Source: Terriglobales bacterium
GTDB lineage: Bacteria > Acidobacteriota > Terriglobia > Terriglobales > Acidobacteriaceae
Direction: 5' to 3'
Assembly (NCBI GenBank): GCA_035561515.1
Contig: DATMXP010000039.1
Span: 124,001 to 188,000 of the forward strand
DNA length: 64,000 bases
Part shown: positions 1 to 64,000 of the stretch, piece by piece
Layout of the letters: every line of letters begins with the position of its first letter
Numbering within the stretch: the stretch's first letter is position 1
Position numbers and translations under genes: made by a program
The notes under the pieces: generated by a model
Seen by the model: the letters and a program-made list of their open reading frames with translations, nothing else
What the model was told of the DNA's origin: nothing
Database searches by the model: none

Positions 1-2
1 AG

Positions 3-908
3 CGCAGCCACATCGTGACCACCGAGTTCTGGCGCTGGTGGGTAGTGCACCTCTGGGTGGAAGGTTTCTTTGAAGTCTTCGCCACGGTGGTGATTGGATT
101 CCTGTTCACCCGCCTGAAACTGTTGTCGATACCGTCCGCCACACGTGCAGTGATGTTCTCGACGATCGTGTTCCTCGCGGGAGGCATCATCGGCACCTTC
201 CATCACCTGTACTTCACGGGTGCTTCCAACGCCGTGCTGGCACTGGGCGCCGTCTTCAGCGCTCTGGAAGTGGTTCCGCTCTGCCTCATCGGCGTCGAAG
301 CGTGGGAGAACATCCGGCTAGCTCGCGGAACGCAGAAGGCGCAATGGGTTACCTCCTATAAGTGGCCCATCTACTTCTTCGTTGCGGTGGCCTTCTGGAA
401 TTTCGTGGGCGCCGGCCTGTTCGGCTTCATGATCAACCCGCCCGTGGCGCTCTACTACGTGCAGGGCCTGAACACGACGCCGGTTCACGGACACACCGCG
501 CTGTTCGGCGTGTACGGCATGCTCGGTTTGGGCCTGATGCTGTTCAGCCTGCGCGCAATGCGTCCGGGACTAGCCTGGAAAGAGAAGCCGGTGGCGGTGG
601 CCTTCTGGTTCATCAATATCGGGCTCGCTCTGATGGTCCTGCTTAGCCTGCTGCCGATCGGCCTGATGCAGGCGTGGGCGTCGGTGCAGCACGGCACGTG
701 GTATGCGCGGTCCGCCGAGTTCATGCAGATGCCGATTCTCCAGAACCTACGCTGGGCCAGGGCTTTGGGCGACACGCTGTTCGCGCTCGGAGCCATGGTG
801 CTGGGCTGGTTCGTGCTCGGCCTGGTGACCGGTCATTCGTTCGACCGGAAAGCAGCGTCGCAGAAGGCAGATCTGGCCGTCGAACCGGTTCGTACCATGG
901 GCGACTAG
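3..908 (+). CDS. norB: nitric oxide reductase large subunit, 3' part (cut by window edge)
   Basis: This is the C-terminal part of the heme-copper-family nitric oxide reductase, which reduces NO to N2O in the cytoplasmic membrane. The frame is open to the window edge, so the start is missing and the displayed GTG at 15 is internal. The fragment has many hydrophobic helices. It shows the W-VEGFFEVF segment with the two conserved glutamates, the HHLYF pair expected to ligate the non-heme iron, the later LEVVPL glutamate, and HGHTALFGVYG near the low-spin/high-spin heme ligands. Whether it is the quinol type (qNor) or the cytochrome c type cannot be decided without the N-terminus. No norC is visible here. 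A terminator follows directly. Confidence 0.93.
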   Translation, partial: RSHIVTTEFWRWWVVHLWVEGFFEVFATVVIGFLFTRLKLLSIPSATRAVMFSTIVFLAGGIIGTFHHLYFTGASNAVLALGAVFSALEVVPLCLIGVEAWENIRLARGTQKAQWVTSYKWPIYFFVAVAFWNFVGAGLFGFMINPPVALYYVQGLNTTPVHGHTALFGVYGMLGLGLMLFSLRAMRPGLAWKEKPVAVAFWFINIGLALMVLLSLLPIGLMQAWASVQHGTWYARSAEFMQMPILQNLRWARALGDTLFALGAMVLGWFVLGLVTGHSFDRKAASQKADLAVEPVRTMGD

Positions 909-927
909 TACCGTTCCCCGTAACCAG

Positions 928-956
928 GGCGCACCTTCGGGTGCGCCTTGTCTTTT
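928..956 (+). terminator. Rho-independent terminator after norB
   Basis: An 8-bp GC stem (GGCGCACC / GGTGCGCC) closes on a TTCG tetraloop and is followed by TTGTCTTTT. It lies 20 bases after the norB stop and ends that transcript. Confidence 0.88.
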
Positions 957-967
957 GTGCACTAGAT

Positions 968-989
968 GCCTGTGACCGCAATCACAGGC
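968..989 (+). promoter_or_regulatory. CRP/FNR-type palindrome before the Cys-rich gene
   Basis: The core TGTGA-N6-TCACA lies at 971-986 and the symmetry extends to eight bases per arm (GCCTGTGA / TCACAGGC). A CATAAT hexamer at 989-994 could be a -10 box, which would place the operator between -35 and -10, a position that usually represses. The element is 38 bases before the ATG at 1024. It could also fold as an RNA hairpin, but it has no T-tract. Confidence 0.6.
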
Positions 990-1023
990 ATAATGTTCGT
1001 AGGGATACGACAATATCCCCAGG

Positions 1024-1431
1024 ATGAAACGCTTCGCTACAAGACTGCTGGGATTGCTTCTGGTGCTTTCCGTAACTGGGTGGACCCAGACGGTTTGTCC
1101 CATGATGCTGTTCCCGCCGGCAGCGAAAGGCGAGGCGCGACACGTTCCGGCAGCAAAGAGCACTGGACATGAGTGTTGTCACGGTGCGAAGTCGACTACG
1201 GACACCGAATCCGCAAAGATGTCAGCGTGTGCTCCGGGCATGGACTGCTGCTCGATCGAGCGTCAACCCGCGAGTTCTCCAAAAGCACCAAGTGCAGCGC
1301 CCCTATTGGCAGTTTTAGGTCGCCTCGATATCCCCCCGCATCAGAGCGACCAGGGTCCCTTGCTTGTGCAGGATCAAAGCGAAGGCGCGCTTCGCCATGT
1401 TCTTGTGCTGAAAGAAGACCTTCGAATCTAG
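1024..1431 (+). CDS. secreted Cys/His-containing hypothetical protein
   Basis: I do not recognise the family. The 135-residue product begins with a Sec signal peptide (positive MKRFATR, hydrophobic core, then TQTVCPMM). The mature part has six cysteines: C25, an HECCH cluster (C51, C52 with flanking His) and a CAPGMDCC cluster (C69, C75, C76). Such Cys/His/Met groupings suggest binding of copper or another soft metal outside the cytoplasm, but this is inference from composition only. It stands between norB and a second Cys-rich secreted protein, with a CRP/FNR-type palindrome just upstream. The C-terminal half, from about residue 85, has no Cys. Confidence 0.7.
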   Translation: MKRFATRLLGLLLVLSVTGWTQTVCPMMLFPPAAKGEARHVPAAKSTGHECCHGAKSTTDTESAKMSACAPGMDCCSIERQPASSPKAPSAAPLLAVLGRLDIPPHQSDQGPLLVQDQSEGALRHVLVLKEDLRI

Positions 1432-1507
1432 TCTCGTTTCCTTCCTGCGAAAGCTTACAGATACGAAGTGAACCGTTCTAAGAGACAGAAAAGGAAATGA
1501 GGAAATC

Positions 1508-1855
1508 ATGAAATCTAAAATTCAAGTTCTAATCGTTACGCTTGTTTTCGCCATCACCATGTGGGCGCAGAATGCCGCTCCCACTGCACCAGCCGACCAT
1601 TCGCAACATCAGGCGAAGGCCTCGTGCTGTAAGGACGGCGCCTCTTGTTGCAAGGAAGGCGCTTCGTGCTGCGGAAAAGAGTCTGCTGAGGGATGCTGCA
1701 AGGACGGCAAGTGCTCGAAGGAAGGCGCTGCCAACATGAGTTGCTGCAAAGGCGGAGCGAAATCCTGTGCCAAGATGGCAAAAGCCGACAGCAAAGACGC
1801 GAAGGGCTGCTGTGGTGGCAAGATGTGCCAGCGCAACAAACCCGCGAAGAGCTAA
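1508..1855 (+). CDS. secreted metallothionein-like Cys-rich protein
   Basis: A 115-residue protein with a clear signal peptide ending near WAQ (residue 21). The mature region carries 15 cysteines, including six CC pairs. The first three pairs (40-41, 47-48, 54-55) are spaced exactly seven residues apart in SCCKDG/SCCKEG/SCCGKE units, and later ones are followed by single Cys. The rest is mostly Lys, Gly, Ala and Ser, so the protein is basic and probably unstructured without metal. This resembles bacterial metallothionein-like repeat proteins, but exported. The start has GAGGAAAT six bases upstream. Metal sequestration or thiol buffering next to a nitric oxide reductase is plausible but unproven. 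Confidence 0.75.
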   Translation: MKSKIQVLIVTLVFAITMWAQNAAPTAPADHSQHQAKASCCKDGASCCKEGASCCGKESAEGCCKDGKCSKEGAANMSCCKGGAKSCAKMAKADSKDAKGCCGGKMCQRNKPAKS

Positions 1856-1873
1856 CTTTGCGCAATTTGGACG

Positions 1874-1904
1874 AGGCCTCGGAGCAGATCCGGGGCCTTT
1901 TTCT
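1874..1904 (+). terminator. Rho-independent terminator after the Cys-rich gene
   Basis: The stem AGGCC-T-CGG / CCG-G-GGCCT (one G-T wobble) has a seven-base loop and runs into TTTTTC. It lies 19 bases after the stop at 1855. Confidence 0.8.
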
Positions 1905-1945
1905 TTCCGTTGCTGCTATATAGTAAGTAGCGAGTGGGGGAACGT

Positions 1946-2125
1946 ATGAGTCATCAGGTCACCATGGTCCGCGAGTGGGATGCCGACCAGTTCCATGCCA
2001 AGGTTCTGGAATTGGAGCAAAAGGGCTGGCAGTCACGCCACGAAAGCTACAAGGTCACACCCGAGATGAACCCGGAAACAGGCATCGTTTCGCACGTGCA
2101 CAGCATTGAACTAACCAAGGACTGA
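1946..2125 (+). CDS. small conserved-looking hypothetical protein, 59 aa
   Basis: The ATG at 1946 is preceded by GGGGGAAC, a better ribosome site than the in-frame GTG at 1934. The product is soluble and mixed-charge, beginning MSHQVTMVREWD, with no signal peptide or membrane segment. Codon use is like its neighbours and the gene sits 36 bases before udgX on the same strand, so it may be co-transcribed with it. I cannot assign a function. Confidence 0.6.
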   Translation: MSHQVTMVREWDADQFHAKVLELEQKGWQSRHESYKVTPEMNPETGIVSHVHSIELTKD

Positions 2126-2160
2126 AAACACATCATGTCCGAAGCGGCATCCAATTCAGG

Positions 2161-2814
2161 ATGCCGAAGGCTCCGGTCCAAACTGCCGCACCGCTCGTAC
2201 CGCCGCGTCCGACACTCACCTCATTAAGGGAAGCTGCCGCGGGGTGTAAGGCTTGTCCGCTTTGGAAGACGGGGACCCAGACCGTTTTCGGCGAGGGTGC
2301 TTCGCGCGCACGCGTTCTATTCGTCGGTGAACAACCGGGAGACAAGGAAGATCTGGCAGGGAAGCCTTTCGTCGGACCGGCCGGGAAACTGCTCGACAAA
2401 GCTCTGGAGGCAGCGGGAATCGACCGCCGTGACGTGTATGTCACGAACGCAGTCAAGCACTTCAAATGGGAGCCACGCGGAAAACGCCGCATCCACAAGA
2501 AACCTAACCAACTGGAAATCACGGCTTGTCGTCCGTGGCTTGACGCGGAAGTTTCGGTCGTGAAACCCGAGGTCATTGTGTGTCTCGGCGCCACGGCTGC
2601 TCAGAGTCTACTCGGAAAAACTTTCAAGGTTACGGAGAGGCGTGGCGAATTGATTCCTCACGATAAGGTGCCGTATATCGTTGCGACGGTGCATCCGTCA
2701 TCGATTCTGAGAGCCCCGGATGAAGATAAGAGACATGACGAAATGGCGCGCTTTATCGATGACATGAGGAAGGTCCGTTCCGCGCTGGACCGCAACCTCA
2801 AGCGCGCGGCGTAG
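2161..2814 (+). CDS. udgX: UdgX-type uracil-DNA glycosylase
   Basis: The 217-residue protein is a uracil-DNA glycosylase superfamily member of the iron-sulfur family-4/UdgX group. It has the glycosylase motif GEQPGDKEDLAG (56-67), where classical family 4 enzymes have a shorter loop, and the HPSS motif (H178). It also has KRRIH (108-112), the R-loop signature known from mycobacterial UdgX, whose histidine bonds covalently to the abasic sugar and leaves the enzyme trapped on DNA. C29, C32, C123 and C141 are the probable [4Fe-4S] ligands. The length matches the family. The ribosome site is weak (TTCAGG), so the start at 2161 is probable rather than certain. It is convergent with, and abuts, the VWA gene. 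Confidence 0.9.
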   Translation: MPKAPVQTAAPLVPPRPTLTSLREAAAGCKACPLWKTGTQTVFGEGASRARVLFVGEQPGDKEDLAGKPFVGPAGKLLDKALEAAGIDRRDVYVTNAVKHFKWEPRGKRRIHKKPNQLEITACRPWLDAEVSVVKPEVIVCLGATAAQSLLGKTFKVTERRGELIPHDKVPYIVATVHPSSILRAPDEDKRHDEMARFIDDMRKVRSALDRNLKRAA

Positions 2815-3786
2815 TTAGTCTCGTGGGGCGAAGTATCCCTTTCGACACTCAACCCGTAGTTTCGGGTTTCTGGAATTCAAACTCAGCGTGCGATAACGGC
2901 CGTCGGACTGGAATTCAGCGGGCTTGTAAGCCAGTACGTACTGGCTTCTCAGTGCCTGCTCAACCTTCTTGAATGCGCGAGCCACCTCCTCGTCACGGTA
3001 CGCGGAGAGCAACTCGCCCCCGGTGAATCGGCTAAGCAGAGCGAGCACAGCTTCACCTTGCGTGTACTCCGTGCTGTCGTTGGAGCTGAGTGCATAGATC
3101 GGCGCTTCGGCGCGCAGCGCCGCTTCCTGGGCGTCGCGCATGATGGCGTGGTCTCCGTTGCTGACACCATCACTGATCAACACGATTATGTTTCGGGTAC
3201 CGAGCTCAGGCTGTTTACGCAGTTGTTCGCTCGCGAAGACAACGGCGTCGTAGAGCGCCGTATCGCCTTCGACCTTGAGGTTCTGCAGAGCATTCGTCAA
3301 CTTTTTGAGGTCGTTCGTGAAGCCTTGCTCCAAGTGTGGCTTCTGGTTGAAGCCAACCACCATCGCTTTATCTACCGCTGGTCGAAGAATCTTCTTGAAG
3401 AAGGCGTTCGCGGCTTCCTTCTCGAACTTGAAACGGTAATTGACCGAACCGCTGATATCGATCAACAGCACAACGCGCAAGCTCTCCTGTTCGAACGTGT
3501 GGATTCGCTCCGGAGGTCGATGGTCATCAAGCACCTCGAAGTCATGCATCGTGAGATTGCTTATAAAGCGGCCCTTGCGGTCCACGACTGTAAAGAGAAG
3601 CTGGACCTCGTCGACGCGCTTCTTGTATGTAAACGAATCTTCCGTGAAGGCTTCAGTATTGTTAAGTGCCGCAATGCTCGGCTGTGGCGGGACTTGGCCA
3701 CGGAGTTCGAGACCAGGCATAACCGTGATCGATATGCAGGCGATCAGGGCAAATCGCAACGTGCGCGTCCAATTCGAAACGGACAC
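2815..3786 (-). CDS. secreted VWFA-related domain protein
   Basis: A von Willebrand factor A domain protein of the acidobacterial 'VWFA-related' kind. I chose the GTG at 3786 because GGAGG precedes it by five bases; the longer frame to 3852 has no ribosome site. The resulting 323 residues begin with a signal sequence (SNWTRTLRFALIACISITV). A short conserved lead-in (LLFTVVDRKGRFISNL) precedes the VWA fold, which opens with VVLLIDISGS, a complete D-x-S-x-S metal-ion-dependent adhesion site. The domain continues to near the C-terminus. The role is unknown; extracellular protein-protein interaction is the usual inference. Confidence 0.85.
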   Translation of the reverse strand: MSVSNWTRTLRFALIACISITVMPGLELRGQVPPQPSIAALNNTEAFTEDSFTYKKRVDEVQLLFTVVDRKGRFISNLTMHDFEVLDDHRPPERIHTFEQESLRVVLLIDISGSVNYRFKFEKEAANAFFKKILRPAVDKAMVVGFNQKPHLEQGFTNDLKKLTNALQNLKVEGDTALYDAVVFASEQLRKQPELGTRNIIVLISDGVSNGDHAIMRDAQEAALRAEAPIYALSSNDSTEYTQGEAVLALLSRFTGGELLSAYRDEEVARAFKKVEQALRSQYVLAYKPAEFQSDGRYRTLSLNSRNPKLRVECRKGYFAPRD

Positions 3787-3942
3787 AGCATCCTCCAAAA
3801 GAGAAATCGGAGGCCCAATGCTGAGATTGGAACCGGCACCCCGCCGGCTCACCCCAAGAGTGGAGAGATTCTAGCTTGATTCAAGGATTGTGGCTAGGTG
3901 CTGTCCTGTGAGCTTCGCTGAAGTTTGGCACTACTCGAAGGC

Positions 3943-5322
3943 TTAGCTTGCGCCGGTGCTGGCGAGTGCATTGTTGGGCGCGGCTGGATACTCGCCTTCC
4001 CACTTGGCGACGACCACCGTCGCCAGACAGTTGCCGATCACGTTCACCGTGGTGCGGGCCATGTCCATCAGTTGATCAATTCCCAGCAGAATGAACACGG
4101 GCTCGGTTGGAAGGCCGAATGAACCTACTGTTCCGAGCAGGATGATGATCGACGCTCGCGACACGCCGGCGGTGCCCTTGCTTGTCAACATAAGTGTCAG
4201 CAGCAAAAGGAGTTGCTGGCCGAAACTCAGGTGAATTCCGGCGACCTGGGCGACGAAGATGGCGCCCAAGGACTGGTACAGGCTGGAGCCATCAAGGTTG
4301 AAACTGTAGCCCGTCGGCATGACGAACGCGACGATCTTTCGCGGTACGCCAATTCCTTCCATCGCCTCCATGGCACGTGGAAGAGCCGCCTCCGAACTGC
4401 TGGTCCCGAAGGCGATGGAGGCCGGTTCGGCGACCGCCTTCGCGAATTTTCGGATGGGCACCCGGAACCAGAACGCAATCGGCAAAAGCACACCGAAGAT
4501 GAAGATGATAAGCGCGATGTAGAGAGTCGCAAGCAGCTTGGCGAGATTAACAAGCACGCCTAGGCCAGTGTGACCAACTGTGTAGGCGATGGCAGCGCCT
4601 ACACCAAAAGGTGCAAACAGCATCACGATGTTCGTGAACTTGAACATCACCTCGGCAAGGCTGTCGGTGAACGCCAGCATCGGACGCCGCTTGTCCTCAC
4701 GTACCATCGCCAGGCCGATGCCGAAGATGATGGCAAACACCACAACCTGGAGCACCTGTCCTTCGGCAACGGACTTCGCGAGATTCTCCGGGAAGATGTG
4801 CAGGATGATTTCCGAAGCGGTGTGTTTAGTGGTTGGTAAAGTTTCGGAGGCGATCTGCGGTAGCTGAACCCCGACCCCAGCTTTACTGATATTGATGGCA
4901 GCCAGGCCGATGAACAGGGCAATAGTGGTAACGACTTCGAAATAGATGATCGCCTTAATGCCCATGCGACCGACCTTCTTCAGGTCGGCGTGTCCGGCGA
5001 TGCCGCTCACGAGCGTTGCGAAGAGAAGAGGCGCAATGATCGTCTTGATCAGCTGGAGGAAAATTTGCGAGAGCACGCGCAGGTTGGTCGCGATACCGGG
5101 CCAGTCATGGCCGATTTCCGCGCCCACGAACATGCTGACCACGATCCATGTAGTCAGATTGCGGCGAACTACGCCATACGCAATGAAGGTCGCGAGAAAA
5201 ACCCAGCGGGCGGCGAACAGGACGGAGTGGGGCAGCGCCAGTAGTCCGAGATACGTTGCGCTCTGCAACAGTCCCGCTAAGGCTAGTGTGGCTAAGGCGG
5301 CGAACAGGAGTTGCCGTTTCAT
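3943..5322 (-). CDS. dicarboxylate/amino acid:cation symporter (GltP/DctA family)
   Basis: A 459-residue DAACS-family sodium- or proton-coupled transporter of the inner membrane. Family hallmarks are present: the serine-rich reentrant loop (GTSSSEAALPRAME), MPTGYSFNLDGSSLY in transmembrane segment 7, the second hairpin TSKGTAGVSRAS, and NVIGNCLATVVVAKWEGE near the end. The N-terminus has an unusual extra pair of hydrophobic segments (residues 1-60) before the canonical first helix. Substrate (glutamate, aspartate or C4-dicarboxylate) cannot be read from the sequence. The gene follows dapD on the same strand with a 31-base gap. Confidence 0.92.
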   Translation of the reverse strand: MKRQLLFAALATLALAGLLQSATYLGLLALPHSVLFAARWVFLATFIAYGVVRRNLTTWIVVSMFVGAEIGHDWPGIATNLRVLSQIFLQLIKTIIAPLLFATLVSGIAGHADLKKVGRMGIKAIIYFEVVTTIALFIGLAAINISKAGVGVQLPQIASETLPTTKHTASEIILHIFPENLAKSVAEGQVLQVVVFAIIFGIGLAMVREDKRRPMLAFTDSLAEVMFKFTNIVMLFAPFGVGAAIAYTVGHTGLGVLVNLAKLLATLYIALIIFIFGVLLPIAFWFRVPIRKFAKAVAEPASIAFGTSSSEAALPRAMEAMEGIGVPRKIVAFVMPTGYSFNLDGSSLYQSLGAIFVAQVAGIHLSFGQQLLLLLTLMLTSKGTAGVSRASIIILLGTVGSFGLPTEPVFILLGIDQLMDMARTTVNVIGNCLATVVVAKWEGEYPAAPNNALASTGAS

Positions 5323-5353
5323 GTCACCGTTCTGAAGATGGATTCTAAGAACG

Positions 5354-6187
5354 CTACCGCAGCAAATCTTCCAACTCGACTCCGCGATCGGTCTTCTCGT
5401 CGCGATATTTCACGATCACCGGCGCATACAGCGAAAGCCCCCATTCCTGGCCTTTGCCTTTGGAAACGGCACGCGAGCCGGGAACCACCACCGCACCCTC
5501 TGGCACCACCAGGCACTGATCGTGTGAGGAGCGGTAGATTTCACCTTTTATCAGATCGAACAACGGTGTTGACCGTGTAAGAACCGTTCCGGCGCCCAGC
5601 ACAGCGCGAGCCCGGACCTGCGTGCCTTCGTAGACGCCGCAGTTCCCGCCGATCAGTACGTCATCCTCAATCACGACCGGCGAAGCATTGATCGGCTCGA
5701 GCACGCCGCCGACCTGCGCCGCCGCGCTGATATGAACTCGTTTTCCGACTTGCGCGCATGAACCCACAAGCGCGTGCGAATCCACCAGGGTGCCTTCATC
5801 CACATACGCCCCCACGTTGATGTACATGGGCGGCATGCAGATCACCGAGGGCGCCACGTAAGCGCCTTCACGTACTGACGACCCGCCGGGGACAATGCGA
5901 ATCCTGTCTTCGATACGGAACTGGCGAACGGGAAAAGTGTCCTTATCGACAAACGACAGATCTTCGCATCCCATCTCCATCAGTTCGCCGATCCGGAAGC
6001 CCAGGAGGATTCCTTGCTTTACCCAGATGTTGACGCGCCATTCGCCGTCCACTTTTTCGGCAGCACGAATTTCGCCTTTGCTCAGGGCGTCGCGGAAGTC
6101 TCCAAAGACGCCACGAGCTCCCGAGACGTTACGTGCCTCCGGCCCAAGGGCATACAGCCGTTCGATTCCTGCCTGCAGTGGATGCAT
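5354..6187 (-). CDS. dapD: tetrahydrodipicolinate N-succinyltransferase
   Basis: DapD transfers succinyl from succinyl-CoA to tetrahydrodipicolinate in the succinylase branch of lysine and diaminopimelate synthesis. The 277 residues match the family length. The central part is a left-handed beta-helix of hexapeptide repeats (APSVICMPPMYINVGAYVDE, then GTLVDSHALVGSCAQVGKRV and VVIEDDVLIGGNCGVYEG). The lysine genes asd-lysC-dapB-dapA lie 2 kb away on the same strand, separated from dapD by two genes of the opposite strand, so dapD has its own promoter. No dapC or dapE is in the window. Confidence 0.95.
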   Translation of the reverse strand: MHPLQAGIERLYALGPEARNVSGARGVFGDFRDALSKGEIRAAEKVDGEWRVNIWVKQGILLGFRIGELMEMGCEDLSFVDKDTFPVRQFRIEDRIRIVPGGSSVREGAYVAPSVICMPPMYINVGAYVDEGTLVDSHALVGSCAQVGKRVHISAAAQVGGVLEPINASPVVIEDDVLIGGNCGVYEGTQVRARAVLGAGTVLTRSTPLFDLIKGEIYRSSHDQCLVVPEGAVVVPGSRAVSKGKGQEWGLSLYAPVIVKYRDEKTDRGVELEDLLR

Positions 6188-6280
6188 TCAGCTCAGTATA
6201 AATGCTCCCCTTAACTCTCACCGACAGTTTTTCGCCGGCGGATTCCATCCATCGCCGTAGCAGCTTGCATCCTAAAAACC

Positions 6281-7069
6281 GTGGATTCCTTATCTCCCAT
6301 CCTGCGGCGGACTCTTGTCTTGGTGGCCCATCCTGACGACGAGGCAGTTGGTTGCGGTCTGCTGTTGCAGCAGATGACAGACCCGATCGTCATTTTCGCA
6401 ACGGATGGAGCACCGCGAGCGCAGTTCTTCTGGAGGGACCACGAGTCTAGAGAAAGCTATGCCAGGCTCCGGGCGCAGGAAGCTCGAAGCGCACTTGCTT
6501 GCGTGGGTGTTGAGCATTTCCATTTCCTGCATGATGCGAATGTCGTCGCCGACCAGGAACTCTTCCTCAATCTTGAATGTGCCTTTGGGGCATTGGCTCG
6601 GGTCATCGAGACCGAACTGCCGGATGCCATCCTCACGCTTGCATACGAAGGTGGCCATCCCGACCACGACGCCTGCAGTTTCCTGGCAGCGGCAGCGGGT
6701 GTGAAGTTCGAATTACCGATCTGGGAAATGCCTCTGTATCACCGTAGAAACGGAAGCTTGGAGCGTCAATCGTTTCTAGCGGGAGAAGGCATCCAGGTCC
6801 TGGCTACGGCCGACACAGTCGCAAGGAAGCAGGCGATGTTTGCCGAGTATGCGTCGCAGGCGCAGGTTCTTTGCGATTTCGCTTGTGAAACTGAAGTCGT
6901 CCGCCCGGCCCCTATCTACGATTTTTCGCGGAACCCGCACGACGGAGAATTGAACTACGAAGCCTGGCAATGGCCGATGCGAGGTGAAGACCTGTGCCGG
7001 GCCTTTGAGAAATTCCTGCATCCATCAGAAACAATCGTGAGAAAGCGTGAATGGCGTACCGCAGCCTGA
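6281..7069 (+). CDS. PIG-L family deacetylase
   Basis: A LmbE/PIG-L zinc-dependent N-deacetylase of 262 residues. The metal-binding motif AHPDDE (residues about 16-21) follows the first beta strand, and the partner motif GGHPDHDA appears near residue 128. Family members remove acetyl from N-acetylglucosaminyl compounds such as the mycothiol and bacillithiol precursors. The start is a GTG with no strong ribosome site. Its end overlaps the start of the glycosyltransferase by 19 bases, so the two are translationally coupled and probably act in one pathway. The substrate is not predictable from sequence alone. Confidence 0.88.
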   Translation: MDSLSPILRRTLVLVAHPDDEAVGCGLLLQQMTDPIVIFATDGAPRAQFFWRDHESRESYARLRAQEARSALACVGVEHFHFLHDANVVADQELFLNLECAFGALARVIETELPDAILTLAYEGGHPDHDACSFLAAAAGVKFELPIWEMPLYHRRNGSLERQSFLAGEGIQVLATADTVARKQAMFAEYASQAQVLCDFACETEVVRPAPIYDFSRNPHDGELNYEAWQWPMRGEDLCRAFEKFLHPSETIVRKREWRTAA

Positions 7070-8169
7070 GAAGACCAAGCGATTCCGTGCATCCGCGCCG
7101 AATTCTATACGTTGCCTATCCGTTGTTGCCCGTCAGCCACGAAAGCTGCGGCGGCGCCGAGCAGATGTTATCGGTGTTGGAAGATGAGATGGCTCGCCGA
7201 GGGCACTACACATCAGTCGCTGCCTGCGCAGGTTCGCAGGCGCGCGGCAGCGTAATGGTGACGGGTGCCGAAACCGTAGAACCGGACCGCTTTTCCACGC
7301 GCAATGCCGAACATCACGCCCGCATCCTCGAGTTCTTGAACTCCCCGCAGCATCACGCGCTGCCGTTCGATCTCATCCACGACAAAAGCGGCAGCTTCTG
7401 GCCTCGTGCCGCGGAATCCGAAATTCCGGTGCTGGCGACCCTTCATCTGCCTCGGCATTTCTATTCCGAAGAGGTATTCCGCAAAGTCCCAAAGAACGTG
7501 ATGTTCAACTGCGTCTCTGCTGCACAGTACCGCAGTTTCCAAAATGTTCTGCACGTCATCGGGGTAATCGAGAATGGAATCCATGTTCACCGCTTTCCGT
7601 TTATTACCGAGAAACAGGATTACCTGCTTTGGCTGGGAAGAGTCTGCGAGGAGAAAGGACCACACCTCGCGATCGAGGTGGCGCGCCGAACTGGCCTTCC
7701 GCTGGTGATGGCGGGGCAGGTGTATCCGTTCTCGTATCACCAGACGTTTTACAACGCGAAGATCAGGCCGCACCTCGCCAGCCTGCATCCGACTATTTCA
7801 TTCCGGGAGACTCCCACATTCCAGACGAAAGCGCGCCTGCTCAGCCGAGCACGCGCGTTGCTTGTACCCAGCCTGGTGAACGAAACTTCGTCGCTGGTTG
7901 CCATGGAAGCCATGGTATGCGGCACTCCGGTCATTGGTTTCCGACGGGGCGCATTGCCGGAAGTGGTAATAGATCGACTGACTGGCTTCATCGTGGACGA
8001 CGTGGACCAAATGGTGGAAGCGGTCTGGAATGCCGATCAGATCAACGCGCACGCGTGCCGAACGCACGTAGAGTCGAATTATTCGTCGACGCGCATGGCT
8101 GCGCAGTATGAAGAGCTTTACGAGCGAATTCTCGCGAGCCGGGAATCGCCGCGAACTCAGGCCGCCTAG
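7051..8169 (+). CDS. GT4-type glycosyltransferase
   Basis: A 372-residue retaining glycosyltransferase with the GT-B fold. The N-terminal half has the donor-independent glycine loop (CGGAEQML), and the C-terminal half has the nucleotide-sugar site with WLGRVCEEKGPHLAIEVA, then ALLVPSLVNETSSLVAMEAM and GTPVIGFRRGALPEVV, including the E-x7-E region. It starts inside the end of the PIG-L deacetylase gene. A deacetylase plus GT4 pair recalls MshA/MshB and BshA/BshB, but the N-terminus does not look like a clear BshA. Its stop overlaps that of dapA on the opposite strand (CTAG). Confidence 0.88.
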   Translation: MAYRSLRRPSDSVHPRRILYVAYPLLPVSHESCGGAEQMLSVLEDEMARRGHYTSVAACAGSQARGSVMVTGAETVEPDRFSTRNAEHHARILEFLNSPQHHALPFDLIHDKSGSFWPRAAESEIPVLATLHLPRHFYSEEVFRKVPKNVMFNCVSAAQYRSFQNVLHVIGVIENGIHVHRFPFITEKQDYLLWLGRVCEEKGPHLAIEVARRTGLPLVMAGQVYPFSYHQTFYNAKIRPHLASLHPTISFRETPTFQTKARLLSRARALLVPSLVNETSSLVAMEAMVCGTPVIGFRRGALPEVVIDRLTGFIVDDVDQMVEAVWNADQINAHACRTHVESNYSSTRMAAQYEELYERILASRESPRTQAA

Positions 8170-9065
8170 ACAGCAACCGCCTTCACCAGACCCAAGTCGC
8201 TGGCAATCTTCTGGAGTTTCGCCTTCGTTTCTTTCTTCGCGGGAAGCATGGGCAGACGGTAGTTCTCCTCGACCTTGCCCATCATCGCGAGCACGGCTTT
8301 CACCGGAATCGGATTCGATTCCAGGAAGTTCGCCTGCATCAACCCAAGATATTTGCGCTGGATACTTCGAGCTCTATCCCAGTCGTTGGCGAGCGCCGCT
8401 CGAGTCATCTCGGCCATTTCTTTCGGTATCTCGTTCGATACCACCGAAATGATTCCGACTCCGCCCAGCGAAATCACCGGCAGCGTGACAGCATCATCTC
8501 CGGAAAGAACGGCAAAGTCGGACGGCACTGCGCTGCACACTTCGGCAATCTGGGTAATGCTGCCGCTCGCTTCTTTCACGGCGATGATGTTCTTCATCTC
8601 CGCTAGACGTGCAAGCGTGGCCACCTCGATGTTCGCTGCCGTGCGTCCGGGAACGTTGTAAAGCACCAGCGGCTTGTCGACAGCTTCGGCGATAGCCTTG
8701 AAATGTTGGTACTGACCTTCCTGGGTCGGCTTGTTGTAATACGGCGAGGCGGTCAGGATGGCATCCACGCTCTTCCGCGATGCGACTTCCTTTGCCTTGG
8801 AAACCGCTTCTCTTGTGGAGTTTGAAGTCGCGCCGGCAACAATCGGCACTCGGCCATTCACGACTTCAATTGTGACGTCGATGACATGCAGCCACTCGTC
8901 ATGCGAGAGCGTGGGTGTTTCACCTGTCGTTCCGCAGGGAACGAGGAAGTCAATCTTCGATGCCACCTGCCATTCGACCAGCGCCCGCAGCGCCTTTTCG
9001 TCGATCGAACCATCCGCTTTGAACGGAGTTACCAGTGCAGTGCCGCATCCACGCAGTTTCAACAT
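8166..9065 (-). CDS. dapA: 4-hydroxy-tetrahydrodipicolinate synthase
   Basis: DapA condenses pyruvate with aspartate semialdehyde, the first committed step of lysine and diaminopimelate synthesis. The 299-residue TIM barrel shows GTALVTPFKADGSID at the start, the PCGTTGETPTLS substrate loop, YYNKPTQEGQ, the catalytic tyrosine in LYNVPGRTA and the Schiff-base lysine in IIAVKEASGS. The ATG is preceded by GAGGTAGCT. Two bases separate it from dapB, and it is the last gene of the asd-lysC-dapB-dapA operon. Confidence 0.97.
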   Translation of the reverse strand: MLKLRGCGTALVTPFKADGSIDEKALRALVEWQVASKIDFLVPCGTTGETPTLSHDEWLHVIDVTIEVVNGRVPIVAGATSNSTREAVSKAKEVASRKSVDAILTASPYYNKPTQEGQYQHFKAIAEAVDKPLVLYNVPGRTAANIEVATLARLAEMKNIIAVKEASGSITQIAEVCSAVPSDFAVLSGDDAVTLPVISLGGVGIISVVSNEIPKEMAEMTRAALANDWDRARSIQRKYLGLMQANFLESNPIPVKAVLAMMGKVEENYRLPMLPAKKETKAKLQKIASDLGLVKAVAV

Positions 9066-9067
9066 AG

Positions 9068-9751
9068 CTACCTCAACTCTCGCCAGACGTCCTTAAAGTC
9101 GTAAAACCCACGCTTGTCGTGGATCCACTCCGCTGCCTTGACGGCTCCTTCTGCGAAGCCACGCCGCGACTTCGCCGAATGCGAAAGAAGCAGGGAATCG
9201 TTCACAGAGTCTAGCCGGATCTCGTGATCACCGACGATGTTGCCTTCACGAACCGATTCGATCTCCAGCACCTTTCCTGAGCCTGCTTTCAGGACATTGT
9301 TGATAGCCACTGCCGTGCCGGAAGGCGCGTCTTTCTTCTGGACGTGATGGCGTTCAATCATGTGGCCCTCGTATCCGAGGTTCAGGGCGGGTGCAACGGC
9401 GCGTGCTATTTCGAAAAACAGGTTCACGCCTACTGAAAAATTCGCGCCGAAAACGAAGCCGGTCTCGTATTTCTGCACCAGTTTGCGCACATGCTGCATG
9501 TGTTCGTACCAGCCTGTGGTTCCCACAACCATCCGGGTACCCACGCGAACGCAGGCTTCGATGTTGCCCAAAACCGCTGAAGGCGCTGTGAAATCGATAG
9601 CGACATCGATATTCGAAAGCGCTTCCGGACGCACCGCCGTACCGCCCACGTTTTCGAATTCGTCTACCGCCCTGACGTTATGTCCGCGCTCGCGTGCGAT
9701 CTCCTCCACGAGCGATCCGGTCTTTCCACGGCCAAGAACGAGTATGTTCAT
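9068..9751 (-). CDS. dapB: 4-hydroxy-tetrahydrodipicolinate reductase
   Basis: DapB reduces the DapA product with NAD(P)H. The protein is 227 residues, shorter than the usual 265-275, because the segment after the Rossmann start is compact. The nucleotide-binding start is NILVLGRGKTGSLVEEIA, followed by DFTAPSAV and GTTGW. The catalytic and substrate region ERHHVQKKDAPSGTA contains the conserved HH and KxDAPSGT. Its start overlaps the lysC stop by four bases (ATGA), implying coupled translation. Confidence 0.95.
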   Translation of the reverse strand: MNILVLGRGKTGSLVEEIARERGHNVRAVDEFENVGGTAVRPEALSNIDVAIDFTAPSAVLGNIEACVRVGTRMVVGTTGWYEHMQHVRKLVQKYETGFVFGANFSVGVNLFFEIARAVAPALNLGYEGHMIERHHVQKKDAPSGTAVAINNVLKAGSGKVLEIESVREGNIVGDHEIRLDSVNDSLLLSHSAKSRRGFAEGAVKAAEWIHDKRGFYDFKDVWRELR

Positions 9752-11127
9752 GCGTATGCGAATACTTCAGGATCAGGATCCGCGAAAAAGATATCGTGCA
9801 ACTGGCGAACCGCACGAGGGACGTCACTCTCTTCAATCACAAAAGTGATGTTAATCTCCGACGCGCCCTGCGAGATCATCCGGATATTAATGTCGGACAC
9901 CGCACTGAATACTTTCCCGGCAACACCGGGCGTCTCTCGAAGGTTCTCGCCGACCAGGCAAACGATAGCTTTGCGGCCTTCGTATTTTACGTCGCCCAGC
10001 TTTTGCAGGTCGGTAGCAATCGCAGGAATCGCCTCGTTCGAGTCCACTGTCAAGGAGACGCTCACCTCCGAAGTCGAAACCACATCGACAGGGCAACGAT
10101 GCCGGTCGAAGACTTCAAATATTGACCGCAGAAACCCGTGCGCTCCGAGCATGCGTGTCGCCACGATATCAATGATGGTGATCCGCTTCTTGGCTGCGAT
10201 CGCTTTGAATGGATTGCGACAGTGTGGTGCTCGCGCGGTAATCACCGTGCCTTCGTTCGAAGGGTTACGTGAATTCAATACCAGCACCGGGATGTTCTTC
10301 TGCACCGCCGGCAGCAGCGTCGAAGGATGCAGGACCTTCGCTCCGAAATAGGCCAATTCGGCTGCTTCTTCGAAGCCGATGTTTTTGATCCGCAGTGCGC
10401 TTGGACACATGTTGGGATCGGTGGTCTTCATGCCGTCGACGTCGGTCCAGATCTCGATGCGTTCTGCGTCAAGTCCGGCACCTACGATAGCGGCGGAAAA
10501 GTCCGAACCACCTCGGCCAATCGTCGTCGGAATGCCGTCTTTTGTGGAGCCGATGAACCCGCCCATCACAGGCACAAAGCCCTTGTCGAGGGCGGGTTTG
10601 ACGATCTCTTTCAGGCGGTCGTTGATCTCATCGAACTGCGGGACAGCTTTGGTGTAGGTATTGTCCGTCACAATCACCTGGCGTGAATCGATGCGAATCG
10701 ATTTCATGCCCCTGGCTTCGAATCCGGCGGCCACGATCTTCGCATTCACTCGCTCACCGAAGGACAGTACGTTGTCGGTAGTACGAGGTGTAAGTTCACC
10801 AACAGCCGAGATGCCGCGGAGCAGATCGTCCAGACCATTGAAGTCGGCTTCGAGTTCGGCGTGAAGACCGGTAAACGTTGCCGTACCAAGCAATTCGCTG
10901 ACGGCTTGGTAATGACGTTCCCGTGCAGCGAGGGAAAGCCCGAGGGCTTTTTCCTTGTCCCCCGAACCTGCGGCGTTTGACATCGCGACCAGTTGATCGG
11001 TGAACTTCGACATCGCGCTCACCACCACCACAGGCCTGTCGGCCAGCCGCGAAGAGACGATCTTCGCAACACGATCAATTGCAGAAGCACTCTCAACGGA
11101 GGTTCCGCCGAATTTCATGACGATCAT
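9748..11127 (-). CDS. lysC: aspartate kinase
   Basis: A monofunctional aspartokinase of 459 residues that phosphorylates aspartate at the head of the lysine/threonine/methionine pathway. It opens with the invariant VMKFGGTSV, has the GFIGSTKDGIPTTIGRGGSD nucleotide region and the TDVDGMKTTDPN substrate motif. Two ACT domains follow (from about residue 310: ITIIDIVATRMLGAHGFLRS, and IVCLVGENLRETPGVAGKVF), so feedback inhibition is likely, most probably by lysine given the operon. It is 12 bases downstream of asd. Confidence 0.97.
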   Translation of the reverse strand: MIVMKFGGTSVESASAIDRVAKIVSSRLADRPVVVVSAMSKFTDQLVAMSNAAGSGDKEKALGLSLAARERHYQAVSELLGTATFTGLHAELEADFNGLDDLLRGISAVGELTPRTTDNVLSFGERVNAKIVAAGFEARGMKSIRIDSRQVIVTDNTYTKAVPQFDEINDRLKEIVKPALDKGFVPVMGGFIGSTKDGIPTTIGRGGSDFSAAIVGAGLDAERIEIWTDVDGMKTTDPNMCPSALRIKNIGFEEAAELAYFGAKVLHPSTLLPAVQKNIPVLVLNSRNPSNEGTVITARAPHCRNPFKAIAAKKRITIIDIVATRMLGAHGFLRSIFEVFDRHRCPVDVVSTSEVSVSLTVDSNEAIPAIATDLQKLGDVKYEGRKAIVCLVGENLRETPGVAGKVFSAVSDINIRMISQGASEINITFVIEESDVPRAVRQLHDIFFADPDPEVFAYA

Positions 11128-11139
11128 GTGGGCGATGTC

Positions 11140-12201
11140 CTAGTCGAGGTATCCCTGGCACTTCAGCAGTTCGGCGTTCAGCAACGCAGCGCCCGCTGCA
11201 CCGCGAATCGTGTTATGCGACAGCACCGTGAACTTCCAATCAAACAATCCGCACGGGCGCAAGCGGCCTACGCTGGTGGCCATGCCGGCACCGCGATCAA
11301 GATCGAAGCGCGGCTGCGGACGATCCGGCGATGCATCGTATACCACCGCCTGTTGTGGAGCCGTCGGCAGCTTCTTTTCCTGTGGAATGGCACTGAACTT
11401 GTTCCACGTTGCGATGATTTCTTCCGCCGAGGCTGTCTTCGCAAGCTTTACTGAAACCGATTCCGTATGTCCGTCTTCCACCGCCACGCGGTTGCATTGT
11501 GCGCTGATGCCGATCGGCGCCGGCTTGAACGAATATCCGTTCACCGAGCCGAGGAGTTTCAGCGTCTCCTCTTCCATCTTCTCTTCTTCATTTTTGATGA
11601 AGGGGATCACGTTTCCAATGATGTCGAGCGAAGCCACGCCCGGATAGCCGGCGCCACTCACGGCCTGCATCGTCACAACGAAAACCTTCTCCAGTCCGAA
11701 GGCGAGTTGCAAGGGCTTAAGCGCGATAACGAGGCCGATCGCCGAACAATTCGGATTGGTGACGATGAAACCTTTGGAGTCCTTGAACCACTTCTGTCTC
11801 TCCAGCACGCGCACGTGATCGGCGTTCACTTCTGGGATCACTAGCGGAACATCCTCCTGCATGCGGAAAGCGCTGGAATTCGAGACCACAGCGCATCCGG
11901 CGGAGGCGAAGGCAGGTTCAATCTCGCGCGCAAAAGCCGCATCCAGCGCGGCAAAGATCACCTTGGGAGCGCCTTCAGGGCTAGCGGAGGAAACAGTCAT
12001 ATCCGCCACCTTGGCCGGAATCGCGGTCTTCAATCTCCACTTCGCTGCCTGCGCGTACGGCAAGCCCGCTGAACGATCCGATGCAGCTAACCAGGCGACT
12101 TCAAACCACGGGTGGTTCTCGAGCAGTTGGATGAACCGCTGCCCAACCACACCCGTTGCGCCAAGAATTCCAACAGGTATTTTTCTACTGTGAGTTTCCA
12201 T
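11140..12201 (-). CDS. asd: aspartate-semialdehyde dehydrogenase, archaeal/fungal type
   Basis: Asd reduces aspartyl phosphate to the semialdehyde with NADPH. The 353 residues start with the dinucleotide site PVGILGATGVVGQRFIQLLE. The catalytic cysteine is in IVTNPNCSAIGLVIALKPL and the substrate motif QAVSGAGYPGV follows. These motif forms match the archaeal/fungal-type family rather than E. coli Asd. It is the first gene of the lysine operon; AGGACTGTAA precedes the ATG. The 146 bases upstream hold the likely operon promoter, but I see no convincing hexamers. Confidence 0.95.
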   Translation of the reverse strand: METHSRKIPVGILGATGVVGQRFIQLLENHPWFEVAWLAASDRSAGLPYAQAAKWRLKTAIPAKVADMTVSSASPEGAPKVIFAALDAAFAREIEPAFASAGCAVVSNSSAFRMQEDVPLVIPEVNADHVRVLERQKWFKDSKGFIVTNPNCSAIGLVIALKPLQLAFGLEKVFVVTMQAVSGAGYPGVASLDIIGNVIPFIKNEEEKMEEETLKLLGSVNGYSFKPAPIGISAQCNRVAVEDGHTESVSVKLAKTASAEEIIATWNKFSAIPQEKKLPTAPQQAVVYDASPDRPQPRFDLDRGAGMATSVGRLRPCGLFDWKFTVLSHNTIRGAAGAALLNAELLKCQGYLD

Positions 12202-12347
12202 TTACAGTCCTACAGTTTTGTTCTGGATTCTATCATTCCGGTAATCCCACTTTTTCTTCCATAAGCAAAACTTTCAGGAGCATTCATTGCAGATTTCGAG
12301 GAAGGAGTGTGTCCCGAATTAGTGGCGGGTGGGGGAATGCTGTGAAT

Positions 12348-13457
12348 TTAATGATGCGCGACGGAACGCGCTCGTTGCGCTTCTTCAGAACGATGTCCAG
12401 TGAAAGGACGTACGCGCACAAAGTATTCATCGAGCAGAACACCGAGTACAGCTGCGGTCGGAACGGCGATCAGCGCACCGATCATTCCGGCCAGGGATCC
12501 GCCGATGAACAGAGCAATGATCACCGCCAGCGGCGGAAGGTCAACGCTCATTTTCATGATCTTCGGCACCAGGATCGCATTTTCAATCTGCTGGTACAGG
12601 AAGTAGAAACCGACAACTCCCAGGAACTTCGACCATGAATCCAGGGCTGCGATCGAACTGCTCATGACGAAGGACAAGAACGGACCCGCGAACGGAACTA
12701 TGTTCAGGACTCCTGCCATCACGCCTAGGAAAAGTGCGTACTTCACGTGCATCAACCAGAACGTGATCCCGGCGGAGACTCCGAGGATCAGCATGAGCAA
12801 TCCTTGGCCTACCAGCCAGTGCCGGATCCGCTGCTCTGCGCGCAACATGGTCGATCGCAAACGCCCACGTTGCGGCTCACTGAAGAAGGACAGGAACCAG
12901 TAGAAGAGGCTCTGGCCGTCGAGGATGAAGTACGCCGTCAGGATCATCCAACTGAAGAGCATGAACAATCCAGTTGCAAGGCCCTTGAAAAGGCCAACTG
13001 TTCCTCCCGCGGATTCGCTCAGTTGATTGCCCAGTGCATTCGGATCGAACGTCGGCAGAAGCGGGAATCGATGGAGTTTCTCATTGACCTCAGCGATTCT
13101 CTGCGGCAGATACGTGGATGCCGACAACAGATCGTTATACATGGGCGGCACAGCAAAGATCAGGAACGACCCGAATCCGACCGTTGCGATCACGATGATG
13201 ATCAGGATGGCGGTTACGCGATCCGGCCACCAGTGCCCGATGTGAATTTTGCGGATGGCGTCGATCGCCGGGCTCAGCACCACGGCGAATAGCGCACTGA
13301 CAAAAATCAGCATTAGTACTTCACGCGCGGCCCATGCAAAACCAAGCAGCACCAACAACCCGATGGTGAAAATGATGTCCGACCGGAGCGAGCGCACCTT
13401 GGGCGGGGAACTGTGTTGGTCGTAGTCTGGCATGGAATTGTGCGTGATTGTACTCAT
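12348..13457 (-). CDS. AI-2E family transporter (PF01594)
   Basis: A 369-residue multi-pass membrane protein of the AI-2 exporter / UPF0118 permease family. It shows paired N-terminal helices (IIFTIGLLVLLGFAWAAREVLM), a soluble central domain with the heptad-like segment around residues 95-150, and the conserved late helices GVLNIVPFAGPFLSFV and IALFIGGSLAGMIGALIAVP. Family members include autoinducer exporters and sodium/proton antiporters, so the substrate is open. The C-terminal tail is basic and hydrophilic. Confidence 0.9.
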   Translation of the reverse strand: MSTITHNSMPDYDQHSSPPKVRSLRSDIIFTIGLLVLLGFAWAAREVLMLIFVSALFAVVLSPAIDAIRKIHIGHWWPDRVTAILIIIVIATVGFGSFLIFAVPPMYNDLLSASTYLPQRIAEVNEKLHRFPLLPTFDPNALGNQLSESAGGTVGLFKGLATGLFMLFSWMILTAYFILDGQSLFYWFLSFFSEPQRGRLRSTMLRAEQRIRHWLVGQGLLMLILGVSAGITFWLMHVKYALFLGVMAGVLNIVPFAGPFLSFVMSSSIAALDSWSKFLGVVGFYFLYQQIENAILVPKIMKMSVDLPPLAVIIALFIGGSLAGMIGALIAVPTAAVLGVLLDEYFVRVRPFTGHRSEEAQRARSVAHH

Positions 13458-13490
13458 AGTTCCCAGCGCTTGGAAATAACGAAAGGGAAA

Positions 13491-13524
13491 GACCGCAAAA
13501 AAGAAAAGCCGGATCGAATCCGGC
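13491..13524 (-). terminator. Rho-independent terminator after the 245-aa exported protein
   Basis: On the minus strand GCCGGAT-TCG-ATCCGGC is followed by TTTTCTTTTTTGC. It lies about 20 bases after the stop of the gene ending at 13544 and separates it from the AI-2E transporter gene. Confidence 0.85.
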
Positions 13525-13543
13525 CTCTCGGAACCCCGTTTTG

Positions 13544-14281
13544 CTAATCGCGGTAGATTTCCGTTCTCTCTGCCTCGATCGCAATTTTCTGGATCTTGTA
13601 GCTCTCATCCACCCAGACGATCCAGTCGTTCTCTTCCATGTGGAGATCGAACCTGGAGAGCTCGCGGTCAACACCTTTGATCGCCAATTTTTGCTGGCCT
13701 GCGTAGGAGATGGTTACCTGGGATGACATCTGCGCTCGCGGAATGATCACCCCGAATTTAGTGGGCGTGAGCTGACATCCAGCCTCCCCAGGCTTGGGAC
13801 GGCACTGGCCGGCCAGATACCTCCACAGCAGAAGCTGTCTCTGGCTGAAGAAATAGTCATCCAGGATGAGCGTAGATGTCGGAAGAATGAATGGCTGCTC
13901 GGTCGATTTGCCCTGGTTGATTGTCACCTTCTCGATGAGGAACTCATCCTTGGGTTCCACCACTGCCGTTCCCTGGTCCTTTTCGCTCCACTCGTAGCGC
14001 TGCAAGTCTCCGGACGGCGACAGCCGCAATTCGGCGTTTTGCGGGTTCTTCGCCTCTTCCAGCTTGAACTCTGACTTCAGCAGGCTGTACTCCGGCGTCT
14101 GGGAGATTTCGAACTTTTCGCTCGCCATTCGCTTGCCGTTTACATAAACGCCGAACACCCCGGAATCCACGAGTTTCGCGGCAGATTCATTCTTCTTGGG
14201 TTTACCGGCAAAGGCCGAAACAGATAGAAACAAGAGTACGACGACGAGGCTAGTGACTCTCTGGTACTTCGGAAACTTCAT
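13544..14281 (-). CDS. exported hypothetical protein, 245 aa
   Basis: I do not recognise the family. The ATG at 14281 has GGGATGG just upstream and gives a good signal peptide (MKFPKYQRVTSLVVVLLFLSVSAFA, cleaved after AFA). The mature part is predicted to be mostly beta: a repeated antiparallel pattern (GVFGVYVNGKRMASEKFEIS, then LRLSPSGDLQRYEWSEK), as in outer-membrane or periplasmic lipid-interacting folds. C-terminal segments include KLAIKGVDRELSRFDLHM. It overlaps the 3' end of the shikimate kinase gene by 32 bases, so translation may be coupled. Confidence 0.75.
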   Translation of the reverse strand: MKFPKYQRVTSLVVVLLFLSVSAFAGKPKKNESAAKLVDSGVFGVYVNGKRMASEKFEISQTPEYSLLKSEFKLEEAKNPQNAELRLSPSGDLQRYEWSEKDQGTAVVEPKDEFLIEKVTINQGKSTEQPFILPTSTLILDDYFFSQRQLLLWRYLAGQCRPKPGEAGCQLTPTKFGVIIPRAQMSSQVTISYAGQQKLAIKGVDRELSRFDLHMEENDWIVWVDESYKIQKIAIEAERTEIYRD

Positions 14282-14780
14282 CACACCATCCCAACCGCGA
14301 AATAACTTCGTTAACGATTTCGCGGACCGCCTTTCCGGCGGTTTGCACACGATGATCTGCCTTCATGTAACCAATTCGCCGCTGTTCATACAATTGGCGA
14401 AAATGGTTCTCATCGTGCGCCAGCGGCCGAATCGTTTTCTCCGATCGGCATCGCAACAACAGGGTATCAATTGGCGCGTCAAGAAACACGCACGGAATAG
14501 AACAACGGTGAATCACCTCAAGGTTTGCAGGCTGTACGAATGCGCCGCCTCCCAAGGCGATCACCTCAGGCCTATCGGGTGTTTGTTGGAGCAGGTGCGT
14601 AAGGCATTCCGTCTCGCGTCGCCGGAATCCCGCCTCGCCTTCTTCGGCGAAGATCTCGGGAATGGTTTTTCCGGACGACTTGACGATCACCTCGTCGAGG
14701 TCGACAAAGCGTAGATTGAACCGCAGCGACATTTCTTGGCCGACAGTAGTCTTACCGGCGCCCATGAAGCCCACAAGCAA
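14250..14780 (-). CDS. aroK: shikimate kinase
   Basis: Phosphorylates shikimate in chorismate synthesis. The 176 residues contain the Walker A loop GFMGAGKTTVG at the very start, the shikimate-binding DLDE and FAEEGEAGFRRRETE, the GGGAF motif, and the lid arginine in EKTIRPLA. The start is uncertain: the frame is open upstream without an ATG, and candidates are TTG at 14780 or GTG at 14774. A few extra residues before LLVGFMG would be normal for the family. Confidence 0.92.
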   Translation of the reverse strand: MLVGFMGAGKTTVGQEMSLRFNLRFVDLDEVIVKSSGKTIPEIFAEEGEAGFRRRETECLTHLLQQTPDRPEVIALGGGAFVQPANLEVIHRCSIPCVFLDAPIDTLLLRCRSEKTIRPLAHDENHFRQLYEQRRIGYMKADHRVQTAGKAVREIVNEVISRLGWCDEVSEVPESH

Positions 14781-14909
14781 AACGGCCCGGGGATTTCCCA
14801 GGCCGGTCGATGATCTCGTATTGTCGCCGTTAATCAGGTCGCGTCCTGCGCAGTGAGGGATGAAACGGATTCTATCAGCTCGCAGAGCACAACCGCTTCG
14901 CTGTCGACG

Positions 14910-15248
14910 TCAGAACGACGTGTTCAGGAACATTCTCGACAGGAGCGCGGAAATTGCCGGTATCGAAACCCAGGCAATTTTCTTCTCACCGGCGAATCCT
15001 AGAAGTCGCCCCCTTGCGCGAGCCGGCTTTACCAAGCCTTCGCGCTCGAGAGAACCTTGGATGTTCTCCCACACGGCTGGACTTGGGTCATGCATCGGCA
15101 GAAGCAATTTTGCTTGCTCCGCGATGTAACGCAAGTCGGTGACCAGGTCCGAGCAGACAGCGCATTCCTTCAGGTGCGTTTCTTCCTCGGCGTTTCCCCC
15201 GGTTTCGATGATGTACGGCAGAACTTTCTGGAATTCTGCACAGTTCAT
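14910..15248 (-). CDS. zinc-finger anti-sigma factor
   Basis: A 112-residue anti-sigma factor of the zf-HC2 type, inferred to hold the adjacent ECF sigma factor inactive at the membrane. It has the ZAS signature H-x3-C-x2-C (HLKECAVC) near residue 30 with an upstream Cys (MNCAEFQKVL). A C-terminal hydrophobic stretch (IAWVSIPAISALL) may anchor it in the membrane. The ATG at 15248 is preceded by GAGAGGAAG and lies 36 bases after the sigma gene stop, so the two form an operon. Confidence 0.85.
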   Translation of the reverse strand: MNCAEFQKVLPYIIETGGNAEEETHLKECAVCSDLVTDLRYIAEQAKLLLPMHDPSPAVWENIQGSLEREGLVKPARARGRLLGFAGEKKIAWVSIPAISALLSRMFLNTSF

Positions 15249-15283
15249 TGGCTTCCTCTCCCCGATCACTCCACGCGCCGGCT

Positions 15284-15889
15284 TCATCGTCTTAAGGCCT
15301 TTTCGGCTCTGCTTGTTTTCAGCAGGTCGCGTAACTTCATTCTCGCCTTATGCAACTGTGATTTGCTATTGCCGATCGAGCAACCCATCATCTCGGCAAT
15401 TTCGTTATGTTCATAACCTTCGATGTCGTGCAGTACAAATATGATCCGGTATCCGGGAGGCAGTGTCTCGATCGCCCTCTCCAGGTTGACCCGGTCAATC
15501 GAGCCGGCCAGCACATTGTCTCTGGCTCCAATGTCTTTCTTCGGCCCGTCTTCCTGCTGGGGTTCCATGGTCTCTTCGAGCGAGACTTCCGGCAGTCCCT
15601 TCTTCCGCAGGTGCATCAACACCACGTTCACGGCGAGTCGATGCAGCCAAGTGGAAAACGCCGACTCTCCCCGGAATGTCGCGATCTTCCGGTACAACTG
15701 GAGGAACGCTTCCTGGGTAAGATCTTCGGCTTCCGCGGTGTTGCCCGTCATTCTCAGGCACAGCGAATACACGCGTCGCTTGTGCAAGCCATAAAGAAGC
15801 TCGAATGACTCGGCGTCACCGGCCTTGGCTCGATCAATAGCCTCTGCTTCCGTGATTCCTGGAGCTAATTGTTTCTTTGCTGTAGTCAA
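15284..15889 (-). CDS. ECF RNA polymerase sigma factor (RpoE-like)
   Basis: A 201-residue sigma factor with only regions 2 and 4. Region 2 (about 30-95) includes [22 protein letters not shown] and the -10 recognition helix around [18 protein letters not shown] linker of about 35 acidic residues follows, then region 4 ([20 protein letters not shown], with helix-turn-helix [20 protein letters not shown]). It is followed by its anti-sigma factor, as is usual for group ECF01-04. Targets are unknown. Confidence 0.94.
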
Positions 15890-16086
15890 TTGTCCAGCCG
15901 ACGCTTACTAAGATGCGGCTAAGTAGCTGCCTGTTGTATAACTTCCGCCGATTTTTGAAGCCGACCTTACTCCACAGGCAAACCCGATCCGCCCTGCCGT
16001 GGAACGAATCTTCCCATCAGAGTGCAATTTCGGCTGCTTGGGTTGTACGGCCGCCCGCTTTTCCCTGCCGCATTTATCATTCTCCC

Positions 16087-16821
16087 ATGACCCCTGACGA
16101 AATACTCCGCCAGGAATTCAACCGCTGGGCAGAAGACGGCCGTGGCGAAGGCATGGAAAGTCACCATCTCTTCATCACGGAGCAGACCGTCCGCCTAATG
16201 GATCTCCGGCCCGGCGACCGGGTACTCGACCTCGGCTGCGGTACCGGCTGGGCCACTCGCTTGCTCGCGCGCCTGGTTGCCAATGGCCCGTCAGGCTCCG
16301 GGCAGGTGATAGGAGTCGATGTATCCGACGAAATGATCCGACTCGCCCGCGGGCAGTCCCAAGACATCGACAACACCATGTACATCTGGGGCTCGGCCGA
16401 CCGGATCCCCTGGGAAGAAAACTTCTTCGACAAGGTACTCTCCGTCGAGAGCTTCTACTACTACCCTGACCAGGAACTCGCGCTCGCCGAGTTATTCCGA
16501 GTCATGGCGCCGCACGGGAAGCTGTTCATCCTGATCAACCTTTACAAGGACAACCACTACTCGCTGCGATGGGTGGACGAGTTGAAAGTCCCAGTGCAGG
16601 TTCGATCCGAAGCGGAATACGTGGAACTGCTGAAAGCTCACGCCTTCGAGAACGTTCGTGCAGTTCGCATTCCCGACGACACTCCGACGCCCGACACCTA
16701 TTCCGGGAAGTCGTTCAAGAACGCCGCCGAATTACGTGATTTCAAGCGAATCGGCGCCTTATTGCTCATGGCCGAAAAGCCAAACGTGAAGAGCATGCCG
16801 CGCGCAATTGAAGTAATCTGA
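16087..16821 (+). CDS. class I SAM-dependent methyltransferase
   Basis: A 244-residue methyltransferase. I chose the ATG at 16087 because the frame upstream to 15913 looks non-coding. The SAM-binding motif I is VLDLGCGTGWATRLLA (about residues 40-55), motif II is QVIGVDVSDEMIRLARG and motif IV lies in DKVLSVESFYYYPD. It resembles UbiE/Methyltransf_11 enzymes. The substrate is not evident, and neighbours (sigma factor, CBS protein) do not help. It is divergent from the sigma-factor gene. A GC-rich hairpin (16831-16849) without a T-tract follows. Confidence 0.85.
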   Translation: MTPDEILRQEFNRWAEDGRGEGMESHHLFITEQTVRLMDLRPGDRVLDLGCGTGWATRLLARLVANGPSGSGQVIGVDVSDEMIRLARGQSQDIDNTMYIWGSADRIPWEENFFDKVLSVESFYYYPDQELALAELFRVMAPHGKLFILINLYKDNHYSLRWVDELKVPVQVRSEAEYVELLKAHAFENVRAVRIPDDTPTPDTYSGKSFKNAAELRDFKRIGALLLMAEKPNVKSMPRAIEVI

Positions 16822-16870
16822 AAACGGGAAGGCGCCCGCGCGGGGCGCCCCAGAGTAGGTAAAGCTTTCG

Positions 16871-17299
16871 TTAAGACGCCTGCGAAATGTACGCTCGCAT
16901 CACCTGATTCTCCCCGTCTTTCTGCTCCAGGTCGTGGACAATCAGGTCGCGCAGCGAGATCAGTCCTTTCAACTTGCGCCCGTCGCAAACCGGAAGATGC
17001 CGGAAGTTGTGTTCCTTCATCAACCTCATGCATTCGTCAATCCGCTCATGTGGCGACACCACCAGCGGATCCTCCGTCATTACGTCTTTGATCATTGTTG
17101 CGGCAGGATCGCGGGCCTCGCTCACAACCCTCTTCATCAGGTCGCGCTCGCTAAAGATGCCGACAAGTTCGTCCCCCACAACGACGGCGACCGCGCCAAT
17201 GTTTCGCTCCACCATGTAACGGACCGTGTCCAGGATCGTTCGGCCGGTATCGACGAAATAGACTTCCCGGTTCTTCACCAGGTCGAAAATTTGTTCCAT
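16871..17299 (-). CDS. tandem CBS-domain protein
   Basis: A 142-residue protein made almost entirely of two CBS domains, which sense adenine nucleotides. The first spans roughly 8-60 (VYFVDTGRTILDTVRYMVER, ending GIFSERDLMKRVV) and the second 75-130 (MTEDPLVVSPHERIDECMRL, ending GLISLRDLIVHDL). The GIFSERDL and GLISLRDL turns are classic. The start at 17299 has GAGAGG six bases upstream; an ATG two codons earlier is also possible. There is no effector domain, so it must act on a partner. Confidence 0.9.
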   Translation of the reverse strand: MEQIFDLVKNREVYFVDTGRTILDTVRYMVERNIGAVAVVVGDELVGIFSERDLMKRVVSEARDPAATMIKDVMTEDPLVVSPHERIDECMRLMKEHNFRHLPVCDGRKLKGLISLRDLIVHDLEQKDGENQVMRAYISQAS

Positions 17300-17398
17300 T
17301 GCCATCCTCTCGAAAGTCTGGTGGTAAAGGCCTGCCCTGAGCATGGATGCTCGGGGGCGGTGAGTATATGCCTTGTGACACTTAGAGGGAAGTGGTTG

Positions 17399-18787
17399 CT
17401 ACTCGAAAAAGATGAAGTACGAGGAATTCCAGAGCCCCGTAGGAATGCTCCCCCTCGGACGCGCGGTAAATATTACGTTGTAGTCGTCTGAAACCTGGAG
17501 GGATTCCAGCACCGACGTGCCTGCTTTGGGTTCCACCAGGGCCAGGTAGCTCAGGAATTCGTATATGTCTCCTGACCGGAATGTCTGGCCCGCCACAAAC
17601 GTCAGTTGAGTGTTCTCTCCCGAGAAGTGCCAACCCAGTGACGCTGCCAACGCCACGTACCGTTCATACTGCTCCGGCTTCACGGCTTCAGGAGCAGGGT
17701 TATCGAATACGATCCGCAACTTGCGCTCGTCTTCGCGAGTGAACTCCCGGACCTTCAGAGCGCCGGTCTTGGCGGTCGATTTCCAGTCCACATGCCGGGC
17801 CGAATCTTCGGGTAGATACTCGCGAATCCGGTAAAGGTCGTATCCGCGTCCTGCAACGAACGCCTCGAATTCACCCGTGATCATCGGCAGCACCTGGAAC
17901 AGTTCGTCTGTGGGCTCCACCGCCGGGTAGACAATCAACTCCCGTGCCAATGCCACACGACGGGTTTTGGCGAGGAACGAGAAAGGGAATTTCGTCGAGA
18001 TGCCAAAGCCGTCCTGTACGAACTTTCCGCGCTGCCGGAACCGAAGTTCCACTTCACCAACTGCCGCGGTTTTCGCCGGAATGTAAGGAGAATAAACCGG
18101 CTCCTGCAGAATGTCGGCTCGTACTTCCGGAACAATAACGCGGCTCAAGTAGAGATCGGGAATCTTCAGCCATTGCTTTTCAGGCGGAGCCTTTGGCGGA
18201 AACCGGAACAGCGACTGGTGCAGTACCCACTTCGTCTTCGCAGGTCTGACTTTCGGCGGAACCACGCTTACCGAGAATGCCGGCCACAGCGACGACGTAT
18301 TCCGTACCGTCACTCGCCCGAGAACGCTATCGTTCGCGAACACATGATCTGGCAGGCCGACGTCAATCTCCAACCGATGTAGCATCGCCGCCGATGTGAT
18401 ACCGGAAACAACGATAGCGGCGAGCATCGCGGAAACGATGATGAACAGCAGGTTGTTGCCCGTGTTGAGCGCGGCCACTCCTACGATCAACACCAATGCC
18501 ATGTAGAAGATCCCTTCGCGCGTGACGTCGTAATCCAGAGCGTCACGAACTCGCGAAATGGTCACCCGTTTCGCTAAGTAAGGCACGGTGGTCAGCCCTA
18601 CCCACCCGGCCACGATTAGAGCTATGGAAGCCAGAATGCCCGTCGCTATGACATTGCCCTGTTGCGAATAAACCGAGGAGAAGACCGCGGCAGCGAACGC
18701 TACCAGCAATCCGAGAAGCGCACCGAAAAACCGTACCCAGGCTTCTCGGTCCAACTCGCTCAAAACGGATTTCAGTCGTTCCTGCAT
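17399..18787 (-). CDS. DUF58 domain protein
   Basis: A 462-residue membrane-anchored protein of the DUF58 family. Hydrophobic segments lie near residues 18-45, 50-68 and 95-135. The DUF58 core comes in the C-terminal half, with the family motif YDLYRIREYLPEDSARHVDWKSTAKTGALKVREF (only key residues: YLPxDSxRxVxWKxTAK). DUF58 proteins usually sit with MoxR ATPases and VWA proteins, but no moxR is adjacent here. It overlaps the upstream membrane protein gene by 16 bases, so the two are co-translated. Confidence 0.9.
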   Translation of the reverse strand: MQERLKSVLSELDREAWVRFFGALLGLLVAFAAAVFSSVYSQQGNVIATGILASIALIVAGWVGLTTVPYLAKRVTISRVRDALDYDVTREGIFYMALVLIVGVAALNTGNNLLFIIVSAMLAAIVVSGITSAAMLHRLEIDVGLPDHVFANDSVLGRVTVRNTSSLWPAFSVSVVPPKVRPAKTKWVLHQSLFRFPPKAPPEKQWLKIPDLYLSRVIVPEVRADILQEPVYSPYIPAKTAAVGEVELRFRQRGKFVQDGFGISTKFPFSFLAKTRRVALARELIVYPAVEPTDELFQVLPMITGEFEAFVAGRGYDLYRIREYLPEDSARHVDWKSTAKTGALKVREFTREDERKLRIVFDNPAPEAVKPEQYERYVALAASLGWHFSGENTQLTFVAGQTFRSGDIYEFLSYLALVEPKAGTSVLESLQVSDDYNVIFTARPRGSIPTGLWNSSYFIFFE

Positions 18788-19056
18788 TGCGGTTCGGGAT
18801 TCTTGTCTCTGTTCCTATGGATCCAGCGGTCCGCCTTTTGCTTCGCCAGGTCCATTTGCGCGGCAATCCTTGGAAATCGCCTGCGCAAATTCTGCAGAAG
18901 ATTATGAGCCCACGCGTATTCCGTGGAAAGTATCAACAGTCCAACCAGCAGGAACAGGATCCCTTGCAGGACGGGAAGGAAGAGTCCTGCGATGCCGAGC
19001 ACAATGAACGCCCAGCCAACTGTGATGAGGCCGATCCTTTTTAGACGCTGTTTCAC
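18772..19056 (-). CDS. PGPGW-like small membrane protein
   Basis: A protein of about 94 residues with two closely spaced transmembrane helices (GLITVGWAFIVLGIAGLFLP and LQGILFLLVGLLILSTEY) followed by a basic amphipathic tail. The pattern GW-x-x-hydrophobic-G-x-x-GLFLPVLQG resembles the PGPGW / DUF454-like families. The start is not clear: consecutive GTG codons at 19059 and 19056 are the best candidates and the longer frame to 19176 looks non-coding. It overlaps the DUF58 gene start. Confidence 0.65.
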   Translation of the reverse strand: MKQRLKRIGLITVGWAFIVLGIAGLFLPVLQGILFLLVGLLILSTEYAWAHNLLQNLRRRFPRIAAQMDLAKQKADRWIHRNRDKNPEPQCRND

Positions 19057-19249
19057 CACGTCGATGTTAAAGCATAGGCGCCCGAGTATCCCATGCACAC
19101 CAAATAAAAACCTGCTGCTCTGGGGCGATGATGCTCTGAACAGAGCAGCGGACCGGCTCTTTCCGATAAGGAACACAGGTCAGCAGGATTCACCGCACGT
19201 GGTTCGATTCGGGTGCAGTCACATGCTTTTGCGCATCAAACTTGTGACC

Positions 19250-19441
19250 ATGAGAGGGAACTATACATTCTTACTGCTGGTCCTGGCTGCTGCCGCCCTG
19301 GTCGCCATCTTCGTTGTTCCTTACCTGCACTCCATCGGACACGTCGGCGTCAGCATCCCTATCTTCGTATTTCTTGCCCTGCTGTTTATCTACGGACGGC
19401 ACAATCCGCGGCCCCGGAGCAGATCCGGATCAAAGACTTAG
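19250..19441 (+). CDS. putative small two-helix membrane protein, 63 aa
   Basis: A short frame beginning MRGNYTFLLLVLAAAALVAI with two strong hydrophobic stretches (7-26 and 34-48) and a basic tail rich in Arg, Pro and Ser. An in-frame ATG at 19223 would add nine residues; neither has a strong ribosome site (the region ahead of 19250 has no purine run). The stop is three bases from the convergent DUF763 stop. The topology looks real but the gene is unconfirmed. Confidence 0.45.
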   Translation: MRGNYTFLLLVLAAAALVAIFVVPYLHSIGHVGVSIPIFVFLALLFIYGRHNPRPRSRSGSKT

Positions 19442-19444
19442 GAA

Positions 19445-20656
19445 TCAGAACAGTTTCATCTGCTTGTTGTTGCGGGGCGAGGGCTTTCGTTTGTCGTCGA
19501 ACACGCTCCGTCCGTCCAGCGAGGGAGAGATTTCGTTTTCGTGCGCCACGAGTTTCTTGAGGTCCGCGTTCGGCTCTAGGCGCTTTTCAACATTGCGAAC
19601 GAAGCGGTCGAGCCGTCGGAAAGCATCTGTTTTTTCGGAGTTCCCCAATTTGGCCGATTCCAGTGAACGGCGCATCAACTGAATGGACTCGTCGTACGTC
19701 TTCAGCGGCACCGGAAAGGGATGTCGATCCTTCCCGCCAAGCGCAAATGAGAATCGGGCGGGATCGGAAAATCGGCTGGGCGCTCCGTGAACAACTTCGG
19801 CGATCAACGCCAATGACTGCAAAGTCCTCGGACCGAGTTTTTCAAGGAGCAGCAACGACGCGAAATCTCGTAGGTCCTTCTCGTAGGCGACGGCCAGCAC
19901 CGCCCCGAGCCGTTTCAAGTCAACGTCGGCTTCTCGGACGTCGTGATGCCTCGGCATTCTTAACCGACGTACCTCGTCTAGCGTCTTCCCGGGATCCTCA
20001 TGGACAGTCGTGAGCATGGCGCCTTGCGCAGCTTTCGCGCGATGGTCCACCAGGTTCATGATGGTACCCTGGTTTTCGCCGATGATCGCCGTGTGAGGCT
20101 CTGTCACGAAATCGCGGACCGACGCGGAGTGCCAGTGGTAGCGCCGTGCCATCGCTGTTGTTTCGTTCATACCTTGCTGCACGACTGCCCACTCGCCGTC
20201 CCTCGCGAGGATGAATGAATGTAGGTACAACTGGAATCCGTCGGCAATCGCGTTGTTGTCGACGCGTGCTGTTAACCGGCTGGCGCGGACCAATTCATCG
20301 CCGTTGAGTCCGATCCGACTCGATATGTCCGCCAGTTCAGCTGGAGTTTTACGTGAATGCTTCCCGCGTCCGCCGCAGATATAAATGCCCAACTCATCCG
20401 AACGCGGATTCAAGCCGCGTTTCAACGCGCCAACAACCGACGTCGTAATCCCGGAGGAATGCCAGTCCATCCCCATCACCGAACCAAGCGCCTGGAACCA
20501 GAACGGATCGCTAAGGCGACTTAGCAGCTCGGCCGATCCATAGTGATGAAGAACGCTCTCGCAGATGCCGGCGCCAAGCTGCGTCATCCGTTCCGCCAGC
20601 CACGCAGGAACACGTCCACCGTGCAGGGGCAGATCAGCTGAACCGGAGCGTTTCAT
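19445..20656 (-). CDS. DUF763 domain protein
   Basis: A 403-residue protein matching DUF763 (PF05559) over most of its length: the start MKRSGSADLPLHGGRVPAWL, the invariant GICGGRGKHSRKTP region, and DGFQLYLHSF. The family occurs in archaea and some deep-branching bacteria and has no established biochemical role; the basic, His-rich and Arg-rich character hints at nucleic-acid binding, but this is inference. The last 60 residues are charged and low-complexity. It is a single gene with no obvious operon partner. Confidence 0.85.
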   Translation of the reverse strand: MKRSGSADLPLHGGRVPAWLAERMTQLGAGICESVLHHYGSAELLSRLSDPFWFQALGSVMGMDWHSSGITTSVVGALKRGLNPRSDELGIYICGGRGKHSRKTPAELADISSRIGLNGDELVRASRLTARVDNNAIADGFQLYLHSFILARDGEWAVVQQGMNETTAMARRYHWHSASVRDFVTEPHTAIIGENQGTIMNLVDHRAKAAQGAMLTTVHEDPGKTLDEVRRLRMPRHHDVREADVDLKRLGAVLAVAYEKDLRDFASLLLLEKLGPRTLQSLALIAEVVHGAPSRFSDPARFSFALGGKDRHPFPVPLKTYDESIQLMRRSLESAKLGNSEKTDAFRRLDRFVRNVEKRLEPNADLKKLVAHENEISPSLDGRSVFDDKRKPSPRNNKQMKLF

Positions 20657-20919
20657 AGATATCTCTATTTTATTGCGTTCTCACGCGCTTTGCCGGGGTG
20701 GCGTTAGGCTATGAGTTCCCGCACAAACCGCTGTTGCAGTCACAAGCTTCAACGCAAGTGGACCGTATGTTTTTCATTACTGTTCAGTTGCGCATGCGAA
20801 TTTTCTGGTCTGTCAACTGCTTGCGATTCTCCCCACGAGCTTTCGATTCCATGGCGGCATACGTCGGTGCCATCGCATCTTCCCTCTATTCAACAGGACA
20901 ACATCATCAAGGAGAATGC

Positions 20920-21183
20920 ATGGATACCAGAACCAGAACCAGCGGCGAATTCGAGGATCGTTACACCGGAGCAATTGAGACACAAACATCAAAGGTGCCA
21001 TCGAGTGTTTTTCTCGGCCTGGCACTCGGATCGATGGCCGCTTCGGCGGTCCTGAAGATCCTGGAGAAAGACGACTGGGCTCTCTTCGTAGGACAGTGGG
21101 CTGCGCCTTTCCTGATCATGGGCAATTACAACAAGATGGTGAAGCAGCACGGGTCTGACTCACGGAGCAGTTGGGCAGCCTAG
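20920..21183 (+). CDS. small hypothetical membrane-associated protein, 87 aa
   Basis: The ATG at 20920 follows AAGGAGAATGC, a strong ribosome site; the longer frame from 20698 is unlikely. The product has a hydrophilic start (DTRTRTSGEFEDRYTG) and two moderately hydrophobic stretches (SSVFLGLALGSMAASAVLKI and WALFVGQWAAPFLIMGNY), so it may be a two-helix membrane protein. Small proteins of this shape are common in Acidobacteria. No function can be given. Confidence 0.7.
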   Translation: MDTRTRTSGEFEDRYTGAIETQTSKVPSSVFLGLALGSMAASAVLKILEKDDWALFVGQWAAPFLIMGNYNKMVKQHGSDSRSSWAA

Positions 21184-21188
21184 GGGCT

Positions 21189-21219
21189 GTCTCGGCCGAC
21201 ACGGACTGTCGGCCGAGAC
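21189..21219. terminator. long hairpin between convergent genes
   Basis: A perfect 13-bp stem (GTCTCGGCCGACA / TGTCGGCCGAGAC) with a five-base loop. There is no T-tract on either side, but it lies exactly between the convergent genes ending at 21183 and 21239, so a bidirectional transcription barrier is the likely role. Confidence 0.6.
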
Positions 21220-21238
21220 TCACCTAACTCGGCGACAT

Positions 21239-21796
21239 CTACAGGTTCGTTGTTAACTTCACGCTTCTGCGGTTGGCCATCTCCAACCCAATTTTGTGTT
21301 TTTGCTCCGCAGAGAGCTTCTTGGCAGCGACCGGGAACACGTCTCTGTCTTCTACCTCGATGTGCCGCGCGTACATCTCCGCCAACTGAGTAATCGCTGT
21401 GCGGAACTCTTCCGCTTCATTTGGCGTCAGCTCACCCTTCGAAAGGTACTCGTTCCCAATCGCATCCACCTTCTCGTGCAGCGGTTCTGCCCAGCGATGG
21501 TCTACCTCAAGCCCCTCGATCTTTTCTAAAGCCTGTTTTACGTCGGCATCGTCCATATTCCGCAACACAGGGAATAACGACTCCTCTTCATCCGCGGTGT
21601 GTTTAGGAGCGGCTTCGCGGAAATAGCGCAGGGCTAACTCCAGTGAACGCCGTGTGTCGCTCGTAAGTGGCTGATCGCACGTTTTTGCTACTCCCTGCAA
21701 CGCACCCATGAACATCTCCACCCGCCGGTGGCAGTCGGAAAGTAATCCTGTCGGTTCGGTAAAACTGTGTGTGGAAGCACCAATCTGGACTGGCAT
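21239..21796 (-). CDS. hemerythrin HHE domain protein
   Basis: A 185-residue cation-binding hemerythrin-like four-helix bundle. The expected iron ligands are present in order: DCHRRVE (H23), HTADEEESLFP (His plus acidic cluster in helix 2), EVDHRWAEPLHE, and YARHIEVEDRDVFP in helix 4. Such proteins bind O2 or NO or store iron. It is divergently transcribed from the cyclic-nucleotide-domain gene, with a CRP/FNR-type palindrome in the shared intergenic region. A link to NO or oxygen handling fits the norB and hydrogenase loci, by inference. Confidence 0.88.
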   Translation of the reverse strand: MPVQIGASTHSFTEPTGLLSDCHRRVEMFMGALQGVAKTCDQPLTSDTRRSLELALRYFREAAPKHTADEEESLFPVLRNMDDADVKQALEKIEGLEVDHRWAEPLHEKVDAIGNEYLSKGELTPNEAEEFRTAITQLAEMYARHIEVEDRDVFPVAAKKLSAEQKHKIGLEMANRRSVKLTTNL

Positions 21797-21911
21797 GTCA
21801 ACAATTCTATCGTGTCACGAGTTTGTTGGGGTGTGACAAAAGTCCTCGGATTACGCCGAAAATCGAGGAATTCTGTCTCCCGCGATGAAGTAAGGGTATG
21901 TCCGTCGACCA

Positions 21912-21927
21912 TGTGATGCACATCACA
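21912..21927 (+). promoter_or_regulatory. CRP/FNR operator with class II promoter geometry
   Basis: A perfect TGTGA-N6-TCACA palindrome in the divergent promoter region. A TATCCT hexamer at 21949-21954 would place a start near 21961, with the palindrome centred at -41.5, the classic class II activator position. The site supports starting the downstream gene at 21994 and not at the in-frame ATG at 21898, since that start would put the operator inside the coding region. Confidence 0.65.
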
Positions 21928-21993
21928 GCCGAATGTGAGTACTCCCAATATCCTCAAGTGAGTGGCGGACGTGAGGTTCGCTCGAGAACGACT

Positions 21994-22422
21994 ATGTATA
22001 CCGAATTGAAACGAGACGATTCCTTTCTTGCACCACTGGAACTGGCCAGCAGCCTCGCTGGCTACGGTTCGACGTTAAGCCATCCGGAGCACACGATCCT
22101 GTTTGAGCGCGGACAGAAGGCCCGTGGATTGTTCCTCCTCAGAACCGGGTCGGTGCGCCTGAGCGTGCCCGGTGCCTTGGACCGTAGTGTCGGTCCCGGT
22201 TCGCTCCTCGGAGTCCCCGGAACGCTCTCCAAGGGGATCTACAGCCTGTCAGCGGAACTTCTGGAAGAGAGCCAGGTGCTTTTCGTTCCCTCGGAGCGCG
22301 TGGCGGCCCTGATGACGGAACATCCCGAACTCGGATTCCAGATGGTTCAGCTCCTTAGTCGGGAGATTCAAGCGCTTCGCCAGCGCATCGGTGAACTGCA
22401 AAACACCACGCCGCTTCCGTAG
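21994..22422 (+). CDS. stand-alone cyclic nucleotide-binding (CRP-like) domain protein, no HTH
   Basis: A 142-residue protein with the beta-roll of the CRP/FNR sensor domain: ILFERGQKARGLFLLRTGSV, then RSVGPGSLLGVPGTLSKGIY, then LLEESQVLFVPSERVAALM. It continues into the long dimerisation helix (PELGFQMVQLLSREIQALRQRI) and stops, so the C-terminal winged helix is absent. There is no frameshift remnant of an HTH in the following 360 bases. It might be a ligand-sensing partner or an antagonist that heterodimerises with a full CRP/FNR protein. The ligand is unknown, and the phosphate-binding arginine motif is not classical. Confidence 0.8.
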   Translation: MYTELKRDDSFLAPLELASSLAGYGSTLSHPEHTILFERGQKARGLFLLRTGSVRLSVPGALDRSVGPGSLLGVPGTLSKGIYSLSAELLEESQVLFVPSERVAALMTEHPELGFQMVQLLSREIQALRQRIGELQNTTPLP

Positions 22423-22443
22423 ACTCGGAAAGACCTCTGGTGT

Positions 22444-22459
22444 GGTGATGAAAATCACA
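22444..22459 (+). promoter_or_regulatory. CRP/FNR-type palindrome, distal site of the hydrogenase operon
   Basis: GGTGA-N6-TCACA with central TGAAAA, nine of ten half-site positions matching. It is 22 bases after the stop of the cyclic-nucleotide-domain gene and about 325 bases before the hydrogenase start codon. Confidence 0.5.
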
Positions 22460-22652
22460 ACACCACGGCCCACAAAAGAGATTTTCATCTTCTCGCGGCC
22501 CGATTTGCGGTCCGTTTCCGCTTGCTTAAATCCCTCACTGTAGGCCGTAACCAAGCTACAGTAGCGCGTTTCAGTAGCTGCATAGTTTGCGGTGCAATCA
22601 GTTTCAAGCCTTCCTTGGATAGCGAGCGAGTCCGCGCCCTATCACGCTGAGT

Positions 22653-22668
22653 AGTGACTTTTGTCACT
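22653..22668 (+). promoter_or_regulatory. CRP/FNR-type palindrome, proximal site of the hydrogenase operon
   Basis: AGTGA-N6-TCACT with central CTTTTG; the symmetry is perfect over 16 bases. It is 116 bases before the hydrogenase small subunit start. Its centre is 209 bases from the distal site, close to a whole number of helical turns. Confidence 0.55.
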
Positions 22669-22784
22669 TACCCGTGAGAAGCGGGTAGGCGAAAACATGA
22701 TGGTCGCCACAAATCCGAACAACTGTTCGAACGTGGGGCGAGCTCTAGCGGATCTGCAATTTACCCCTTCGGGGAGCGCGCTGA

Positions 22785-23987
22785 ATGCCTACTGACGCAG
22801 TCATTAAAAAGGACAAGCTGGCCGACGACACTATCGGCTCCCACCTTAAACAAAGCGGTGTTTCCCGCCGCGATTTCGTAACCCTTTGCGGTATGTTGAT
22901 GGCCGCCGCCCCGATGGGCCTGGCCCTGACCGAAAAGGCGAAGTCGGTTGAGCAACTTGCCAATACCGTCGCCAAGGCGAAACGCCCCTCGGTAATCTGG
23001 TTGCACTTCCAGGACTGTACCGGTTGTTCGGAAACCCTGCTTCGTACTTCCGCCCCCGATGTTGCCGACCTCATCCTCAACGTAATCTCCCTCGACTATC
23101 ACGAAACGCTCATGGCGGCCTCCGGCTACCAGGCAGAGAAGTCGTTGAAGGATGCCGCGGAAGCCAATGCCGGCAAGTTCATCCTCGTTTGCGAAGGCTC
23201 GGTGCCTCTAAAGGATGGCGGTCAGTACCTGACGCTGGCTGGCGTGAAAGGCGTTGATCGCCTCAAGGAAATCGCCTCCAAGGCCGCCGCTGTCGTTTCC
23301 ATGGGTTCTTGCGCGTCCTGGGGAGGAGTTCCTTCAGCCGACCCGAACCCGACTGGCGCCGTCGGCATCGACCAGATCATCACCGACAAGCCTGTCGTCA
23401 ATCTCCCCGGATGCCCGCCGAATCCGTACAACCTGCTTGGCGTTGTCCTCGAATTCGTCACCCTCGGCAAACTTCCTGCTCTCGACCAGTACGGTCGTCC
23501 CAAGTTCGCCTATGACCGCCTCATCCACGACCACTGCCCCCGTCGCGCCCACTTCGACGCCGGCCGCTTCGTGAAGGAGTTCGGCGATGAAGGTCACCGT
23601 CAAGGCTGGTGCCTGTACAAGATGGGCTGCAAAGGTCCGGCTACGCACGCCGGCTGCTCCACCCGTCACTTTAATGAAACACCGGATGTTTGGCCGATCG
23701 GCATCGGCGCGCCCTGCGTCGGATGTACTGAGAAGGCGGTTGCCTTCCGCGTGCCGATCTTCCAGACCATCGACCTCCACACCGTAACGCCTCCTGAAAC
23801 CTATCCTCTGATCAATGCTCGCGTCGGTTCCATCGGTGTTGCAGCGGCGGCGGTTGCAGGTGCGGTTGCAGGCGGTCTCGGAACCGCGGCGTGGATGGCA
23901 GCACAGAAGCTTCCCAGCAGTAAGGAGACCCAGGGCCCAGAGGATCCCTCCGATAAATCCAATTCTGCGAAAGCGGGAGGCCAGTAA
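22785..23987 (+). CDS. hybO: [NiFe] hydrogenase small subunit, membrane-anchored, Tat-exported
   Basis: The electron-transfer subunit of a group 1 uptake hydrogenase, 400 residues. A Tat signal (SRRDFVTLCG, residues 25-34) precedes the hydrophobic core. The proximal cluster ligands begin with FQDCTGCSETLL; GSCASWGGV, the distal HDHCPRR, and the medial PCVGCTE follow. A C-terminal membrane anchor lies at GSIGVAAAAVAGAVAGGLGT. The extra cysteines that mark O2-tolerant enzymes (CTCC and WGC) are Gly here, so the enzyme is probably O2-sensitive. The gene order matches hybOABCD; the symbol is by that synteny. Confidence 0.93.
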   Translation: MPTDAVIKKDKLADDTIGSHLKQSGVSRRDFVTLCGMLMAAAPMGLALTEKAKSVEQLANTVAKAKRPSVIWLHFQDCTGCSETLLRTSAPDVADLILNVISLDYHETLMAASGYQAEKSLKDAAEANAGKFILVCEGSVPLKDGGQYLTLAGVKGVDRLKEIASKAAAVVSMGSCASWGGVPSADPNPTGAVGIDQIITDKPVVNLPGCPPNPYNLLGVVLEFVTLGKLPALDQYGRPKFAYDRLIHDHCPRRAHFDAGRFVKEFGDEGHRQGWCLYKMGCKGPATHAGCSTRHFNETPDVWPIGIGAPCVGCTEKAVAFRVPIFQTIDLHTVTPPETYPLINARVGSIGVAAAAVAGAVAGGLGTAAWMAAQKLPSSKETQGPEDPSDKSNSAKAGGQ

Positions 23988-23989
23988 TC

Positions 23990-24937
23990 ATGGACATCAC
24001 GCGCCGGAAAGCCCTGCAAAAGCTCTCGACGGGCACGGCCTCGGCAGCGGCGGTCGGTTTGACCACCATCGCCCTGCCGGGTGAGGCGCACGCTTCGGAC
24101 GAAGTCAAGGTAGCTCCGAAGAATGCCGTCTCCATGTTGTACGACACCACGCGTTGCGTCGGCTGCAAGTCTTGCGTCGCCGCGTGCGCCGAAGCGAATC
24201 AGCTTAAGCCTGACACCTCCCTCAGTGGCGGATTGCACCAGGCCCCTCCTGACCTCAACGCCTTTACGAAGAACATCATCAAGCTGTACAAGCCCGCCGC
24301 CACCAACAGCGCGTATTCCTACGTAAAGCAGCAGTGCATGCATTGCGTGGATCCGACCTGCGTCGCCGGCTGCTCGTTCTTCGCGCTCACCAAGAATCAG
24401 GATACTGGCATCGTTTCGTGGAACGGCTCCAAGTGCATGGGCTGCCGCTACTGCGAGATTTCCTGCCCCTTCCATGTTCCGAAATTCGAGTGGATGGGCA
24501 TGAATCCGAAGGTCGTGAAATGCGAGTTCTGCCAGGAGCGCTTGGCGGCAGGGAAGCAGCCCGCATGCACGAATGTCTGTCCGACCCACGCCGTCATCTT
24601 CGGCACACGTGAGCAACTGTTGGCCGAAGCCAAGAAGCGCGTCGCCGAGCACCCCGGCAAGTACTACCAGGATCGCGTTTACGGAGATTCCGATGCCGGC
24701 GGTACACAGGTCCTTTATCTCTCGCACGTTCCGTTCGAAAAGATCGGTCTGCCCGAGATGGGTAACGAATCGGTCCCCTCGAAATACATGAAGTGGCAGC
24801 GGAAGCTCTACTCCTACCTGGTGGTTCCCACCGTCCTCTACGTGACCATGGTGGGTGTCATCCGCGGTAACTGGAAAGAGCACAAGCACCACATGGAAGA
24901 AGAGCAGAAGAAAACCGGATTGAGGCCGCAGCTATGA
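23990..24937 (+). CDS. hybA: hydrogenase iron-sulfur electron-transfer subunit, HybA-like
   Basis: A 315-residue ferredoxin-type subunit that relays electrons from the small subunit to the membrane quinone-reactive protein. It starts with a Tat signal (TRRKALQKLSTGTASAAAVG). Sixteen cysteines in four groups (CVGCKSCVAAC, CMHCVDPTCVAGC, CMGCRYCEISC, CEFCQ...CTNVC) bind four [4Fe-4S] clusters. A single transmembrane helix (YLVVPTVLYVTMVGVIRG) near the C-terminus anchors it on the periplasmic face, as in E. coli HybA. The gene begins three bases after hybO and overlaps hybB by four. Confidence 0.93.
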   Translation: MDITRRKALQKLSTGTASAAAVGLTTIALPGEAHASDEVKVAPKNAVSMLYDTTRCVGCKSCVAACAEANQLKPDTSLSGGLHQAPPDLNAFTKNIIKLYKPAATNSAYSYVKQQCMHCVDPTCVAGCSFFALTKNQDTGIVSWNGSKCMGCRYCEISCPFHVPKFEWMGMNPKVVKCEFCQERLAAGKQPACTNVCPTHAVIFGTREQLLAEAKKRVAEHPGKYYQDRVYGDSDAGGTQVLYLSHVPFEKIGLPEMGNESVPSKYMKWQRKLYSYLVVPTVLYVTMVGVIRGNWKEHKHHMEEEQKKTGLRPQL

Positions 24938-26205
24938 TCGATCGTTGGGAAAGAGCAGTCCCCGTCTTTAACGTGCCCATCTGGACCAAGCCCTTCAAGG
25001 CTCTGCTGGGTTTGGGAACCGTTGCGGTCATCATCACCCTGTATAGAGAAGTTGCCGGTCTCGGCCCTGTCAGCGGCATGAACGACGCCTATGCCTGGGG
25101 CATCTGGAAGACCTTCAATGTCATGACGCTCACCGGCCTCGGTTCCGGAGCGTTTGCCATTGGCATCTCTGCATGGCTTTTCAAGAAGAGCAAGCTGCAC
25201 TCGGTCATGCGCATCGCCTTGCTGACCAGTTTCCTCGCGTACCTTTCTGGTCTCATCCTGATTGGTATTGATGTGGGCCGTCCGTGGAACATCATCTGGC
25301 TGTTTACGCCCTGGAACTGGAATCCGCATTCGCCGCTGCTGGAAGTGATGTTCTGCATGCCGGCATACGCGATGTTGCCGCTGTTCCTGGAGAACGTTCC
25401 TCCGGTCCTCGAGTACTTCCATCGTTACAAGCCCGAAACGCGCCAGTTCGTCGAGAAGTGCGAACGCATCATGGTGAAGTTCTATCCCTTCATCGTTGCG
25501 CTCGCTTACATTCTTCCCGCCATGCACCAGTCGTCACTCGGCGCTCTCATGCTGCTCGGCGGCGACCGCGTCCACGGACTCTGGCAGTCCCCCTTCCTGC
25601 CCTTGCTATACGTTTGGGCAGCGGCGTTCCTAGGCGTCTGCTGTGTGGCCGGAACCCTTCTGTTCTGCTCGCTGATGTGGAAGCGCCCCTATGACATGGA
25701 CGTGCTCGTCGAGTTGAACCGCCTGGGCGCATGGCTGATCGGCACCTGGAGCTTGTTCCGGCTTCTCGATCTCATCATCAGTGGCCGCATCAAGCTGGCC
25801 TTCGCGCTGGATATTTACGCCGGACTGTTCTGGATGGAGATGGCATTCCTGCTCGTCGCGCTCTACATGCTCATCGACTCAGCCAAGATGCGTGATGCGC
25901 GGCTTATGTTCCATGCTCACGTGCTGGTCGGCGTAGGCGGATTGCTGTACCGGTTCAACCCCACCACGCTCGCCTTCCAGGCGAAGCCCGGGGCGTTTTA
26001 TTTCCCGTCCGCTCTGGAACTGCTGATCTCCCTTGGGTTCGTAGCTCTGGCGATCGCGGGCTTCAGCCTGGCGGTCAAACTCCTCGCCATTCTTCCGGCG
26101 CCGAATGCACTTTGGTTCCAGATGGAAGCTCGCGAGGAAAGTATGAACAAGCTTCACCAACGCGGCGTTCCCGTGAACGACGCAGCACCAAGTTTTACCG
26201 ACTAA
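24934..26205 (+). CDS. hybB: hydrogenase membrane subunit, HybB/NrfD family
   Basis: A 423-residue polytopic protein of the NrfD/HybB/PsrC family, with about ten transmembrane helices. It exchanges electrons between the periplasmic hydrogenase and the quinone pool without heme. Typical segments are MNDAYAWGIWKTFNVMTLTG in the first helices and LPAMHQSSLGALMLLGGDRV, which holds the conserved His-Gln near the quinone site. The last 25 residues are soluble. It starts inside the end of hybA (ATGA), indicating coupled translation. Confidence 0.93.
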   Translation: MIDRWERAVPVFNVPIWTKPFKALLGLGTVAVIITLYREVAGLGPVSGMNDAYAWGIWKTFNVMTLTGLGSGAFAIGISAWLFKKSKLHSVMRIALLTSFLAYLSGLILIGIDVGRPWNIIWLFTPWNWNPHSPLLEVMFCMPAYAMLPLFLENVPPVLEYFHRYKPETRQFVEKCERIMVKFYPFIVALAYILPAMHQSSLGALMLLGGDRVHGLWQSPFLPLLYVWAAAFLGVCCVAGTLLFCSLMWKRPYDMDVLVELNRLGAWLIGTWSLFRLLDLIISGRIKLAFALDIYAGLFWMEMAFLLVALYMLIDSAKMRDARLMFHAHVLVGVGGLLYRFNPTTLAFQAKPGAFYFPSALELLISLGFVALAIAGFSLAVKLLAILPAPNALWFQMEAREESMNKLHQRGVPVNDAAPSFTD

Positions 26206-26231
26206 TACTTCTCATAGATTGGCGCTGACTT

Positions 26232-27935
26232 ATGACGAAACGCATCACGATTGACCCGATCAGCCGAATCGAAGGACACCTCCGCATCGATGTTGAGGTG
26301 GACAACGGGGCCGTCTCTAAAGCTTGGGCCTCGGCGACCATGTGGCGTGGCATTGAACGGATCCTGCAAGGCCGCGATCCGCGCGAAGCCTGGCTCTTTA
26401 CCCAACGCTTCTGCGGTGTTTGCACCACGGTTCACGCCATGGCGAGCGTGCGTTCCGTCGAAGACGCGCTCAACCTCGAAATCCCCCTCAATGCGCAGTA
26501 CATCCGCAATCTCATCCTGATTGCGCATGCGCTTCACGATCACATGGTGCACTTCTACCACCTGTCAGCGCTCGATTGGGTCGACGTGCTCACCATTCCC
26601 AAAGCCGATCCCGCCAAGACCTCGGCCCTGGCCGAGAGCCTTTCTCCCTGGACCCGCAACTCGAAGAACGAGTTCAAAGCCGCGAAGGACAAGGTTCTCG
26701 CCGTCGCAGCCAGCGGCCAACTCGGCATCTTCGCCAACGGCTACTGGGGACATCCCGCGATGCGCCTCAGCCCAGAAGTCAACCTGCTCGCCTTCTCGCA
26801 TTACCTCCAGGCCCTCGAGTATCAGCGCAAGGCGAACCAGGTCGTCGGTATGCTCGGCTCCAAGACGCCGCACATCCAGAACCTCACCGTCGGTGGCGTA
26901 GCCAATGCCATCAACCTCGACAGTCTGGCCACCTTGAACATGGACCGCCTCGGCGTGATCAAGAACCTGCTCGACGAAGTCGTCCAGTTCGTGCAGCAGG
27001 TTTATGTGCCGGACGCCACGGCCATCGCCGGCATGTATGCCGACTGGTTCAAGTACGGTGCCGGAGTTCAAAACTACCTCGCCGTGCCCGATCTTCCGCT
27101 CGACAGCAAGCGTCAGGCGTACGACCTCCCCGGTGGCTACATCAGCGGTGGCGACCTGTCGACCATCAAGGCCTTCAAGACGGCTGCTGACCCGATCTTC
27201 CGCGACGCCGTCACCGAAGACACCACCCACGCGTACTACGACAACAGCAAGAATTCGCTGCATCCGTGGAAGGGTGAAACCGAACCGCATTTCACCGATT
27301 GGCAAGCCGACAACAAGTACACCTGGGTCAAGGCACCGCGTTTCAACGGCAAGCCCGCCCAGGTTGGTCCGCTGGCGCAGATTCTCGTCGGATACGCACA
27401 GGGGCACGCGCTCACTCGCAAGTGGACCGATGCCGCTCTCGACCGCATCTCCTCCGTCGCCGGACGCAAAATCACCGTGAACGATCTGCAGTCCTCACTC
27501 GGACGCCACGTCGCGCGCTGCATCCGTACCGCGATGCTCTCCGAAGTGGCCGCCAAGCATTGGGAACTGCTGGTCAACAACATCGGCAAGGGTGACACCG
27601 CCATTCACATCCCGCCGCAATTCCCGAGCGGAACTGTCGAAGGCGTGGGCACGCACGAAGCTCCTCGCGGCACCTTGTCGCACTGGGTCGTGGTGAAAAA
27701 CGGCAAGATCGACAACTATCAGGCCGTGGTTCCTACCACCTGGAACGCCGCGCCGCGCGACGAGAACAACGTTCCCGGCCCGTACGAAGCTTCGCTGATG
27801 CACAACCCGATCGCGAATCCGGAAATGCCGCTCGAAGTCCTGCGGACCATCCACTCGTTCGACCCGTGCATGGCCTGCGCCGTTCACACCTTCGATCCTG
27901 AGGGCAACAACCTCTCGCAGGTGAAGGTGCTGTGA
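26232..27935 (+). CDS. hybC: [NiFe] hydrogenase large (catalytic) subunit
   Basis: The nickel-iron catalytic subunit, 567 residues. The L1 motif RFCGVCTTVH (about residues 59-68) gives two active-site cysteines, and DPCMACAVH near the C-terminus gives the other two. After that His comes a 15-residue tail (starting TFDPEGNNL) that the protease removes once nickel is inserted. It has no signal peptide of its own and is exported with the Tat-tagged small subunit. No hyp maturation genes are in this window. The gene overlaps the protease gene by four bases. Confidence 0.96.
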   Translation: MTKRITIDPISRIEGHLRIDVEVDNGAVSKAWASATMWRGIERILQGRDPREAWLFTQRFCGVCTTVHAMASVRSVEDALNLEIPLNAQYIRNLILIAHALHDHMVHFYHLSALDWVDVLTIPKADPAKTSALAESLSPWTRNSKNEFKAAKDKVLAVAASGQLGIFANGYWGHPAMRLSPEVNLLAFSHYLQALEYQRKANQVVGMLGSKTPHIQNLTVGGVANAINLDSLATLNMDRLGVIKNLLDEVVQFVQQVYVPDATAIAGMYADWFKYGAGVQNYLAVPDLPLDSKRQAYDLPGGYISGGDLSTIKAFKTAADPIFRDAVTEDTTHAYYDNSKNSLHPWKGETEPHFTDWQADNKYTWVKAPRFNGKPAQVGPLAQILVGYAQGHALTRKWTDAALDRISSVAGRKITVNDLQSSLGRHVARCIRTAMLSEVAAKHWELLVNNIGKGDTAIHIPPQFPSGTVEGVGTHEAPRGTLSHWVVVKNGKIDNYQAVVPTTWNAAPRDENNVPGPYEASLMHNPIANPEMPLEVLRTIHSFDPCMACAVHTFDPEGNNLSQVKVL

Positions 27936-28468
27936 ACCCAATCACCATCGCCGGCATCGGCAATATCCTGATGGGCGACGACTCCATCGGTCCCCACATC
28001 GCGCGCATCCTCGAAGCCGAGTACGACTTCGAGGGCGCTCGCGTCGCGGATCTCGGAACTCCCGTCCTCGATTTCCCCGATCACCTCGAGGGAAGCGAGA
28101 CCATCCTCATCATCGATGCCGTCGAAAATCGCAAGGTCCCTGGCACCATCACCGTCTACACGAAACAGGACATCGTCAAAAACGGCGTTCCCGTTCGTAC
28201 CGATCCGCATTCGCCCGCGCTCGCCGAAATGATGTTGCGAGCCGAGTTCACCGGTATCGGGCCCAAAGAAGCGGTGCTGGTCGGTGTTACGGCTAAGCAG
28301 TGCAACTTCTATCAGGGACTGAGCGACGAAGTCAGACAAGCCATACCTGCCGCGATGGAAGAAGTTCTCCGTCAGGCGGCAAAGCTGGGAGTCAGTTTTA
28401 GAAAGAAAGAGAATCCGTCTGCGCCCGCCATTTGGTGGGATACCCCCGCCGAAGTCGCAGCGGACTAG
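27932..28468 (+). CDS. hybD: hydrogenase maturation endopeptidase
   Basis: A 178-residue nickel-dependent protease of the HybD/HyaD/HoxW family that clips the C-terminal tail of the large subunit. The start GIGNILMGDDSIGPH contains the conserved Glu/Asp position (here MGDD), the central IIDAVE segment carries the next acidic ligand and TDPHSPALAEMM the His ligand. It ends the operon, overlapping the large subunit gene by four bases and followed by a strong terminator. Confidence 0.93.
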   Translation: MNPITIAGIGNILMGDDSIGPHIARILEAEYDFEGARVADLGTPVLDFPDHLEGSETILIIDAVENRKVPGTITVYTKQDIVKNGVPVRTDPHSPALAEMMLRAEFTGIGPKEAVLVGVTAKQCNFYQGLSDEVRQAIPAAMEEVLRQAAKLGVSFRKKENPSAPAIWWDTPAEVAAD

Positions 28469-28500
28469 CAAGACTTCCTCAACGTAAGGAAGGCAACAAG

Positions 28501-28524
28501 AGCCCACCCCAAGTGGGCTTTTTC
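28501..28524 (+). terminator. Rho-independent terminator of the hydrogenase operon
   Basis: AGCCCAC-CCCAA-GTGGGCT followed by TTTTTC, 33 bases after the protease stop. Confidence 0.9.
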
Positions 28525-28538
28525 AATTTCCAGCGAGT

Positions 28539-29333
28539 TTATGCGAGCGATCTGGTCGGACGAAACTCCGGATCCGCCAATCCGGAGCAGCCATTTTTGC
28601 GGTCCTTCACTAACCGTAATTTCCCCGGCGCTGGTTCGTCCCCGACGTCCACCGACTTGTTTGCATGCCAGAACGAATAAATCCAGATGATGAGCGCCAC
28701 GGTGTCAAAAACCGGAACGACCTGCATATACATCTTCTGTTGAGGTGCGCCGAACAGGAAAGCCGAAACCCTGGGCCAGAAGGTTTGAAAGGCAAATGCC
28801 GCGACGATGCCGACCGCGATCCCGGTGTCGCGTTCCTGCCAGGGAACGGAGTAGGAACGGGAGAACATGATCGTCACCGCCATAAATCCGAACACCGCCA
28901 TCCCGAGACCGCGTTGCATTCCGATAAGACCTTCCATGATTGGAAATGGGCCATTGGAGGTCAGGTGCAATGACGCCGCGACAAACACCGCCGAAATGCA
29001 GGTGGCCATTCGGATCAAAGTCAGTTTCATGCTGCGTGGCAACCATCTGGCACGGTCGGTGACGGAGTCAAACACCTCGTGAACCACACAGAACAGCAGC
29101 GCGAAAGTGAATAATTGGCCAAGCCAGTACGCATAGAAATAGAACCTGATGCTTAAGAAAACAGTTGCGAGTAGCAGGACAGATTCGCTGATGACCTTGA
29201 AGAGAATGAATGCGCTGAACGCTGGAAAATCACGCCGATGTTCCGGCCTCCTCAAAATTGTTGCGAGCGCCAGGAACAGCCCTATGTTCACGACAAGAGC
29301 CAGGTAGGTTTGGATGGGAATGAATGCCTTCAT
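28539..29333 (-). CDS. hypothetical integral membrane protein, 264 aa
   Basis: I do not recognise a named family. The product has about seven transmembrane helices, starting with YLALVVNIGLFLALATIL and then FPAFSAFILFKVISESVLLL, with short loops and a C-terminal soluble tail of about 35 residues. Such seven-helix hypothetical proteins are frequent in Acidobacteria, often in paralogous groups. It is downstream of a tiny exported peptide gene on the same strand (gap 58 bases) and may be co-transcribed with it. No catalytic motif is visible. Confidence 0.75.
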   Translation of the reverse strand: MKAFIPIQTYLALVVNIGLFLALATILRRPEHRRDFPAFSAFILFKVISESVLLLATVFLSIRFYFYAYWLGQLFTFALLFCVVHEVFDSVTDRARWLPRSMKLTLIRMATCISAVFVAASLHLTSNGPFPIMEGLIGMQRGLGMAVFGFMAVTIMFSRSYSVPWQERDTGIAVGIVAAFAFQTFWPRVSAFLFGAPQQKMYMQVVPVFDTVALIIWIYSFWHANKSVDVGDEPAPGKLRLVKDRKNGCSGLADPEFRPTRSLA

Positions 29334-29391
29334 GCAAGGGCCGCAAGAGCTCTCTTGCGACCCAATGTATCACGAGCTTGCACGAGCCCCG

Positions 29392-29526
29392 TTACTGAGG
29401 GCAGATCTCGGGTGGACAGATGGGCGGAGCGGCCGTCACCGGAACGTTTGAGGACCGGGTGGAACTCAGCATCACCGTTGCGGAAAGTACCAGGGTTGCG
29501 GCAATTACGAACAAGCGTTTTGTCAT
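29392..29526 (-). CDS. putative exported 44-aa Pro/Cys peptide
   Basis: A short frame beginning MTKRLFVIAATLVLSATVML, a good signal sequence, followed by a small mature part ending in ICPPEICPQ, with two cysteines in a repeated I-C-P pattern. AGGAG lies eight bases before the ATG. That ribosome site forms the 3' arm of a perfect 9-bp hairpin (29535-29557), so translation may be structurally controlled. Codon use and the signal peptide support a real gene, but its length makes it unproven. Confidence 0.6.
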   Translation of the reverse strand: MTKRLFVIAATLVLSATVMLSSTRSSNVPVTAAPPICPPEICPQ

Positions 29527-29534
29527 CTGACTGT

Positions 29535-29557
29535 CTCCTGCGCTGTTTGCGCAGGAG
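29535..29557 (-). promoter_or_regulatory. hairpin sequestering a ribosome binding site
   Basis: On the minus strand CTCCTGCGC-AAACA-GCGCAGGAG; the AGGAG Shine-Dalgarno of the 44-residue peptide gene is fully inside the second arm. Confidence 0.5.
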
Positions 29558-29906
29558 AAGAATCAGGCACCATATCGTGATCGGCAAGGTAACGAAGGTT
29601 TTCGGTCGCACCCCGCGGCTGAAAATATCGGGTTGCGATGCGACCGTAGAACATAGGTGCTCGAACCGGAGGCACAGGAAAAAACGGTCTCAATGCACTG
29701 TCCGCTTGAGTTCGAATGGCGTTGCTCGGTTGCTGATCGGCAACTCGGTCGCATGCGGGTCTGAACTCTTCAGTTACTCTCTTTTGATTTTGTCCAGACT
29801 GCTGGACTGAGATTTCGGGGCATTCTCCACTTCCGTAACTCCCCAGTTGCAGCTCGGGTGCCATTCCCAAAATTGCATCTTCAACATTCCATTGGAAATA
29901 GAGTTC

Positions 29907-29942
29907 TTGACGTATTACATATTGCAATACTAGTATTGCAAT
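29907..29942 (+). promoter_or_regulatory. promoter with a 22-bp perfect palindrome, XRE operon
   Basis: A TTGACG -35 box (29907-29912) is 18 bases before TAGTAT (29931-29936). A perfect 22-bp palindrome spans 29921-29942 and is itself made of two ATTGCAAT palindromes separated by six bases. It covers the -10 box, ten bases before the ATG of the XRE regulator, which suggests autorepression. Confidence 0.7.
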
Positions 29943-29951
29943 CCGTAATTT

Positions 29952-30449
29952 ATGAAGCTAGGCGAAAAACTACGGTACTTGCGGCTCATGGAAGGCACCC
30001 TACGCGGCCTCGAACGGGAGATGACCCAGAAGGAACTGGGCGAGGCCCTGAAGAAAGAGACCGGCCGTTCTCTCAGCCAGGGTTACCTCTCCCAGATCGA
30101 AAGCGGAGCCCGTCCGCATTTGACCAATGAGTCCCGCATGCTCCTTGCCAGGTTCTTCAAGGTGCATCCGGGCTACTTGGTCGACGACCCCGAGGGCTAC
30201 CACACCGAACTGGTTTCTCCTGTTCGAGTGCTGGAAGACACTTTGGACTTGTGGCTTATCAGCGGCGCCGAGCGCTTCCGTCGCGACCCGGAAATTTGCC
30301 ACGCCCTTCTGCAACTCGCGAAGCATGGCGATTCCCGCAAGTGCGTGGTCCTGATGGCCGCCATTTTGGAAACGCCAGAACTGGTGGACCGGCTGATGGA
30401 AGTGCTCAAGCCGGAGAAGGCCGCCGCAAAGGCAGGTGAAGCGATATGA
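29952..30449 (+). CDS. XRE-family HTH transcriptional regulator
   Basis: A 165-residue regulator. The N-terminal XRE helix-turn-helix (residues 5-65) includes MTQKELGEALKKETGRSLSQ and GYLSQIESGARPHLTNESRM, the typical recognition helix. The C-terminal half is all-alpha (LEDTLDLWLISGAERFRRD onward) and may bind a ligand or a partner; I do not recognise it. It is the first gene of an operon with NfeD, DUF4019, flotillin, a micropeptide and PspA. A palindrome over its own -10 box suggests self-repression, with the membrane genes as co-targets. Confidence 0.88.
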   Translation: MKLGEKLRYLRLMEGTLRGLEREMTQKELGEALKKETGRSLSQGYLSQIESGARPHLTNESRMLLARFFKVHPGYLVDDPEGYHTELVSPVRVLEDTLDLWLISGAERFRRDPEICHALLQLAKHGDSRKCVVLMAAILETPELVDRLMEVLKPEKAAAKAGEAI

Positions 30450-31078
30450 CGTGGGCTGATTTTTACCTGATCTGTTTCGTCGTTGGACTGTTGCTGAGCG
30501 TGTTGGCGTTTATCTTGGGCGACCTGCACCTGCACATCCACCTGCCGTTCCACATCCATTTGCCGAATTTCGATTTCGGTCACGTGGACTCCGGCCACGG
30601 AATAGGAGCTGGAGATGCTGGCGGTTTGCCTGCCATCAACTTCGGCACGCTGACCACATTCCTTGCATGGTTCGGGGGAATTGGATACCTGCTGGTGAGG
30701 CACTCGAACCTCTACGCCTTGTCCGCGCTCGGAGTGGCGTTCTTCGGAGGGCTGGTCGGAGCCGCGATCGTCTTCTTCGTAATCAGCCGTGTGTTCCTGC
30801 GCAACGAAGCGGACTACATCGCGGACGACGGCGACATGGTCGGAGTGCTGGGGCGAATCACCAGTTCCGTCTTCCAGGGCGGAACAGGGGAGCTCACTTA
30901 CGTCCAGGGTGGCACGCGCCACAGTTGCGCCGCGCGGACCGACGACGGCAGCGCCATCTCCAAGGGAACCGAGGTAGTGGTCACTAGATATGACCGTGGC
31001 GTCGCTTACGTGAAGCCGTGGGAAGAATTGGAAGAGGAATACGCCAACGGCTCGGGCGCGGACAGCAAGCAGTCTTGA
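30446..31078 (+). CDS. NfeD-like membrane protein with His-rich loop
   Basis: A 210-residue protein: one N-terminal helix, a His-rich segment (H28, H30, H32, H36, H38, H46, H51), two or three further helices (FGTLTTFLAWFGGIGYLLV, LSALGVAFFGGLVGAAIVFF), then a C-terminal OB-fold NfeD domain (GMVGVLGRITSSVFQGGTGE onward). NfeD proteins are encoded next to flotillins and act with them in membrane microdomains. The alternating H-x-H pattern is not usual for the family and could bind metal. It overlaps the XRE gene by four bases. Confidence 0.85.
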   Translation: MTWADFYLICFVVGLLLSVLAFILGDLHLHIHLPFHIHLPNFDFGHVDSGHGIGAGDAGGLPAINFGTLTTFLAWFGGIGYLLVRHSNLYALSALGVAFFGGLVGAAIVFFVISRVFLRNEADYIADDGDMVGVLGRITSSVFQGGTGELTYVQGGTRHSCAARTDDGSAISKGTEVVVTRYDRGVAYVKPWEELEEEYANGSGADSKQS

Positions 31079-31089
31079 GAGGAGAGACC

Positions 31090-31503
31090 ATGAAAAGGGC
31101 AGTAACAATCGTTTTGGTAGTGATCGCCTTAACCGCAGTGCTTGCAGCGCAAGACAAGCAAACCCAGGCCGCGCAGAAGTCAGCCGAGAGCTGGCTCGCG
31201 ATGGTCGACAGCGGCAGTTACGACGGCAGCTGGGACGAAGCGGCTTCGATCTTCAAGAACGCAATCACCAAGGAGCAATGGAAGAAGGCCGTCACCACCG
31301 CCCGCGGTCCTTTGGGCAAGCTGGTTTCACGCAAGCTGAAGTCGGCGCAGTTCACGACCGAGCTGCCTGGTGCTCCCGACGGCAAGTATGTGGTGATCCA
31401 GTACGAAACGTCGTTCGAGAACAAGAAGTCGGCCGTCGAGACCATCACTCCCATGCTCGACAAAGATGGGCAGTGGCGCGTTTCGGGGTATTTCATTCGC
31501 TGA
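31090..31503 (+). CDS. DUF4019-type exported protein
   Basis: A 137-residue protein with a signal peptide (MKRAVTIVLVVIALTAVLAA, cleaved near AAQ) and a DUF4019 domain: AAQKSAESWLAMVDSGSYDG with SWDEAASIFK, then KYVVIQYETSFENKKSAVET and a final WRVSGYFIR. The fold is cystatin-like/NTF2-like. GGAGAG precedes the ATG. Its position between NfeD and flotillin makes it a periplasmic member of the same membrane module. Function is unknown for the family. Confidence 0.85.
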   Translation: MKRAVTIVLVVIALTAVLAAQDKQTQAAQKSAESWLAMVDSGSYDGSWDEAASIFKNAITKEQWKKAVTTARGPLGKLVSRKLKSAQFTTELPGAPDGKYVVIQYETSFENKKSAVETITPMLDKDGQWRVSGYFIR

Positions 31504-31583
31504 AGTTTGGGGACGGCGCCACGGCACGCCCGTGGCGCTTTGCAGTGCAGTGACGGTCAATCACCGTCTTAACAAGGAGGCAT

Positions 31584-33050
31584 ATGAATTCCATACCTAT
31601 GGATGTCTGGATTATCAGTGGCCTGATCGTCCTGGCGTTCTTTCTTATCTTCGGTGTGTTTGCGCGCTTGTATCGGAAGGTGGGTCCGAATGAAGCTCTG
31701 ATCGTGTTCGGGTTCCGCAGGACGAGAATCCGCAAAGGCCACGGTACGCTGGTGATTCCCATGCTCGAAAACTGCCACGAGCTTTCGCTCGAATTGATGT
31801 CCTTCGACGTAGCGCCGCAGCAGGACCTTTACACCAAGCAGGGCGTCGCCGTAACGGTGGAAGCCGTGGCGCAGATCAAGGTCAAGTCCGATGACGAGTC
31901 GATCCTCACCGCTGCCGAGCAGTTCCTCACCAAAACGCCGCCGCAGCGCGAAGGCCTGATCCGCCTTGTGATGGAAGGCCACCTGCGTGGCATCATCGGC
32001 CAGCTCACGGTCGAAGAAATCGTGAAGCAGCCCGAAATGGTAAGCGATCGCATGCGTTCCACCTGCGCGGAAGACATGAGCAAGATGGGACTGGAAGTGA
32101 TCTCGTTCACCATCAAGGAAGTCCGCGACAAGAATGAGTACATCGCGAACATGGGACGCCCTGACGTTGCTCGCATCAAGCGCGACGCTGACGTGGCCGC
32201 CGCCGAAGCCGAGCGCGACACCGCCATCAAGCGGGCGCTCGCACAGCGCGAAGCCGCCGTCGCGAAGGCGCAGGCCGACCAGGAACGCGTTCAGGCTGAA
32301 ACCGCCTCCCAGGCTAAACAGGCGGAAGCCACGCGCGACCTCGAAGTCAAGAAAGCTCAGTACCTGGAGATCACCAAGCGTCAGCAGGCACAGGCCGACA
32401 AGGCTTACGAGATCCAGACCAACGTCATGCAGCAGCAGGTCGTTGCCGAGCAGGTGAAGGTCATACAGGTCGAGAAGCTCGAACAGGTGAAGGTGCAGGA
32501 CGCCGAAATCGCTCGCCGCGAAAAGGAACTCATCGCCACCGTGCTGAAGCAGGCGGAGATCGAGCGCCAGCGCATCGAGACGCTCGCCCAGGCCGAGAAA
32601 CAGCGCTTGCTCTTCGAAGCTGAGGGCCACGCCGCTTCCATCCAGAAACAGGGTGAAGCCGAAGCCAACATCATCTTTGCCAAGGGCGAGGCGGAAGCGA
32701 AGGCGATGAACGTGAAGGCCGAAGCGTACCAGGAGTACAACCAGGCCGCCGTCATCGACAAGCTGATTACCGGCTTGCCCGAGGTCGTGCGTGCTCTGTC
32801 GGCTCCGTTAAGCCAGGTGGATCGTATCACCGTGGTCTCCACCGGCAACGGCAACTCCGCGGGCGTGAACAAGATCACCGGCGACATCGCGCAGATGGCG
32901 GCCCAAGTCCCGGCACTGTTCGAGGCCCTGTCCGGCATGAACGTGCACGACTTGCTCTCGAAGGTCCGCACCATTGGTGACAAATCGCCCAAGCCGGCCC
33001 TCGATGCCGCGCAGAACGAAGAAGCAAAGGCTGCATCGAGCAGCCAGTAA
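31584..33050 (+). CDS. flotillin family protein (FloT/YqiK-like)
   Basis: A 488-residue membrane scaffold protein. The N-terminal helix (DVWIISGLIVLAFFLIFGVF) is followed by an SPFH/PHB domain (roughly 30-210, KVGPNEALIVFGFRRTRI to MGRPDVARIK) and a long Ala/Glu/Gln/Lys coiled coil (210-400) with repeated AEAxR and EKQ heptads. The C-terminal part (LITGLPEVVRALSAPLSQVD onward) is the flotillin oligomerisation region. AAGGAGG lies before the ATG. Flotillins organise membrane microdomains and buffer membrane stress, usually with NfeD, as here. Confidence 0.94.
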   Translation: MNSIPMDVWIISGLIVLAFFLIFGVFARLYRKVGPNEALIVFGFRRTRIRKGHGTLVIPMLENCHELSLELMSFDVAPQQDLYTKQGVAVTVEAVAQIKVKSDDESILTAAEQFLTKTPPQREGLIRLVMEGHLRGIIGQLTVEEIVKQPEMVSDRMRSTCAEDMSKMGLEVISFTIKEVRDKNEYIANMGRPDVARIKRDADVAAAEAERDTAIKRALAQREAAVAKAQADQERVQAETASQAKQAEATRDLEVKKAQYLEITKRQQAQADKAYEIQTNVMQQQVVAEQVKVIQVEKLEQVKVQDAEIARREKELIATVLKQAEIERQRIETLAQAEKQRLLFEAEGHAASIQKQGEAEANIIFAKGEAEAKAMNVKAEAYQEYNQAAVIDKLITGLPEVVRALSAPLSQVDRITVVSTGNGNSAGVNKITGDIAQMAAQVPALFEALSGMNVHDLLSKVRTIGDKSPKPALDAAQNEEAKAASSSQ

Positions 33051-33113
33051 CCATGGCTCCCATCCTCGTCGGCATTTCGGCGAGGATGGGAACTTCACCG
33101 AAAGAGGAGTGAG

Positions 33114-33278
33114 ATGAAGCGGAAGTTCACTGGGATCGGGTTGGGGCTTGCGGCCGGAGTGGGATTAGGTGCCGCTCTCGGCGTCGCAGCCGGCTCAGTC
33201 GCCGTCTGGTTGGCTGCTGGCATGGCCTTTGGGATCCTGTTCATGGCAGCCGCGCAAAGAGTTTCCAAGCAGCAGTAG
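33114..33278 (+). CDS. Gly-zipper micropeptide, 54 aa
   Basis: A short frame beginning MKRKFTGIGLGLAAGVGLGA, preceded by AAAGAGGAGTGAG. The product is almost entirely one or two Gly/Ala-rich hydrophobic helices with G-x3-G spacing, then a basic tail ending KQQ. Glycine-zipper helices pack against one another in membranes, so it may oligomerise or bind flotillin or PspA. It is 63 bases after the flotillin stop and 31 bases before pspA, all on one strand. No homologue is known to me. Confidence 0.75.
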   Translation: MKRKFTGIGLGLAAGVGLGAALGVAAGSVAVWLAAGMAFGILFMAAAQRVSKQQ

Positions 33279-33309
33279 CAAGATCGCAATCGTAGAAAGG
33301 AGTTGAGCG

Positions 33310-33978
33310 ATGGCTTTATTGGAACGTGTAACCACGCTGGTTCGTGCCAATTTAAACGACCTCGTTGATCGGGCCGAGAATCCCGAAAAGATGATCAAAC
33401 AGGTCATCCTTGATATGCAGAATCAGTTCATGCAGGTGAAGACGCAGGTGGCCATTGCCATCGCCGACCTTCACTTGCTCGAGAAGAAAAAGAAGGAGAA
33501 CCTCGACAAGGAATCCGAATGGATGCGCAAAGCGGATCTCGCCGTTGGCAAGAAAGACGACGCGCTCGCCCGGGCCGCCCTCGAACGTGCTCTCTCGTTC
33601 AAGCTGATGGCCACGAACTTCGACGAGCAAATCGCCGATCAGAAAGTTCAGGTCGACCTTCTTCGCGAAGCCCTCAGCAAGCTTGAGCAGAAGATCGCTG
33701 AAGCCGAATCGAAGTCCGAGTTGCTGATCGCGCAGCACCGTCGTTCGAAGGCCGTGGGCCGTGCTGCCGACGCCAGTTCCGCCGCCGATTCTCGCGACAA
33801 GACCGCCACCTTCGATCGCATGAAGAACAAGGTCATGCGCGAAGAGGCCATCAACCAGGCCAAGGCGGAAGTCGAGGGCAGCGGCGAAATCGAGCGCAAG
33901 TTCGCCCAGATGGAAAAGGACGAACAGATCGACAAGCTGCTCGCCGAAATCAAGGCGCGAAAAATGTTGTCTGCGTAA
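33310..33978 (+). CDS. pspA: PspA/IM30 family membrane-stress protein
   Basis: A 222-residue, almost wholly coiled-coil protein of the PspA/Vipp1 (ESCRT-III-like) family that coats and repairs the inner membrane. It starts MALLERVTTLVRANLNDLVD with the amphipathic first helix, then AENPEKMIKQVILDMQNQFM, a family hallmark. The later helices are continuous heptads to KIKARKML. AAAGGAGTTGAGCG precedes the ATG. It closes the XRE-NfeD-DUF4019-flotillin operon and is followed by a strong terminator. Confidence 0.93.
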   Translation: MALLERVTTLVRANLNDLVDRAENPEKMIKQVILDMQNQFMQVKTQVAIAIADLHLLEKKKKENLDKESEWMRKADLAVGKKDDALARAALERALSFKLMATNFDEQIADQKVQVDLLREALSKLEQKIAEAESKSELLIAQHRRSKAVGRAADASSAADSRDKTATFDRMKNKVMREEAINQAKAEVEGSGEIERKFAQMEKDEQIDKLLAEIKARKMLSA

Positions 33979-33990
33979 TCACGATGCGGG

Positions 33991-34026
33991 AAAAGAGGCT
34001 CTGTCTAGGGCCTCTTTTCTTTTTTT
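33991..34026 (+). terminator. Rho-independent terminator of the flotillin-PspA operon
   Basis: AAAAGAGGC / GCCTCTTTT with a ten-base loop, then CTTTTTTTTCG, 13 bases after the pspA stop. Confidence 0.9.
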
Positions 34027-34043
34027 CGCATCCATCTTGTAGC

Positions 34044-34727
34044 ATGTTGCTCAAGATGGCGGAACCAAACGCAAGCATTAACTCCTTCTTCATCGAAGGG
34101 CCCGCTGGCCGGCTTGAAGCTCTCCTCAACGCCGGCTCGCCCGATGCGAAATATGCCGCGCTGGTGTGCCATCCCCACCCGCTCTATGGCGGCACCATGC
34201 ACAACAAGGTTGTGTATCACGCGGCCAAGGCGCTTAATTCCTTCGGATTCCCGGTACTCCGCTTCAACTTTCGCGGTGCCGGTCTCAGCGAGGGCGAACA
34301 CGCCCACGGCCGCGGCGAAATTGACGACGTTCGCGCCGCCCTTCACTGGCTCACATCCAAGTTCAATCGGCCCATCGTCTTCGCCGGATTTTCCTTCGGT
34401 GCCTCTACGGGTATGCGCGCCTGCTGTCCCGATCCCGACGTGAAGTTCCTCATCTCACTGGGAACACCCGTCGCTGCCGAAGGCCGCGTTTATGCTTACA
34501 AGTTCCTCGCGGACTGCCCCAAGCCCAAGCTATTCGTCAGCGGCGACTCCGACCCTTACGGCCCCGTCTCCGAGCTTCAACGAGTCGAGCACAACGCCGC
34601 GCCGCCGAAGAAACTCGTGATCGTTCCCAACGCAGGGCACTTCTTCGAAGGGCAGCTTCCTGTCATGCGTCACACCATCGAGCAATGGATTCGCGAAAAC
34701 GTTCTGCCGGAGTTAAAAACCGCATGA
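34044..34727 (+). CDS. alpha/beta hydrolase (COG2945-like)
   Basis: A 227-residue alpha/beta hydrolase. The first strands hold CHPHPLYGGTMHNKVV, characteristic of the COG2945 group, followed by FNFRGAGLSEG (oxyanion region), the nucleophile elbow GFSFGAST and the catalytic His in NAGHFFEG near the end. The acidic residue is likely the Asp in SGDSDPYGP. ATG codons at 34044 and 34056 are both possible and neither has a clear ribosome site. It overlaps the glycerate kinase gene by four bases (ATGA). Substrate unknown. Confidence 0.88.
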   Translation: MLLKMAEPNASINSFFIEGPAGRLEALLNAGSPDAKYAALVCHPHPLYGGTMHNKVVYHAAKALNSFGFPVLRFNFRGAGLSEGEHAHGRGEIDDVRAALHWLTSKFNRPIVFAGFSFGASTGMRACCPDPDVKFLISLGTPVAAEGRVYAYKFLADCPKPKLFVSGDSDPYGPVSELQRVEHNAAPPKKLVIVPNAGHFFEGQLPVMRHTIEQWIRENVLPELKTA

Positions 34728-36040
34728 GCGTGGACGAAAAAGTCGCAACCCAAATGCGCGACGTCGCCCGTCAGATCTTCACCGACACGCTCAACGAGAT
34801 CAGCGTCGACGCCGCTTTCGAACATCACGTCGCCTACGACCGCGGTATCCTTCGTATCGGCGACGATCTCTACAACCTCGATTCCTTTACCCGCCTGCTG
34901 GCCATCTCCATCGGCAAGGCCGCGCACACCATGGCGGAAGCGCTGGTGAAGCAACTCGGCTCCCGCGTCGCAGGATTCATTGCCAGTTCCGTGAATCCTC
35001 CTGAGCACCTCGCTCAGTTCGTTTACTTTCGCGGCGGCCACCCGGTTCCGAACGAAGATTCCGTTCGCGCCGCGACCGCCATTCAGAGCGTGCTCGAAAC
35101 GCTCGACCAATCGTCTCTCGTCATCTACCTGCTCAGCGGAGGCGGTTCCGCCATCGTCGAAAAGCCGCTATTTACGCAGATCTCCCTGGCCGACCTCGCC
35201 GCCACCTACAGTGCGCTGGTGAACTGCGGCGCTCCCATCAGCGAGATCAACGCCATTCGCAAGCATCTCTCCGCGGTCAAGGGAGGACGTCTTGCTCTCG
35301 CCGCCGGAGCCGCACAGCAAGTCTCGATCATGATCTCCGACGTCCCCGACGACCAGTTGGATTCGCTCGCCTCGGGCCCCACCATGCCCGACCGAAGCAC
35401 CGTCACCCAGTGTTACCAGATCGTCGAGAAGTACCGATTGCTCCCGCAACTTCCGCCCGCGGTCAGGGTGGTGTTCGAGCAAAAGCTCCTGCAGGAAACT
35501 CCCAAGTCCACCGATGCCGCCTTCGTTCGTTCCCGCTGGTGGCCGATACTCTCCAGCAACATCGCCGCGAAAAGCGCAGCCGCGTTCGCCGCAACACAAG
35601 GCTTTGCCGTGGAAATAGACAACACCTGCGACGACTGGGATTACCAGAAAGCCGCCGACTATCTGCTCGCGAAAGTGCGCAAGCTCCGTGCAGGCGCCTC
35701 AAAGGTGTGTGTTGTCTCTGCCGGAGAAGTCACCGTCAAGGTCACGGACACATCAGGCAAGGGCGGACGCAACCAGCAGTTTGCGCTTTACTGCGCCGAG
35801 AAGATCGCTGGCGAAAACATGACCGTGCTCAGCGCCGGCACCGACGGTATCGACGGAAACAGCGACGCAGCAGGGGCAGTCGTCGATGGCACCACCACGT
35901 CGCGCGCATCAGCCGACAAGCTTTCATCGGCGGTCCGCACGTTTAACGCAACCCCCTTGCTCACGGAATTAGGCGATGCCATCGTCACTGGCCCCACCGG
36001 AAACAACGTCCGCGACATTCGCATCCTGCTCGCTTATTAA
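34724..36040 (+). CDS. glycerate 2-kinase (MOFRL family)
   Basis: A 438-residue type II glycerate kinase, which makes 2-phosphoglycerate from D-glycerate. The N-terminal DUF4147 domain has the ISIGKAAHTMAEAL lysine region, FRGGHPVPNEDS, the phosphate-binding LLSGGGSAI and the INAIRKHLSAVKGGRLA segment. The C-terminal MOFRL domain (about 310-435) includes VVSAGEVTVKV, GKGGRNQQFAL and SAGTDGIDGNSDAAGAVVD. I prefer the ATG at 34724, which overlaps the upstream hydrolase stop, over an earlier in-frame codon at 34685. Single copy with no glyoxylate genes adjacent. Confidence 0.93.
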   Translation: MSVDEKVATQMRDVARQIFTDTLNEISVDAAFEHHVAYDRGILRIGDDLYNLDSFTRLLAISIGKAAHTMAEALVKQLGSRVAGFIASSVNPPEHLAQFVYFRGGHPVPNEDSVRAATAIQSVLETLDQSSLVIYLLSGGGSAIVEKPLFTQISLADLAATYSALVNCGAPISEINAIRKHLSAVKGGRLALAAGAAQQVSIMISDVPDDQLDSLASGPTMPDRSTVTQCYQIVEKYRLLPQLPPAVRVVFEQKLLQETPKSTDAAFVRSRWWPILSSNIAAKSAAAFAATQGFAVEIDNTCDDWDYQKAADYLLAKVRKLRAGASKVCVVSAGEVTVKVTDTSGKGGRNQQFALYCAEKIAGENMTVLSAGTDGIDGNSDAAGAVVDGTTTSRASADKLSSAVRTFNATPLLTELGDAIVTGPTGNNVRDIRILLAY

Positions 36041-36041
36041 C

Positions 36042-36362
36042 TCAAACACGCGACGCCAGGTTCAGCACCACAATCCCAACGATGATCAGGGCAATGCCGG
36101 AAACCTTCATCGTGTTCGCCGGCTCGTGGAACCACAGCATGCCGATTGCGAACACCAGCGCGGTGCCCAGCGCCGACCAAACCGCATAGGCCAGGCTCAC
36201 CGGCAACTCCCTCGCCGCCAGCGCCAGCGGTATAAACGACACGCCATAACACAGCAACATCATCACGGTTGGCACCAATCGTGACAATCCATCCGAAATT
36301 TTCAGAAATACAGTTCCTGTTACGTCAAGAATGATTGCAAGGCATAGAAAGACCCAGGCCAT
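36042..36362 (-). CDS. SMR-family small multidrug/guanidinium exporter
   Basis: A 106-residue, four-helix small multidrug resistance protein. Helix 1 is MAWVFLCLAIILDVTGTVFL, where the essential membrane Glu of EmrE (position 14) is replaced by Asp. Helix 2 has KISDGLSRLVPTVMMLLCYG, helix 3 SLAYAVWSALGTALVFAIGM with the conserved AYAVW and GxG, and helix 4 VSGIALIIVGIVVLNL. AAAGGAGG precedes the ATG at 36362. Asp can still bind protons, so transport is plausible; substrates might be guanidinium or quaternary cations. Confidence 0.9.
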   Translation of the reverse strand: MAWVFLCLAIILDVTGTVFLKISDGLSRLVPTVMMLLCYGVSFIPLALAARELPVSLAYAVWSALGTALVFAIGMLWFHEPANTMKVSGIALIIVGIVVLNLASRV

Positions 36363-36780
36363 ACGACCTCCTTTTGCTGAGGCCGCACCAATACACACGA
36401 GTGCGACAATTCACCGCGAAAAGTTCAAGGATTGCTTCAGCCGGGAACGCTAATAGTCAGGCGGGGACTGCATCTGGAGCAGAAAGAGCCGGGTTGTGTT
36501 GGTCGGAGTCATACATTCCTCCCACCTATATAGATGCTCGGCAAGTGTGCTTCGTTGCGGACGGTAAATCCATGAAAACAAAGGCAATCCAGAACGAAAA
36601 AGGACAGCCCGGAAATGCGGTCTGGAGGGCTGTCGCAAACCCTTTGGAAGGCAACGGAGATCACATGTCGATGCCAACACTACCGTTCACATGTTTCGAC
36701 ATGATGAAAAATTCTGCTCGCCGTTCAGATTCTCTCGCCAAGTGTGCCTCCACCGGGTTCACCCCGGTGTCTAATAAATC
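36363..36780. other. 418-base intergenic region with inverted repeats
   Basis: I find no credible gene. It holds a hairpin GACAGCCC / GGGCTGTC (36603-36634) with a 16-base loop and a spaced inverted repeat CATGTCGA (36664-36671) / TCGACATG (36696-36703). The first could belong to a small RNA, and the second could be a regulator site for the gene at 36781. Neither is firmly supported. Confidence 0.4.
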
Positions 36781-37203
36781 ATGCGGCGCGTTCTTCTCAT
36801 CTTCCTTCTGACAGTGCCGCTCTGGGCACAAAGCAAGTCCGACAAGCCGGTCGTCGAATACGTGCGTACCCTGCGAGTTTCTGCCATCGACCGAACCCTC
36901 CCGGATGTTTCGCTCGACTACTTCTTGCGTTACGAAACAGAAGGCGCCGCCATCAACTGGCAGCGCATCGATTGTCCCGATAAACGGCAGGGCCCCTTTC
37001 GCCAGTGCGTCCAGGCTGATGCTTTCCTGGCGAATCGTGGCGCTGTAACTGTGTCGATATCGGTGGATTCACCAGACCAGCGTTCATTCTCCCGGCCGGA
37101 ACTGATCGACGTATACATCACGGAACTCTCCGGGCTCGTCCGCCCGGTCCACCGCCTGCGCGACCTGCCGATGGAACTCCATCGCCGTACCGCCTCCCGC
37201 TGA
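36781..37203 (+). CDS. exported hypothetical protein, 140 aa
   Basis: A 140-residue product with a signal peptide (MRRVLLIFLLTVPLWA, cleaved after WAQ). The mature protein has two cysteines (C67 and C77, in IDCP and RQCVQ) that may form a disulfide, and a mixed beta pattern (VEYVRTLRVSAID, SLDYFLRYETEG, AVTVSISVDSP). I recognise no family. It is followed 52 bases later by an alpha/beta hydrolase on the same strand. Confidence 0.7.
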   Translation: MRRVLLIFLLTVPLWAQSKSDKPVVEYVRTLRVSAIDRTLPDVSLDYFLRYETEGAAINWQRIDCPDKRQGPFRQCVQADAFLANRGAVTVSISVDSPDQRSFSRPELIDVYITELSGLVRPVHRLRDLPMELHRRTASR

Positions 37204-37255
37204 TCGCGCCTTCCACTTGTGAACTGACGCAACTGTGAAGGAAGATGTCACCTGC

Positions 37256-37918
37256 ATGACTGTGAAAGATTTTCCGATCGAATGGTCTTCAGGAGAGCCG
37301 CTCCTGCGCGGAACGCTGCACCTGCCCGACGGCGAGCCCAGCGAAGCGCTGCTCCTCACCCACGGTGCCGGAGCGAATTGCGAATCCCCTCTCCCTGTGG
37401 CGCTCGCCACGGCTTTCTCAAATGCTGGTATTGCGGCTCTTCGCTTCAACCTTCCGTTTCGGCAGCTCCGCCCGTATGGTCCGCCGCAGCGGGGAAGTGC
37501 CGAACGCGACCAGTTAGGGATTCGCCGCGCCGTCGAAGCCGTTAAGCAGCAACTTGCCGGACGTGTTTATCTCGGTGGACATTCGTACGGGGGAAGGCAG
37601 TCTTCTATTGCAGCGGCCGCCGATCCCAACCTCGCCGACGGACTTCTGCTGCTCTCCTATCCGCTGCATCCGCCGAAGCAGCCGGCAAAATTGCGAACGG
37701 AACATTTTCCCAACTTGCAGATCCCGGTGCTCTTCATCAGCGGTTCACGCGACGAATTCGCCACAGTCGAGGAATTATCGAATGCAATCAGCCTTATTTC
37801 GTCACGAACCGAACTGATGACCATCGAAGGCGCAGGCCATTCCTTGCTCTCAAAGAAGAACTCAACGCAACTGCCCGCACAAATCGTTGATAGATTCCAC
37901 CAGTTCGAAAGCATCTAG
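37256..37918 (+). CDS. alpha/beta hydrolase (dienelactone-hydrolase / KANL3-like)
   Basis: A 220-residue hydrolase of the KANL3/Tex30-like COG3571 group. It has LLLTHGAGANCESPLPVALA (conserved HGAG), FNLPFRQ, the nucleophile elbow GGHSYGGRQSS, LLSYPLHPPKQP, an acidic residue in ISGSRDEFA and the catalytic His in GAGHSLL. The ATG at 37256 follows AAGGAAG at a slightly long spacing; a GTG at 37235 has none. Substrate unknown. Confidence 0.85.
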   Translation: MTVKDFPIEWSSGEPLLRGTLHLPDGEPSEALLLTHGAGANCESPLPVALATAFSNAGIAALRFNLPFRQLRPYGPPQRGSAERDQLGIRRAVEAVKQQLAGRVYLGGHSYGGRQSSIAAAADPNLADGLLLLSYPLHPPKQPAKLRTEHFPNLQIPVLFISGSRDEFATVEELSNAISLISSRTELMTIEGAGHSLLSKKNSTQLPAQIVDRFHQFESI

Positions 37919-38413
37919 TTGCGCGCCTGCACGATATTTTGAAAACACAGACGACCCGAGTTCTTCCTCACTCAAGTCTCTGTGTCTCTGTGGTGGATTT
38001 CTGTCTTTCCCATTTCGGCCCAACCACTCAAAAGTGATGTCAAGGGGGTCAACGCTTTCGTTTTTACGTAAGTTGCTGATTTAACGGCAAATATAAATCT
38101 GCAAAAGCTGGCATGTTGCCCCCGCCCAAGTTGCTATCCTAAAAATGTAGGTGGTGAAGACGAAGTTTCCGTCTCACCACCTTTCGTGTTTGTTTGCTAA
38201 CGACCAACGACTAACAACTAACGACTGATTGATTCAACTCCTTTGTTTTCATATACAGAACGTATCCTATTGATTCCAAAGAATTTACAAGCCCTTTGTT
38301 TTCATATACAGAGAATTCCACGCTCGCGTAACTGCTTTGTTTTCTTATAGGAACGCAAAACAGGGGGGAGGGGGGAGGGGGTCCAGTTTGCGACAGTTTC
38401 GTGCTCTCGATAC
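37919..38413. other. 495-base non-coding region with repeats, hairpin and G-runs
   Basis: No credible gene. It carries a TTGCCC...TATCCT-like promoter region near 38117-38140 followed by a bulged hairpin (38149-38182), three copies of a 19-base repeat (38241-38353) and a G-rich run (38363-38381). The whole stretch is less GC-rich than the neighbouring genes. A small RNA starting near 38145 is one possibility. Confidence 0.45.
38241..38353 (+). repeat. three spaced copies of a 19-base repeat
   Basis: CTTTGTTTTCATATACAGA occurs at 38241-38259 and again, identical, at 38294-38312. A third, diverged copy (CTTTGTTTTCTTATAGGAA) lies at 38335-38353. Spacing is 53 and 41 bases. The copies and spacing are too few and irregular for a CRISPR. 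Confidence 0.8.
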
Positions 38414-39241
38414 TCACCGCTGGCAGCTCGGGCACCAGAACGTCACCCGTGCGTCCGGACCTTGTTTTAACCGACGTACTGGCGTTCCGCACTTGCGGCA
38501 CGGCTGTCCGGCACGGCCATACACCCACAGGCGCTCTTCTTCGTTAGCACGCCCGGTGGTTCGACGGAACCCGGTGTAGGTAACGATCTTGTCGTTCGAG
38601 GTATCGCTGACATTTGCCAGAAGGTACTTTCGAGCGGTTCGCACCAGCCACGTCGCCTCCTCCGGCTTAAGCGTCGCGACCGTCCGGAATGGATTCACGC
38701 CGCACGCAAACGCAATCTCAGATTTGAAAACGTTGCCGATACCCGCCAGCAAAGACTGCCGTAACAGCGCCTCGCCGACTTCGAGGTCTGGTGCGCTCCG
38801 AAGTTGCTGTGATGCCACCTGTTCGTCGAACTCGGCCGCGAGCACGTCCTGGCCAAGGCGGTTGAAACCTGGCCGTCGAGCGAGACTCGCCGTCGTGTGA
38901 AACTCGGCGATCGGAACATTGAAAGCGATGGCCTCGATCGACTCCGTGGCAATAACGATGCGCATATCGTCGTGCCGCCGGTGCCAGCGTTCCCCCGGAC
39001 GATAGATGTGCCAGCTTCCGCTCATCAGCATGTGAGTGAGCAGAATCAGGTCCCCCGAGAATTGCATGGTGATCCACTTGCCATGCGACGTGACGGATTC
39101 GACGACCCGTCCAGTAACGGGAGCGTCAACGTGAACCCGCTCAAGGTGAGGCAGAACCGTTTCGAAGCGGGTGACGACTTTGCCGGCCAGCGCCTTGTTC
39201 AGAGTCCGCGCGGCGCGGAAGATGGTATCGCCTTCGGGCAC
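38414..39241 (-). CDS. nei: Fpg/Nei family DNA glycosylase (Nei-type)
   Basis: A 275-residue bifunctional glycosylase/AP lyase that removes oxidised bases. It begins MPEGDTIFRAA, giving the catalytic Pro1/Glu2; the PEGDTI form is typical of Nei/endonuclease VIII. The helix-two-turn-helix lies in SLLAGIGNVFKSEIAFACGV and the C-terminal zinc finger has four Cys (CRKCGTP and CPSC). It starts one base after the lhr stop, so the two are co-transcribed. Preferred lesion (oxidised pyrimidines) is inferred from the family. Confidence 0.92.
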   Translation of the reverse strand: MPEGDTIFRAARTLNKALAGKVVTRFETVLPHLERVHVDAPVTGRVVESVTSHGKWITMQFSGDLILLTHMLMSGSWHIYRPGERWHRRHDDMRIVIATESIEAIAFNVPIAEFHTTASLARRPGFNRLGQDVLAAEFDEQVASQQLRSAPDLEVGEALLRQSLLAGIGNVFKSEIAFACGVNPFRTVATLKPEEATWLVRTARKYLLANVSDTSNDKIVTYTGFRRTTGRANEEERLWVYGRAGQPCRKCGTPVRRLKQGPDARVTFWCPSCQR

Positions 39242-42200
39242 CTACGCTGTCTCCACGGAATCGGCGTCTTCCTCGTCTTCAGCTGCGTCGTCCTTCAATT
39301 TTTCGATGATGTTCGTACGACGCATTTGGAAACCGAGCGCTGTATCAACGAATCCGCTCTCTTCAAGAAAGCGCGCCAGAAAATGTTCACGCGCAGGCGC
39401 ATTGTTGATCTCGCCGATCAACAAGCCTTGTTTGCGGCTCTGTCGTCGCACTGCAACTTCGGCCAGTTGTCGTGCAAGTGCTCTCGCATATTGCGATCGG
39501 TCAGGTTCGTCTTCCGGCAGGAAAACGCGAATGCTTGGATTTCGCCGCCGCAAAAACGCCGCAAGTATTCCATCGATCAGCACCACGCTCGCGCCGCTCG
39601 CTCGCGCCATTCCGTGACTTTCATCCTCGCTCAATTTCGGCCATGGCAAAAACGATCCATACACATTCGCCGGATCGGAAGCCGCGAGATGAACTGCTTC
39701 CGGAGTTTCGGGAATCGTGCGCAGAGAACGCAACATGTCGATCGCTGCTGTTTGCGCGAATTGCGCAGCGCCCATCGCAGCAATGAACATCCCTCGACGA
39801 ATCCATCCGCTCTCTTCCATCGTGCGCAGCGCCGGATAAACTGTCGCATAACCACCCGGAATGTTTTCGGCTACCGCAGTTTCGCGCATCACGATTCCAT
39901 ATCGCGTGAGCAACTGTTGAGCGATGTTCGCGCTCCATTCCGTCGCGTTCACGCTCGTACTTCGCCGCGCGCTGATCAGCGACCAGCGGCCTTGAGAAGG
40001 CGTTCCAGCTTGCGTACGCGAGCGGAATCGTCGCAGGAATTCTGGCGATCCTGGTCTTCCATCCGCAGCGGTCGCACGCGATCTGCGATCATCCGCTGGT
40101 CGCAGAAATCCGCGGATCGCATGCATCGTGTCGTTCGTGATCCAACCTGACCAAACGAGTTCCCAAACTGCATCCATCGTGTCGTTCGGGAATCCTCCGC
40201 CTGAAGCTACGTGCAATGCCGGAAAGAACAACGCACCTTCACTCTCGAGCACTTCGAGGATCTTCTGCGCGCGCTCAGAGAGCTGCGACTTGTCGGGCGA
40301 AGTCGGCGGAAGCAAAAGTGGCAGGTTCTGCGCGAGATACAGCGCAACTCGACCGTCGCGCTCACCAACTCGCTCGACACCGACCCAAACCACTTCGCCC
40401 GCTGCAACTAGCGTATCTAAATCCGATGGCTGATAGCCGTGAACTCGCGACGGCAAAATCTCCCGTTCCAGTTCGGAAACCGGAATCGCCGCGCCTTGGA
40501 GCAGTTCGATTGCATCCAGCAACGCATCCAATCCGCGACGCGGCTTCAGCACGCCTTGCCAACGTGTGACAAGTCGCGAGAAGACGCGTTGTTCGACAGG
40601 TTCAACTTCCTTCCGCAGTCGCGCCAATGTCCGACGCCGAACCAGCCGCAGCACTTCCGGATCGCACCACTCGCGATGACTTCCCGTTGGACGAAACTCG
40701 CCTTCCAGCAAGCGCCCTTGTCCATGCAAAGCGCGCAGAATTGGCTCGACCACTCGCGGATCGATCCCAAAACGTTGAGCTGCGTCATTCGTCGTAAACG
40801 GACCATGTGTTCTCGCGTAACGTCGGACCAGTTCGAGCAACGGATCAGCCGACGATCGCAGCCAGATTTCGGCCAAACCTGGCGGAAGCGGAATTCCGAG
40901 CGCATCGCGATACCGCGACGCATCTTCTACGGCAATGAAGCGACGCTCTCCCGCAATGAGCACGTTAATAACGCGGCGAGTCGCGTGCAGTTGGTTCACT
41001 GATTCGGCAACTTCCGGCGAAACCGACCGAGCTGCGATCTCTTCAGGAGATAAATCGCCGAGCCGCAACAGCAAGTCGTGAACCGCATCGGCATGCTTTG
41101 CCTGGTAATCCGGTTCGAGTGCCTGAAGCTGCGCTTCCACTTCGTCCAATGCTGACGCATCGAGCAGTTCGCGGAGATCCGTATCGCCGAGCAGTTCCTG
41201 CAATTGCGACTGGTCTATCGCAAGCGCCTGCGCGCGGCGTTCCGCCAAAGGCGCATCGCCGTCATAGATGTAGTTGGCGATGTAGGAGAACAACAGCGAC
41301 GATGCGAATGGCGATGGCTTTTCGGATGTCACTGTCGTGACGCGAATCTGCCCGGAGTGAATCTTGCGCAACACCGAAGTTGCCGCCGGAAGATCGAACG
41401 TTTCCCGTACACATTCGCGGTAAGTTTCCAGCAGGATCGGAAACGTCGAGTAACGCGACGCTACGGCAAGCAAGTCCGACGCACGCTTTCGCTGCTGCCA
41501 CAACGGCGCGCGCGAACCGGGTTTGCGTTTCGGCAGAAGCAACGCTCGTCCCGCAGCCTCGCGAAAGCGGGCCGCGAAAAGGGAAGTCGAGCCCAGTTGA
41601 CGCAAGACCAGATCGCGGAACTCAGCCACCGTTGGCAGCAGGTACTCGGAATCGACAGGCTCGTCTGTCTCGGGAAGTCGAATCACGAAGCCATCATCGG
41701 ACCACATCGATTCGGCCTCGAGTCCGCGCTCATCGCGCAGCCTGGCCATTGCTGCCATGCACCAAGGCGCATGAACGCGGCTGCCGAACGGCGTAAGCAC
41801 GCAGATGCGCCAATCGCCCAGTTCGTCGCGGCAGCGCTCGATGATGATGTCCTCGTCATTAGGAACACGTTGCGTTGCTGCGACCTGATCGTCGAGATAG
41901 CGCAGCAGATTCTCGGCCGCGAACTGATCAAGGCTGTGTTCCTCCAGCAGTTTGGTGTACGCAGTCGCGCGAGGCATCGCCAGCAACTGGCGCGTCATCT
42001 TGCCGATCGTCGCGCCGAACTCTGCTGGACGTCCTGCCGAATCGCCATGCCAGAACGGCATCTTGCCAGGTTCGCCCGGAGCTGGTGAAACTACGACGCG
42101 ATCGTGTGAGATCTCCTCGATTCGCCAGGTGCTTGCGCCGAGAATGATCGTGTCTCCGGTTCGGCTCTCGAACACCATCTCTTCGTCGAGTTCGCCGACG

Positions 42201-43891
42201 CGAGCCCCTTTGGCTTGTCCCGCGAGAAAGACTCCGAACAATCCGCGATCGGGAATCGTTCCACCGTTTACGACTGCAATGCGTTTCGCACCTTCACGCG
42301 GCGTGAGCTTGTTTGAGACACGATCCCAGGTAATCCGCGGGCGCAGTTCGGCGAACTCGTCCGACGGATACCTTCCGGCGAGCATGTCGAGCACGCCTTC
42401 AAATACCGACCGCGTAAGCGCCGCGAATGGAGCAGCACAGCGGATTCGCGAGAAGAGGTCCTCAACGGACCATTCGTCCATCGAGACCATCGCAACGATC
42501 TGCTGGGCAAGAACGTCGAGCGGGTTTCGAGGATAGTGAACGGCCTCGACTTCACCGTTGTACATGGCAGAAGTTACGGCAGCGCTGGCCAGAAGATCGG
42601 CCCGATACTTCGGAAATATCACGCCGTTGCTGACTGCTCCAACGTGGTGACTCGCGCGTCCGATGCGCTGCATGCCGCTTGCGACTGAAGGTGGAGCTTC
42701 GATCTGGATCACCAGATCAACCGCGCCCATATCGATGCCGAGTTCCAGCGATGAAGTCGCAACCAGTCCTTTGATCGTTCCGAGCTTCAGGCGATCTTCG
42801 ATGTCTTTCCGCTGTGGAAGCGCGACGCTGCCGTGATGGGCGCGAACCAGCACTTCGCCGGCGAGTTCGTTGATAGCGCCGGAAATGCGTTCGGCAAGCC
42901 GACGACTGTTGACGAAGATCAACGTTGAAGTGTGCGCCTTAACCAACTCCAGTAGCTTCGGATGAATCGCACTCCAGATCGACGGACGAACAGGCCCCTG
43001 CGAGGCCGGACCGCTCGGCAGTGGCTCGATCTCGTCCACGCGCGCCATGTCTTCGATGGGAACTTCGATGCGTAGCTCGAGGCGCTTCTTTTCGCCGGCA
43101 TCAACGATGGTGACCGGACGAAAAGCCACTTCGGCACCAACCGATTCGAACTCAGCCAGAGCCTCTTCCGGAGTTTCGCTTTTCAGACTTGAGGACACCT
43201 GCGTCCATGTGGATGATCTTGGCTCAGCTCCCCCGAGGAAATGCGCAACTTCCTCCAGCGGGCGCTGCGTCGCTGAAAGGCCGATGCGCTGAAGCGTCCT
43301 TCCGCAGAGATGCTCCAGCCGTTCCAGCGACAGTGCCAGATGCGACCCGCGCTTGGTCGGAACCATCGCGTGGATTTCGTCAACGATGATCGTCTCTACG
43401 GAAGTCAGGACATTGCGTGCATTCGACGTCAGCAAAAGGTAGAGCGATTCCGGCGTTGTGATCAGGATGTCCGTAGGATGGCGTGTGAATCTGGCGCGTT
43501 CCGCCGTCGGAGTGTCGCCCGTCCGAATCGCGATTGTCGGCTCGTGGAACTCTGCTCCGAGCTTTCGTGCGGACTGGGCGATTCCGACCAGCGGTGCGCG
43601 GAGGTTGCGCTCCACGTCCACGGCAAGCGCCTTAATCGGTGACAGGTAGAGAATCCGACAGCGCTTTTCCGGTTCAGGGATGGGCGAGAACATCAGGCGG
43701 TTGATCGCCCAGAGAAACGCGGCGAGTGTCTTTCCGGTCCCTGTCGGGGCGAGAATCAGCGTGGAATCACCCTTGGCAATGGCTGGCCAACCCGCGACCT
43801 GCGGCTTGGTCGGCGCAGTGAAAACTGCGTTGAACCAATCCTGAACGGCGGGGTGAAACGCTTCGAGCGGCCCTGAAGTCCGTTTGGCCAT
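39242..43891 (-). CDS. lhr: Lhr-family large ATP-dependent helicase
   Basis: A 1549-residue superfamily-2 helicase. Motif I is APTGTGKT (48-55), motif II DEIH near residue 170, motif III SAT in GLSATQR, and motifs V/VI lie near residues 380-420 (ATSSLELGIDMG, QRIGRASH). A winged-helix and Lhr-core beta-barrel follow, then an extended C-terminal half with DUF-type winged-helix domains similar to the long bacterial Lhr of E. coli and mycobacteria. It is a 3'-5' DNA:RNA-unwinding repair helicase. Coupled with nei, it supports a DNA repair operon. Confidence 0.94.
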   Translation of the reverse strand: MAKRTSGPLEAFHPAVQDWFNAVFTAPTKPQVAGWPAIAKGDSTLILAPTGTGKTLAAFLWAINRLMFSPIPEPEKRCRILYLSPIKALAVDVERNLRAPLVGIAQSARKLGAEFHEPTIAIRTGDTPTAERARFTRHPTDILITTPESLYLLLTSNARNVLTSVETIIVDEIHAMVPTKRGSHLALSLERLEHLCGRTLQRIGLSATQRPLEEVAHFLGGAEPRSSTWTQVSSSLKSETPEEALAEFESVGAEVAFRPVTIVDAGEKKRLELRIEVPIEDMARVDEIEPLPSGPASQGPVRPSIWSAIHPKLLELVKAHTSTLIFVNSRRLAERISGAINELAGEVLVRAHHGSVALPQRKDIEDRLKLGTIKGLVATSSLELGIDMGAVDLVIQIEAPPSVASGMQRIGRASHHVGAVSNGVIFPKYRADLLASAAVTSAMYNGEVEAVHYPRNPLDVLAQQIVAMVSMDEWSVEDLFSRIRCAAPFAALTRSVFEGVLDMLAGRYPSDEFAELRPRITWDRVSNKLTPREGAKRIAVVNGGTIPDRGLFGVFLAGQAKGARVGELDEEMVFESRTGDTIILGASTWRIEEISHDRVVVSPAPGEPGKMPFWHGDSAGRPAEFGATIGKMTRQLLAMPRATAYTKLLEEHSLDQFAAENLLRYLDDQVAATQRVPNDEDIIIERCRDELGDWRICVLTPFGSRVHAPWCMAAMARLRDERGLEAESMWSDDGFVIRLPETDEPVDSEYLLPTVAEFRDLVLRQLGSTSLFAARFREAAGRALLLPKRKPGSRAPLWQQRKRASDLLAVASRYSTFPILLETYRECVRETFDLPAATSVLRKIHSGQIRVTTVTSEKPSPFASSLLFSYIANYIYDGDAPLAERRAQALAIDQSQLQELLGDTDLRELLDASALDEVEAQLQALEPDYQAKHADAVHDLLLRLGDLSPEEIAARSVSPEVAESVNQLHATRRVINVLIAGERRFIAVEDASRYRDALGIPLPPGLAEIWLRSSADPLLELVRRYARTHGPFTTNDAAQRFGIDPRVVEPILRALHGQGRLLEGEFRPTGSHREWCDPEVLRLVRRRTLARLRKEVEPVEQRVFSRLVTRWQGVLKPRRGLDALLDAIELLQGAAIPVSELEREILPSRVHGYQPSDLDTLVAAGEVVWVGVERVGERDGRVALYLAQNLPLLLPPTSPDKSQLSERAQKILEVLESEGALFFPALHVASGGGFPNDTMDAVWELVWSGWITNDTMHAIRGFLRPADDRRSRATAADGRPGSPEFLRRFRSRTQAGTPSQGRWSLISARRSTSVNATEWSANIAQQLLTRYGIVMRETAVAENIPGGYATVYPALRTMEESGWIRRGMFIAAMGAAQFAQTAAIDMLRSLRTIPETPEAVHLAASDPANVYGSFLPWPKLSEDESHGMARASGASVVLIDGILAAFLRRRNPSIRVFLPEDEPDRSQYARALARQLAEVAVRRQSRKQGLLIGEINNAPAREHFLARFLEESGFVDTALGFQMRRTNIIEKLKDDAAEDEEDADSVETA

Positions 43892-43939
43892 CGTGGAAAG
43901 TCTAAAGAGATTTGGATGCGGAGGGAACGAAGAAAAAGC

Positions 43940-43969
43940 AAAAGAAAAGAGGGACGGCGGAACCGTCCC
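43940..43969 (-). terminator. Rho-independent terminator of the PFOR operon
   Basis: On the minus strand GGGACGG-TTCCG-CCGTCCC is followed by TCTTTTCTTTT, 24 bases after the stop at 43993. Confidence 0.88.
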
Positions 43970-43992
43970 CCTTGGGGTGACACAGACAATGT

Positions 43993-44997
43993 TTAGCGCA
44001 TCGTCAGAGCGTAGCTGCTCAGCACCTTTACGTAATTGGCGCGTTCGTACGTGGAAGGATGCGGAACCGACTTCTGGCTCATGCTGCCCTGCATCTGCTC
44101 GATCGACTCATACTCGTGCGTCTCAAGCCACTCCCTGGTTTCGCTGATCACGAAGCGCAGGTAGTCGATGCCGTTCTGCAGCAGGGCAGAGGTGGTCATC
44201 GCAACGCGCGCGCCGGCCATCATGGACTTGATTACGTCTTCAGCGGTGTGAACGCCGCCGGTGATCGCCATGTCAGCCTTGATCTTGCCGAACAGGATGG
44301 CCACCCAGTGCAAGCGGAGCCGCAGTTCGTTCGAGCGGCTCAGTTGCAGGCTGGGAACCACTTCCAGTTCGCTGAGATCGTAGTCAGGCTGATAGAAACG
44401 GTTGAACATGACGAGTGCATCCGCTCCCGCCTGATCGAGTTTCAGAGCCATATTGGCCATGGCACTGAAGAACGGCGAGACCTTCACGGCGATCGGGATG
44501 CCGACCGTCTTCTTCACTTCACGGACGAGGTCGCAATACTGTCTTTCCACGACTTCAGCCGTGAGCGTGGGATCGGTGGGCAGGTAATAGATATTCAGTT
44601 CCAGCGCATCCGCACCGGCGTCCTGGATCAGCCTGGCATAGCGAGTCCAGCCACCAGTGGAGACACCGTTCAAGCTACCGATAACGGGCACTTGAACGGC
44701 AGCTTTGGCCTTCATGATGCTTTCAAGATACGCATCGGGTCCGATGTTGTAGTTATGCAGGTCGGGATACATTCCGAGCGCTTCGGCTCCGACTTCTTCC
44801 GCCGTGGATAGGTGGCGGTCGAGTTCTTCACTCTCGATGTTCAACTGTTCCTCGAAGAGCGAGTGCATCACGATGGCGGATGCTCCCGCATCTTCAAGGC
44901 GGCGAATATTGTCGAGGTCCTTGGTGAGCGGCGACGACGAAGCCACCACCGGGTTCTTCAATTTCAGGCCAAGATACTTGGTGGAAAGATCAATCAT
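43993..44997 (-). CDS. dihydroorotate dehydrogenase-like flavoprotein
   Basis: A 334-residue FMN-binding TIM-barrel protein of the DHOD/PreA-like group. It shows [20 protein letters not shown], where DHODs have a substrate-binding start, then [23 protein letters not shown] (lysine contacting FMN), [11 protein letters not shown], and [18 protein letters not shown] with phosphate-binding glycines. The usual catalytic region of true PyrD is not obvious. The start overlaps the nifJ stop by four bases, so it is made with PFOR. A role as a redox partner or metabolite dehydrogenase is inference. Confidence 0.88.
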
Positions 44998-47900
44998 TGT
45001 CCCGCTCCTTTCACGGCTGCTGCGGATTCTGCCTTGTCAGTTTCTTTCGTCGAGGGCGTGTCTCCGTTCGTTGGATTGCTGGCAAGTTTTTCGTACTGCT
45101 TCCAGCGATCATTCACGTCCTGCTGCGCTTCTTTCAGCAGTTCCTGTGCGACTTCCGGATTGCTGTGCTTAAGCATCGAGTACCGCGTCTCGTTGTAGAT
45201 GTACTTCTCCAACGGGATCGTCGGCGCCTTCGAGTCGAGGACGAACGGGTTTTTGCCCTGTGCTGCAAGCGCCGGGTTGTAACGGAACATCGGCCAGTGA
45301 CCGGACTGAACGGCCAGCTTCTGCTGGTCGAGTCCGTGGACCAGGTCGTATCCATGCGCAATGCAGTGGCTGTACGCGATGATCAGCGACGGCCCATCGA
45401 ACGCTTCAGCTTCCTGGAACGCTTTCAGTGTCTGCATGTCGCTGGAGCCGAACGCGACTCGTGCGACGTAACAGTTGTAAGCAGTGGCGATGAGGGCGAG
45501 GTCCTTCTTCGGACGCGGCTTGCCGCCGGCTGCAAACTTGGCGACTGCACCACGCGGAGTGGACTTCGACATCTGACCACCGGTGTTCGAGTAGACCTCG
45601 GTGTCCAGCACGAGGATGTTCACGTTCCGGCCGGAGGCGAGCACGTGATCGAGTCCGCCGTAACCGATGTCATACGCCCAGCCGTCGCCACCGACGATCC
45701 AGACCGACTTCTTCACCAGCACGTCGACCAGCGAGAGAAGCGCCTTGGCATCTTCGGTATTGATACTGACGAGTTTCGACCTCAGTTCGGCAACGCGAGC
45801 GCGCTGTTCCTGGATGCCCTTCTCATCCGACTGATCTGCTTTCAGAAGCGCATCCGCCAGATTACCGCCGATCTGGGACGCGAGTTTTGCGACCAGCTCT
45901 CGCGCGTATTCGGTTTGCTTGTCGATGGACAGGCGAATACCCAGTCCGAATTCGGCGTTGTCTTCGAACAACGAATTCGACCATGCGATGCCGCGACCGT
46001 CATTATTCGAGGTGTAAGGCGTCGTCGGCAGGTTGCCGCCGTAGATCGAGGAGCAGCCGGTCGCGTTGGCGACCACAGCGCGATCACCGAACAACTGCGT
46101 CATCAGCTTGATGTACGGGGTCTCGCCGCAACCGGAGCAGGCGCCGCTGAACTCGAACAGAGGCTCGAGCAACTGAACGTCTTTCACCTGACCCATGCTG
46201 AGAGCGGTGCGATCCATCTCCGGCAGCGAAAGGAAGAAGTCCCAATTTTTCGCCTCGCGCTCGCGGACCGGGATCTGCGGCACCATGTTGATGGCCTTGT
46301 GCTTTACTTCCGTCTTCGACTTCGCCGGGCAGGCTTCAATGCAGATGGCGCAACCGGTGCAATCTTCCGGAGCCACTTGCAGCGTGTACTTCATTTCCTT
46401 GAAGTTCTGCCAACGGGCCGGAGCGGACTTGAAACCTTCCGGCGCATTCTTCAGTTTGTCCGATTCATACAACTTGGCGCGGATCACAGCGTGCGGGCAG
46501 ACCAGAACGCATTTGCCGCACTGGATGCACAGAGCTTCGTCCCACTCAGGAACTTCAAGTGCGATGTTGCGCTTCTCCCACTGAGCCGTGCCGACCGGGA
46601 AAGTGCCGTCGATGGGCAGCTTGCTGACGGGTAGCAAGTCGCCGTCGCCTTTGATGATCGGGGCGATCACGTCCTGCACGAACGCCGGAGCCTGCGTCGG
46701 AACCGGAGGCTTCACATCGAACTTGCTGGTTGCGGCGGCGGGGACCTTTACTTCGAACAGGTTCGCCAGCGTGCTGTCGACGGCAGCGAAGTTCTTCTGG
46801 ACAACGGCTTCACCGCGCTTGCCGTAGGTCTTCTTGATCGACTTCTTGATGGCGTCGATCGCTTCCTGACGGGGAAGAACGCCGCTGATCGCGAAGAAGC
46901 AGGTCTGCATGATGGTGTTGATACGCCCACCCATGCCGGTGTTCTTCGCTACTTCGTAGCCATCGATCACGTAGAACTTCAGCTTTTTGTCGATGATCGT
47001 CTGCTGGACGGCGCGAGGCAGATGTTCCCAAACCTCGTTCGGCCCGAACGGGCTGTTCAGCAGGAAGGTAGCGCCAAGTTCCGCGCCTTTGAGGACGTCG
47101 ATCTTCTCCAGGAACGTGAACTGGTGGCAGGCCACGAAGTTTGCGCGAGTGATGAGGTAGCTGGAGTGGATTGGGCTGGGTCCGAAGCGAAGGTGCGACG
47201 TGGTCAGCGAGCCGGACTTCTTCGAGTCGTATACGAAGTAGCCTTGCGCGAAGTTGTCGGTGTCTTCGCCGATGATCTTGATGGAGTTCTTGTTGGCGCC
47301 CACAGTGCCGTCTGCACCAAGTCCGTAGAACATGGCGCGAACCGTCTTCGCATCTTCGGTAGAGAAGGCCATGTCGAAGTCGAGGCTGCTGTGCGTGACG
47401 TCGTCATGAATGCCGACGGTGAAGTGATTCTTCGGTTTGGACTTGGAAAGTTCGTCGAACACCGACTTCACCATGGCGGGCGTGAATTCCTTCGAGGACA
47501 GGCCGTAACGTCCGCCGATGACCTTCGGGAACACCGGGAACGGATTGGCTTCCGCAAGGGCGGTGATGATGTCCTGGTAAAGCGGTTCGCCGGTTGCGCC
47601 GGGTTCCTTCGTGCGATCCAGAACGGCGATGGCTTTGGTCGTCTTCGGCAGAGCGTTAATGAAGTGCTCAACCGAGAACGGACGATACAGGTGAACTTTC
47701 AGCAGGCCGATCTTCTCGCCCTTCTTCACCAGGTACTCGACCGCTTCCTGCGCCACTTCGGCGCCGGACCCCATGATCACGATCACGCGTTCTGCGTCGG
47801 CGGCGCCGACGTAATCAAACAGTTTGTACTGGCGGCCGGTGAGCTTCGCGAACTTGTCCATCGCGTTCTGCACGATCGTGGGAACGGCGAGGTAGTACGG

Positions 47901-48599
47901 GTTGACGGTCTCGCGCGCCTGGAAGTAAACGTCGGGGTTCTGGGCGGTTCCGCGAAGGACAGGACGATCCGGCGAGAGCGACCGCGCACGGTGTTGGCGC
48001 ACGAGTTCGTCGCTGATCATCGCGTTGAGGTCTTCGATCGTAAGTTGCTCCACTTTGGCAACTTCGTGCGACGTGCGGAACCCGTCAAAGAAGTGAACGA
48101 ACGGGATGCGCGATTCCAGCGATGCCGTCTGAGCAATCAGCGCGAAGTCCATCACTTCCTGAACCGAGTTGGAGGCCACCATGGCCCATCCGGTCTGGCG
48201 GACAGCCATAACGTCCTGGTGGTCGCCGAAGATGGACAGTGCCTGTGCGGCAACGGAGCGAGCAGCCACATGCATGACGGTCGGCGTGAGTTCGCCGGCA
48301 ATCTTGTACATGTTGGGGATCATCAGCAGCAGGCCCTGTGCGGAGGTAAACGTGGTGGCTAGCGAGCCGCCCTGCAGAGCGCCATGCAGTGCACCCGCGG
48401 CGCCCGCTTCGCTCTGCATCTCGATGACGAGGGGAATCGTTCCCCAGATGTTGGGTTTGCCCTCGGACGACCACTGGTCCGACCACTCTCCCATCGGAGA
48501 TGAGGGCGTAATGGGGTAGATCGCGATGACCTCATTGACCTTATGAGCGACATACGCGGCTGCCTCGTTACCATCAATCGTAACTTTTGCTCTAGACAT
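44994..48599 (-). CDS. nifJ: pyruvate:ferredoxin (flavodoxin) oxidoreductase
   Basis: A 1201-residue single-chain PFOR that converts pyruvate and CoA to acetyl-CoA, CO2 and reduced ferredoxin. The N-terminal TPP-pyrimidine domain holds [11 protein letters not shown]. Two internal [4Fe-4S] ferredoxin motifs are near residue 690 ([14 protein letters not shown]) and 745 ([15 protein letters not shown]). Ligands of a third cluster lie near CSGCGETPY and ATGCSSIY, and the TPP-diphosphate motif [15 protein letters not shown] is near 970. The length matches the family. It signals anaerobic or low-potential ferredoxin metabolism and co-occurs here with hydrogenase and NO reductase. Confidence 0.97.
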
Positions 48600-48749
48600 T
48601 GCTGGTTATCTGTCCTTTATGAAGGCGTTCGTCACATTATTCGCCTGCGACGAACAAGGGTGCTGTGACGTATGAACATTGGCGTATGTAGAAGGATCAG
48701 GCGCTGGCAGCGGGTTTTCCGGACACATAAGTGCCTCGATACCTGAGAC

Positions 48750-49199
48750 TTATGGACCTTGGTTGGCGGTTACGGTAATCGTTGCCGTTGCGCTCTTTTG
48801 CAGGTTCTCATAGGTGGAAACCTGCGTTGCTGTGAATACGACATGGTATGTTCCCGGCGTGTTGGGAGCGTGGTAAACGCCGGTGCTGGGGAACTCTGAC
48901 ACGGAGGCAAATACGACATAGCCAAAGGTGCATTCAGGAAATGGTGGAGTCTGATCTGCGAGTTTTCCGCAAGCCGAAACAGGCGTATGTGAACTCGACT
49001 CCTGGATGCCCCATAGCACGATTGGCGAAGACGTGAACCCAGTCGCGTTTCCCTGTAGGGAAACCGTTGCACCGGCGCTGATGGTAGCTGTGCTTGGTGT
49101 GATCGTTACGGTGACTTGCCTTGAATCGGGCAGTCCGCTGCCGCCGCAGGAGAGAAGAAGTACCAGTGCAACAGAGGCCAATGCCTGCAATGAGCGCAT
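48750..49199 (-). CDS. lipoprotein with Ig-like region
   Basis: A 149-residue exported protein. The signal sequence ends in a lipobox (LLLSC, Cys at residue 18), so it is probably lipid-anchored. The mature part resembles a bacterial Ig-like (BIG) domain: VTITPSTATISAGATVSLQG and the terminal TATITVTAN. Two more Cys (in SACGK and PECTF) lie in the middle. Ig-like lipoproteins of this kind are common in Acidobacteria; function unknown. The 150 bases between it and nifJ hold nothing recognisable. Confidence 0.75.
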   Translation of the reverse strand: MRSLQALASVALVLLLSCGGSGLPDSRQVTVTITPSTATISAGATVSLQGNATGFTSSPIVLWGIQESSSHTPVSACGKLADQTPPFPECTFGYVVFASVSEFPSTGVYHAPNTPGTYHVVFTATQVSTYENLQKSATATITVTANQGP

Positions 49200-49373
49200 A
49201 AGCTTTCCCCTGAATCAGGAAGCCTAGTCCGGTAAGTAGAAGTTGTCAGTGATAACCGAAGAGAAGGTGCATTACCGGGGGTCCACCTTGAATGCGGGCG
49301 CGAACGTCGCATGGGGTGCGAAGGATTACCTGAAACTATTAGCTACGCGCAAACGGCAACTTGATATCCTTGC

Positions 49374-50405
49374 GTGAACATGGCCCGAACTCCCATGCGC
49401 GACGGCTGGCGTGTCCTGATGAGAGCCCCCGGCGTCATTCTCGCCGAGATCATCTGGCGTTGGACGTTCGGAGCCACGGCGTTTGTCCTACTGTTTGTCA
49501 GCTTTCGTGAATACTTCTCCAGCATTGAGATCAGCCAGACTGAGTATCAGTTGATGAAGTCGCTGGAGCCATTCACCTGGATTGCTATTTCAGTTCGAGT
49601 GATGCAGGCGGTGGTGTCGGGCATTGAGCGGATGGGCCCGATCCTCATTCCCGCGCTCGCGATTCTCTGGATTGCATTGGCATCGGTTGGACGCGTGGGC
49701 ACCGTGCGCCCGCTGCTGGACCAGGATGGAAAAACCAATTGGCGAGCAGTCATTCTGATCCATGCGTTCCGTGTTCTTTTGGCCGTCGCCAGTTTGTTGG
49801 CGTTTTTCGGTGCGGGGGCGATCATTTCTGAGACGTTTGACCCGGAGCAGGTCGGAGTCAATTTCGTTCTGATGACGCTCGTGCTCGTAGTGCTGACGGC
49901 GATAGGGTCAGTTGGGAATTGGTTCCTTTCGGCTGCCGCGCTGTTTTCGTCGAAGGACGGCGCGGGCCTGAAAGCCTCGTTCGCAAGTGCGAACGATTTG
50001 TATTACACGCGAGGCATCGCCGGAGTTGGAATCCTCTTCGCTTTGATGCGCACCGCGATGGTGATTGGGGTCAGCTTCGTTTCGTTATTCGCATTCGGCG
50101 CATTGGCCCAAGGATATCGCCGTGGCCCATTGCTACTCATTGTCCTCTTTACCCTTGGATATTTTGCTATTTCAGACGCACTCTACGTGTGGCGGTTGGC
50201 TGTCTATATCGGGTTGACGGAACCCGAACGGGAAGTACCTGCCGAGGCGGGAATGGGCTTCGTTCCGCCAGTGGTGCCGGGCGAATGGATCCCGGAACAG
50301 GAGCGCTCGGAGCCTCTCAGTTCGCCTCCTGCTCCTCCGGTTTCGCCGCCGGAAGTGGAAGGCCACGAGCCGATAGATGAAAGCCAAGCACCTCTGATAC
50401 ATTGA
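49374..50405 (+). CDS. hypothetical integral membrane protein, 343 aa
   Basis: A multi-pass membrane protein of unknown family. Hydrophobic segments are near residues 30-45, 85-105, 120-145, 155-180, 215-240 and 250-270, and a proline-rich soluble tail (SPPAPPVSPPE) follows. The GTG at 49374 is the longest start, and an ATG at 49380 is equally possible. It ends three bases before guaA on the same strand, so it probably shares its transcript, but it has no obvious link to purine synthesis. Confidence 0.75.
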   Translation: MNMARTPMRDGWRVLMRAPGVILAEIIWRWTFGATAFVLLFVSFREYFSSIEISQTEYQLMKSLEPFTWIAISVRVMQAVVSGIERMGPILIPALAILWIALASVGRVGTVRPLLDQDGKTNWRAVILIHAFRVLLAVASLLAFFGAGAIISETFDPEQVGVNFVLMTLVLVVLTAIGSVGNWFLSAAALFSSKDGAGLKASFASANDLYYTRGIAGVGILFALMRTAMVIGVSFVSLFAFGALAQGYRRGPLLLIVLFTLGYFAISDALYVWRLAVYIGLTEPEREVPAEAGMGFVPPVVPGEWIPEQERSEPLSSPPAPPVSPPEVEGHEPIDESQAPLIH

Positions 50406-50408
50406 ACT

Positions 50409-51959
50409 GTGGAAGCCATCCAATCCATCGTTGTCCTGGACTTCGGCTCGCAATACACGCAGCTCATTGCTCGCCGTATCCGCGAGTTGAACGTCTTTTC
50501 CGTTGTTCTCCCCTGTTACGCCAAGCTGGATGAGGTCCTAGCCTATAAGCCTGTCGGCATCATCCTGTCGGGTGGTCCGTCGTCGGTGTACGACAAGGAC
50601 GCACCGCCGATGGATGATCGCGTCCTATCGCTGGCGAAACCTGTCCTGGGCGTCTGCTATGGCATGCAGTTAATGACGTTCAAGCTGGGCGGAAAGGTGC
50701 GTCCGGCGTCCAAGCGTGAGTATGGGCACGCCGAGGTGCATGTCGCGGGTGAATCGCGGCTGTTCAAGGGATTGCCTCCGGATTTGCAGGTCTGGATGTC
50801 GCACGGCGATGAGGCGGAACAACTTCCGCCCGGCTTTCATGAGGTGGCGCGCACTTCCAATGCCCTGGCCGCGATCGAGAATCCGGAGAAGCAGATGTGG
50901 GCCGTGCAGTTTCATCCGGAAGTCCATCACACGCCGATGGGGAAGGAGTTGCTACGGAACTTCGTCTTCGATATTTGCGGGGCTTTGCCGAATTGGACTC
51001 CGGCGCAGTTCATCCTTGAGACAGTCGAGAACGTCCGCAAGCAAGTCGGCGATGGCCGGGCGATCTGTGCCTTGTCGGGCGGGGTGGATTCTTCGGTCGC
51101 CGCGGTGCTGGTCCATAAGGCCATTGGCGACCGGTTGACCTGCGTGTTCGTCAACAACGGTGTACTGCGCAAGGACGAATTCCAGAAGGTTCAGACGAAC
51201 CTCCGTGACAAGCTCGGATTGCACCTGATTGCGGCAGACGCTTCGGAAAGATTTCTGTCGAAGCTGGCGGGCGTCAGCGATCCGGAAAAGAAACGAAAGA
51301 TCATTGGCAACGAGTTCATTAACGTCTTCGACGAAGAAGCGCACCGTATCGAACGGGAGCAAGGCCACGTCCAATGGCTGGTACAGGGAACGCTTTACCC
51401 CGACGTGATCGAATCCGTCAGCGTCCGTGGCCCGTCGCAGACCATCAAGTCGCACCATAACGTCGGTGGGCTTCCGGAAAAGATGAAGTTGAAGCTCATC
51501 GAACCCCTCAAGGACCTGTTTAAAGATGAAGTCCGGCGCATCGGCCGCGACCTTGGCATGCCCGAAGACATCCTGCAACGGCAGCCTTTTCCCGGACCCG
51601 GACTCGCGGTTCGCATCCTGGGCGAAGTCACGCCGGAGCGCGTGGAGCTGCTCCAACAGGCAGATGACATTGTCGTAACCGAGATCAAGAACGCGGGTTT
51701 ATACAACCGGATCTGGCAATCGTTCGCCGTGCTGCTGCCGGTGATGTCAGTAGGCGTCATGGGCGACCAGCGCACGTACGCGTACACGTGCGCCATACGT
51801 GCCGTGCACTCCGAAGACGGCATGACCGCCGATTGGGTGCCACTGCCGCATGAGGTCCTGAAGACCATTTCCAGCCGGATTGTCAACGAGATCCGTGGTA
51901 TTAACCGTGTCGTGTACGACATCACCTCGAAGCCGCCAGGCACCATCGAGTGGGAGTAG
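50409..51959 (+). CDS. guaA: GMP synthase (glutamine-hydrolysing)
   Basis: A 516-residue enzyme that aminates XMP to GMP. The N-terminal class I glutamine amidotransferase has [15 protein letters not shown], the nucleophile in GVCYGMQL and the catalytic HPE (FHPEVHHTP). The ATP-pyrophosphatase P-loop is [12 protein letters not shown], and the C-terminal dimerisation domain ends in the expected PPGTIEWE. The start codon is GTG. It closely follows a membrane protein gene and precedes a small acetyltransferase gene. Confidence 0.98.
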
Positions 51960-52016
51960 CGAATTGGCGTTTCTGGCCCCGGCTGCGGCTGGAGCTTTTT
52001 GCATCCCAATATTCAT

Positions 52017-52358
52017 ATGGGGACAGTTACAGTCAGACACAATCCGCAACAGAGCAGGTTTGAGACGGACGTCAACGGCGAGCTGGCTACACTCGACTAC
52101 GAACAGCGTGGGAACAGCATCGCGCTGACGCATACCAAAGTTCCAAGGAAAGCGTGGAACATGGGAATCGGGTCGGCGCTGGCCAGGGCCGCGTTGGAGT
52201 ATGCTCAGGGTGCAGCAACGCCGGTTATACCGGAATGCGAATTCGTCGTGACATTTTTGAAGCGGAATCCAAAGTACCTGAATATCGTCGATTCTGAGCA
52301 CCGCAGGGCCATTGAGGCTCATCAGAGGAAACAAACAGAAGGAGGAATGGCTGCATGA
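52017..52358 (+). CDS. GNAT-like small acetyltransferase (YjdJ/COG2388-like)
   Basis: A 113-residue protein of the YjdJ-like N-acetyltransferase family. It follows the short-GNAT pattern: NGELATLDYEQRGNSIALTH, then THTKVPRKAWNMGIGSALAR with the acetyl-CoA phosphate loop (here NMGIGSAL instead of the usual GQGIG), and VIPECEFVVTFLKRNPKY, which has the conserved CxF...NPKY end. I chose the ATG at 52017 over a TTG at 51999. Its stop overlaps the BON gene start (ATGA). Confidence 0.85.
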   Translation: MGTVTVRHNPQQSRFETDVNGELATLDYEQRGNSIALTHTKVPRKAWNMGIGSALARAALEYAQGAATPVIPECEFVVTFLKRNPKYLNIVDSEHRRAIEAHQRKQTEGGMAA

Positions 52359-52924
52359 TGAAACGACTCGTTGTGTTTTGTCTTGCGGTATGCCTGGCGC
52401 TACCGCTGGCTGCTCAATCCGACGCAAAACAGGGTGAGCGCACCAAACTTGGCGGTACCTCGGGGCAGGAGAGAATCCAACGCGAGGTCCATCACGAACT
52501 GGTGATGCTGCCTTACTACAGCGTCTTTGACAACCTGCAATACCAGGTGCAGGGGAACACGGTCACGCTTTCGGGACAGGTTTCGCGACCGACGCTGAAA
52601 TCGGACGCGCAAAACGTCGTGAAAGACGTGGAAGGCGTCGATAAGGTTGTGAACAATATTGAAGTGTTGCCGAACTCGCCGAGTGACGACCGAATCCGTC
52701 GCGCTCTGTACAACGCGATTTACGGAGATACTTCGCTGAGCCGCTACGCGTGGGGCGCCGTTCCGCCGATTCACATTATTGTGAAGAACGGAAACGTTAC
52801 GCTCGAAGGCGTGGTGGATAAGCAAGCGGACAAGGACATTGCCGGAATTCGCGCCAAGGGAGTTCCAGGCACGTTCAAGGTTGAAAACAATCTTAGAGTA
52901 GTTCCTTCCGATCAGCAGAAATAG
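52355..52924 (+). CDS. exported protein with two BON domains
   Basis: A 189-residue periplasmic protein. Signal peptide MMKRLVVFCLAVCLALPLAA cleaved near AAQ. Two BON domains follow: residues 40-105 (VFDNLQYQVQGNTVTLSGQV to VNNIEVLP) and 110-185 (RRALYNAIYGDTSLSRYAWG, with HIIVKNGNVTLEGVVDKQAD, to NNLRVVP). BON domains bind phospholipid or peptidoglycan, as in OsmY and DolP, so envelope stability is the likely role. The gene is translationally coupled to the acetyltransferase and followed by a strong terminator. Confidence 0.9.
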   Translation: MMKRLVVFCLAVCLALPLAAQSDAKQGERTKLGGTSGQERIQREVHHELVMLPYYSVFDNLQYQVQGNTVTLSGQVSRPTLKSDAQNVVKDVEGVDKVVNNIEVLPNSPSDDRIRRALYNAIYGDTSLSRYAWGAVPPIHIIVKNGNVTLEGVVDKQADKDIAGIRAKGVPGTFKVENNLRVVPSDQQK

Positions 52925-52941
52925 GTGTCAATCCGGCAATG

Positions 52942-52973
52942 AAAAACGGGGAGCTGGTTGGCTCCCCGTTTTT
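52942..52973. terminator. bidirectional Rho-independent terminator
   Basis: AAAAACGGGGAGC / GCTCCCCGTTTTT with a six-base loop. The T-tract serves the BON gene on the plus strand, and the A-tract serves the convergent helicase gene ending at 52988. Confidence 0.92.
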
Positions 52974-52987
52974 GTCAGAGCGCTGGT

Positions 52988-54187
52988 TTACGCAAAGACT
53001 TCGCCCGGCAGCGCGGAGAGAGTCCGGCTGCGGAGTGTGTTGGTGTCGCGCATAACGCGAGATGCTGGAGCGGAGTCGAGGTCCTGGATGTCTTTTCTCT
53101 CGATTCTCAATTTCATGGTGCGCTCAATGTGACGCAGTTCGATATTTTCGGCTGCGGAGACGAGCGTGGAGGCGCGGCCTTTCATTCCGGCGCGACCGGT
53201 GCGGCCGACGCGATGAATGAAATCTTCCGCTACCTGGGGCAGGTCGTAGTTAATAACGTGTGCGACTTCGGGAACATCGAGTCCGCGGGCAGCAACGTCG
53301 GTCGCCACGAGAATCTTCGATTTACCATCCACGAAATCGGCCAAGGCGCGGGTACGTTGGGCCTGCGTGCGATCGCCGTGAATCATCGTGGCGGAGAATC
53401 CGTCGCGAATGAGGTTCTTGGCGAGGCGCTCGGTTCCGCGCTTGGTTTTCGCGAAGACCAGCGTCGAGCCGCGCTCGGCGTAGAGAAGCTGGCGAAGTGC
53501 CTCGAGCTTATTCGCCTGCGAGACCTCGAAGGCGTGCAGTTCCACGGTCGCAGCGGGCTTCAGCGTTGAGCCAAGGCTCACGCGAACCGGGGTACGCATA
53601 TAGTCGGCGACGATCGCCGAAATAGCGGGCGGCATGGTTGCCGAGAAGCACAGCGTCTGGCGCGTCGCCGGAGTAGCGGCGATGATGCGCTTGATGGCCG
53701 GCAGGAAGCCCATGTCGAGCATGCGGTCGGCTTCATCGAGAACGAGGGTATCGATCTGGCGAAGGTCAACCAACTTGCGCGAGAGCAAGTCTTCCAGACG
53801 TCCGGGCGTCGCAACGACGAGTCGTGCGCCGGAGCGCAACGACTGGATCTGGCGGTTCTCGCTCAGCCCGCCGATGACCAATGCAGCCTGCGGGAGTTTG
53901 CCGCGAAGCTGTTCGTACACGGCGTGTACCTGCATCGCAAGTTCGCGAGTAGGCACAAGCACCAGCACCTGAGGGCGCCTGGTCGTCGGCGTGGCGAGGA
54001 GCTTTTCGAGCGTCGGCACCAGGAAGGCAAGAGTCTTGCCGGTTCCGGTCTGCGCGGTCGCTACGATATCTTTGCCGGCGAGTCCGTTAGGAATCGTGGC
54101 TTCTTGAACAGGGGTGGGAGTTTCGAATCCGGCGGCTTTCAGACGATGCTGAAGTGCCGCGGACAAAGTCATTTCCGTGAATTTCAT
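52988..54187 (-). CDS. DEAD-box RNA helicase (RhlE-like)
   Basis: A 399-residue ATP-dependent RNA helicase. The Q motif ends in GFETPTPVQEATIP, motif I is AQTGTGKT, Ia PTRELAMQ, II DEAD (LVLDEADRMLD), III SAT, and VI HRVGRTGR. It resembles RhlE in its short tail, ending soon after the core. I chose the ATG at 54187 (MKFTEMTLS); the frame extends to 54238 without a ribosome site. An extended -10 promoter about 175 bases upstream predicts a long 5' leader, as is typical of cold-responsive helicase genes. Confidence 0.93.
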   Translation of the reverse strand: MKFTEMTLSAALQHRLKAAGFETPTPVQEATIPNGLAGKDIVATAQTGTGKTLAFLVPTLEKLLATPTTRRPQVLVLVPTRELAMQVHAVYEQLRGKLPQAALVIGGLSENRQIQSLRSGARLVVATPGRLEDLLSRKLVDLRQIDTLVLDEADRMLDMGFLPAIKRIIAATPATRQTLCFSATMPPAISAIVADYMRTPVRVSLGSTLKPAATVELHAFEVSQANKLEALRQLLYAERGSTLVFAKTKRGTERLAKNLIRDGFSATMIHGDRTQAQRTRALADFVDGKSKILVATDVAARGLDVPEVAHVINYDLPQVAEDFIHRVGRTGRAGMKGRASTLVSAAENIELRHIERTMKLRIERKDIQDLDSAPASRVMRDTNTLRSRTLSALPGEVFA

Positions 54188-54368
54188 TCGTGTATTTGCT
54201 TTCTCTGGAGGGCATTCGCGAAGTGCATCCAGGAGCAATCCACGAGATAGTTCTATGCCGTCTCAAATTTTCTTTTCTTATTCTCTTTTTCGCTGAAAAC
54301 GTAACGGAGAGATAGGCGGGACTAAAGACCGCACCACTAACAAACCGTGGTTCAAAAGCGTTAATGAG

Positions 54369-54377
54369 AGTATAGCA
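54369..54377 (-). promoter_or_regulatory. extended -10 promoter of the DEAD-box gene
   Basis: On the minus strand TGCTATACT forms an extended -10 element. Its predicted start near 54362 gives a leader of about 175 bases before the ATG at 54187. No good -35 is seen. A GTGGG-CCTTAA-CCCAC hairpin lies just upstream. Confidence 0.5.
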
Positions 54378-54416
54378 GGTGGGCCTTAACCCACATCGTT
54401 ACTAAAGAGCGACAAC

Positions 54417-54626
54417 TCAGAAGTCGTGGAAGTCGAGACCTTTCGGCTGCCCGAATTCGTCAAGTTCCATTGCTTCCTGCACGTTGGGTTCCGAGGCTTC
54501 TGTGGCCCCGGTTAGATCCTTCTCTTGCTTGCGTTGGAGGCGCTTCTGGGCCTTTTCGGCCTGTTTTTCCTGGCGTGCGCGTTCCTTCTGTCGTTTTGTG
54601 AATGAAGGTCGTGAGTTTCCTGCCAT
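54417..54626 (-). CDS. small basic/acidic hypothetical protein, 69 aa
   Basis: A 69-residue, highly charged protein: the first 40 residues are a Lys/Arg/Glu/Gln helix (TKRQKERARQEKQAEKAQKR), the last 30 acidic with a terminal DFHDF. No membrane segment. Small proteins of this composition are widespread in Acidobacteria and Deltaproteobacteria and may bind nucleic acid or ribosomes, but that is guesswork. It is divergent from the S4-domain protein gene. Confidence 0.75.
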   Translation of the reverse strand: MAGNSRPSFTKRQKERARQEKQAEKAQKRLQRKQEKDLTGATEASEPNVQEAMELDEFGQPKGLDFHDF

Positions 54627-54704
54627 TATTTCCTTAGATGTAACAACTCGGTATTGGACTCATTACTTACATTGTAACCTCAATCTTTGTGCGAACATAG
54701 CTGC

Positions 54705-55085
54705 ATGGATTCCGTCCGCATCGATATCTGGCTCTGGGCCGCCCGGTTCTTCAAGAGCCGTGCCATGGCAAAGAAGGCATGCGAACTGGGCCGCATCCGA
54801 GTCCAAGGCATTGCTGCAAAACCAGCGCGCGACGTCCACGCCGGCGATATGCTCAAGATCACCAATGATTCCGGCGATTTTGAGGTCGAGGTACTGGCCC
54901 TCAGTGAGGTACGCGGCCCCGCCCCAGTTGCACAGGCGCTCTACCGCGAGACCGACGAAAGCCGTGAACTTCGCCAGAAGGTGGTCGAGGAACGTAAGCT
55001 CAACCGCCAATTTGAACCGGCTCCGGCGACTCGGCCGAGCAAGCGCGACCGGCGACGGATTATCCAGTTCCGCAGCGGCAGGTAG
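54705..55085 (+). CDS. S4-domain RNA-binding protein (Hsp15-like)
   Basis: A 126-residue protein with an S4 fold: MDSVRIDIWLWAARFFKSRAMAKKACELGRIRV (key residues RxDxWLW, RxxxMAKxxCxxGxVxV), followed by VHAGDMLKITN. E. coli Hsp15 rescues stalled 50S subunits carrying peptidyl-tRNA, and the C-terminal basic tail (RPSKRDRRRIIQFRSGR) fits rRNA binding. The ATG at 54705 gives the usual family length; the in-frame ATG at 54687 is less likely. Confidence 0.9.
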   Translation: MDSVRIDIWLWAARFFKSRAMAKKACELGRIRVQGIAAKPARDVHAGDMLKITNDSGDFEVEVLALSEVRGPAPVAQALYRETDESRELRQKVVEERKLNRQFEPAPATRPSKRDRRRIIQFRSGR

Positions 55086-55703
55086 GCGGACTCTTGTATC
55101 TGCGATCGGTTATCGTGCCCCCTCCCCCCAAGCTCCCAATAGAATCAGTGAGATACGCCGGGGGATCTCTCAATCGGCGTTGCAAACAAAGCTACTTAGA
55201 TCTTTTAATCACAAAATTTGTCACTTCTTTACAAAAGAAGTTGTTAGGACTTAGTCGTTAGTATTCGGTCGTGTGGTTTGGTGGTGCTTAGCCTGCACCA
55301 GTGAAACCACAAGCTGTTGTATTTGGCCGAGTTTCACTTGCAGGGTACCCCCTACCCCTCCCCACTTAGAAAACAAACGACTTGCAAGACGGACTATGAA
55401 AACGAAGCACTTATAAGTTGATGATTCTGCAGCCATTAGCCTACAGATTTGATAACAAAGAACTTAGCTGTGGCCACAAGATGTTGTGTTCTCCTCAACG
55501 CCACAGACCAAAGCGACCGCGGCGGACAGGAGTGTCCGCCCTACACACGACTCTGCCCACATTTTCAGGATAGCAATTTGGATAGGGGCATCATGCCACG
55601 GGTTTGAGATTTATATTTGCCGCAGATTCAGAGACTTACGAAAAAATTGGGCGCGTGACCCCCTTGACGTAGAAATTCCCGAAATGGGAGGCGGATTTAC
55701 GGG
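55086..55703. other. 618-base AT-richer non-coding region
   Basis: No supported gene. The sequence is AT-richer than the flanks, with C-rich runs (near 55120 and 55347-55366) and an 8-bp hairpin ACTTCTTT-ACA-AAAGAAGT (55223-55241). Its style resembles the 37919-38413 region. No promoter or tRNA is evident. Confidence 0.5.
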
Positions 55704-56585
55704 TTACTTGCGGCGGCGATAGACGACTTTGAGTTTGTCGTTATCGAGGATGCGGGTAATTTGACCGCGGGCGTGTACGGCCCAGGCGCTGGACTTGTCC
55801 AATCCGACGTAGGCGCGCCAGTGATTCAGCGCTTTACGGTGGTCGCGGGTCTTCTCGTAGGCAAGGGCCAGGTTGTAGTGGGCGTCGGCATAGGTGGGAG
55901 CCAGTTGGATTGCAGTTTTGTAGATCCGGATAGCTTCCTGGATTCGACCAGTTTCATCAAGGACGTTCCCGAGATCGAAATAGGCGAGCGCATAACGGGC
56001 ATCGGCTTCGATTGCCTTGCGATAGTGCGCTTCGGCGTTCGGGTAGTCCTGAAGATTGTAGTAAAGGGTGCCGAGGTTGATGTGAGCGGCGGCGTGGTTC
56101 GGTTCGAGTTCAATGACCTTCAAGTAGGCAGTGATAGCGTCCCGATAAGAGGCGGGATCCTCTTCGAGAGCAACACCACGGGCGAAGAACTCGGCAGCCG
56201 TTTCGGTGATGCGGATTGGCGCGACGTGCTGGGCAGGGACGACCCGTTCCTCTGGGGCGAAGTCCATGACGAACTGCCCTGCGATGGGGTCGATGGCGCG
56301 TCCCTCGTGCCGGAAGGCGATCCGAGTCCCGGTGGAGAAGGTACCGGCCTCAACGAGCGGGTTTTCCATGCCGGCGACCTGCCGCTGCATGGCCTGCAGA
56401 GATTGGCGGATTACAGCCGGCCGAACCTTCTTAGAGGAGAGATCGCGTACTTTCCTGAGTTTGAGGAGGTCGTAGAAGGAATAGTCGTCCGTAGCGGCGA
56501 TGAGGCCCGCTTTTTGCCACTGCGCAAACTGCCTTGAGGTTATACGAAGTATGCGCAGTACGTCGGCTCGACAGTATCGATGCAC
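55704..56585 (-). CDS. MerR-like HTH fused to TPR repeats
   Basis: An N-terminal winged-helix of MerR type (VHRYCRADVLRILRITSRQFAQWQK, with AGLI and YSFYDLLKLRKVRDL) is joined by a linker to a C-terminal array of about four TPR units (residues 160-280, e.g. AAAHINLGTLYYNLQDYPNA and ARYALAYFDLGNVLDETGRI). I prefer the GTG at 56585, with AAGGGA upstream; the frame also runs to a TTG at 56651 without a ribosome site. DNA binding plus a protein-interaction module suggests a regulator sensing a partner. It has no neighbour that identifies its target. Confidence 0.8.
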   Translation of the reverse strand: MHRYCRADVLRILRITSRQFAQWQKAGLIAATDDYSFYDLLKLRKVRDLSSKKVRPAVIRQSLQAMQRQVAGMENPLVEAGTFSTGTRIAFRHEGRAIDPIAGQFVMDFAPEERVVPAQHVAPIRITETAAEFFARGVALEEDPASYRDAITAYLKVIELEPNHAAAHINLGTLYYNLQDYPNAEAHYRKAIEADARYALAYFDLGNVLDETGRIQEAIRIYKTAIQLAPTYADAHYNLALAYEKTRDHRKALNHWRAYVGLDKSSAWAVHARGQITRILDNDKLKVVYRRRK

Positions 56586-56804
56586 AATTCCCTTAGTGGC
56601 TCGTACTTTAACGTTAATTATCTGAGTCTCAGGTTTGAGACGCAAGGGCAAAGTTGATGCTTTTCAACCAGTTGGCGGCACTTTTCCACAAATCAGTGCA
56701 CTAAAAAGCGGCAGCGTAGGAAAGCGGACATGGCTGCTGGTTTGAGAATGACAAACATTGACAAAGATTGTTATTGGACGGAAGATTTCGACAGGAGGTT
56801 TCCT

Positions 56805-57071
56805 ATGAACGTCTCGCTAACACCCGAGTTGGAAAAGTTCGTCGCCGCCAAGGTTGAGTCCGGCCGTTACAACTCGGCCAGCGAAGTGGTGCGGGAAGCG
56901 TTACGTTTGCTGGAACAGCACGAGTTATCGCGTGAAGCGCAGTTGAAGGCGTTCAATGAAGAACTGGCACGAAGGATCGAAGAGGCTGATCGTGGAGAGT
57001 TTGTGGACCCGAAAGAAGTGTTTGACAGGATCGCAGCGAAATCGCGTGAGCGCAGGAAGCGCAGCGCATGA
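56805..57071 (+). CDS. parD: ParD-family antitoxin
   Basis: An 88-residue antitoxin of the ParD/CopG type. The ribbon-helix-helix DNA-binding part is MNVSLTPELEKFVAAKVESG and RYNSASEVVREALRLLEQHE, and the charged C-terminal half wraps the toxin. AGGAGG precedes the ATG at 56805. The stop overlaps the toxin start by four bases, typical of antitoxin-toxin operons. It is probably autoregulated, but the operator was not identified. Confidence 0.9.
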   Translation: MNVSLTPELEKFVAAKVESGRYNSASEVVREALRLLEQHELSREAQLKAFNEELARRIEEADRGEFVDPKEVFDRIAAKSRERRKRSA

Positions 57072-57379
57072 TGTCGTATCAATTGACCCCGAGTGCAGAA
57101 ACTGACGTTGAGGGCATCTGGGATTACTTAGCGAATGACAGCATAGAAATCGCGGACCGGGTCGTTGGGAGTATCAAATCAGCTTTCGATCTGATCGGGA
57201 GGAACCCCGGGGTTGGGCATGTACGCCGAGATCTTACTGCGCAGTTGGTCCTTTTCTGGCCTGTTGGCAGTTACCTAGTCATTTACCGTGAATTCGAACA
57301 GCGCGTTGAAGTGCTTGCCGTTGTGCACGGAGCAAGAGACAATCCGTTGTTTCTTGCAGAACGAGCGCCGAATCCGTAA
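57068..57379 (+). CDS. parE: ParE-family toxin
   Basis: A 103-residue RelE/ParE-superfamily toxin. It matches in MSYQLTPSAETDVEGIWDYL, IADRVVGSIKSAFDLIGRNP with GVGHVRRDL, and the terminal strand YLVIYREFEQRVEVLAVVHG with R(x)4. ParE toxins poison gyrase. The product runs to the last base before the convergent gene, whose stop at 57380 is adjacent. Confidence 0.92.
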   Translation: MMSYQLTPSAETDVEGIWDYLANDSIEIADRVVGSIKSAFDLIGRNPGVGHVRRDLTAQLVLFWPVGSYLVIYREFEQRVEVLAVVHGARDNPLFLAERAPNP

Positions 57380-57796
57380 TCAGTCCAGCGGTTCGGCTTC
57401 GATACCGATGTTGGTTTCTCCCGCCGCTTTTTTCTCGTTGTATTTCTTGATCCAAGCTTCGAAGCTCTTGCCGGCGGCCGTGTCCTTGCCGCTGAAGGCT
57501 AGAGCAGCAACGTCGCTGTAGCGGATGTTCATGCGGCCCGGCTTATCTTTCGGCATGATCCGCGCGAGCGAGTCATCGAGGTTCTTACCGGCTTTTCGAT
57601 CATAGAGATAGCCTTCGATCTTCTCGCCGGACTTCAATGTGATAGTGATGTCGCCACGGTAATCAAATGCTTTCTCGAGAGCTAGCCGGATCTCATTCTC
57701 GGAGGCGAGAGAGGGAATCCAGCCTTCGAGATTTTCGTGCGTGAATCCGAGGGAGGATTCTTCTTCAGGATGGGATGGAATGCGCTGGTCGGACAT
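57380..57796 (-). CDS. hypothetical protein, 138 aa
   Basis: A soluble acidic/basic protein of unknown family beginning MSDQRIPSHPEEESSLGFTH. The middle has a possible SH3-like barrel (DYRGDITITLKSGEKIEGYL, then RMNIRYSDVAALAFSGKDTA), a pattern seen in Acidobacteria next to HpnH. It ends in SFEAWIKKYNEKK. It is 56 bases downstream of the HpnH gene's end on the same strand, and abuts the parE gene. Confidence 0.7.
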   Translation of the reverse strand: MSDQRIPSHPEEESSLGFTHENLEGWIPSLASENEIRLALEKAFDYRGDITITLKSGEKIEGYLYDRKAGKNLDDSLARIMPKDKPGRMNIRYSDVAALAFSGKDTAAGKSFEAWIKKYNEKKAAGETNIGIEAEPLD

Positions 57797-57852
57797 CGTA
57801 AGTCTTTCAGTCTATCAGCCTGCCGTTCACCAGGATGCGGGTAACTGCATAC

Positions 57853-59016
<1,164 letters not shown>

Positions 59017-59082
59017 CCACTGGGTTGCGGGACTGAGAAGTGATTGGCAGGGAATCAGAGGGCTTATCGCTACAATGGAGTT

Positions 59083-59526
59083 ATGCCTTCCCGCTATAAA
59101 GGCTCAGTTCGAGAACAACGTGCGCTCGCTTCGTACATCAACTTGATCCGCGCAGCGAATGCCGTGACATCAAAGGCGATGAAGCATCTGGACGCGCACG
59201 GGCTGACGCCGAGCCAGTTTGCGGTGCTTGAGGCGCTGCACTACGTGGGCCCGATGTGCCTGAGTGAACTGGCGAAGAAGATTCTCCGGACCAGCGGGAA
59301 CCTGACGATGGTGGTGGATAACCTTGAAAAATCAGGGCTGGTGAAGCGGGTGCAAAGCAGCAAAGACCGCAGGTTTGTTTCCGTGGAGATTACCGAAAAG
59401 GGCCAGACGCTGATTGCGGCCATCTTCCCGGAGCATGCGGCCCAGGTGGCGGAGCTCATGTCGAGATTGACGGCAGAGGAGCAGGAGACGCTGCGCGAGC
59501 TTAGCCGCAAGCTCGGGACCGAGTAA
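59083..59526 (+). CDS. MarR-family transcriptional regulator
   Basis: A 147-residue winged-helix regulator. ATG at 59083 with GGAGTT upstream; the frame back to 59044 is unlikely to be used. It has [29 protein letters not shown] (key residues, dimer helix), the recognition region [20 protein letters not shown] and the wing [16 protein letters not shown]. It is divergent from hpnH and upstream of the porin operon, either of which could be its target. Ligand unknown. Confidence 0.92.
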
Positions 59527-59564
59527 ATCCTCGGAAAATATAACGAAACAGAGTTTCTCCGGAA

Positions 59565-59570
59565 TATAAT
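59565..59570 (+). promoter_or_regulatory. perfect TATAAT -10 box before the porin operon
   Basis: TATAAT at 59565-59570 predicts a start near 59577, 26 bases before the porin ATG. No good -35 is visible. Two similar stretches, CGGAAAATATAACGA (59532-59546) and CCGGAATATAATCAC (around 59559-59573), could be repeated regulator contacts. Confidence 0.55.
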
Positions 59571-59602
59571 CACGCAACGCTGTGGGGAGCTGCTGAAAAC
59601 CT

Positions 59603-60880
59603 ATGCAACGGTTGGCGTGGAAGTGTGCGCTTTTCGTCCTGCTTATGGCATGCGGGGCGTGGGCAGAGGATGCCGCCGATCAGGCGGCGGCGATCAAGAG
59701 CCTGATGCAACGAGTGGACGCGCTCGAGAAGGAAGTTCGGGAACTGCGTCAGCAGAACGAACAGTTGAAGATCGGCGCCGTGGAACCGCAACCTGCGGTG
59801 ACGGAGACGACCGTTGCGCAACCGGAAAGCAGTGCGCCGGCGGTCGCCGGTATGCACGACCATCTCAATGCGCATCAACCGGAGGCGGGAGAGTCGTATC
59901 CGAACTTGAAGCTGAGAGGCTTCGGGAACGTCGATTACGTGAGTGCCGACTCGAAGTCGCAGCCCTCAGGCTTCGTGATGGGACAGTTCGTCATGCACTT
60001 TTCGTCGGCTCTCTCGAAGAAGACGAGCTTCTTCGGAGAGTTGAGCTTCACAGCGCAGCAGAACAACTATTCAGCGGATGTGGAGAGGGCGATCATCCGG
60101 TACGACATGAATGACTACTTGAAAGTATCGTTCGGCCGCTACCACACGCCGGTGAATTACTGGAATACCGCATTCCATCACGGCGCCTGGTTGCAAACGA
60201 CGATTAGCCGTCCGGAGATGGTCAGGTTCGGGGGGCGGTTCCTGCCGATACACTTCGTCGGCGCATTGGCGGAGGGACGGATTCCTTCAGGCGGACTGGG
60301 ATTGAACTACAACTTCGGCGTGGGGAATGGGCGGCAGACGATCTCGCTTCTGTCGCGCGACGGCGACGCTGGTGATGTGAACTCGAATCGCGCATTCGTT
60401 GCGTCGGTGTTCGCACGACCAGCAGGGCTGTACGGACTGCAGGTCGGCGCTTCGATGTACCGGGATAAGGTGTCGGTGGATGTGGCGAACCCGGTGCAGA
60501 GCCACTATCGGGAGTGGATTACGTCGGGACACATTGTGTACGAGAAGGAGTCGCCGGAGGTGTTGCTGGAGTTTGCGAATGTGCGTCACCGGGATCTGCT
60601 CAGCAATCAGGTGTGGGACAGCCAGGCGGCGTACGCGCAGTTTGCGTACCGGCTTCCAGGTGTAGCGAAGAAGTTCAAGCCGTACTATCGTTATGAATAT
60701 ATTCATGCGCCGGTTGGGGAACCGGTGTTAGGGGTGCCAAATCTGAAGGGCGGCCAAACGGTCGGAACGCGCTACGACATAACAGATTTCGCGGCGTTTA
60801 AGGCGGAATATCGGCACTGGAACCGCACCCAGAATGAGAAGTTCCAGGGATTCTGGGCGCAGACGGCTTTCACTTTCTAG
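59603..60880 (+). CDS. porin-like outer membrane protein
   Basis: A 425-residue protein with a signal peptide (MQRLAWKCALFVLLMACGAWA), a short coiled coil (AAIKSLMQRVDALEKEVREL) typical of outer-membrane trimeric porins anchored to peptidoglycan, then about 300 residues of alternating amphipathic beta strands ending in aromatic WAQTAFTF. This resembles phosphate- or carboxylate-type OprP/O porins of Acidobacteria. It heads an operon with a PstS-like protein and a SpoIIE phosphatase. Solute unknown. Confidence 0.85.
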   Translation: MQRLAWKCALFVLLMACGAWAEDAADQAAAIKSLMQRVDALEKEVRELRQQNEQLKIGAVEPQPAVTETTVAQPESSAPAVAGMHDHLNAHQPEAGESYPNLKLRGFGNVDYVSADSKSQPSGFVMGQFVMHFSSALSKKTSFFGELSFTAQQNNYSADVERAIIRYDMNDYLKVSFGRYHTPVNYWNTAFHHGAWLQTTISRPEMVRFGGRFLPIHFVGALAEGRIPSGGLGLNYNFGVGNGRQTISLLSRDGDAGDVNSNRAFVASVFARPAGLYGLQVGASMYRDKVSVDVANPVQSHYREWITSGHIVYEKESPEVLLEFANVRHRDLLSNQVWDSQAAYAQFAYRLPGVAKKFKPYYRYEYIHAPVGEPVLGVPNLKGGQTVGTRYDITDFAAFKAEYRHWNRTQNEKFQGFWAQTAFTF

Positions 60881-60890
60881 GCAGATGACA

Positions 60891-61379
60891 ATGAAGAAAA
60901 GATGGACCGCAAGCTTATTCGTTGTCCTGCTACTCGGCGGGTTGGTAACGGCGTGTTTCGGACAAGCGCCGAAATCGACGGCCGATATTGCCGTGGTGGT
61001 GAATCCGGATACGCCGGTCACGGACATGAACCTCGCCGAGGTAAGGAAAGTGTTTCTGGGTGAGCGACAGTACTGGAGCAGCAAGATGCCGGTGATCCTG
61101 CTGGTGAGGGCTCCCATCGCGCGCGAACGCGACGTGGTGCTGCGGAAGATCTACCAGATGAGCGAAAGCCAGTTCAAACAGTTCTGGGTGGCGAAGATCT
61201 TCCGGTCGGAGGCGGTGTCGGCGCCAAAGATTGTGTATTCGTCCGATATGACGAACCAATTGTTGCTGGCAGTGCCGGGGAGTATCGGTTTCATGGATGC
61301 GAAAACGGTCGCGCCGGGCCTGAAGATCGTCAAGATCGAGGGGCGATCGCCGGGAGAGGCGGGGTACCCGCTGCGGTAA
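60891..61379 (+). CDS. PstS-like substrate-binding lipoprotein
   Basis: A 162-residue protein with a signal sequence ending in a lipobox-like VTAC (about residue 24). The rest resembles one lobe of a PstS-like phosphate-binding protein (PBP-like domain): DIAVVVNPDTPVTDMNLAEV, RKVFLGERQYWSS, the RERDVVLRKIYQM helix and AVPGSIGFMDAKT. It lacks the second lobe, so it may be a sensor fragment. Starts at 60885 and 60891 are both possible. It lies 10 bases after the porin stop and 7 before the phosphatase. Confidence 0.8.
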   Translation: MKKRWTASLFVVLLLGGLVTACFGQAPKSTADIAVVVNPDTPVTDMNLAEVRKVFLGERQYWSSKMPVILLVRAPIARERDVVLRKIYQMSESQFKQFWVAKIFRSEAVSAPKIVYSSDMTNQLLLAVPGSIGFMDAKTVAPGLKIVKIEGRSPGEAGYPLR

Positions 61380-61386
61380 AGAAGTT

Positions 61387-62949
61387 ATGAATCTCCGTAA
61401 GCGCATTGTCTTTTCGTTCGGCGGCATCATCGTGCTGTTTGGAATGGCGGTGGCGGTGTACCTGTGGACGGCCGTACTCCGCAACCAGACGATGGAGTCG
61501 CTGGACCGGGCCTTGAAAAGACAGGTGCTGATCAGCGCGGTACGACAGGATGTGGATAACCTGCACAAGCAGGTGGCGATCCTGGGAGAGATGGATTTTG
61601 GATCGGGGATGTCGGCGACCTCGCCAGAGGTGCGACGGAGCTTTGCGCAGCACACGCAGGAAGTTGCAGACCGCCTCAAGGAACTCGAAACGCTGACTGA
61701 CGAGTCCGAGCAAGCGCAGATCCATGACATTCAGAACACGTATCAGCAACTATCGAGAGCGTGGAAGGGCTTCTACGAATATCTCGGCGTGGAACAGGCT
61801 TGGGCGCTGGCAAACATTCTGAAGGCGGATCCGCTCAGTATGCGTCTGCAGACCGAGCTGCTGCCGAATTTTGAAAAGGCGGAGCAGCAACGGGTACGCC
61901 GAGCGGAAGAGCGATTCAAGCGGGTGCAGAAGCTGACTTTCCGGCTGAGTATTGCGATCTTTCTGGTTTCCGGCATGCTGGCGACGGGAGTTGCTTTCGC
62001 GATTACGCGGCATATTGGACATGGATTCAAGGTCCTGAAGCATGGGACAGATGTCATCGGCAATATGAACCTCGAGCACCGGATCGTGTGGCCGGGCGAG
62101 GATGAGTTGGGCGACTTCGCGCGGTCGTTCAATGAGATGGCCGACCGGCTGGCGATTGCGAGAGACAAACTGCAATGGCAGGCGGAGGAGATTGCGCGAC
62201 GTCAGCAACACGAACTGGAACTGGCGGCGACCATCCAGCAGGGACTGATGCAAGTGCGGATGCCGGACATTCCCTTCGCGAAGATCACCGGGAAGAACCT
62301 TTCATGTACGCAGATTGGCGGCGACTTCTTCGACGTGGTAAACACGACGGAAGGCCTGGCGGTCATCATCGCGGATGTGAGCGGGAAGGGAATCTCGGCC
62401 GCGATCATGGCGTCGCTGTTGCAGGGAATGATCCGTTCGGAGCTGGCAGCGCACCAACCGCTGCACAAACTGCTGGAGAATGTGAACTGGTTCCTGACTC
62501 AGCGCGATGTGGGCGGAAAATACGCGACCCTGAGCGTTTTGCGAGTGACGCCGTGCGGCGAAGTGGAGTACGTGAACTGCGGACACATCCCCCCGGTGTT
62601 GATCAGGAACAACAAGGTCATGCGATTGGATGCCTCGGCGAACGTTCCCGTAGGGCTGCTGGAGAACATGACGTTCGACTCGGCAAGCTTCACGATACAA
62701 CCGGGCGACCGGATCATTATGGTCACGGACGGAGTGACGGAGGCTTCCAATTCGGAAGACGAGTTCTTCGGAGAAGACCGGCTGGAGAAGGTGGCAGCGA
62801 ATTGCAGTTCCTACGAGACGGTGTTCGAGGAATTGCACCGGTTCTGCGCGGGAACTCCGTTCAATGACGACTGCACGGTGGTGGAACTCTCCTATAGCGG
62901 AGAGATGATGCAGGCGGCCCGCAGCACAGCCGTGAGAGCCGCAGTCTAG
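61387..62949 (+). CDS. membrane HAMP / PP2C (SpoIIE-type) phosphatase
   Basis: A 520-residue signalling protein. TM1 (FSFGGIIVLFGMAVAVYLW), a periplasmic sensor of about 170 residues, TM2 (LSIAIFLVSGMLATGVAFAI), a HAMP linker (VLKHGTDVIGNMNLEHRIVW), then a PP2C-like SpoIIE domain from about 300: FFDVV, the metal-binding VIIADVSGKGISAAIMAS, and ITVTDGVTEASNSEDEFFGE (key residues DG...E). It would dephosphorylate an anti-sigma-factor antagonist. Its operon with porin and PstS-like lipoprotein suggests sensing of an envelope or nutrient signal. Confidence 0.92.
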   Translation: MNLRKRIVFSFGGIIVLFGMAVAVYLWTAVLRNQTMESLDRALKRQVLISAVRQDVDNLHKQVAILGEMDFGSGMSATSPEVRRSFAQHTQEVADRLKELETLTDESEQAQIHDIQNTYQQLSRAWKGFYEYLGVEQAWALANILKADPLSMRLQTELLPNFEKAEQQRVRRAEERFKRVQKLTFRLSIAIFLVSGMLATGVAFAITRHIGHGFKVLKHGTDVIGNMNLEHRIVWPGEDELGDFARSFNEMADRLAIARDKLQWQAEEIARRQQHELELAATIQQGLMQVRMPDIPFAKITGKNLSCTQIGGDFFDVVNTTEGLAVIIADVSGKGISAAIMASLLQGMIRSELAAHQPLHKLLENVNWFLTQRDVGGKYATLSVLRVTPCGEVEYVNCGHIPPVLIRNNKVMRLDASANVPVGLLENMTFDSASFTIQPGDRIIMVTDGVTEASNSEDEFFGEDRLEKVAANCSSYETVFEELHRFCAGTPFNDDCTVVELSYSGEMMQAARSTAVRAAV

Positions 62950-63055
62950 AATTCCCTCACTTTTCAAGGTTTTTCGTGCGCACAAAGCCGCCTGAAACTA
63001 TTTTAATGTTAAAGCATCTATATATCCTGTAGCGAGGAAATACAGGAGGCAGACG

Positions 63056-63763
63056 ATGATCACGATTCGACCGGCAAAAGAAAGAGGACATGCGAACCAC
63101 GGATGGCTGGACACGTACCACACGTTCTCGTTCAGCAGCTATTACGATCCGAAGCACATGGGATTTCGCAGCCTGCGCGTGATCAACGATGACAAGGTTG
63201 CGCCGGGATACGGCTTTGGCACGCATCCGCATAACGACATGGAGATCGTGACCTATGTTCTGGAGGGCGAACTGGCGCACAAGGACAGCATGGGTACCGG
63301 GTCAACGATTGTGCCGGGCGAGGTGCAGAGGATGTCGGCAGGAACCGGCGTGCTGCACAGCGAGTTTAACCACTCGAAGATCGACGAAGTTCACCTTCTC
63401 CAGATCTGGATTCTTCCCGAAAAGAAGGGCCTGGAGCCAAGCTACGAGCAAAAGTTCTTTGCCGACGAAGAGAAGCTGAACAAGTGGCGCGTGGTGGCTT
63501 CGAGAGATGCACGGGAGGGTTCGGTGACGATCCACCAGGACGCCGCGATCTACGCGACGTTGCTCGAGGACGGTAAGGACGTGGAGTACCGACTGGAGAA
63601 AGGGCGCCATGCGTGGCTGCATGTAGCCACGGGGTCGGTCAAACTGAACGGCAAGGTGTTGAACGCCGGAGACGGAGCGGCCATGAGCGATGAATCGGAA
63701 GTGAAACTGACGGGCGCTACCACGGGCAAAAAGGCTGAAGTACTACTGTTCGACCTGGCCTAA
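63056..63763 (+). CDS. pirin family protein
   Basis: A 235-residue bicupin protein of the pirin (YhhW-like) family. Metal ligands are in THPHNDMEI (two His) and VLHSEFNHS (His and Glu). Bacterial pirins include quercetin dioxygenases. It starts at an ATG behind AGGAGGCAGACG, the strongest ribosome site in this part. A -10-like TATATCC lies near 63021. It is monocistronic, between the phosphatase gene and a bidirectional terminator shared with tatA. Confidence 0.92.
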
Positions 63764-63768
63764 AAACG

Positions 63769-63813
63769 AAAAGGCGAAGCACGCTCGAGCGATGAACGTG
63801 CTTCGCCTTTTTT
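63769..63813. terminator. bidirectional Rho-independent terminator between pirin and tatA
   Basis: AAAAGGCGAAGCACG / CGTGCTTCGCCTTTT with a 13-base loop and TTTTTT on the plus strand. The preceding A-run serves the convergent tatA. Confidence 0.92.
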
Positions 63814-63824
63814 AATTCCAGAAC

Positions 63825-63983
63825 CTATTTCTGAGGCTGCTCGCCTTCGCGGACGGCGGACTTGAAGGAACGAATCCCTTCGCCGAGTCCCTTGCCGAGT
63901 TCCCCGATCTTGCGGGGGCCAAAAATCAGCAGCGCGATACCCAAGATAATCAAAAGCTCCGGCATACCGAGTTTGCCAAACAT
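63825..63983 (-). CDS. tatA: TatA/TatE twin-arginine translocase subunit
   Basis: A 52-residue protein beginning MFGKLGMPELLIILGIALLI, the single TatA helix, followed by FGPRKIGELGKGLGEGIRSF, the amphipathic helix with the conserved FGPxK. AAGGAG lies seven bases before the ATG. This is short for TatA but complete. TatA forms the Tat pore that exports folded proteins, including the two hydrogenase subunits with RR signals in this window. No tatC follows within the window. Confidence 0.95.
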   Translation of the reverse strand: MFGKLGMPELLIILGIALLIFGPRKIGELGKGLGEGIRSFKSAVREGEQPQK

Positions 63984-64000
63984 GTATTGCTCCTTGCCGG

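What the first reader, a model, noticed from the sequence alone, without database searches (positions are those of the whole stretch)
29907..29942. Perfect 22-bp palindrome over the -10 box of the XRE-flotillin operon
The palindrome (29921-29942) is built from two ATTGCAAT palindromes and covers the likely TAGTAT -10. It is a strong candidate operator for the XRE protein encoded directly after it, so the membrane-stress operon would be self-repressed.
Basis: partly seen in the sequence, partly recalled or inferred. Interest (0 to 1): 0.6.

Follow-up and report, generated by a model that had tools for sequence, protein, structure and literature searches.

The report
Self-control switch for membrane-stress operon
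A 36-base DNA element in front of a membrane-protection operon of an acidobacterium (first reported as a 22-base palindrome) is conserved across many relatives, always together with the regulator gene beside it, so it is very probably the docking site through which that regulator controls its own operon; binding itself has not been shown.

Summary
The palindrome ATTGCAATACTAGTATTGCAAT (29921-29942) is real and is the only copy in the genome. Alone it is only mildly surprising: 1 of 60 simulated windows had one as long. Relatives settle it. The real unit is 36 bp (29914-29949): two 15-bp dyads, each ATnnC-N5-GnnAT, separated by 6 bp, centres 21 bp apart, lying between a conserved -35 TTGAC and the XRE start codon, with the -10 between and partly inside them. 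It was found in 92 of 99 XRE promoters; a held-out matrix found it in 19 of 19. In 250 class genomes every site at E<=0.01 (61 genomes) lies in one of the 68 genomes with this XRE, none in the 182 without. Where a gene is inserted between promoter and XRE, the site stays with the promoter. In about 10 relatives a further copy precedes a second, unlinked pspA operon. The XRE protein is closest to EspR of Mycobacterium tuberculosis by sequence and fold. Best reading: an EspR-like XRE represses its own XRE-NfeD-like-flotillin-PspA operon by binding as two adjacent dimers over the promoter. The operator-regulator link is strongly supported; repression, cooperativity and signal are inferred. A new operator and regulon of a familiar kind.

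The parts
29907..29912 (+). -35 box TTGACG; TTGAC lies -1 to 6 bp before the operator in 75 of 92 relatives
29914..29928 (.). operator module A, ATTACATATTGCAAT (15-bp dyad ATnnC-N5-GnnAT)
   Evidence: also found by model R1
29921..29942 (.). the reported perfect 22-bp palindrome: inner half-sites of modules A and B plus the linker
29929..29934 (.). 6-bp linker ACTAGT between the modules (7 bp in a few relatives)
29931..29936 (+). -10 box TAGTAT, 18 bp after the -35
   Evidence: consensus match only
29935..29949 (.). operator module B, ATTGCAATCCGTAAT, ending 2 bp before the XRE start codon
29952..30449 (+). XRE regulator (HTH_3), 165 aa, closest solved relative EspR
30446..31078 (+). 210-aa membrane protein, NfeD-like by position only
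   Evidence: no Pfam match
31090..31503 (+). DUF4019 protein, accessory gene of this lineage
   Evidence: seen in 1 of 80 related loci
31584..33050 (+). flotillin (Band_7 and Flot domains)
33114..33278 (+). 54-aa ORF, no family match
33310..33978 (+). PspA/IM30 protein, last gene of the operon
33988..34021 (+). intrinsic terminator right after pspA, followed by a T run
   Evidence: -27.7 kcal/mol, z -6.3

Best explanation
The element at 29914-29949 is the operator of the XRE protein encoded 2 bp downstream. One XRE dimer binds module A, in the spacer just downstream of the -35. A second binds module B, over the likely transcription start and up to the start codon. The -10 box lies between and partly inside them. 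The centres are 21 bp (two helical turns) apart, so the dimers sit on the same face and probably bind cooperatively. Bound XRE excludes RNA polymerase and so represses the XRE-NfeD-like-flotillin-PspA operon, which ends at a terminator after pspA. Envelope stress would release the XRE by an unknown signal. Shown: the element, its extent, its conservation, its restriction to XRE-bearing genomes, and a copy at a second pspA operon in some relatives. Inferred: physical binding, repression, cooperativity and the signal.
For: Element in 92 of 99 XRE promoters, 33-54 bits against at most -4 in 1980 shuffles; 19 of 19 held-out promoters, operator identity 0.70 against 0.26 in the flank. Invariant ATnnC-N5-GnnAT twice, geometry of two HTH dimers. 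At E<=0.01 in 61 of 68 XRE-bearing and 0 of 182 XRE-less class genomes; 55 of 57 against 0 of 93 in family f6, the two exceptions carrying a 7-bp-linker form. Site stays with the promoter where a gene is inserted before XRE. Extra copies before a second pspA operon. Recognition region nearly invariant. EspR, the closest solved relative, binds TTTGC[TC][GA] and its own promoter cooperatively (PMC3315491).
Against: No binding or expression data. Repression is read from position only. XRE, flotillin and element are gained and lost as one cassette, so co-occurrence at the operon alone cannot single out XRE as the binder. The window's modules are imperfect (5/7 and 4/7 symmetric pairs), and no covariation across the dyads was seen.
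Confidence: 0.85

Rival explanations
1. The element is the XRE's site, but XRE activates the operon (as ClgR is placed in the psp operon of Mycobacterium tuberculosis) or acts both ways.
For: ClgR, a Cro-like HTH protein, is part of the M. tuberculosis psp operon (PMC11237479); that ClgR activates is from my own knowledge. EspR itself is described as controlling genes both positively and negatively (PMC3315491).
Against: The site fills the -35/-10 spacer, the -10 and the likely start site; activators of a promoter with a near-consensus -35 usually bind upstream of it.
Confidence: 0.1
2. The element is bound by another DNA-binding protein of the cell, for example a nucleoid protein or a second XRE, and only happens to lie before this XRE gene.
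For: No binding experiment exists; the cassette moves as a unit, so linkage alone does not prove the binder.
Against: At E<=0.01 the element is absent from all 182 class genomes and 93 f6 genomes without this XRE, and unlinked extra copies occur only in XRE-bearing genomes.
Confidence: 0.04
3. A chance palindrome, or a hairpin acting in the leader RNA.
For: A 22-bp palindrome arises in about 1 of 60 simulated windows of this composition.
Against: With the -10 at 29931-29936, transcription starts inside module B, so most of the palindrome is not in the RNA. Conservation across the class excludes chance.
Confidence: 0.01

Closest known systems
EspR of Mycobacterium tuberculosis (3QF3, 3QWG, 3R1F, 4NDW) and its autoregulated promoter
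   Same: Closest solved relative by sequence (E 1e-5 with a profile) and best fold match (Z 10.1). Consensus TTTGC[TC][GA] shares the TTGC core; EspR binds its own promoter cooperatively at an inverted repeat (PMC3315491).
   Different: EspR binds hundreds of sites as a nucleoid-associated protein, with inverted motifs 16 bp apart at its own promoter and a proposed dimer-of-dimers mode with one HTH per dimer. Here one tight 36-bp site per genome is usual and half-sites are 10 bp apart. No psp operon is linked to EspR.
PspA operons with band 7/FloT, NfeD and HTH genes in Acidobacteriota (PMC9239133)
   Same: The same gene neighbourhood; that survey already suggested that the HTH proteins may regulate the operon.
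   Different: In the passages found, that paper names no operator or binding site for these operons; operator, regulon and EspR relation are added here.
ClgR-PspA operon of Mycobacterium tuberculosis (PMC11237479)
   Same: A Cro-like HTH regulator encoded within a pspA operon.
   Different: Regulator not shown to be orthologous; ClgR is, from my own knowledge, an activator with another DNA motif; no flotillin.
XRE autorepressors with tandem dyads over their own promoter (phage repressors, DdrO)
   Same: Adjacent dyads over -35/-10 (the phage and DdrO promoter comparison is from my own knowledge), the regulator gene directly downstream, and the same HTH fold.
   Different: A different DNA sequence, C-terminal domain and target operon.

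Membership tests
EspR-like XRE regulators | Sequence similarity over the HTH region | tested here: met
   phmmer E 2e-4, profile E 1e-5, residues 25-84, only EspR chains at E<=0.01 with the profile
EspR-like XRE regulators | N-terminal HTH plus helical C-terminal dimerisation domain | tested here: inconclusive
   Model has HTH helices 3-69 and C-terminal helices 94-163, but inter-domain confidence is low and only residues 1-110 align to EspR; other HTH repressors score within 1 Z
EspR-like XRE regulators | Binding through one HTH per dimer, as a dimer of dimers | not testable with these tools
   Needs a complex structure or footprint
Autoregulatory XRE operator | Conserved dyad site overlapping the promoter of the regulator's own gene | tested here: met
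Autoregulatory XRE operator | Site occurs only where the regulator occurs | tested here: met
   61 of 68 against 0 of 182 at E<=0.01; 55 of 57 against 0 of 93
Autoregulatory XRE operator | Regulator binds the site and represses | not testable with these tools
   Needs gel shift and reporter assays
Psp (PspA) membrane-stress system | PspA/IM30 protein in the operon | tested here: met
   PF04012 E 9e-36, residues 3-219
Psp (PspA) membrane-stress system | Induction by envelope stress | not testable with these tools
   No expression data are held.

The most novel reading that the evidence does not exclude
A distinct way of wiring a Psp response: an EspR-type repressor binding as two adjacent dimers takes the place of PspF, ClgR or LiaRS in Acidobacteriota. 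Release would be driven by PspA or flotillin taking the repressor to the damaged membrane. In family f6 the same repressor has also taken over a second pspA operon and some genes for probably secreted proteins.
Probability: 0.35. Interest if true: 0.6.

Novelty: new member of a known kind. Interest (0 to 1): 0.45.

Why it matters
Control of the Psp response outside a few model groups (PspF, LiaRS and ClgR systems) is poorly known. This gives a named regulator, an exact operator, a second target operon and clear mutations to test, in a phylum that is abundant in soil. It also offers a natural comparison for how an EspR-type protein chooses its DNA.

Tried and rejected
Scoring the 22-bp perfect palindrome as the unit: rejected, because only 3 of 92 promoters are perfect there, while the invariant columns fall on four half-sites. 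A hairpin in the leader: rejected from the promoter position. Extra sites in the window genome: none up to E 10; the 2-3-mismatch pattern hits are no commoner than the control. The five class genomes without XRE that have weak hits (E 0.015-0.038) are fewer than chance predicts for 182 genomes at E<=0.05. Covariation across the dyads: no excess over column independence; positions 3 and 13 avoid symmetry (25% against 45% expected). Association of the second pspA operon with XRE across genomes: suggestive only; the 5 XRE-less f6 genomes with its first gene have no site, but about two thirds of XRE-bearing ones also lack it there. In one search the start offset was wrong for four truncated loci (L259, L262, L272, L274), so their scores are not used. 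Two sites (L164, L208) precede no recognisable gene on their strand. NCBIfam gave no name for the XRE. A literature search for a described XRE operator in Acidobacteria found none.

Full report
Observation. The sequence at 29921-29942 is ATTGCAATACTAGTATTGCAAT, a perfect 22-bp palindrome with ATTGCAAT at each end. TTGACG (29907-29912) and TAGTAT (29931-29936) with an 18-bp spacer are the only sigma-70-like pair in 29300-34100. The core occurs once in the genome of 5.41 Mb. By itself the palindrome is only mildly unlikely: 1 of 60 first-order simulations of the window reached 22 bp. Everything decisive comes from relatives.

Surroundings. The XRE gene (29952-30449) starts 2 bp after the element. 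It is followed by a 210-aa membrane protein (NfeD-like by position only, no Pfam match), a DUF4019 protein, a flotillin (Band_7 + Flot), a 54-aa ORF and a PspA/IM30 protein. A strong intrinsic terminator follows pspA (-27.7 kcal/mol, z -6.3). In 80 related contigs (Acidobacteriota by their record titles, mostly Terriglobia) the order XRE, NfeD-like, flotillin, PspA is kept nearly everywhere that the contig is long enough (L051 lacks a detected NfeD-like gene). DUF4019 was detected in only one of them, so it is an accessory gene. In 61 near genomes the XRE and the flotillin occur in the same 21, and the DNA element in 20 of those at E<=0.01, in the last (G038) as two weak half hits. It is a cassette present or absent as a whole.

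The conserved element. In 99 non-redundant XRE promoters a 36-bp ungapped motif was found in 92, at 33-54 bits against at most -4 in 1980 shuffles. Of the other seven, L040, L087, L090 and L096 carry what look like indel or diverged variants, L006 and L020 have the site farther upstream, and L095 has none in the stretch searched. A matrix from the genome-contig loci alone found the site in 19 of 19 held-out family promoters at 29.7-49 bits, with the next best site at most 13.9. Mean pairwise identity is 0.70 inside the element and 0.26, about random, at -60 to -21, so shared ancestry without selection does not explain it. Invariant columns give ATnnC-N5-GnnAT, a 6-bp linker, then ATnnC-N5-GnnAT (the first A of each module is nearly invariant). 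Half-site centres lie 10 bp apart within a module and module centres 21 bp apart, which suits two HTH dimers on one face of the helix (inference from geometry). In the window these are 29914-29928 and 29935-29949. TTGAC lies -1 to 6 bp before the site in 75 of 92, and the ATG follows the site directly in 53 of 92. With the -10 at the linker, transcription should start inside module B, leaving a leader of about 8-10 nt without a Shine-Dalgarno sequence (inference).

Who binds it. A sequence model (R1) was searched in 250 genomes of the class. At E<=0.01 the element occurs in 61 genomes, all among the 68 with the XRE, and in none of 182 without it. In 150 genomes of another family (f6), 55 have it, all within the 57 with the XRE. 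The two exceptions carry the same two modules with a 7-bp linker. In G028 and G007, where an extra gene sits between promoter and XRE, the site lies about 540 bp upstream of the XRE, ahead of that gene. In f6 extra copies, each behind a TTGAC, precede a second operon: a small protein without a Pfam match, a second PspA (PF04012, E 3e-41 and 2e-38 in the two tested) and a third gene, in about 10 genomes. A genome-wide motif search that knows nothing of function thus lands on a second pspA operon. This is the strongest sign that the element is the control site of a Psp regulon and not just part of the XRE locus. A few further sites precede genes for probably secreted proteins; these are leads only. 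Outside the class the site is also present in G623, G637 and G432 and appears diverged in G648 and G599.

The regulator. The XRE is closest to EspR of Mycobacterium tuberculosis among solved structures, and the AlphaFold model (pLDDT 78, pTM 0.51) has EspR as best fold match, though other HTH repressors score nearly as high. EspR recognises TTTGC[TC][GA] and is autoregulated with cooperative binding (PMC3315491). The acidobacterial half-site has the same TTGC core. The region that should hold the recognition helix (S42 to N59, around SQxYLSQIE) is nearly invariant, in keeping with the constant half-sites.

Mechanism. Best supported: XRE dimers on modules A and B cover spacer, -10 and start site and keep the operon low, and also limit XRE itself. 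Stress releases them. Shown here: the element, its extent, its conservation and its co-occurrence with XRE. Inferred: binding, repression, cooperativity and the inducing signal. Activation is the main rival and is disfavoured by position. Because the cassette is lost as a unit, co-occurrence at the operon alone cannot prove which of its products binds; the unlinked copies, found only in XRE-bearing genomes, and the HTH of the XRE make it the obvious binder.

What is known. A 2022 survey already reported PspA with band 7/FloT, NfeD and HTH proteins in Acidobacteriota and suggested that the HTH proteins may regulate the operon (PMC9239133). No operator turned up in the passages found there or in a literature search. 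The kind of system, an autoregulatory XRE repressor with tandem dyads over its promoter, is familiar; the operator, the regulon and the EspR link are new as far as I could find. Hence: a new member of a known kind, of moderate interest, and directly testable.

Noticed in passing
29936-29952: The XRE start codon has no Shine-Dalgarno sequence and the predicted leader is only about 8-10 nt; in 53 of 92 relatives the ATG directly follows the operator, so the mRNA is probably leaderless-like.
   Followed up: partly
31090-31503: A DUF4019 gene sits between the NfeD-like and flotillin genes here but was detected in only 1 of 80 related loci.
   Followed up: partly
2928-2947: A second perfect palindrome of 20 bp, AAGCCAGTACGTACTGGCTT.
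   Followed up: no
L165, L166, L210, L212, L215, L217, L218, L231, L233: The same operator precedes an unlinked operon of a small protein without Pfam match, a second PspA and a third gene in family f6 genomes.
   Followed up: yes
L167, L168, L224, L227, L230: Operator-like sites with a TTGAC precede genes for probably secreted proteins (carboxypeptidase-regulatory-like domain, DUF3738, others), a possible lineage-specific regulon expansion.
   Followed up: partly
L164 (site 3275-3310) and L208: Two of the best-scoring sites (52-53 bits), in genomes G090 and G350 of one genus (g78), precede no recognisable gene on their strand.
   Followed up: no
operator positions 3 and 13 (29916 and 29926): These symmetric positions of module A match each other less often than chance (25% against 45% expected), as if one strong and one weak half-site were preferred; unexplained.
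   Followed up: no
L171:3434-3997 (G028): A truncated second flotillin copy lies in tandem with the full one in the operon of this relative.
   Followed up: no

Follow-up and report, generated by a model that had tools for sequence, protein, structure and literature searches.

An XRE-type regulator, an NfeD-like protein, a flotillin and a PspA/IM30 protein are encoded by a constant four-gene core that lies, in fixed order, behind a putative double-dyad operator. Judging from gene order and operator sequence, this arrangement is probably a locally autorepressed, self-contained envelope-stress cassette. It was found in a window of 64,000 nt of DNA from a Terriglobales bacterium (GCA_035561515.1, contig DATMXP010000039.1, forward-strand positions 124,001-188,000), and all coordinates below refer to this window. 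The initial annotation had proposed that a dedicated XRE gene stands with NfeD, flotillin and PspA behind a palindromic operator as a self-contained module, and this view gained support from conservation, operator and co-inheritance.

Gene content and conservation of the operon

Six open reading frames run in one direction between 29952 and 33978, all on the + strand; on this point the initial description is borne out by the open reading frame list and by Pfam assignments (HTH_3 for the XRE protein, DUF4019, Band_7 plus Flot, and PspA_IM30). The XRE and NfeD genes overlap by 4 bp, and the subsequent gaps measure 11, 80, 63 and 31 bp. The protein families encoded suggest a role in envelope stress. 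Anti-phage defence was considered and rejected, as none of the six proteins gave a PADLOC match at E<=0.001.

The first gene (29952..30449) encodes an XRE/Cro-CI type regulator of 165 aa with an N-terminal helix-turn-helix (HTH) and a conserved helical C-terminal domain, which is the likeliest receiver of the signal. Its sequence profile matched EspR (E 4.3e-7) and residues 1-84 of the structural model matched CI/Cro-type HTH folds with Z up to 10.0, so that Pfam, profile and fold comparison agree on this class; a Foldseek search with the model yielded nothing at E 0.001 (best 5.8e-3). The second product (30446..31078; 210 aa) combines three predicted long helices, likely transmembrane, with a His-rich stretch and a C-terminal OB fold. 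It remained under the Pfam NfeD cut-off (15.4 of 29.1 bits), and among 19 members 8 matched this Pfam family at E<=0.1. Its model matched NfeD/YuaF 2k14 (E 1.3e-6), PH1510-C and QmcA-YbbJ, and membrane helices plus C-terminal OB fold assign it to the NfeD family by predicted fold. The flotillin (31584..33050) possesses both the SPFH (Band_7) domain and the Flot C-terminal domain; its nearest solved relatives are flotillin-1 (E 3.9e-84) and flotillin-2, and it scored below the NCBIfam FloT equivalog cut-off (332.6 of 700 bits). The last gene (33310..33978) encodes a PspA/IM30 family protein of 222 aa with a full-length PspA_IM30 domain (124 bits against a cut-off of 33.9), the sole match to this family found in the genome. 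No PspB, PspC or PspF was found among the six genes and three flanking genes, so there is no classical enterobacterial Psp system at this place.

The two remaining genes are accessory. The DUF4019 protein (31090..31503), with a signal-peptide-like start recognised by eye, occurred in only 3 of 99 distinct loci, each time in a different slot; the sole paper found on this family concerns Salmonella case severity. The 54-aa Gly-zipper membrane peptide (33114..33278) had no family match in Pfam, NCBIfam or PHROGs, and similar peptides occupied the same slot in other loci; in all, 15 of 85 complete loci have the peptide. DUF1648/SdpI-type proteins are cargo in some loci; one of them (from L027) showed both the DUF1648 and the SdpI domain above cut-off, as expected of an SdpI immunity protein. 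The proposal that all six genes are conserved as one unit was therefore abandoned.

The core behaved differently. A survey in Acidobacteriota, suggested at the outset as a check, found XRE, NfeD, flotillin and PspA in identical order in 87/87 loci showing all four profiles, which contradicts a scattering of the genes without shared regulation; the remaining 14 of the 101 loci run into contig ends. Four single intact matches were present in 78 loci. L106 was counted as four-gene, yet its NfeD and flotillin matches were short (about 230 and 400 bp), apparently through a deletion, and in several other loci flotillin or pspA was split across two frames. The best 80 of 326 XRE relatives were acidobacterial by title, presuming that we place the names correctly.

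It might be argued that the functional unit is an XRE-controlled flotillin/NfeD pair, with PspA and the remaining genes as secondary passengers. The distant relative L147 has XRE-NfeD-flotillin with PspA absent nearby, and L148 has no adjacent PspA either; the XRE circuit therefore does not strictly include PspA. The partners in L148 are at most candidates for NfeD- and band-7-like proteins: they looked so by eye, but hhalign gave a probability of 0.4%, BLASTP a best E of 2e-4 over short pieces, and Pfam and NCBIfam nothing. Moreover, when lists for the 27 genomes with XRE were compared by eye, this flotillin type adjoined XRE in 26 and PspA did so in 25, and the distance correlation between NfeD and flotillin (r 0.76) exceeded those with PspA (0.48 and 0.50). 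Set against this, PspA is the last of the four genes in all 87 main-clade loci that show the four. Among 61 related genomes XRE, flotillin and a close PspA were confined to the same 21, while the 40 genomes without XRE contained no close PspA and a distant one in two cases. We regard it as rather unlikely that PspA is a mere passenger.

The putative double-dyad operator and its promoter

A promoter scan placed a -35 box (TTGACG, 29907..29912) ahead of the XRE gene, and a TTGACA-like box adjoins the operator in most related loci. By sequence comparison a first dyad, O1 (ATTAC-N5-GCAAT, 29914..29928), lies between this box and the -10 box (TAGTAT, 29931..29936; spacer 18). The -10 box, whose match is possibly in part forced by the operator sequence, overlaps both the inter-dyad gap and the opening bases of the second dyad, O2 (ATTGC-N5-GTAAT, 29935..29949), which is centred 21 bp from O1 and ends 2 bp short of the XRE ATG; all four elements are on the + strand. 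The putative operator as a whole spans 36 bp (29914-29949) and consists of two 15-bp dyads of the form ATNNC-N5-GNNAT that interleave with the -35 and -10 boxes. Judged by sequence, this pair of palindromes, which overlaps the core of the regulator's own promoter, agrees with the layout of XRE repressors that use tandem operators.

The palindrome noted initially, ATTGCAATACTAGTATTGCAAT, is indeed present at 29921-29942 (expectation 0.00), and its arms had no other occurrence in the genome at <=2 mismatches. However, it is the inner portion of the double-dyad operator. As a single binding site it was rejected, because the near-invariant bases were those of ATNNC...GNNAT in both dyads and the gap between the dyads varied; L147 and L148 possess both dyads at 17-bp spacing, which indicates the 15-bp dyad as the unit.

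The operator was the top match in all 101 loci, 21 from the first set and 80 further ones. In the latter it scored 32.0-55.1, whereas other positions of those loci stayed at <=12.7 and Markov controls reached a maximum of 10.3. Both dyads were fitted exactly by 90 of 98 distinct operator sequences. A -35/-10 pair matching at least 9/12 stood in fixed relation to the operator in 84/98 cases, compared with 0.4% of 505 control positions; the match averaged 10.06/12 over 89 loci, with a spacing of 16-18 bp, and was 9/12 in the window. The sole sigma-70-like site found between 28400 and 34800 sits at the operator. Neither sigma-70-like sites (1 vs 1.8 in shuffles) nor terminator-like stems (8 vs 7.0) were in excess, and the argument therefore rests on position, not number.

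An intrinsic-terminator-like 15-bp stem with a T-run follows pspA (33988..34021, + strand). As a general feature of the operon end it was rejected, since a crude scan detected a terminator there in 3/83 loci and in 2/255 control stretches; the same scan gave 0/17, 2/63 and 3/80 for internal gaps. The gap between flotillin and peptide holds a stable RNA hairpin without T-run (33058..33091, + strand; folding of 33051-33113 gave -31.3 kcal/mol, z -4.69).

In L028 and L042 an extra gene precedes XRE, and the operator lies directly before that extra gene, in L028 provided that it starts at an internal ATG after the operator. That the genes are coincidental neighbours, separately transcribed and unrelated to the operator, is very improbable: the 80-bp and 63-bp gaps and the hairpin could hold internal control, but fixed order, all-or-none inheritance and the operator position in L028 and L042 speak against it.

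The exact operator pattern was also sought in 61 genomes. It occurred nine times at XRE operons and twice elsewhere (G020:C43, in an XRE-bearing genome, and G041:C76); by a rough hand estimate some 0.04 chance sites per genome are expected, and the reversed pattern gave zero matches. With just these two strays a wider regulon was rejected, and no convincing second site of the exact double-dyad pattern was found in these genomes. Because this pattern recovered only 9 of 21 known operators, it may have passed over weaker sites elsewhere.

A model of autorepression

We propose that XRE binds as two dimers, one to each 15-bp dyad, two helical turns apart. O1 would fill the spacer between -35 and -10 and O2 would cover the edge of the -10 box and the start region, so that bound XRE would block RNA polymerase and silence the whole operon, including its own gene. 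Apart from this, the promoter is close to consensus in most loci. Since the median distance from operator end to ATG is 0 bp, the XRE gene mostly lacks a Shine-Dalgarno-like motif (present at XRE in 3/99 cases vs 76/84 for pspA; in the window flotillin has one by inspection). The predicted XRE mRNA leader of about 10 nt would consist of operator sequence without such a motif, and little repressor would be made as a result.

Instead of repressing the operon, XRE might conceivably activate it or have a largely architectural role. MerR-type activators act within the promoter spacer, which is where O1 lies. The top fold match of XRE, EspR, carries the label nucleoid-associated in one PDB entry. 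However, the promoter is already near-consensus with normal spacing, and the edge of the -10 box and the start region lie under O2. Either role is improbable.

Under autorepression a signal would weaken XRE binding, whereupon NfeD and flotillin may build a membrane scaffold and PspA may coat or repair the membrane; DUF4019, the Gly-zipper peptide and the DUF1648/SdpI-type proteins would be local add-ons. More tentatively, and at somewhat less than even odds, the loci may embody a further regulatory logic of Psp systems: a cassette inherited all or none, governed by a double-dyad autorepressor of XRE type (observed to date in Acidobacteriota) with an operator-fused start lacking a Shine-Dalgarno motif. 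Flotillin/NfeD rafts and PspA coat would then form a single machine induced by stress, its exchangeable cargo (SdpI type, Gly-zipper peptide, DUF4019) would be immunity-like, and either the C-terminal domain of XRE or the His-rich NfeD stretch would sense metal, pH or membrane state.

Apart from proteobacteria and a few model Gram-positives, how PspA is activated is largely an open question. Here the loci offer a likely regulator, an exact putative operator and what appears to be its single target operon across a wide range of Acidobacteriota, so that the inducing stress could be identified with a single reporter construct. If the fixed pairing is a guide, scaffolds of flotillin and NfeD should act together with the PspA coat as a single machine.

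Relation to known systems

The initial annotation had known of no description of the whole set, but the grouping of XRE, NfeD, flotillin and PspA is not new. Acidobacterial neighbourhoods in which PspA is accompanied by Band 7/FloT, NfeD and HTH regulators have been published, a band 7_Flot protein occurring in 11 of 19 (Popp et al. 2022, PMC9239133), and the operon of the window, with its NfeD assigned by fold, is a putative operon of this type. The portions of that paper available to us describe neither an operator nor a fixed gene order, nor do they mention an XRE clade, a Gly-zipper peptide or cargo of SdpI type; DUF4019 is absent from its text. In a search mostly outside subscription journals we found no earlier report of the double-dyad operator or the likely on-off switch; as far as the accessible parts go, Popp et al. 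2022 and Ravi et al. 2024 come nearest.

CesT/Tir-PspA operons with TM-band-7-flotillin and YqiJ/YuaF likewise tie PspA to flotillin and a YqiJ/YuaF-type protein, but carry CesT/Tir chaperone and AAA+ genes (Ravi et al. 2024, PMC11237479); 'XRE' and 'NfeD' occur 0 times in that text. In mycobacterial clgR-pspA a Cro-like HTH regulator, similar by description, is co-encoded with PspA, whereas the partners are PspM and PspN, and flotillin and NfeD are not named in the relevant passages (PMC11237479). Bacillus subtilis pspA-ydjGHI is under Sigma-W control, and its SPFH partner YdjI, called likely soluble, requires YdjG/YdjH (PMC8581546, in the parts available); that text contains no instance of 'XRE'. 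In floA-nfeD operons the NfeD gene is directly followed by flotillin and both proteins interact, but these operons are, in the sections accessible, without PspA and XRE genes (PMC11222466).

C.Esp1396I-type controllers and CI/Cro repressors serve restriction-modification or phage genes, whereas the XRE of the window heads a membrane operon. In those systems two dimers occupy a double operator about as long as the present one, and it likewise overlaps the promoter from which the regulator itself is transcribed. They are small XRE-fold proteins, as here (according to PDB titles), but the XRE of the window has an extra helical domain of about 75 aa.

Core genes and accessory genes of the operon

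Six co-directional open reading frames occupy positions 29952-33978 of the window on the same strand. The first three encode an XRE regulator of 165 aa, an NfeD-like protein of 210 aa and a DUF4019 protein of 137 aa; after them come the genes for a flotillin (488 aa), a Gly-zipper peptide (54 aa) and PspA (222 aa), and a terminator-like stem (33988-34021) lies 3' of the PspA gene. Pfam supported the HTH_3, DUF4019, Band_7/Flot and PspA_IM30 domains; the NfeD-like protein scored under the NfeD cut-off, and its AlphaFold2 model (mean pLDDT 78.8) matched YuaF (2k14), PH1510-C and QmcA-YbbJ. By sequence comparison the closest solved relatives of the flotillin were flotillin-1 and -2. The window's genome has one PspA_IM30 match. 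The gap between the flotillin and peptide genes contains a strong RNA hairpin without a T-run (33058-33091, z -4.69), possibly a processing or stabilising element. Upstream, on the same strand, open reading frames at 26232-28468 resemble by eye the large subunit of NiFe-hydrogenase and its maturation protease.

A protein search found the XRE protein in 21 of 61 related genomes. A profile search of genome contigs with the XRE protein alignment gave 326 relatives, of which the best 80 were kept; every record title among these 80 was acidobacterial. Together with the window and 20 neighbourhoods from the 61-genome sample they make up 101 loci, 99 of them distinct. The XRE, NfeD, flotillin and PspA profiles all matched in 87 loci and in the same order in every one of these, while the remaining 14 reach contig ends, as judged from the lengths of locus and contig. 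Several of the 87 have flotillin or pspA divided between two frames. Also counted among them is L106 (7513-9422), with a DUF4019 gene within the cassette and strongly shortened NfeD and flotillin matches.

The initial annotation, which saw a six-gene envelope-stress module, was right in outline, but its composition has to be corrected. DUF4019 occurred in only three of the 99 distinct loci, each time in a different slot: in the window it separates NfeD from flotillin, in L041 it lies 3' of PspA and in L106 it stands between XRE and NfeD. The Gly-zipper peptide was matched by its profile in 16 of 87 loci (15 of 85 distinct), a lower bound because 10 of the 16 trained the profile and because other small hydrophobic ORFs occupy the slot, by eye, in L072 and L100. 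An SDP profile matched DUF1648-type membrane proteins in eight loci: between NfeD and flotillin in L026, L034, L040, L069 and L112, between flotillin and PspA in L101, and in L035 and L036, where a full-length ORF for the match was not seen. L027 encodes a DUF1648-SdpI protein between flotillin and PspA. SdpI confers immunity to a membrane-active peptide.

The double operator and its promoter

The 22-bp palindrome ahead of the XRE gene (29921-29942), noted earlier, forms the inner portion of a 36-bp operator (29914-29949). In a consensus scan this operator ranked first in all 21 initial loci. With a matrix built from them the best match adjoined the operon in 80 of 80 further loci, two of which duplicate training loci (scores 32.0-55.1, against at most 12.7 for the runner-up elsewhere in the same loci and at most 10.3 in Markov-shuffled stretches). 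Among 98 distinct sequences the near-invariant bases were A1, T2, C5, G11, A14 and T15 (with A16), and A22, T23, C26, G32, A35 and T36. The pattern is two dyads, ATNNC-N5-GNNAT, 21 bp apart from centre to centre, both exact in 90 of the 98. Two distant relatives, L147 and L148, each have two exact dyads separated by 2 bp instead of the usual 6 bp, so that the 15-bp dyad is directly visible as the unit. A single XRE dimer binds half-sites about one turn apart; this spacing fits each dyad and not the inner palindrome, which we reject as a single dimer site. As far as sequence can tell, the double operator defines a dedicated XRE regulator, and it is precise and testable.

In 84 of 98 sequences a -35/-10 pair of at least 9/12 kept a fixed position relative to the operator, compared with 0.4% of 505 random positions. 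Of the 89 loci whose -35 scored at least 4/6, 57 had their best -10 starting between the dyads, at operator position 15; in the window it starts at position 18. The near-consensus -10 is in part a reflection of the operator sequence. Because this promoter, near-consensus in most loci, is interleaved with the operator and covered by it, repression would be the likeliest effect of XRE binding, with activation of the operon by XRE as a minor rival.

The distance from the operator end to the XRE ATG had a median of 0 bp and was at most 12 bp in 87 of 99 distinct loci. From the -10 position the XRE mRNA leader is estimated at about 10 nt, and SD-like motifs preceded 3 of 99 XRE genes in the distinct loci versus 76 of 84 PspA genes, with one skipped. 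Two loci, L028 and L042, have an additional gene between operator and XRE (L028:7481-8047; L042:2474-2998), which encodes a small membrane protein without clear family membership. There the operator end is 537-540 bp 5' of XRE and immediately ahead of the additional gene, in L028 on the assumption that this gene starts at the ATG after the operator and not at TTG.

In the XRE model (mean pLDDT 79.8) the HTH is of the CI/Cro type, with EspR as its closest match, and a helical C-terminal domain, in which the alignment shows conserved residues, stands apart from it. The NfeD-like protein (window 30446-31078) and its counterparts in 76 loci carry a His-rich stretch of conserved composition that links the first two long helices (4-13 His/50 aa; median 8 over the 50 residues preceding the second helix versus 0.7 per 50 aa elsewhere), possibly a metal or pH sensor.

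Specificity and co-inheritance

Among the 61 genomes, flotillin (E<=1e-30) was found in exactly the 21 that have XRE; PspA (E<=1e-5) was present in all of these, with two additional distant matches in other genomes. Nine sites at XRE operons and two strays fitted the exact operator pattern. A phylum sample of 396 genomes contained XRE in 27, PspA_IM30 in 119 and flotillin (E<=1e-60) in 83. When these lists were compared by eye, 25 of the 27 XRE genes shared a contig with PspA, within about 4 kb, and 26 had a neighbouring flotillin with 68% identity or more to that of the window; the other 57 flotillin genomes (at most 46% identity) had no XRE. Both samples consist of related genomes, so these counts are not independent events. 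In one exception (G339, locus L147) XRE-NfeD-flotillin is kept and PspA is located elsewhere. In the other (G283, L148:3215-6536) an XRE relative with a double-dyad operator is followed by NfeD- and band-7-like genes, a resemblance by eye which sequence searches do not prove, and PspA is not nearby. From the 92 genomes with PspA but without XRE, 18 PspA neighbourhoods were chosen, at least three of them truncated at contig ends; in the sequence available for these, no NfeD, flotillin or XRE profile matched. One genome of the phylum (G169, contig C200, 16124-18307) has three tandem PspA_IM30 matches.

Pairwise distances of the four core proteins correlated across 78 loci (r 0.42-0.76; permutation maxima 0.15-0.23), which fits joint descent as a cassette, be it with vertical loss or by transfer.

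Relation to described PspA-flotillin operons

The initial annotation knew of no description of the whole set, and this novelty is partly anticipated. In the literature searched, which included Popp et al. 2022 as text, we found no description of the operator or the XRE clade of flotillin-PspA operons, nor of DUF4019, Gly-zipper peptide or SdpI-type proteins in them. The core combination, on the other hand, is already published. In the text of Popp et al. 2022 acidobacterial pspA genes adjoin band 7/FloT genes, NfeD genes and HTH regulators, with band 7_Flot in 11 of 19 acidobacterial PspA neighbourhoods (PMC9239133), and that of Ravi et al. 2024 connects PspA with flotillin and YqiJ/YuaF in operons of other kinds (PMC11237479). 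By analogy with the part of the B. subtilis work drawn on here (PMC8581546), the acidobacterial proteins may act like those of that organism.
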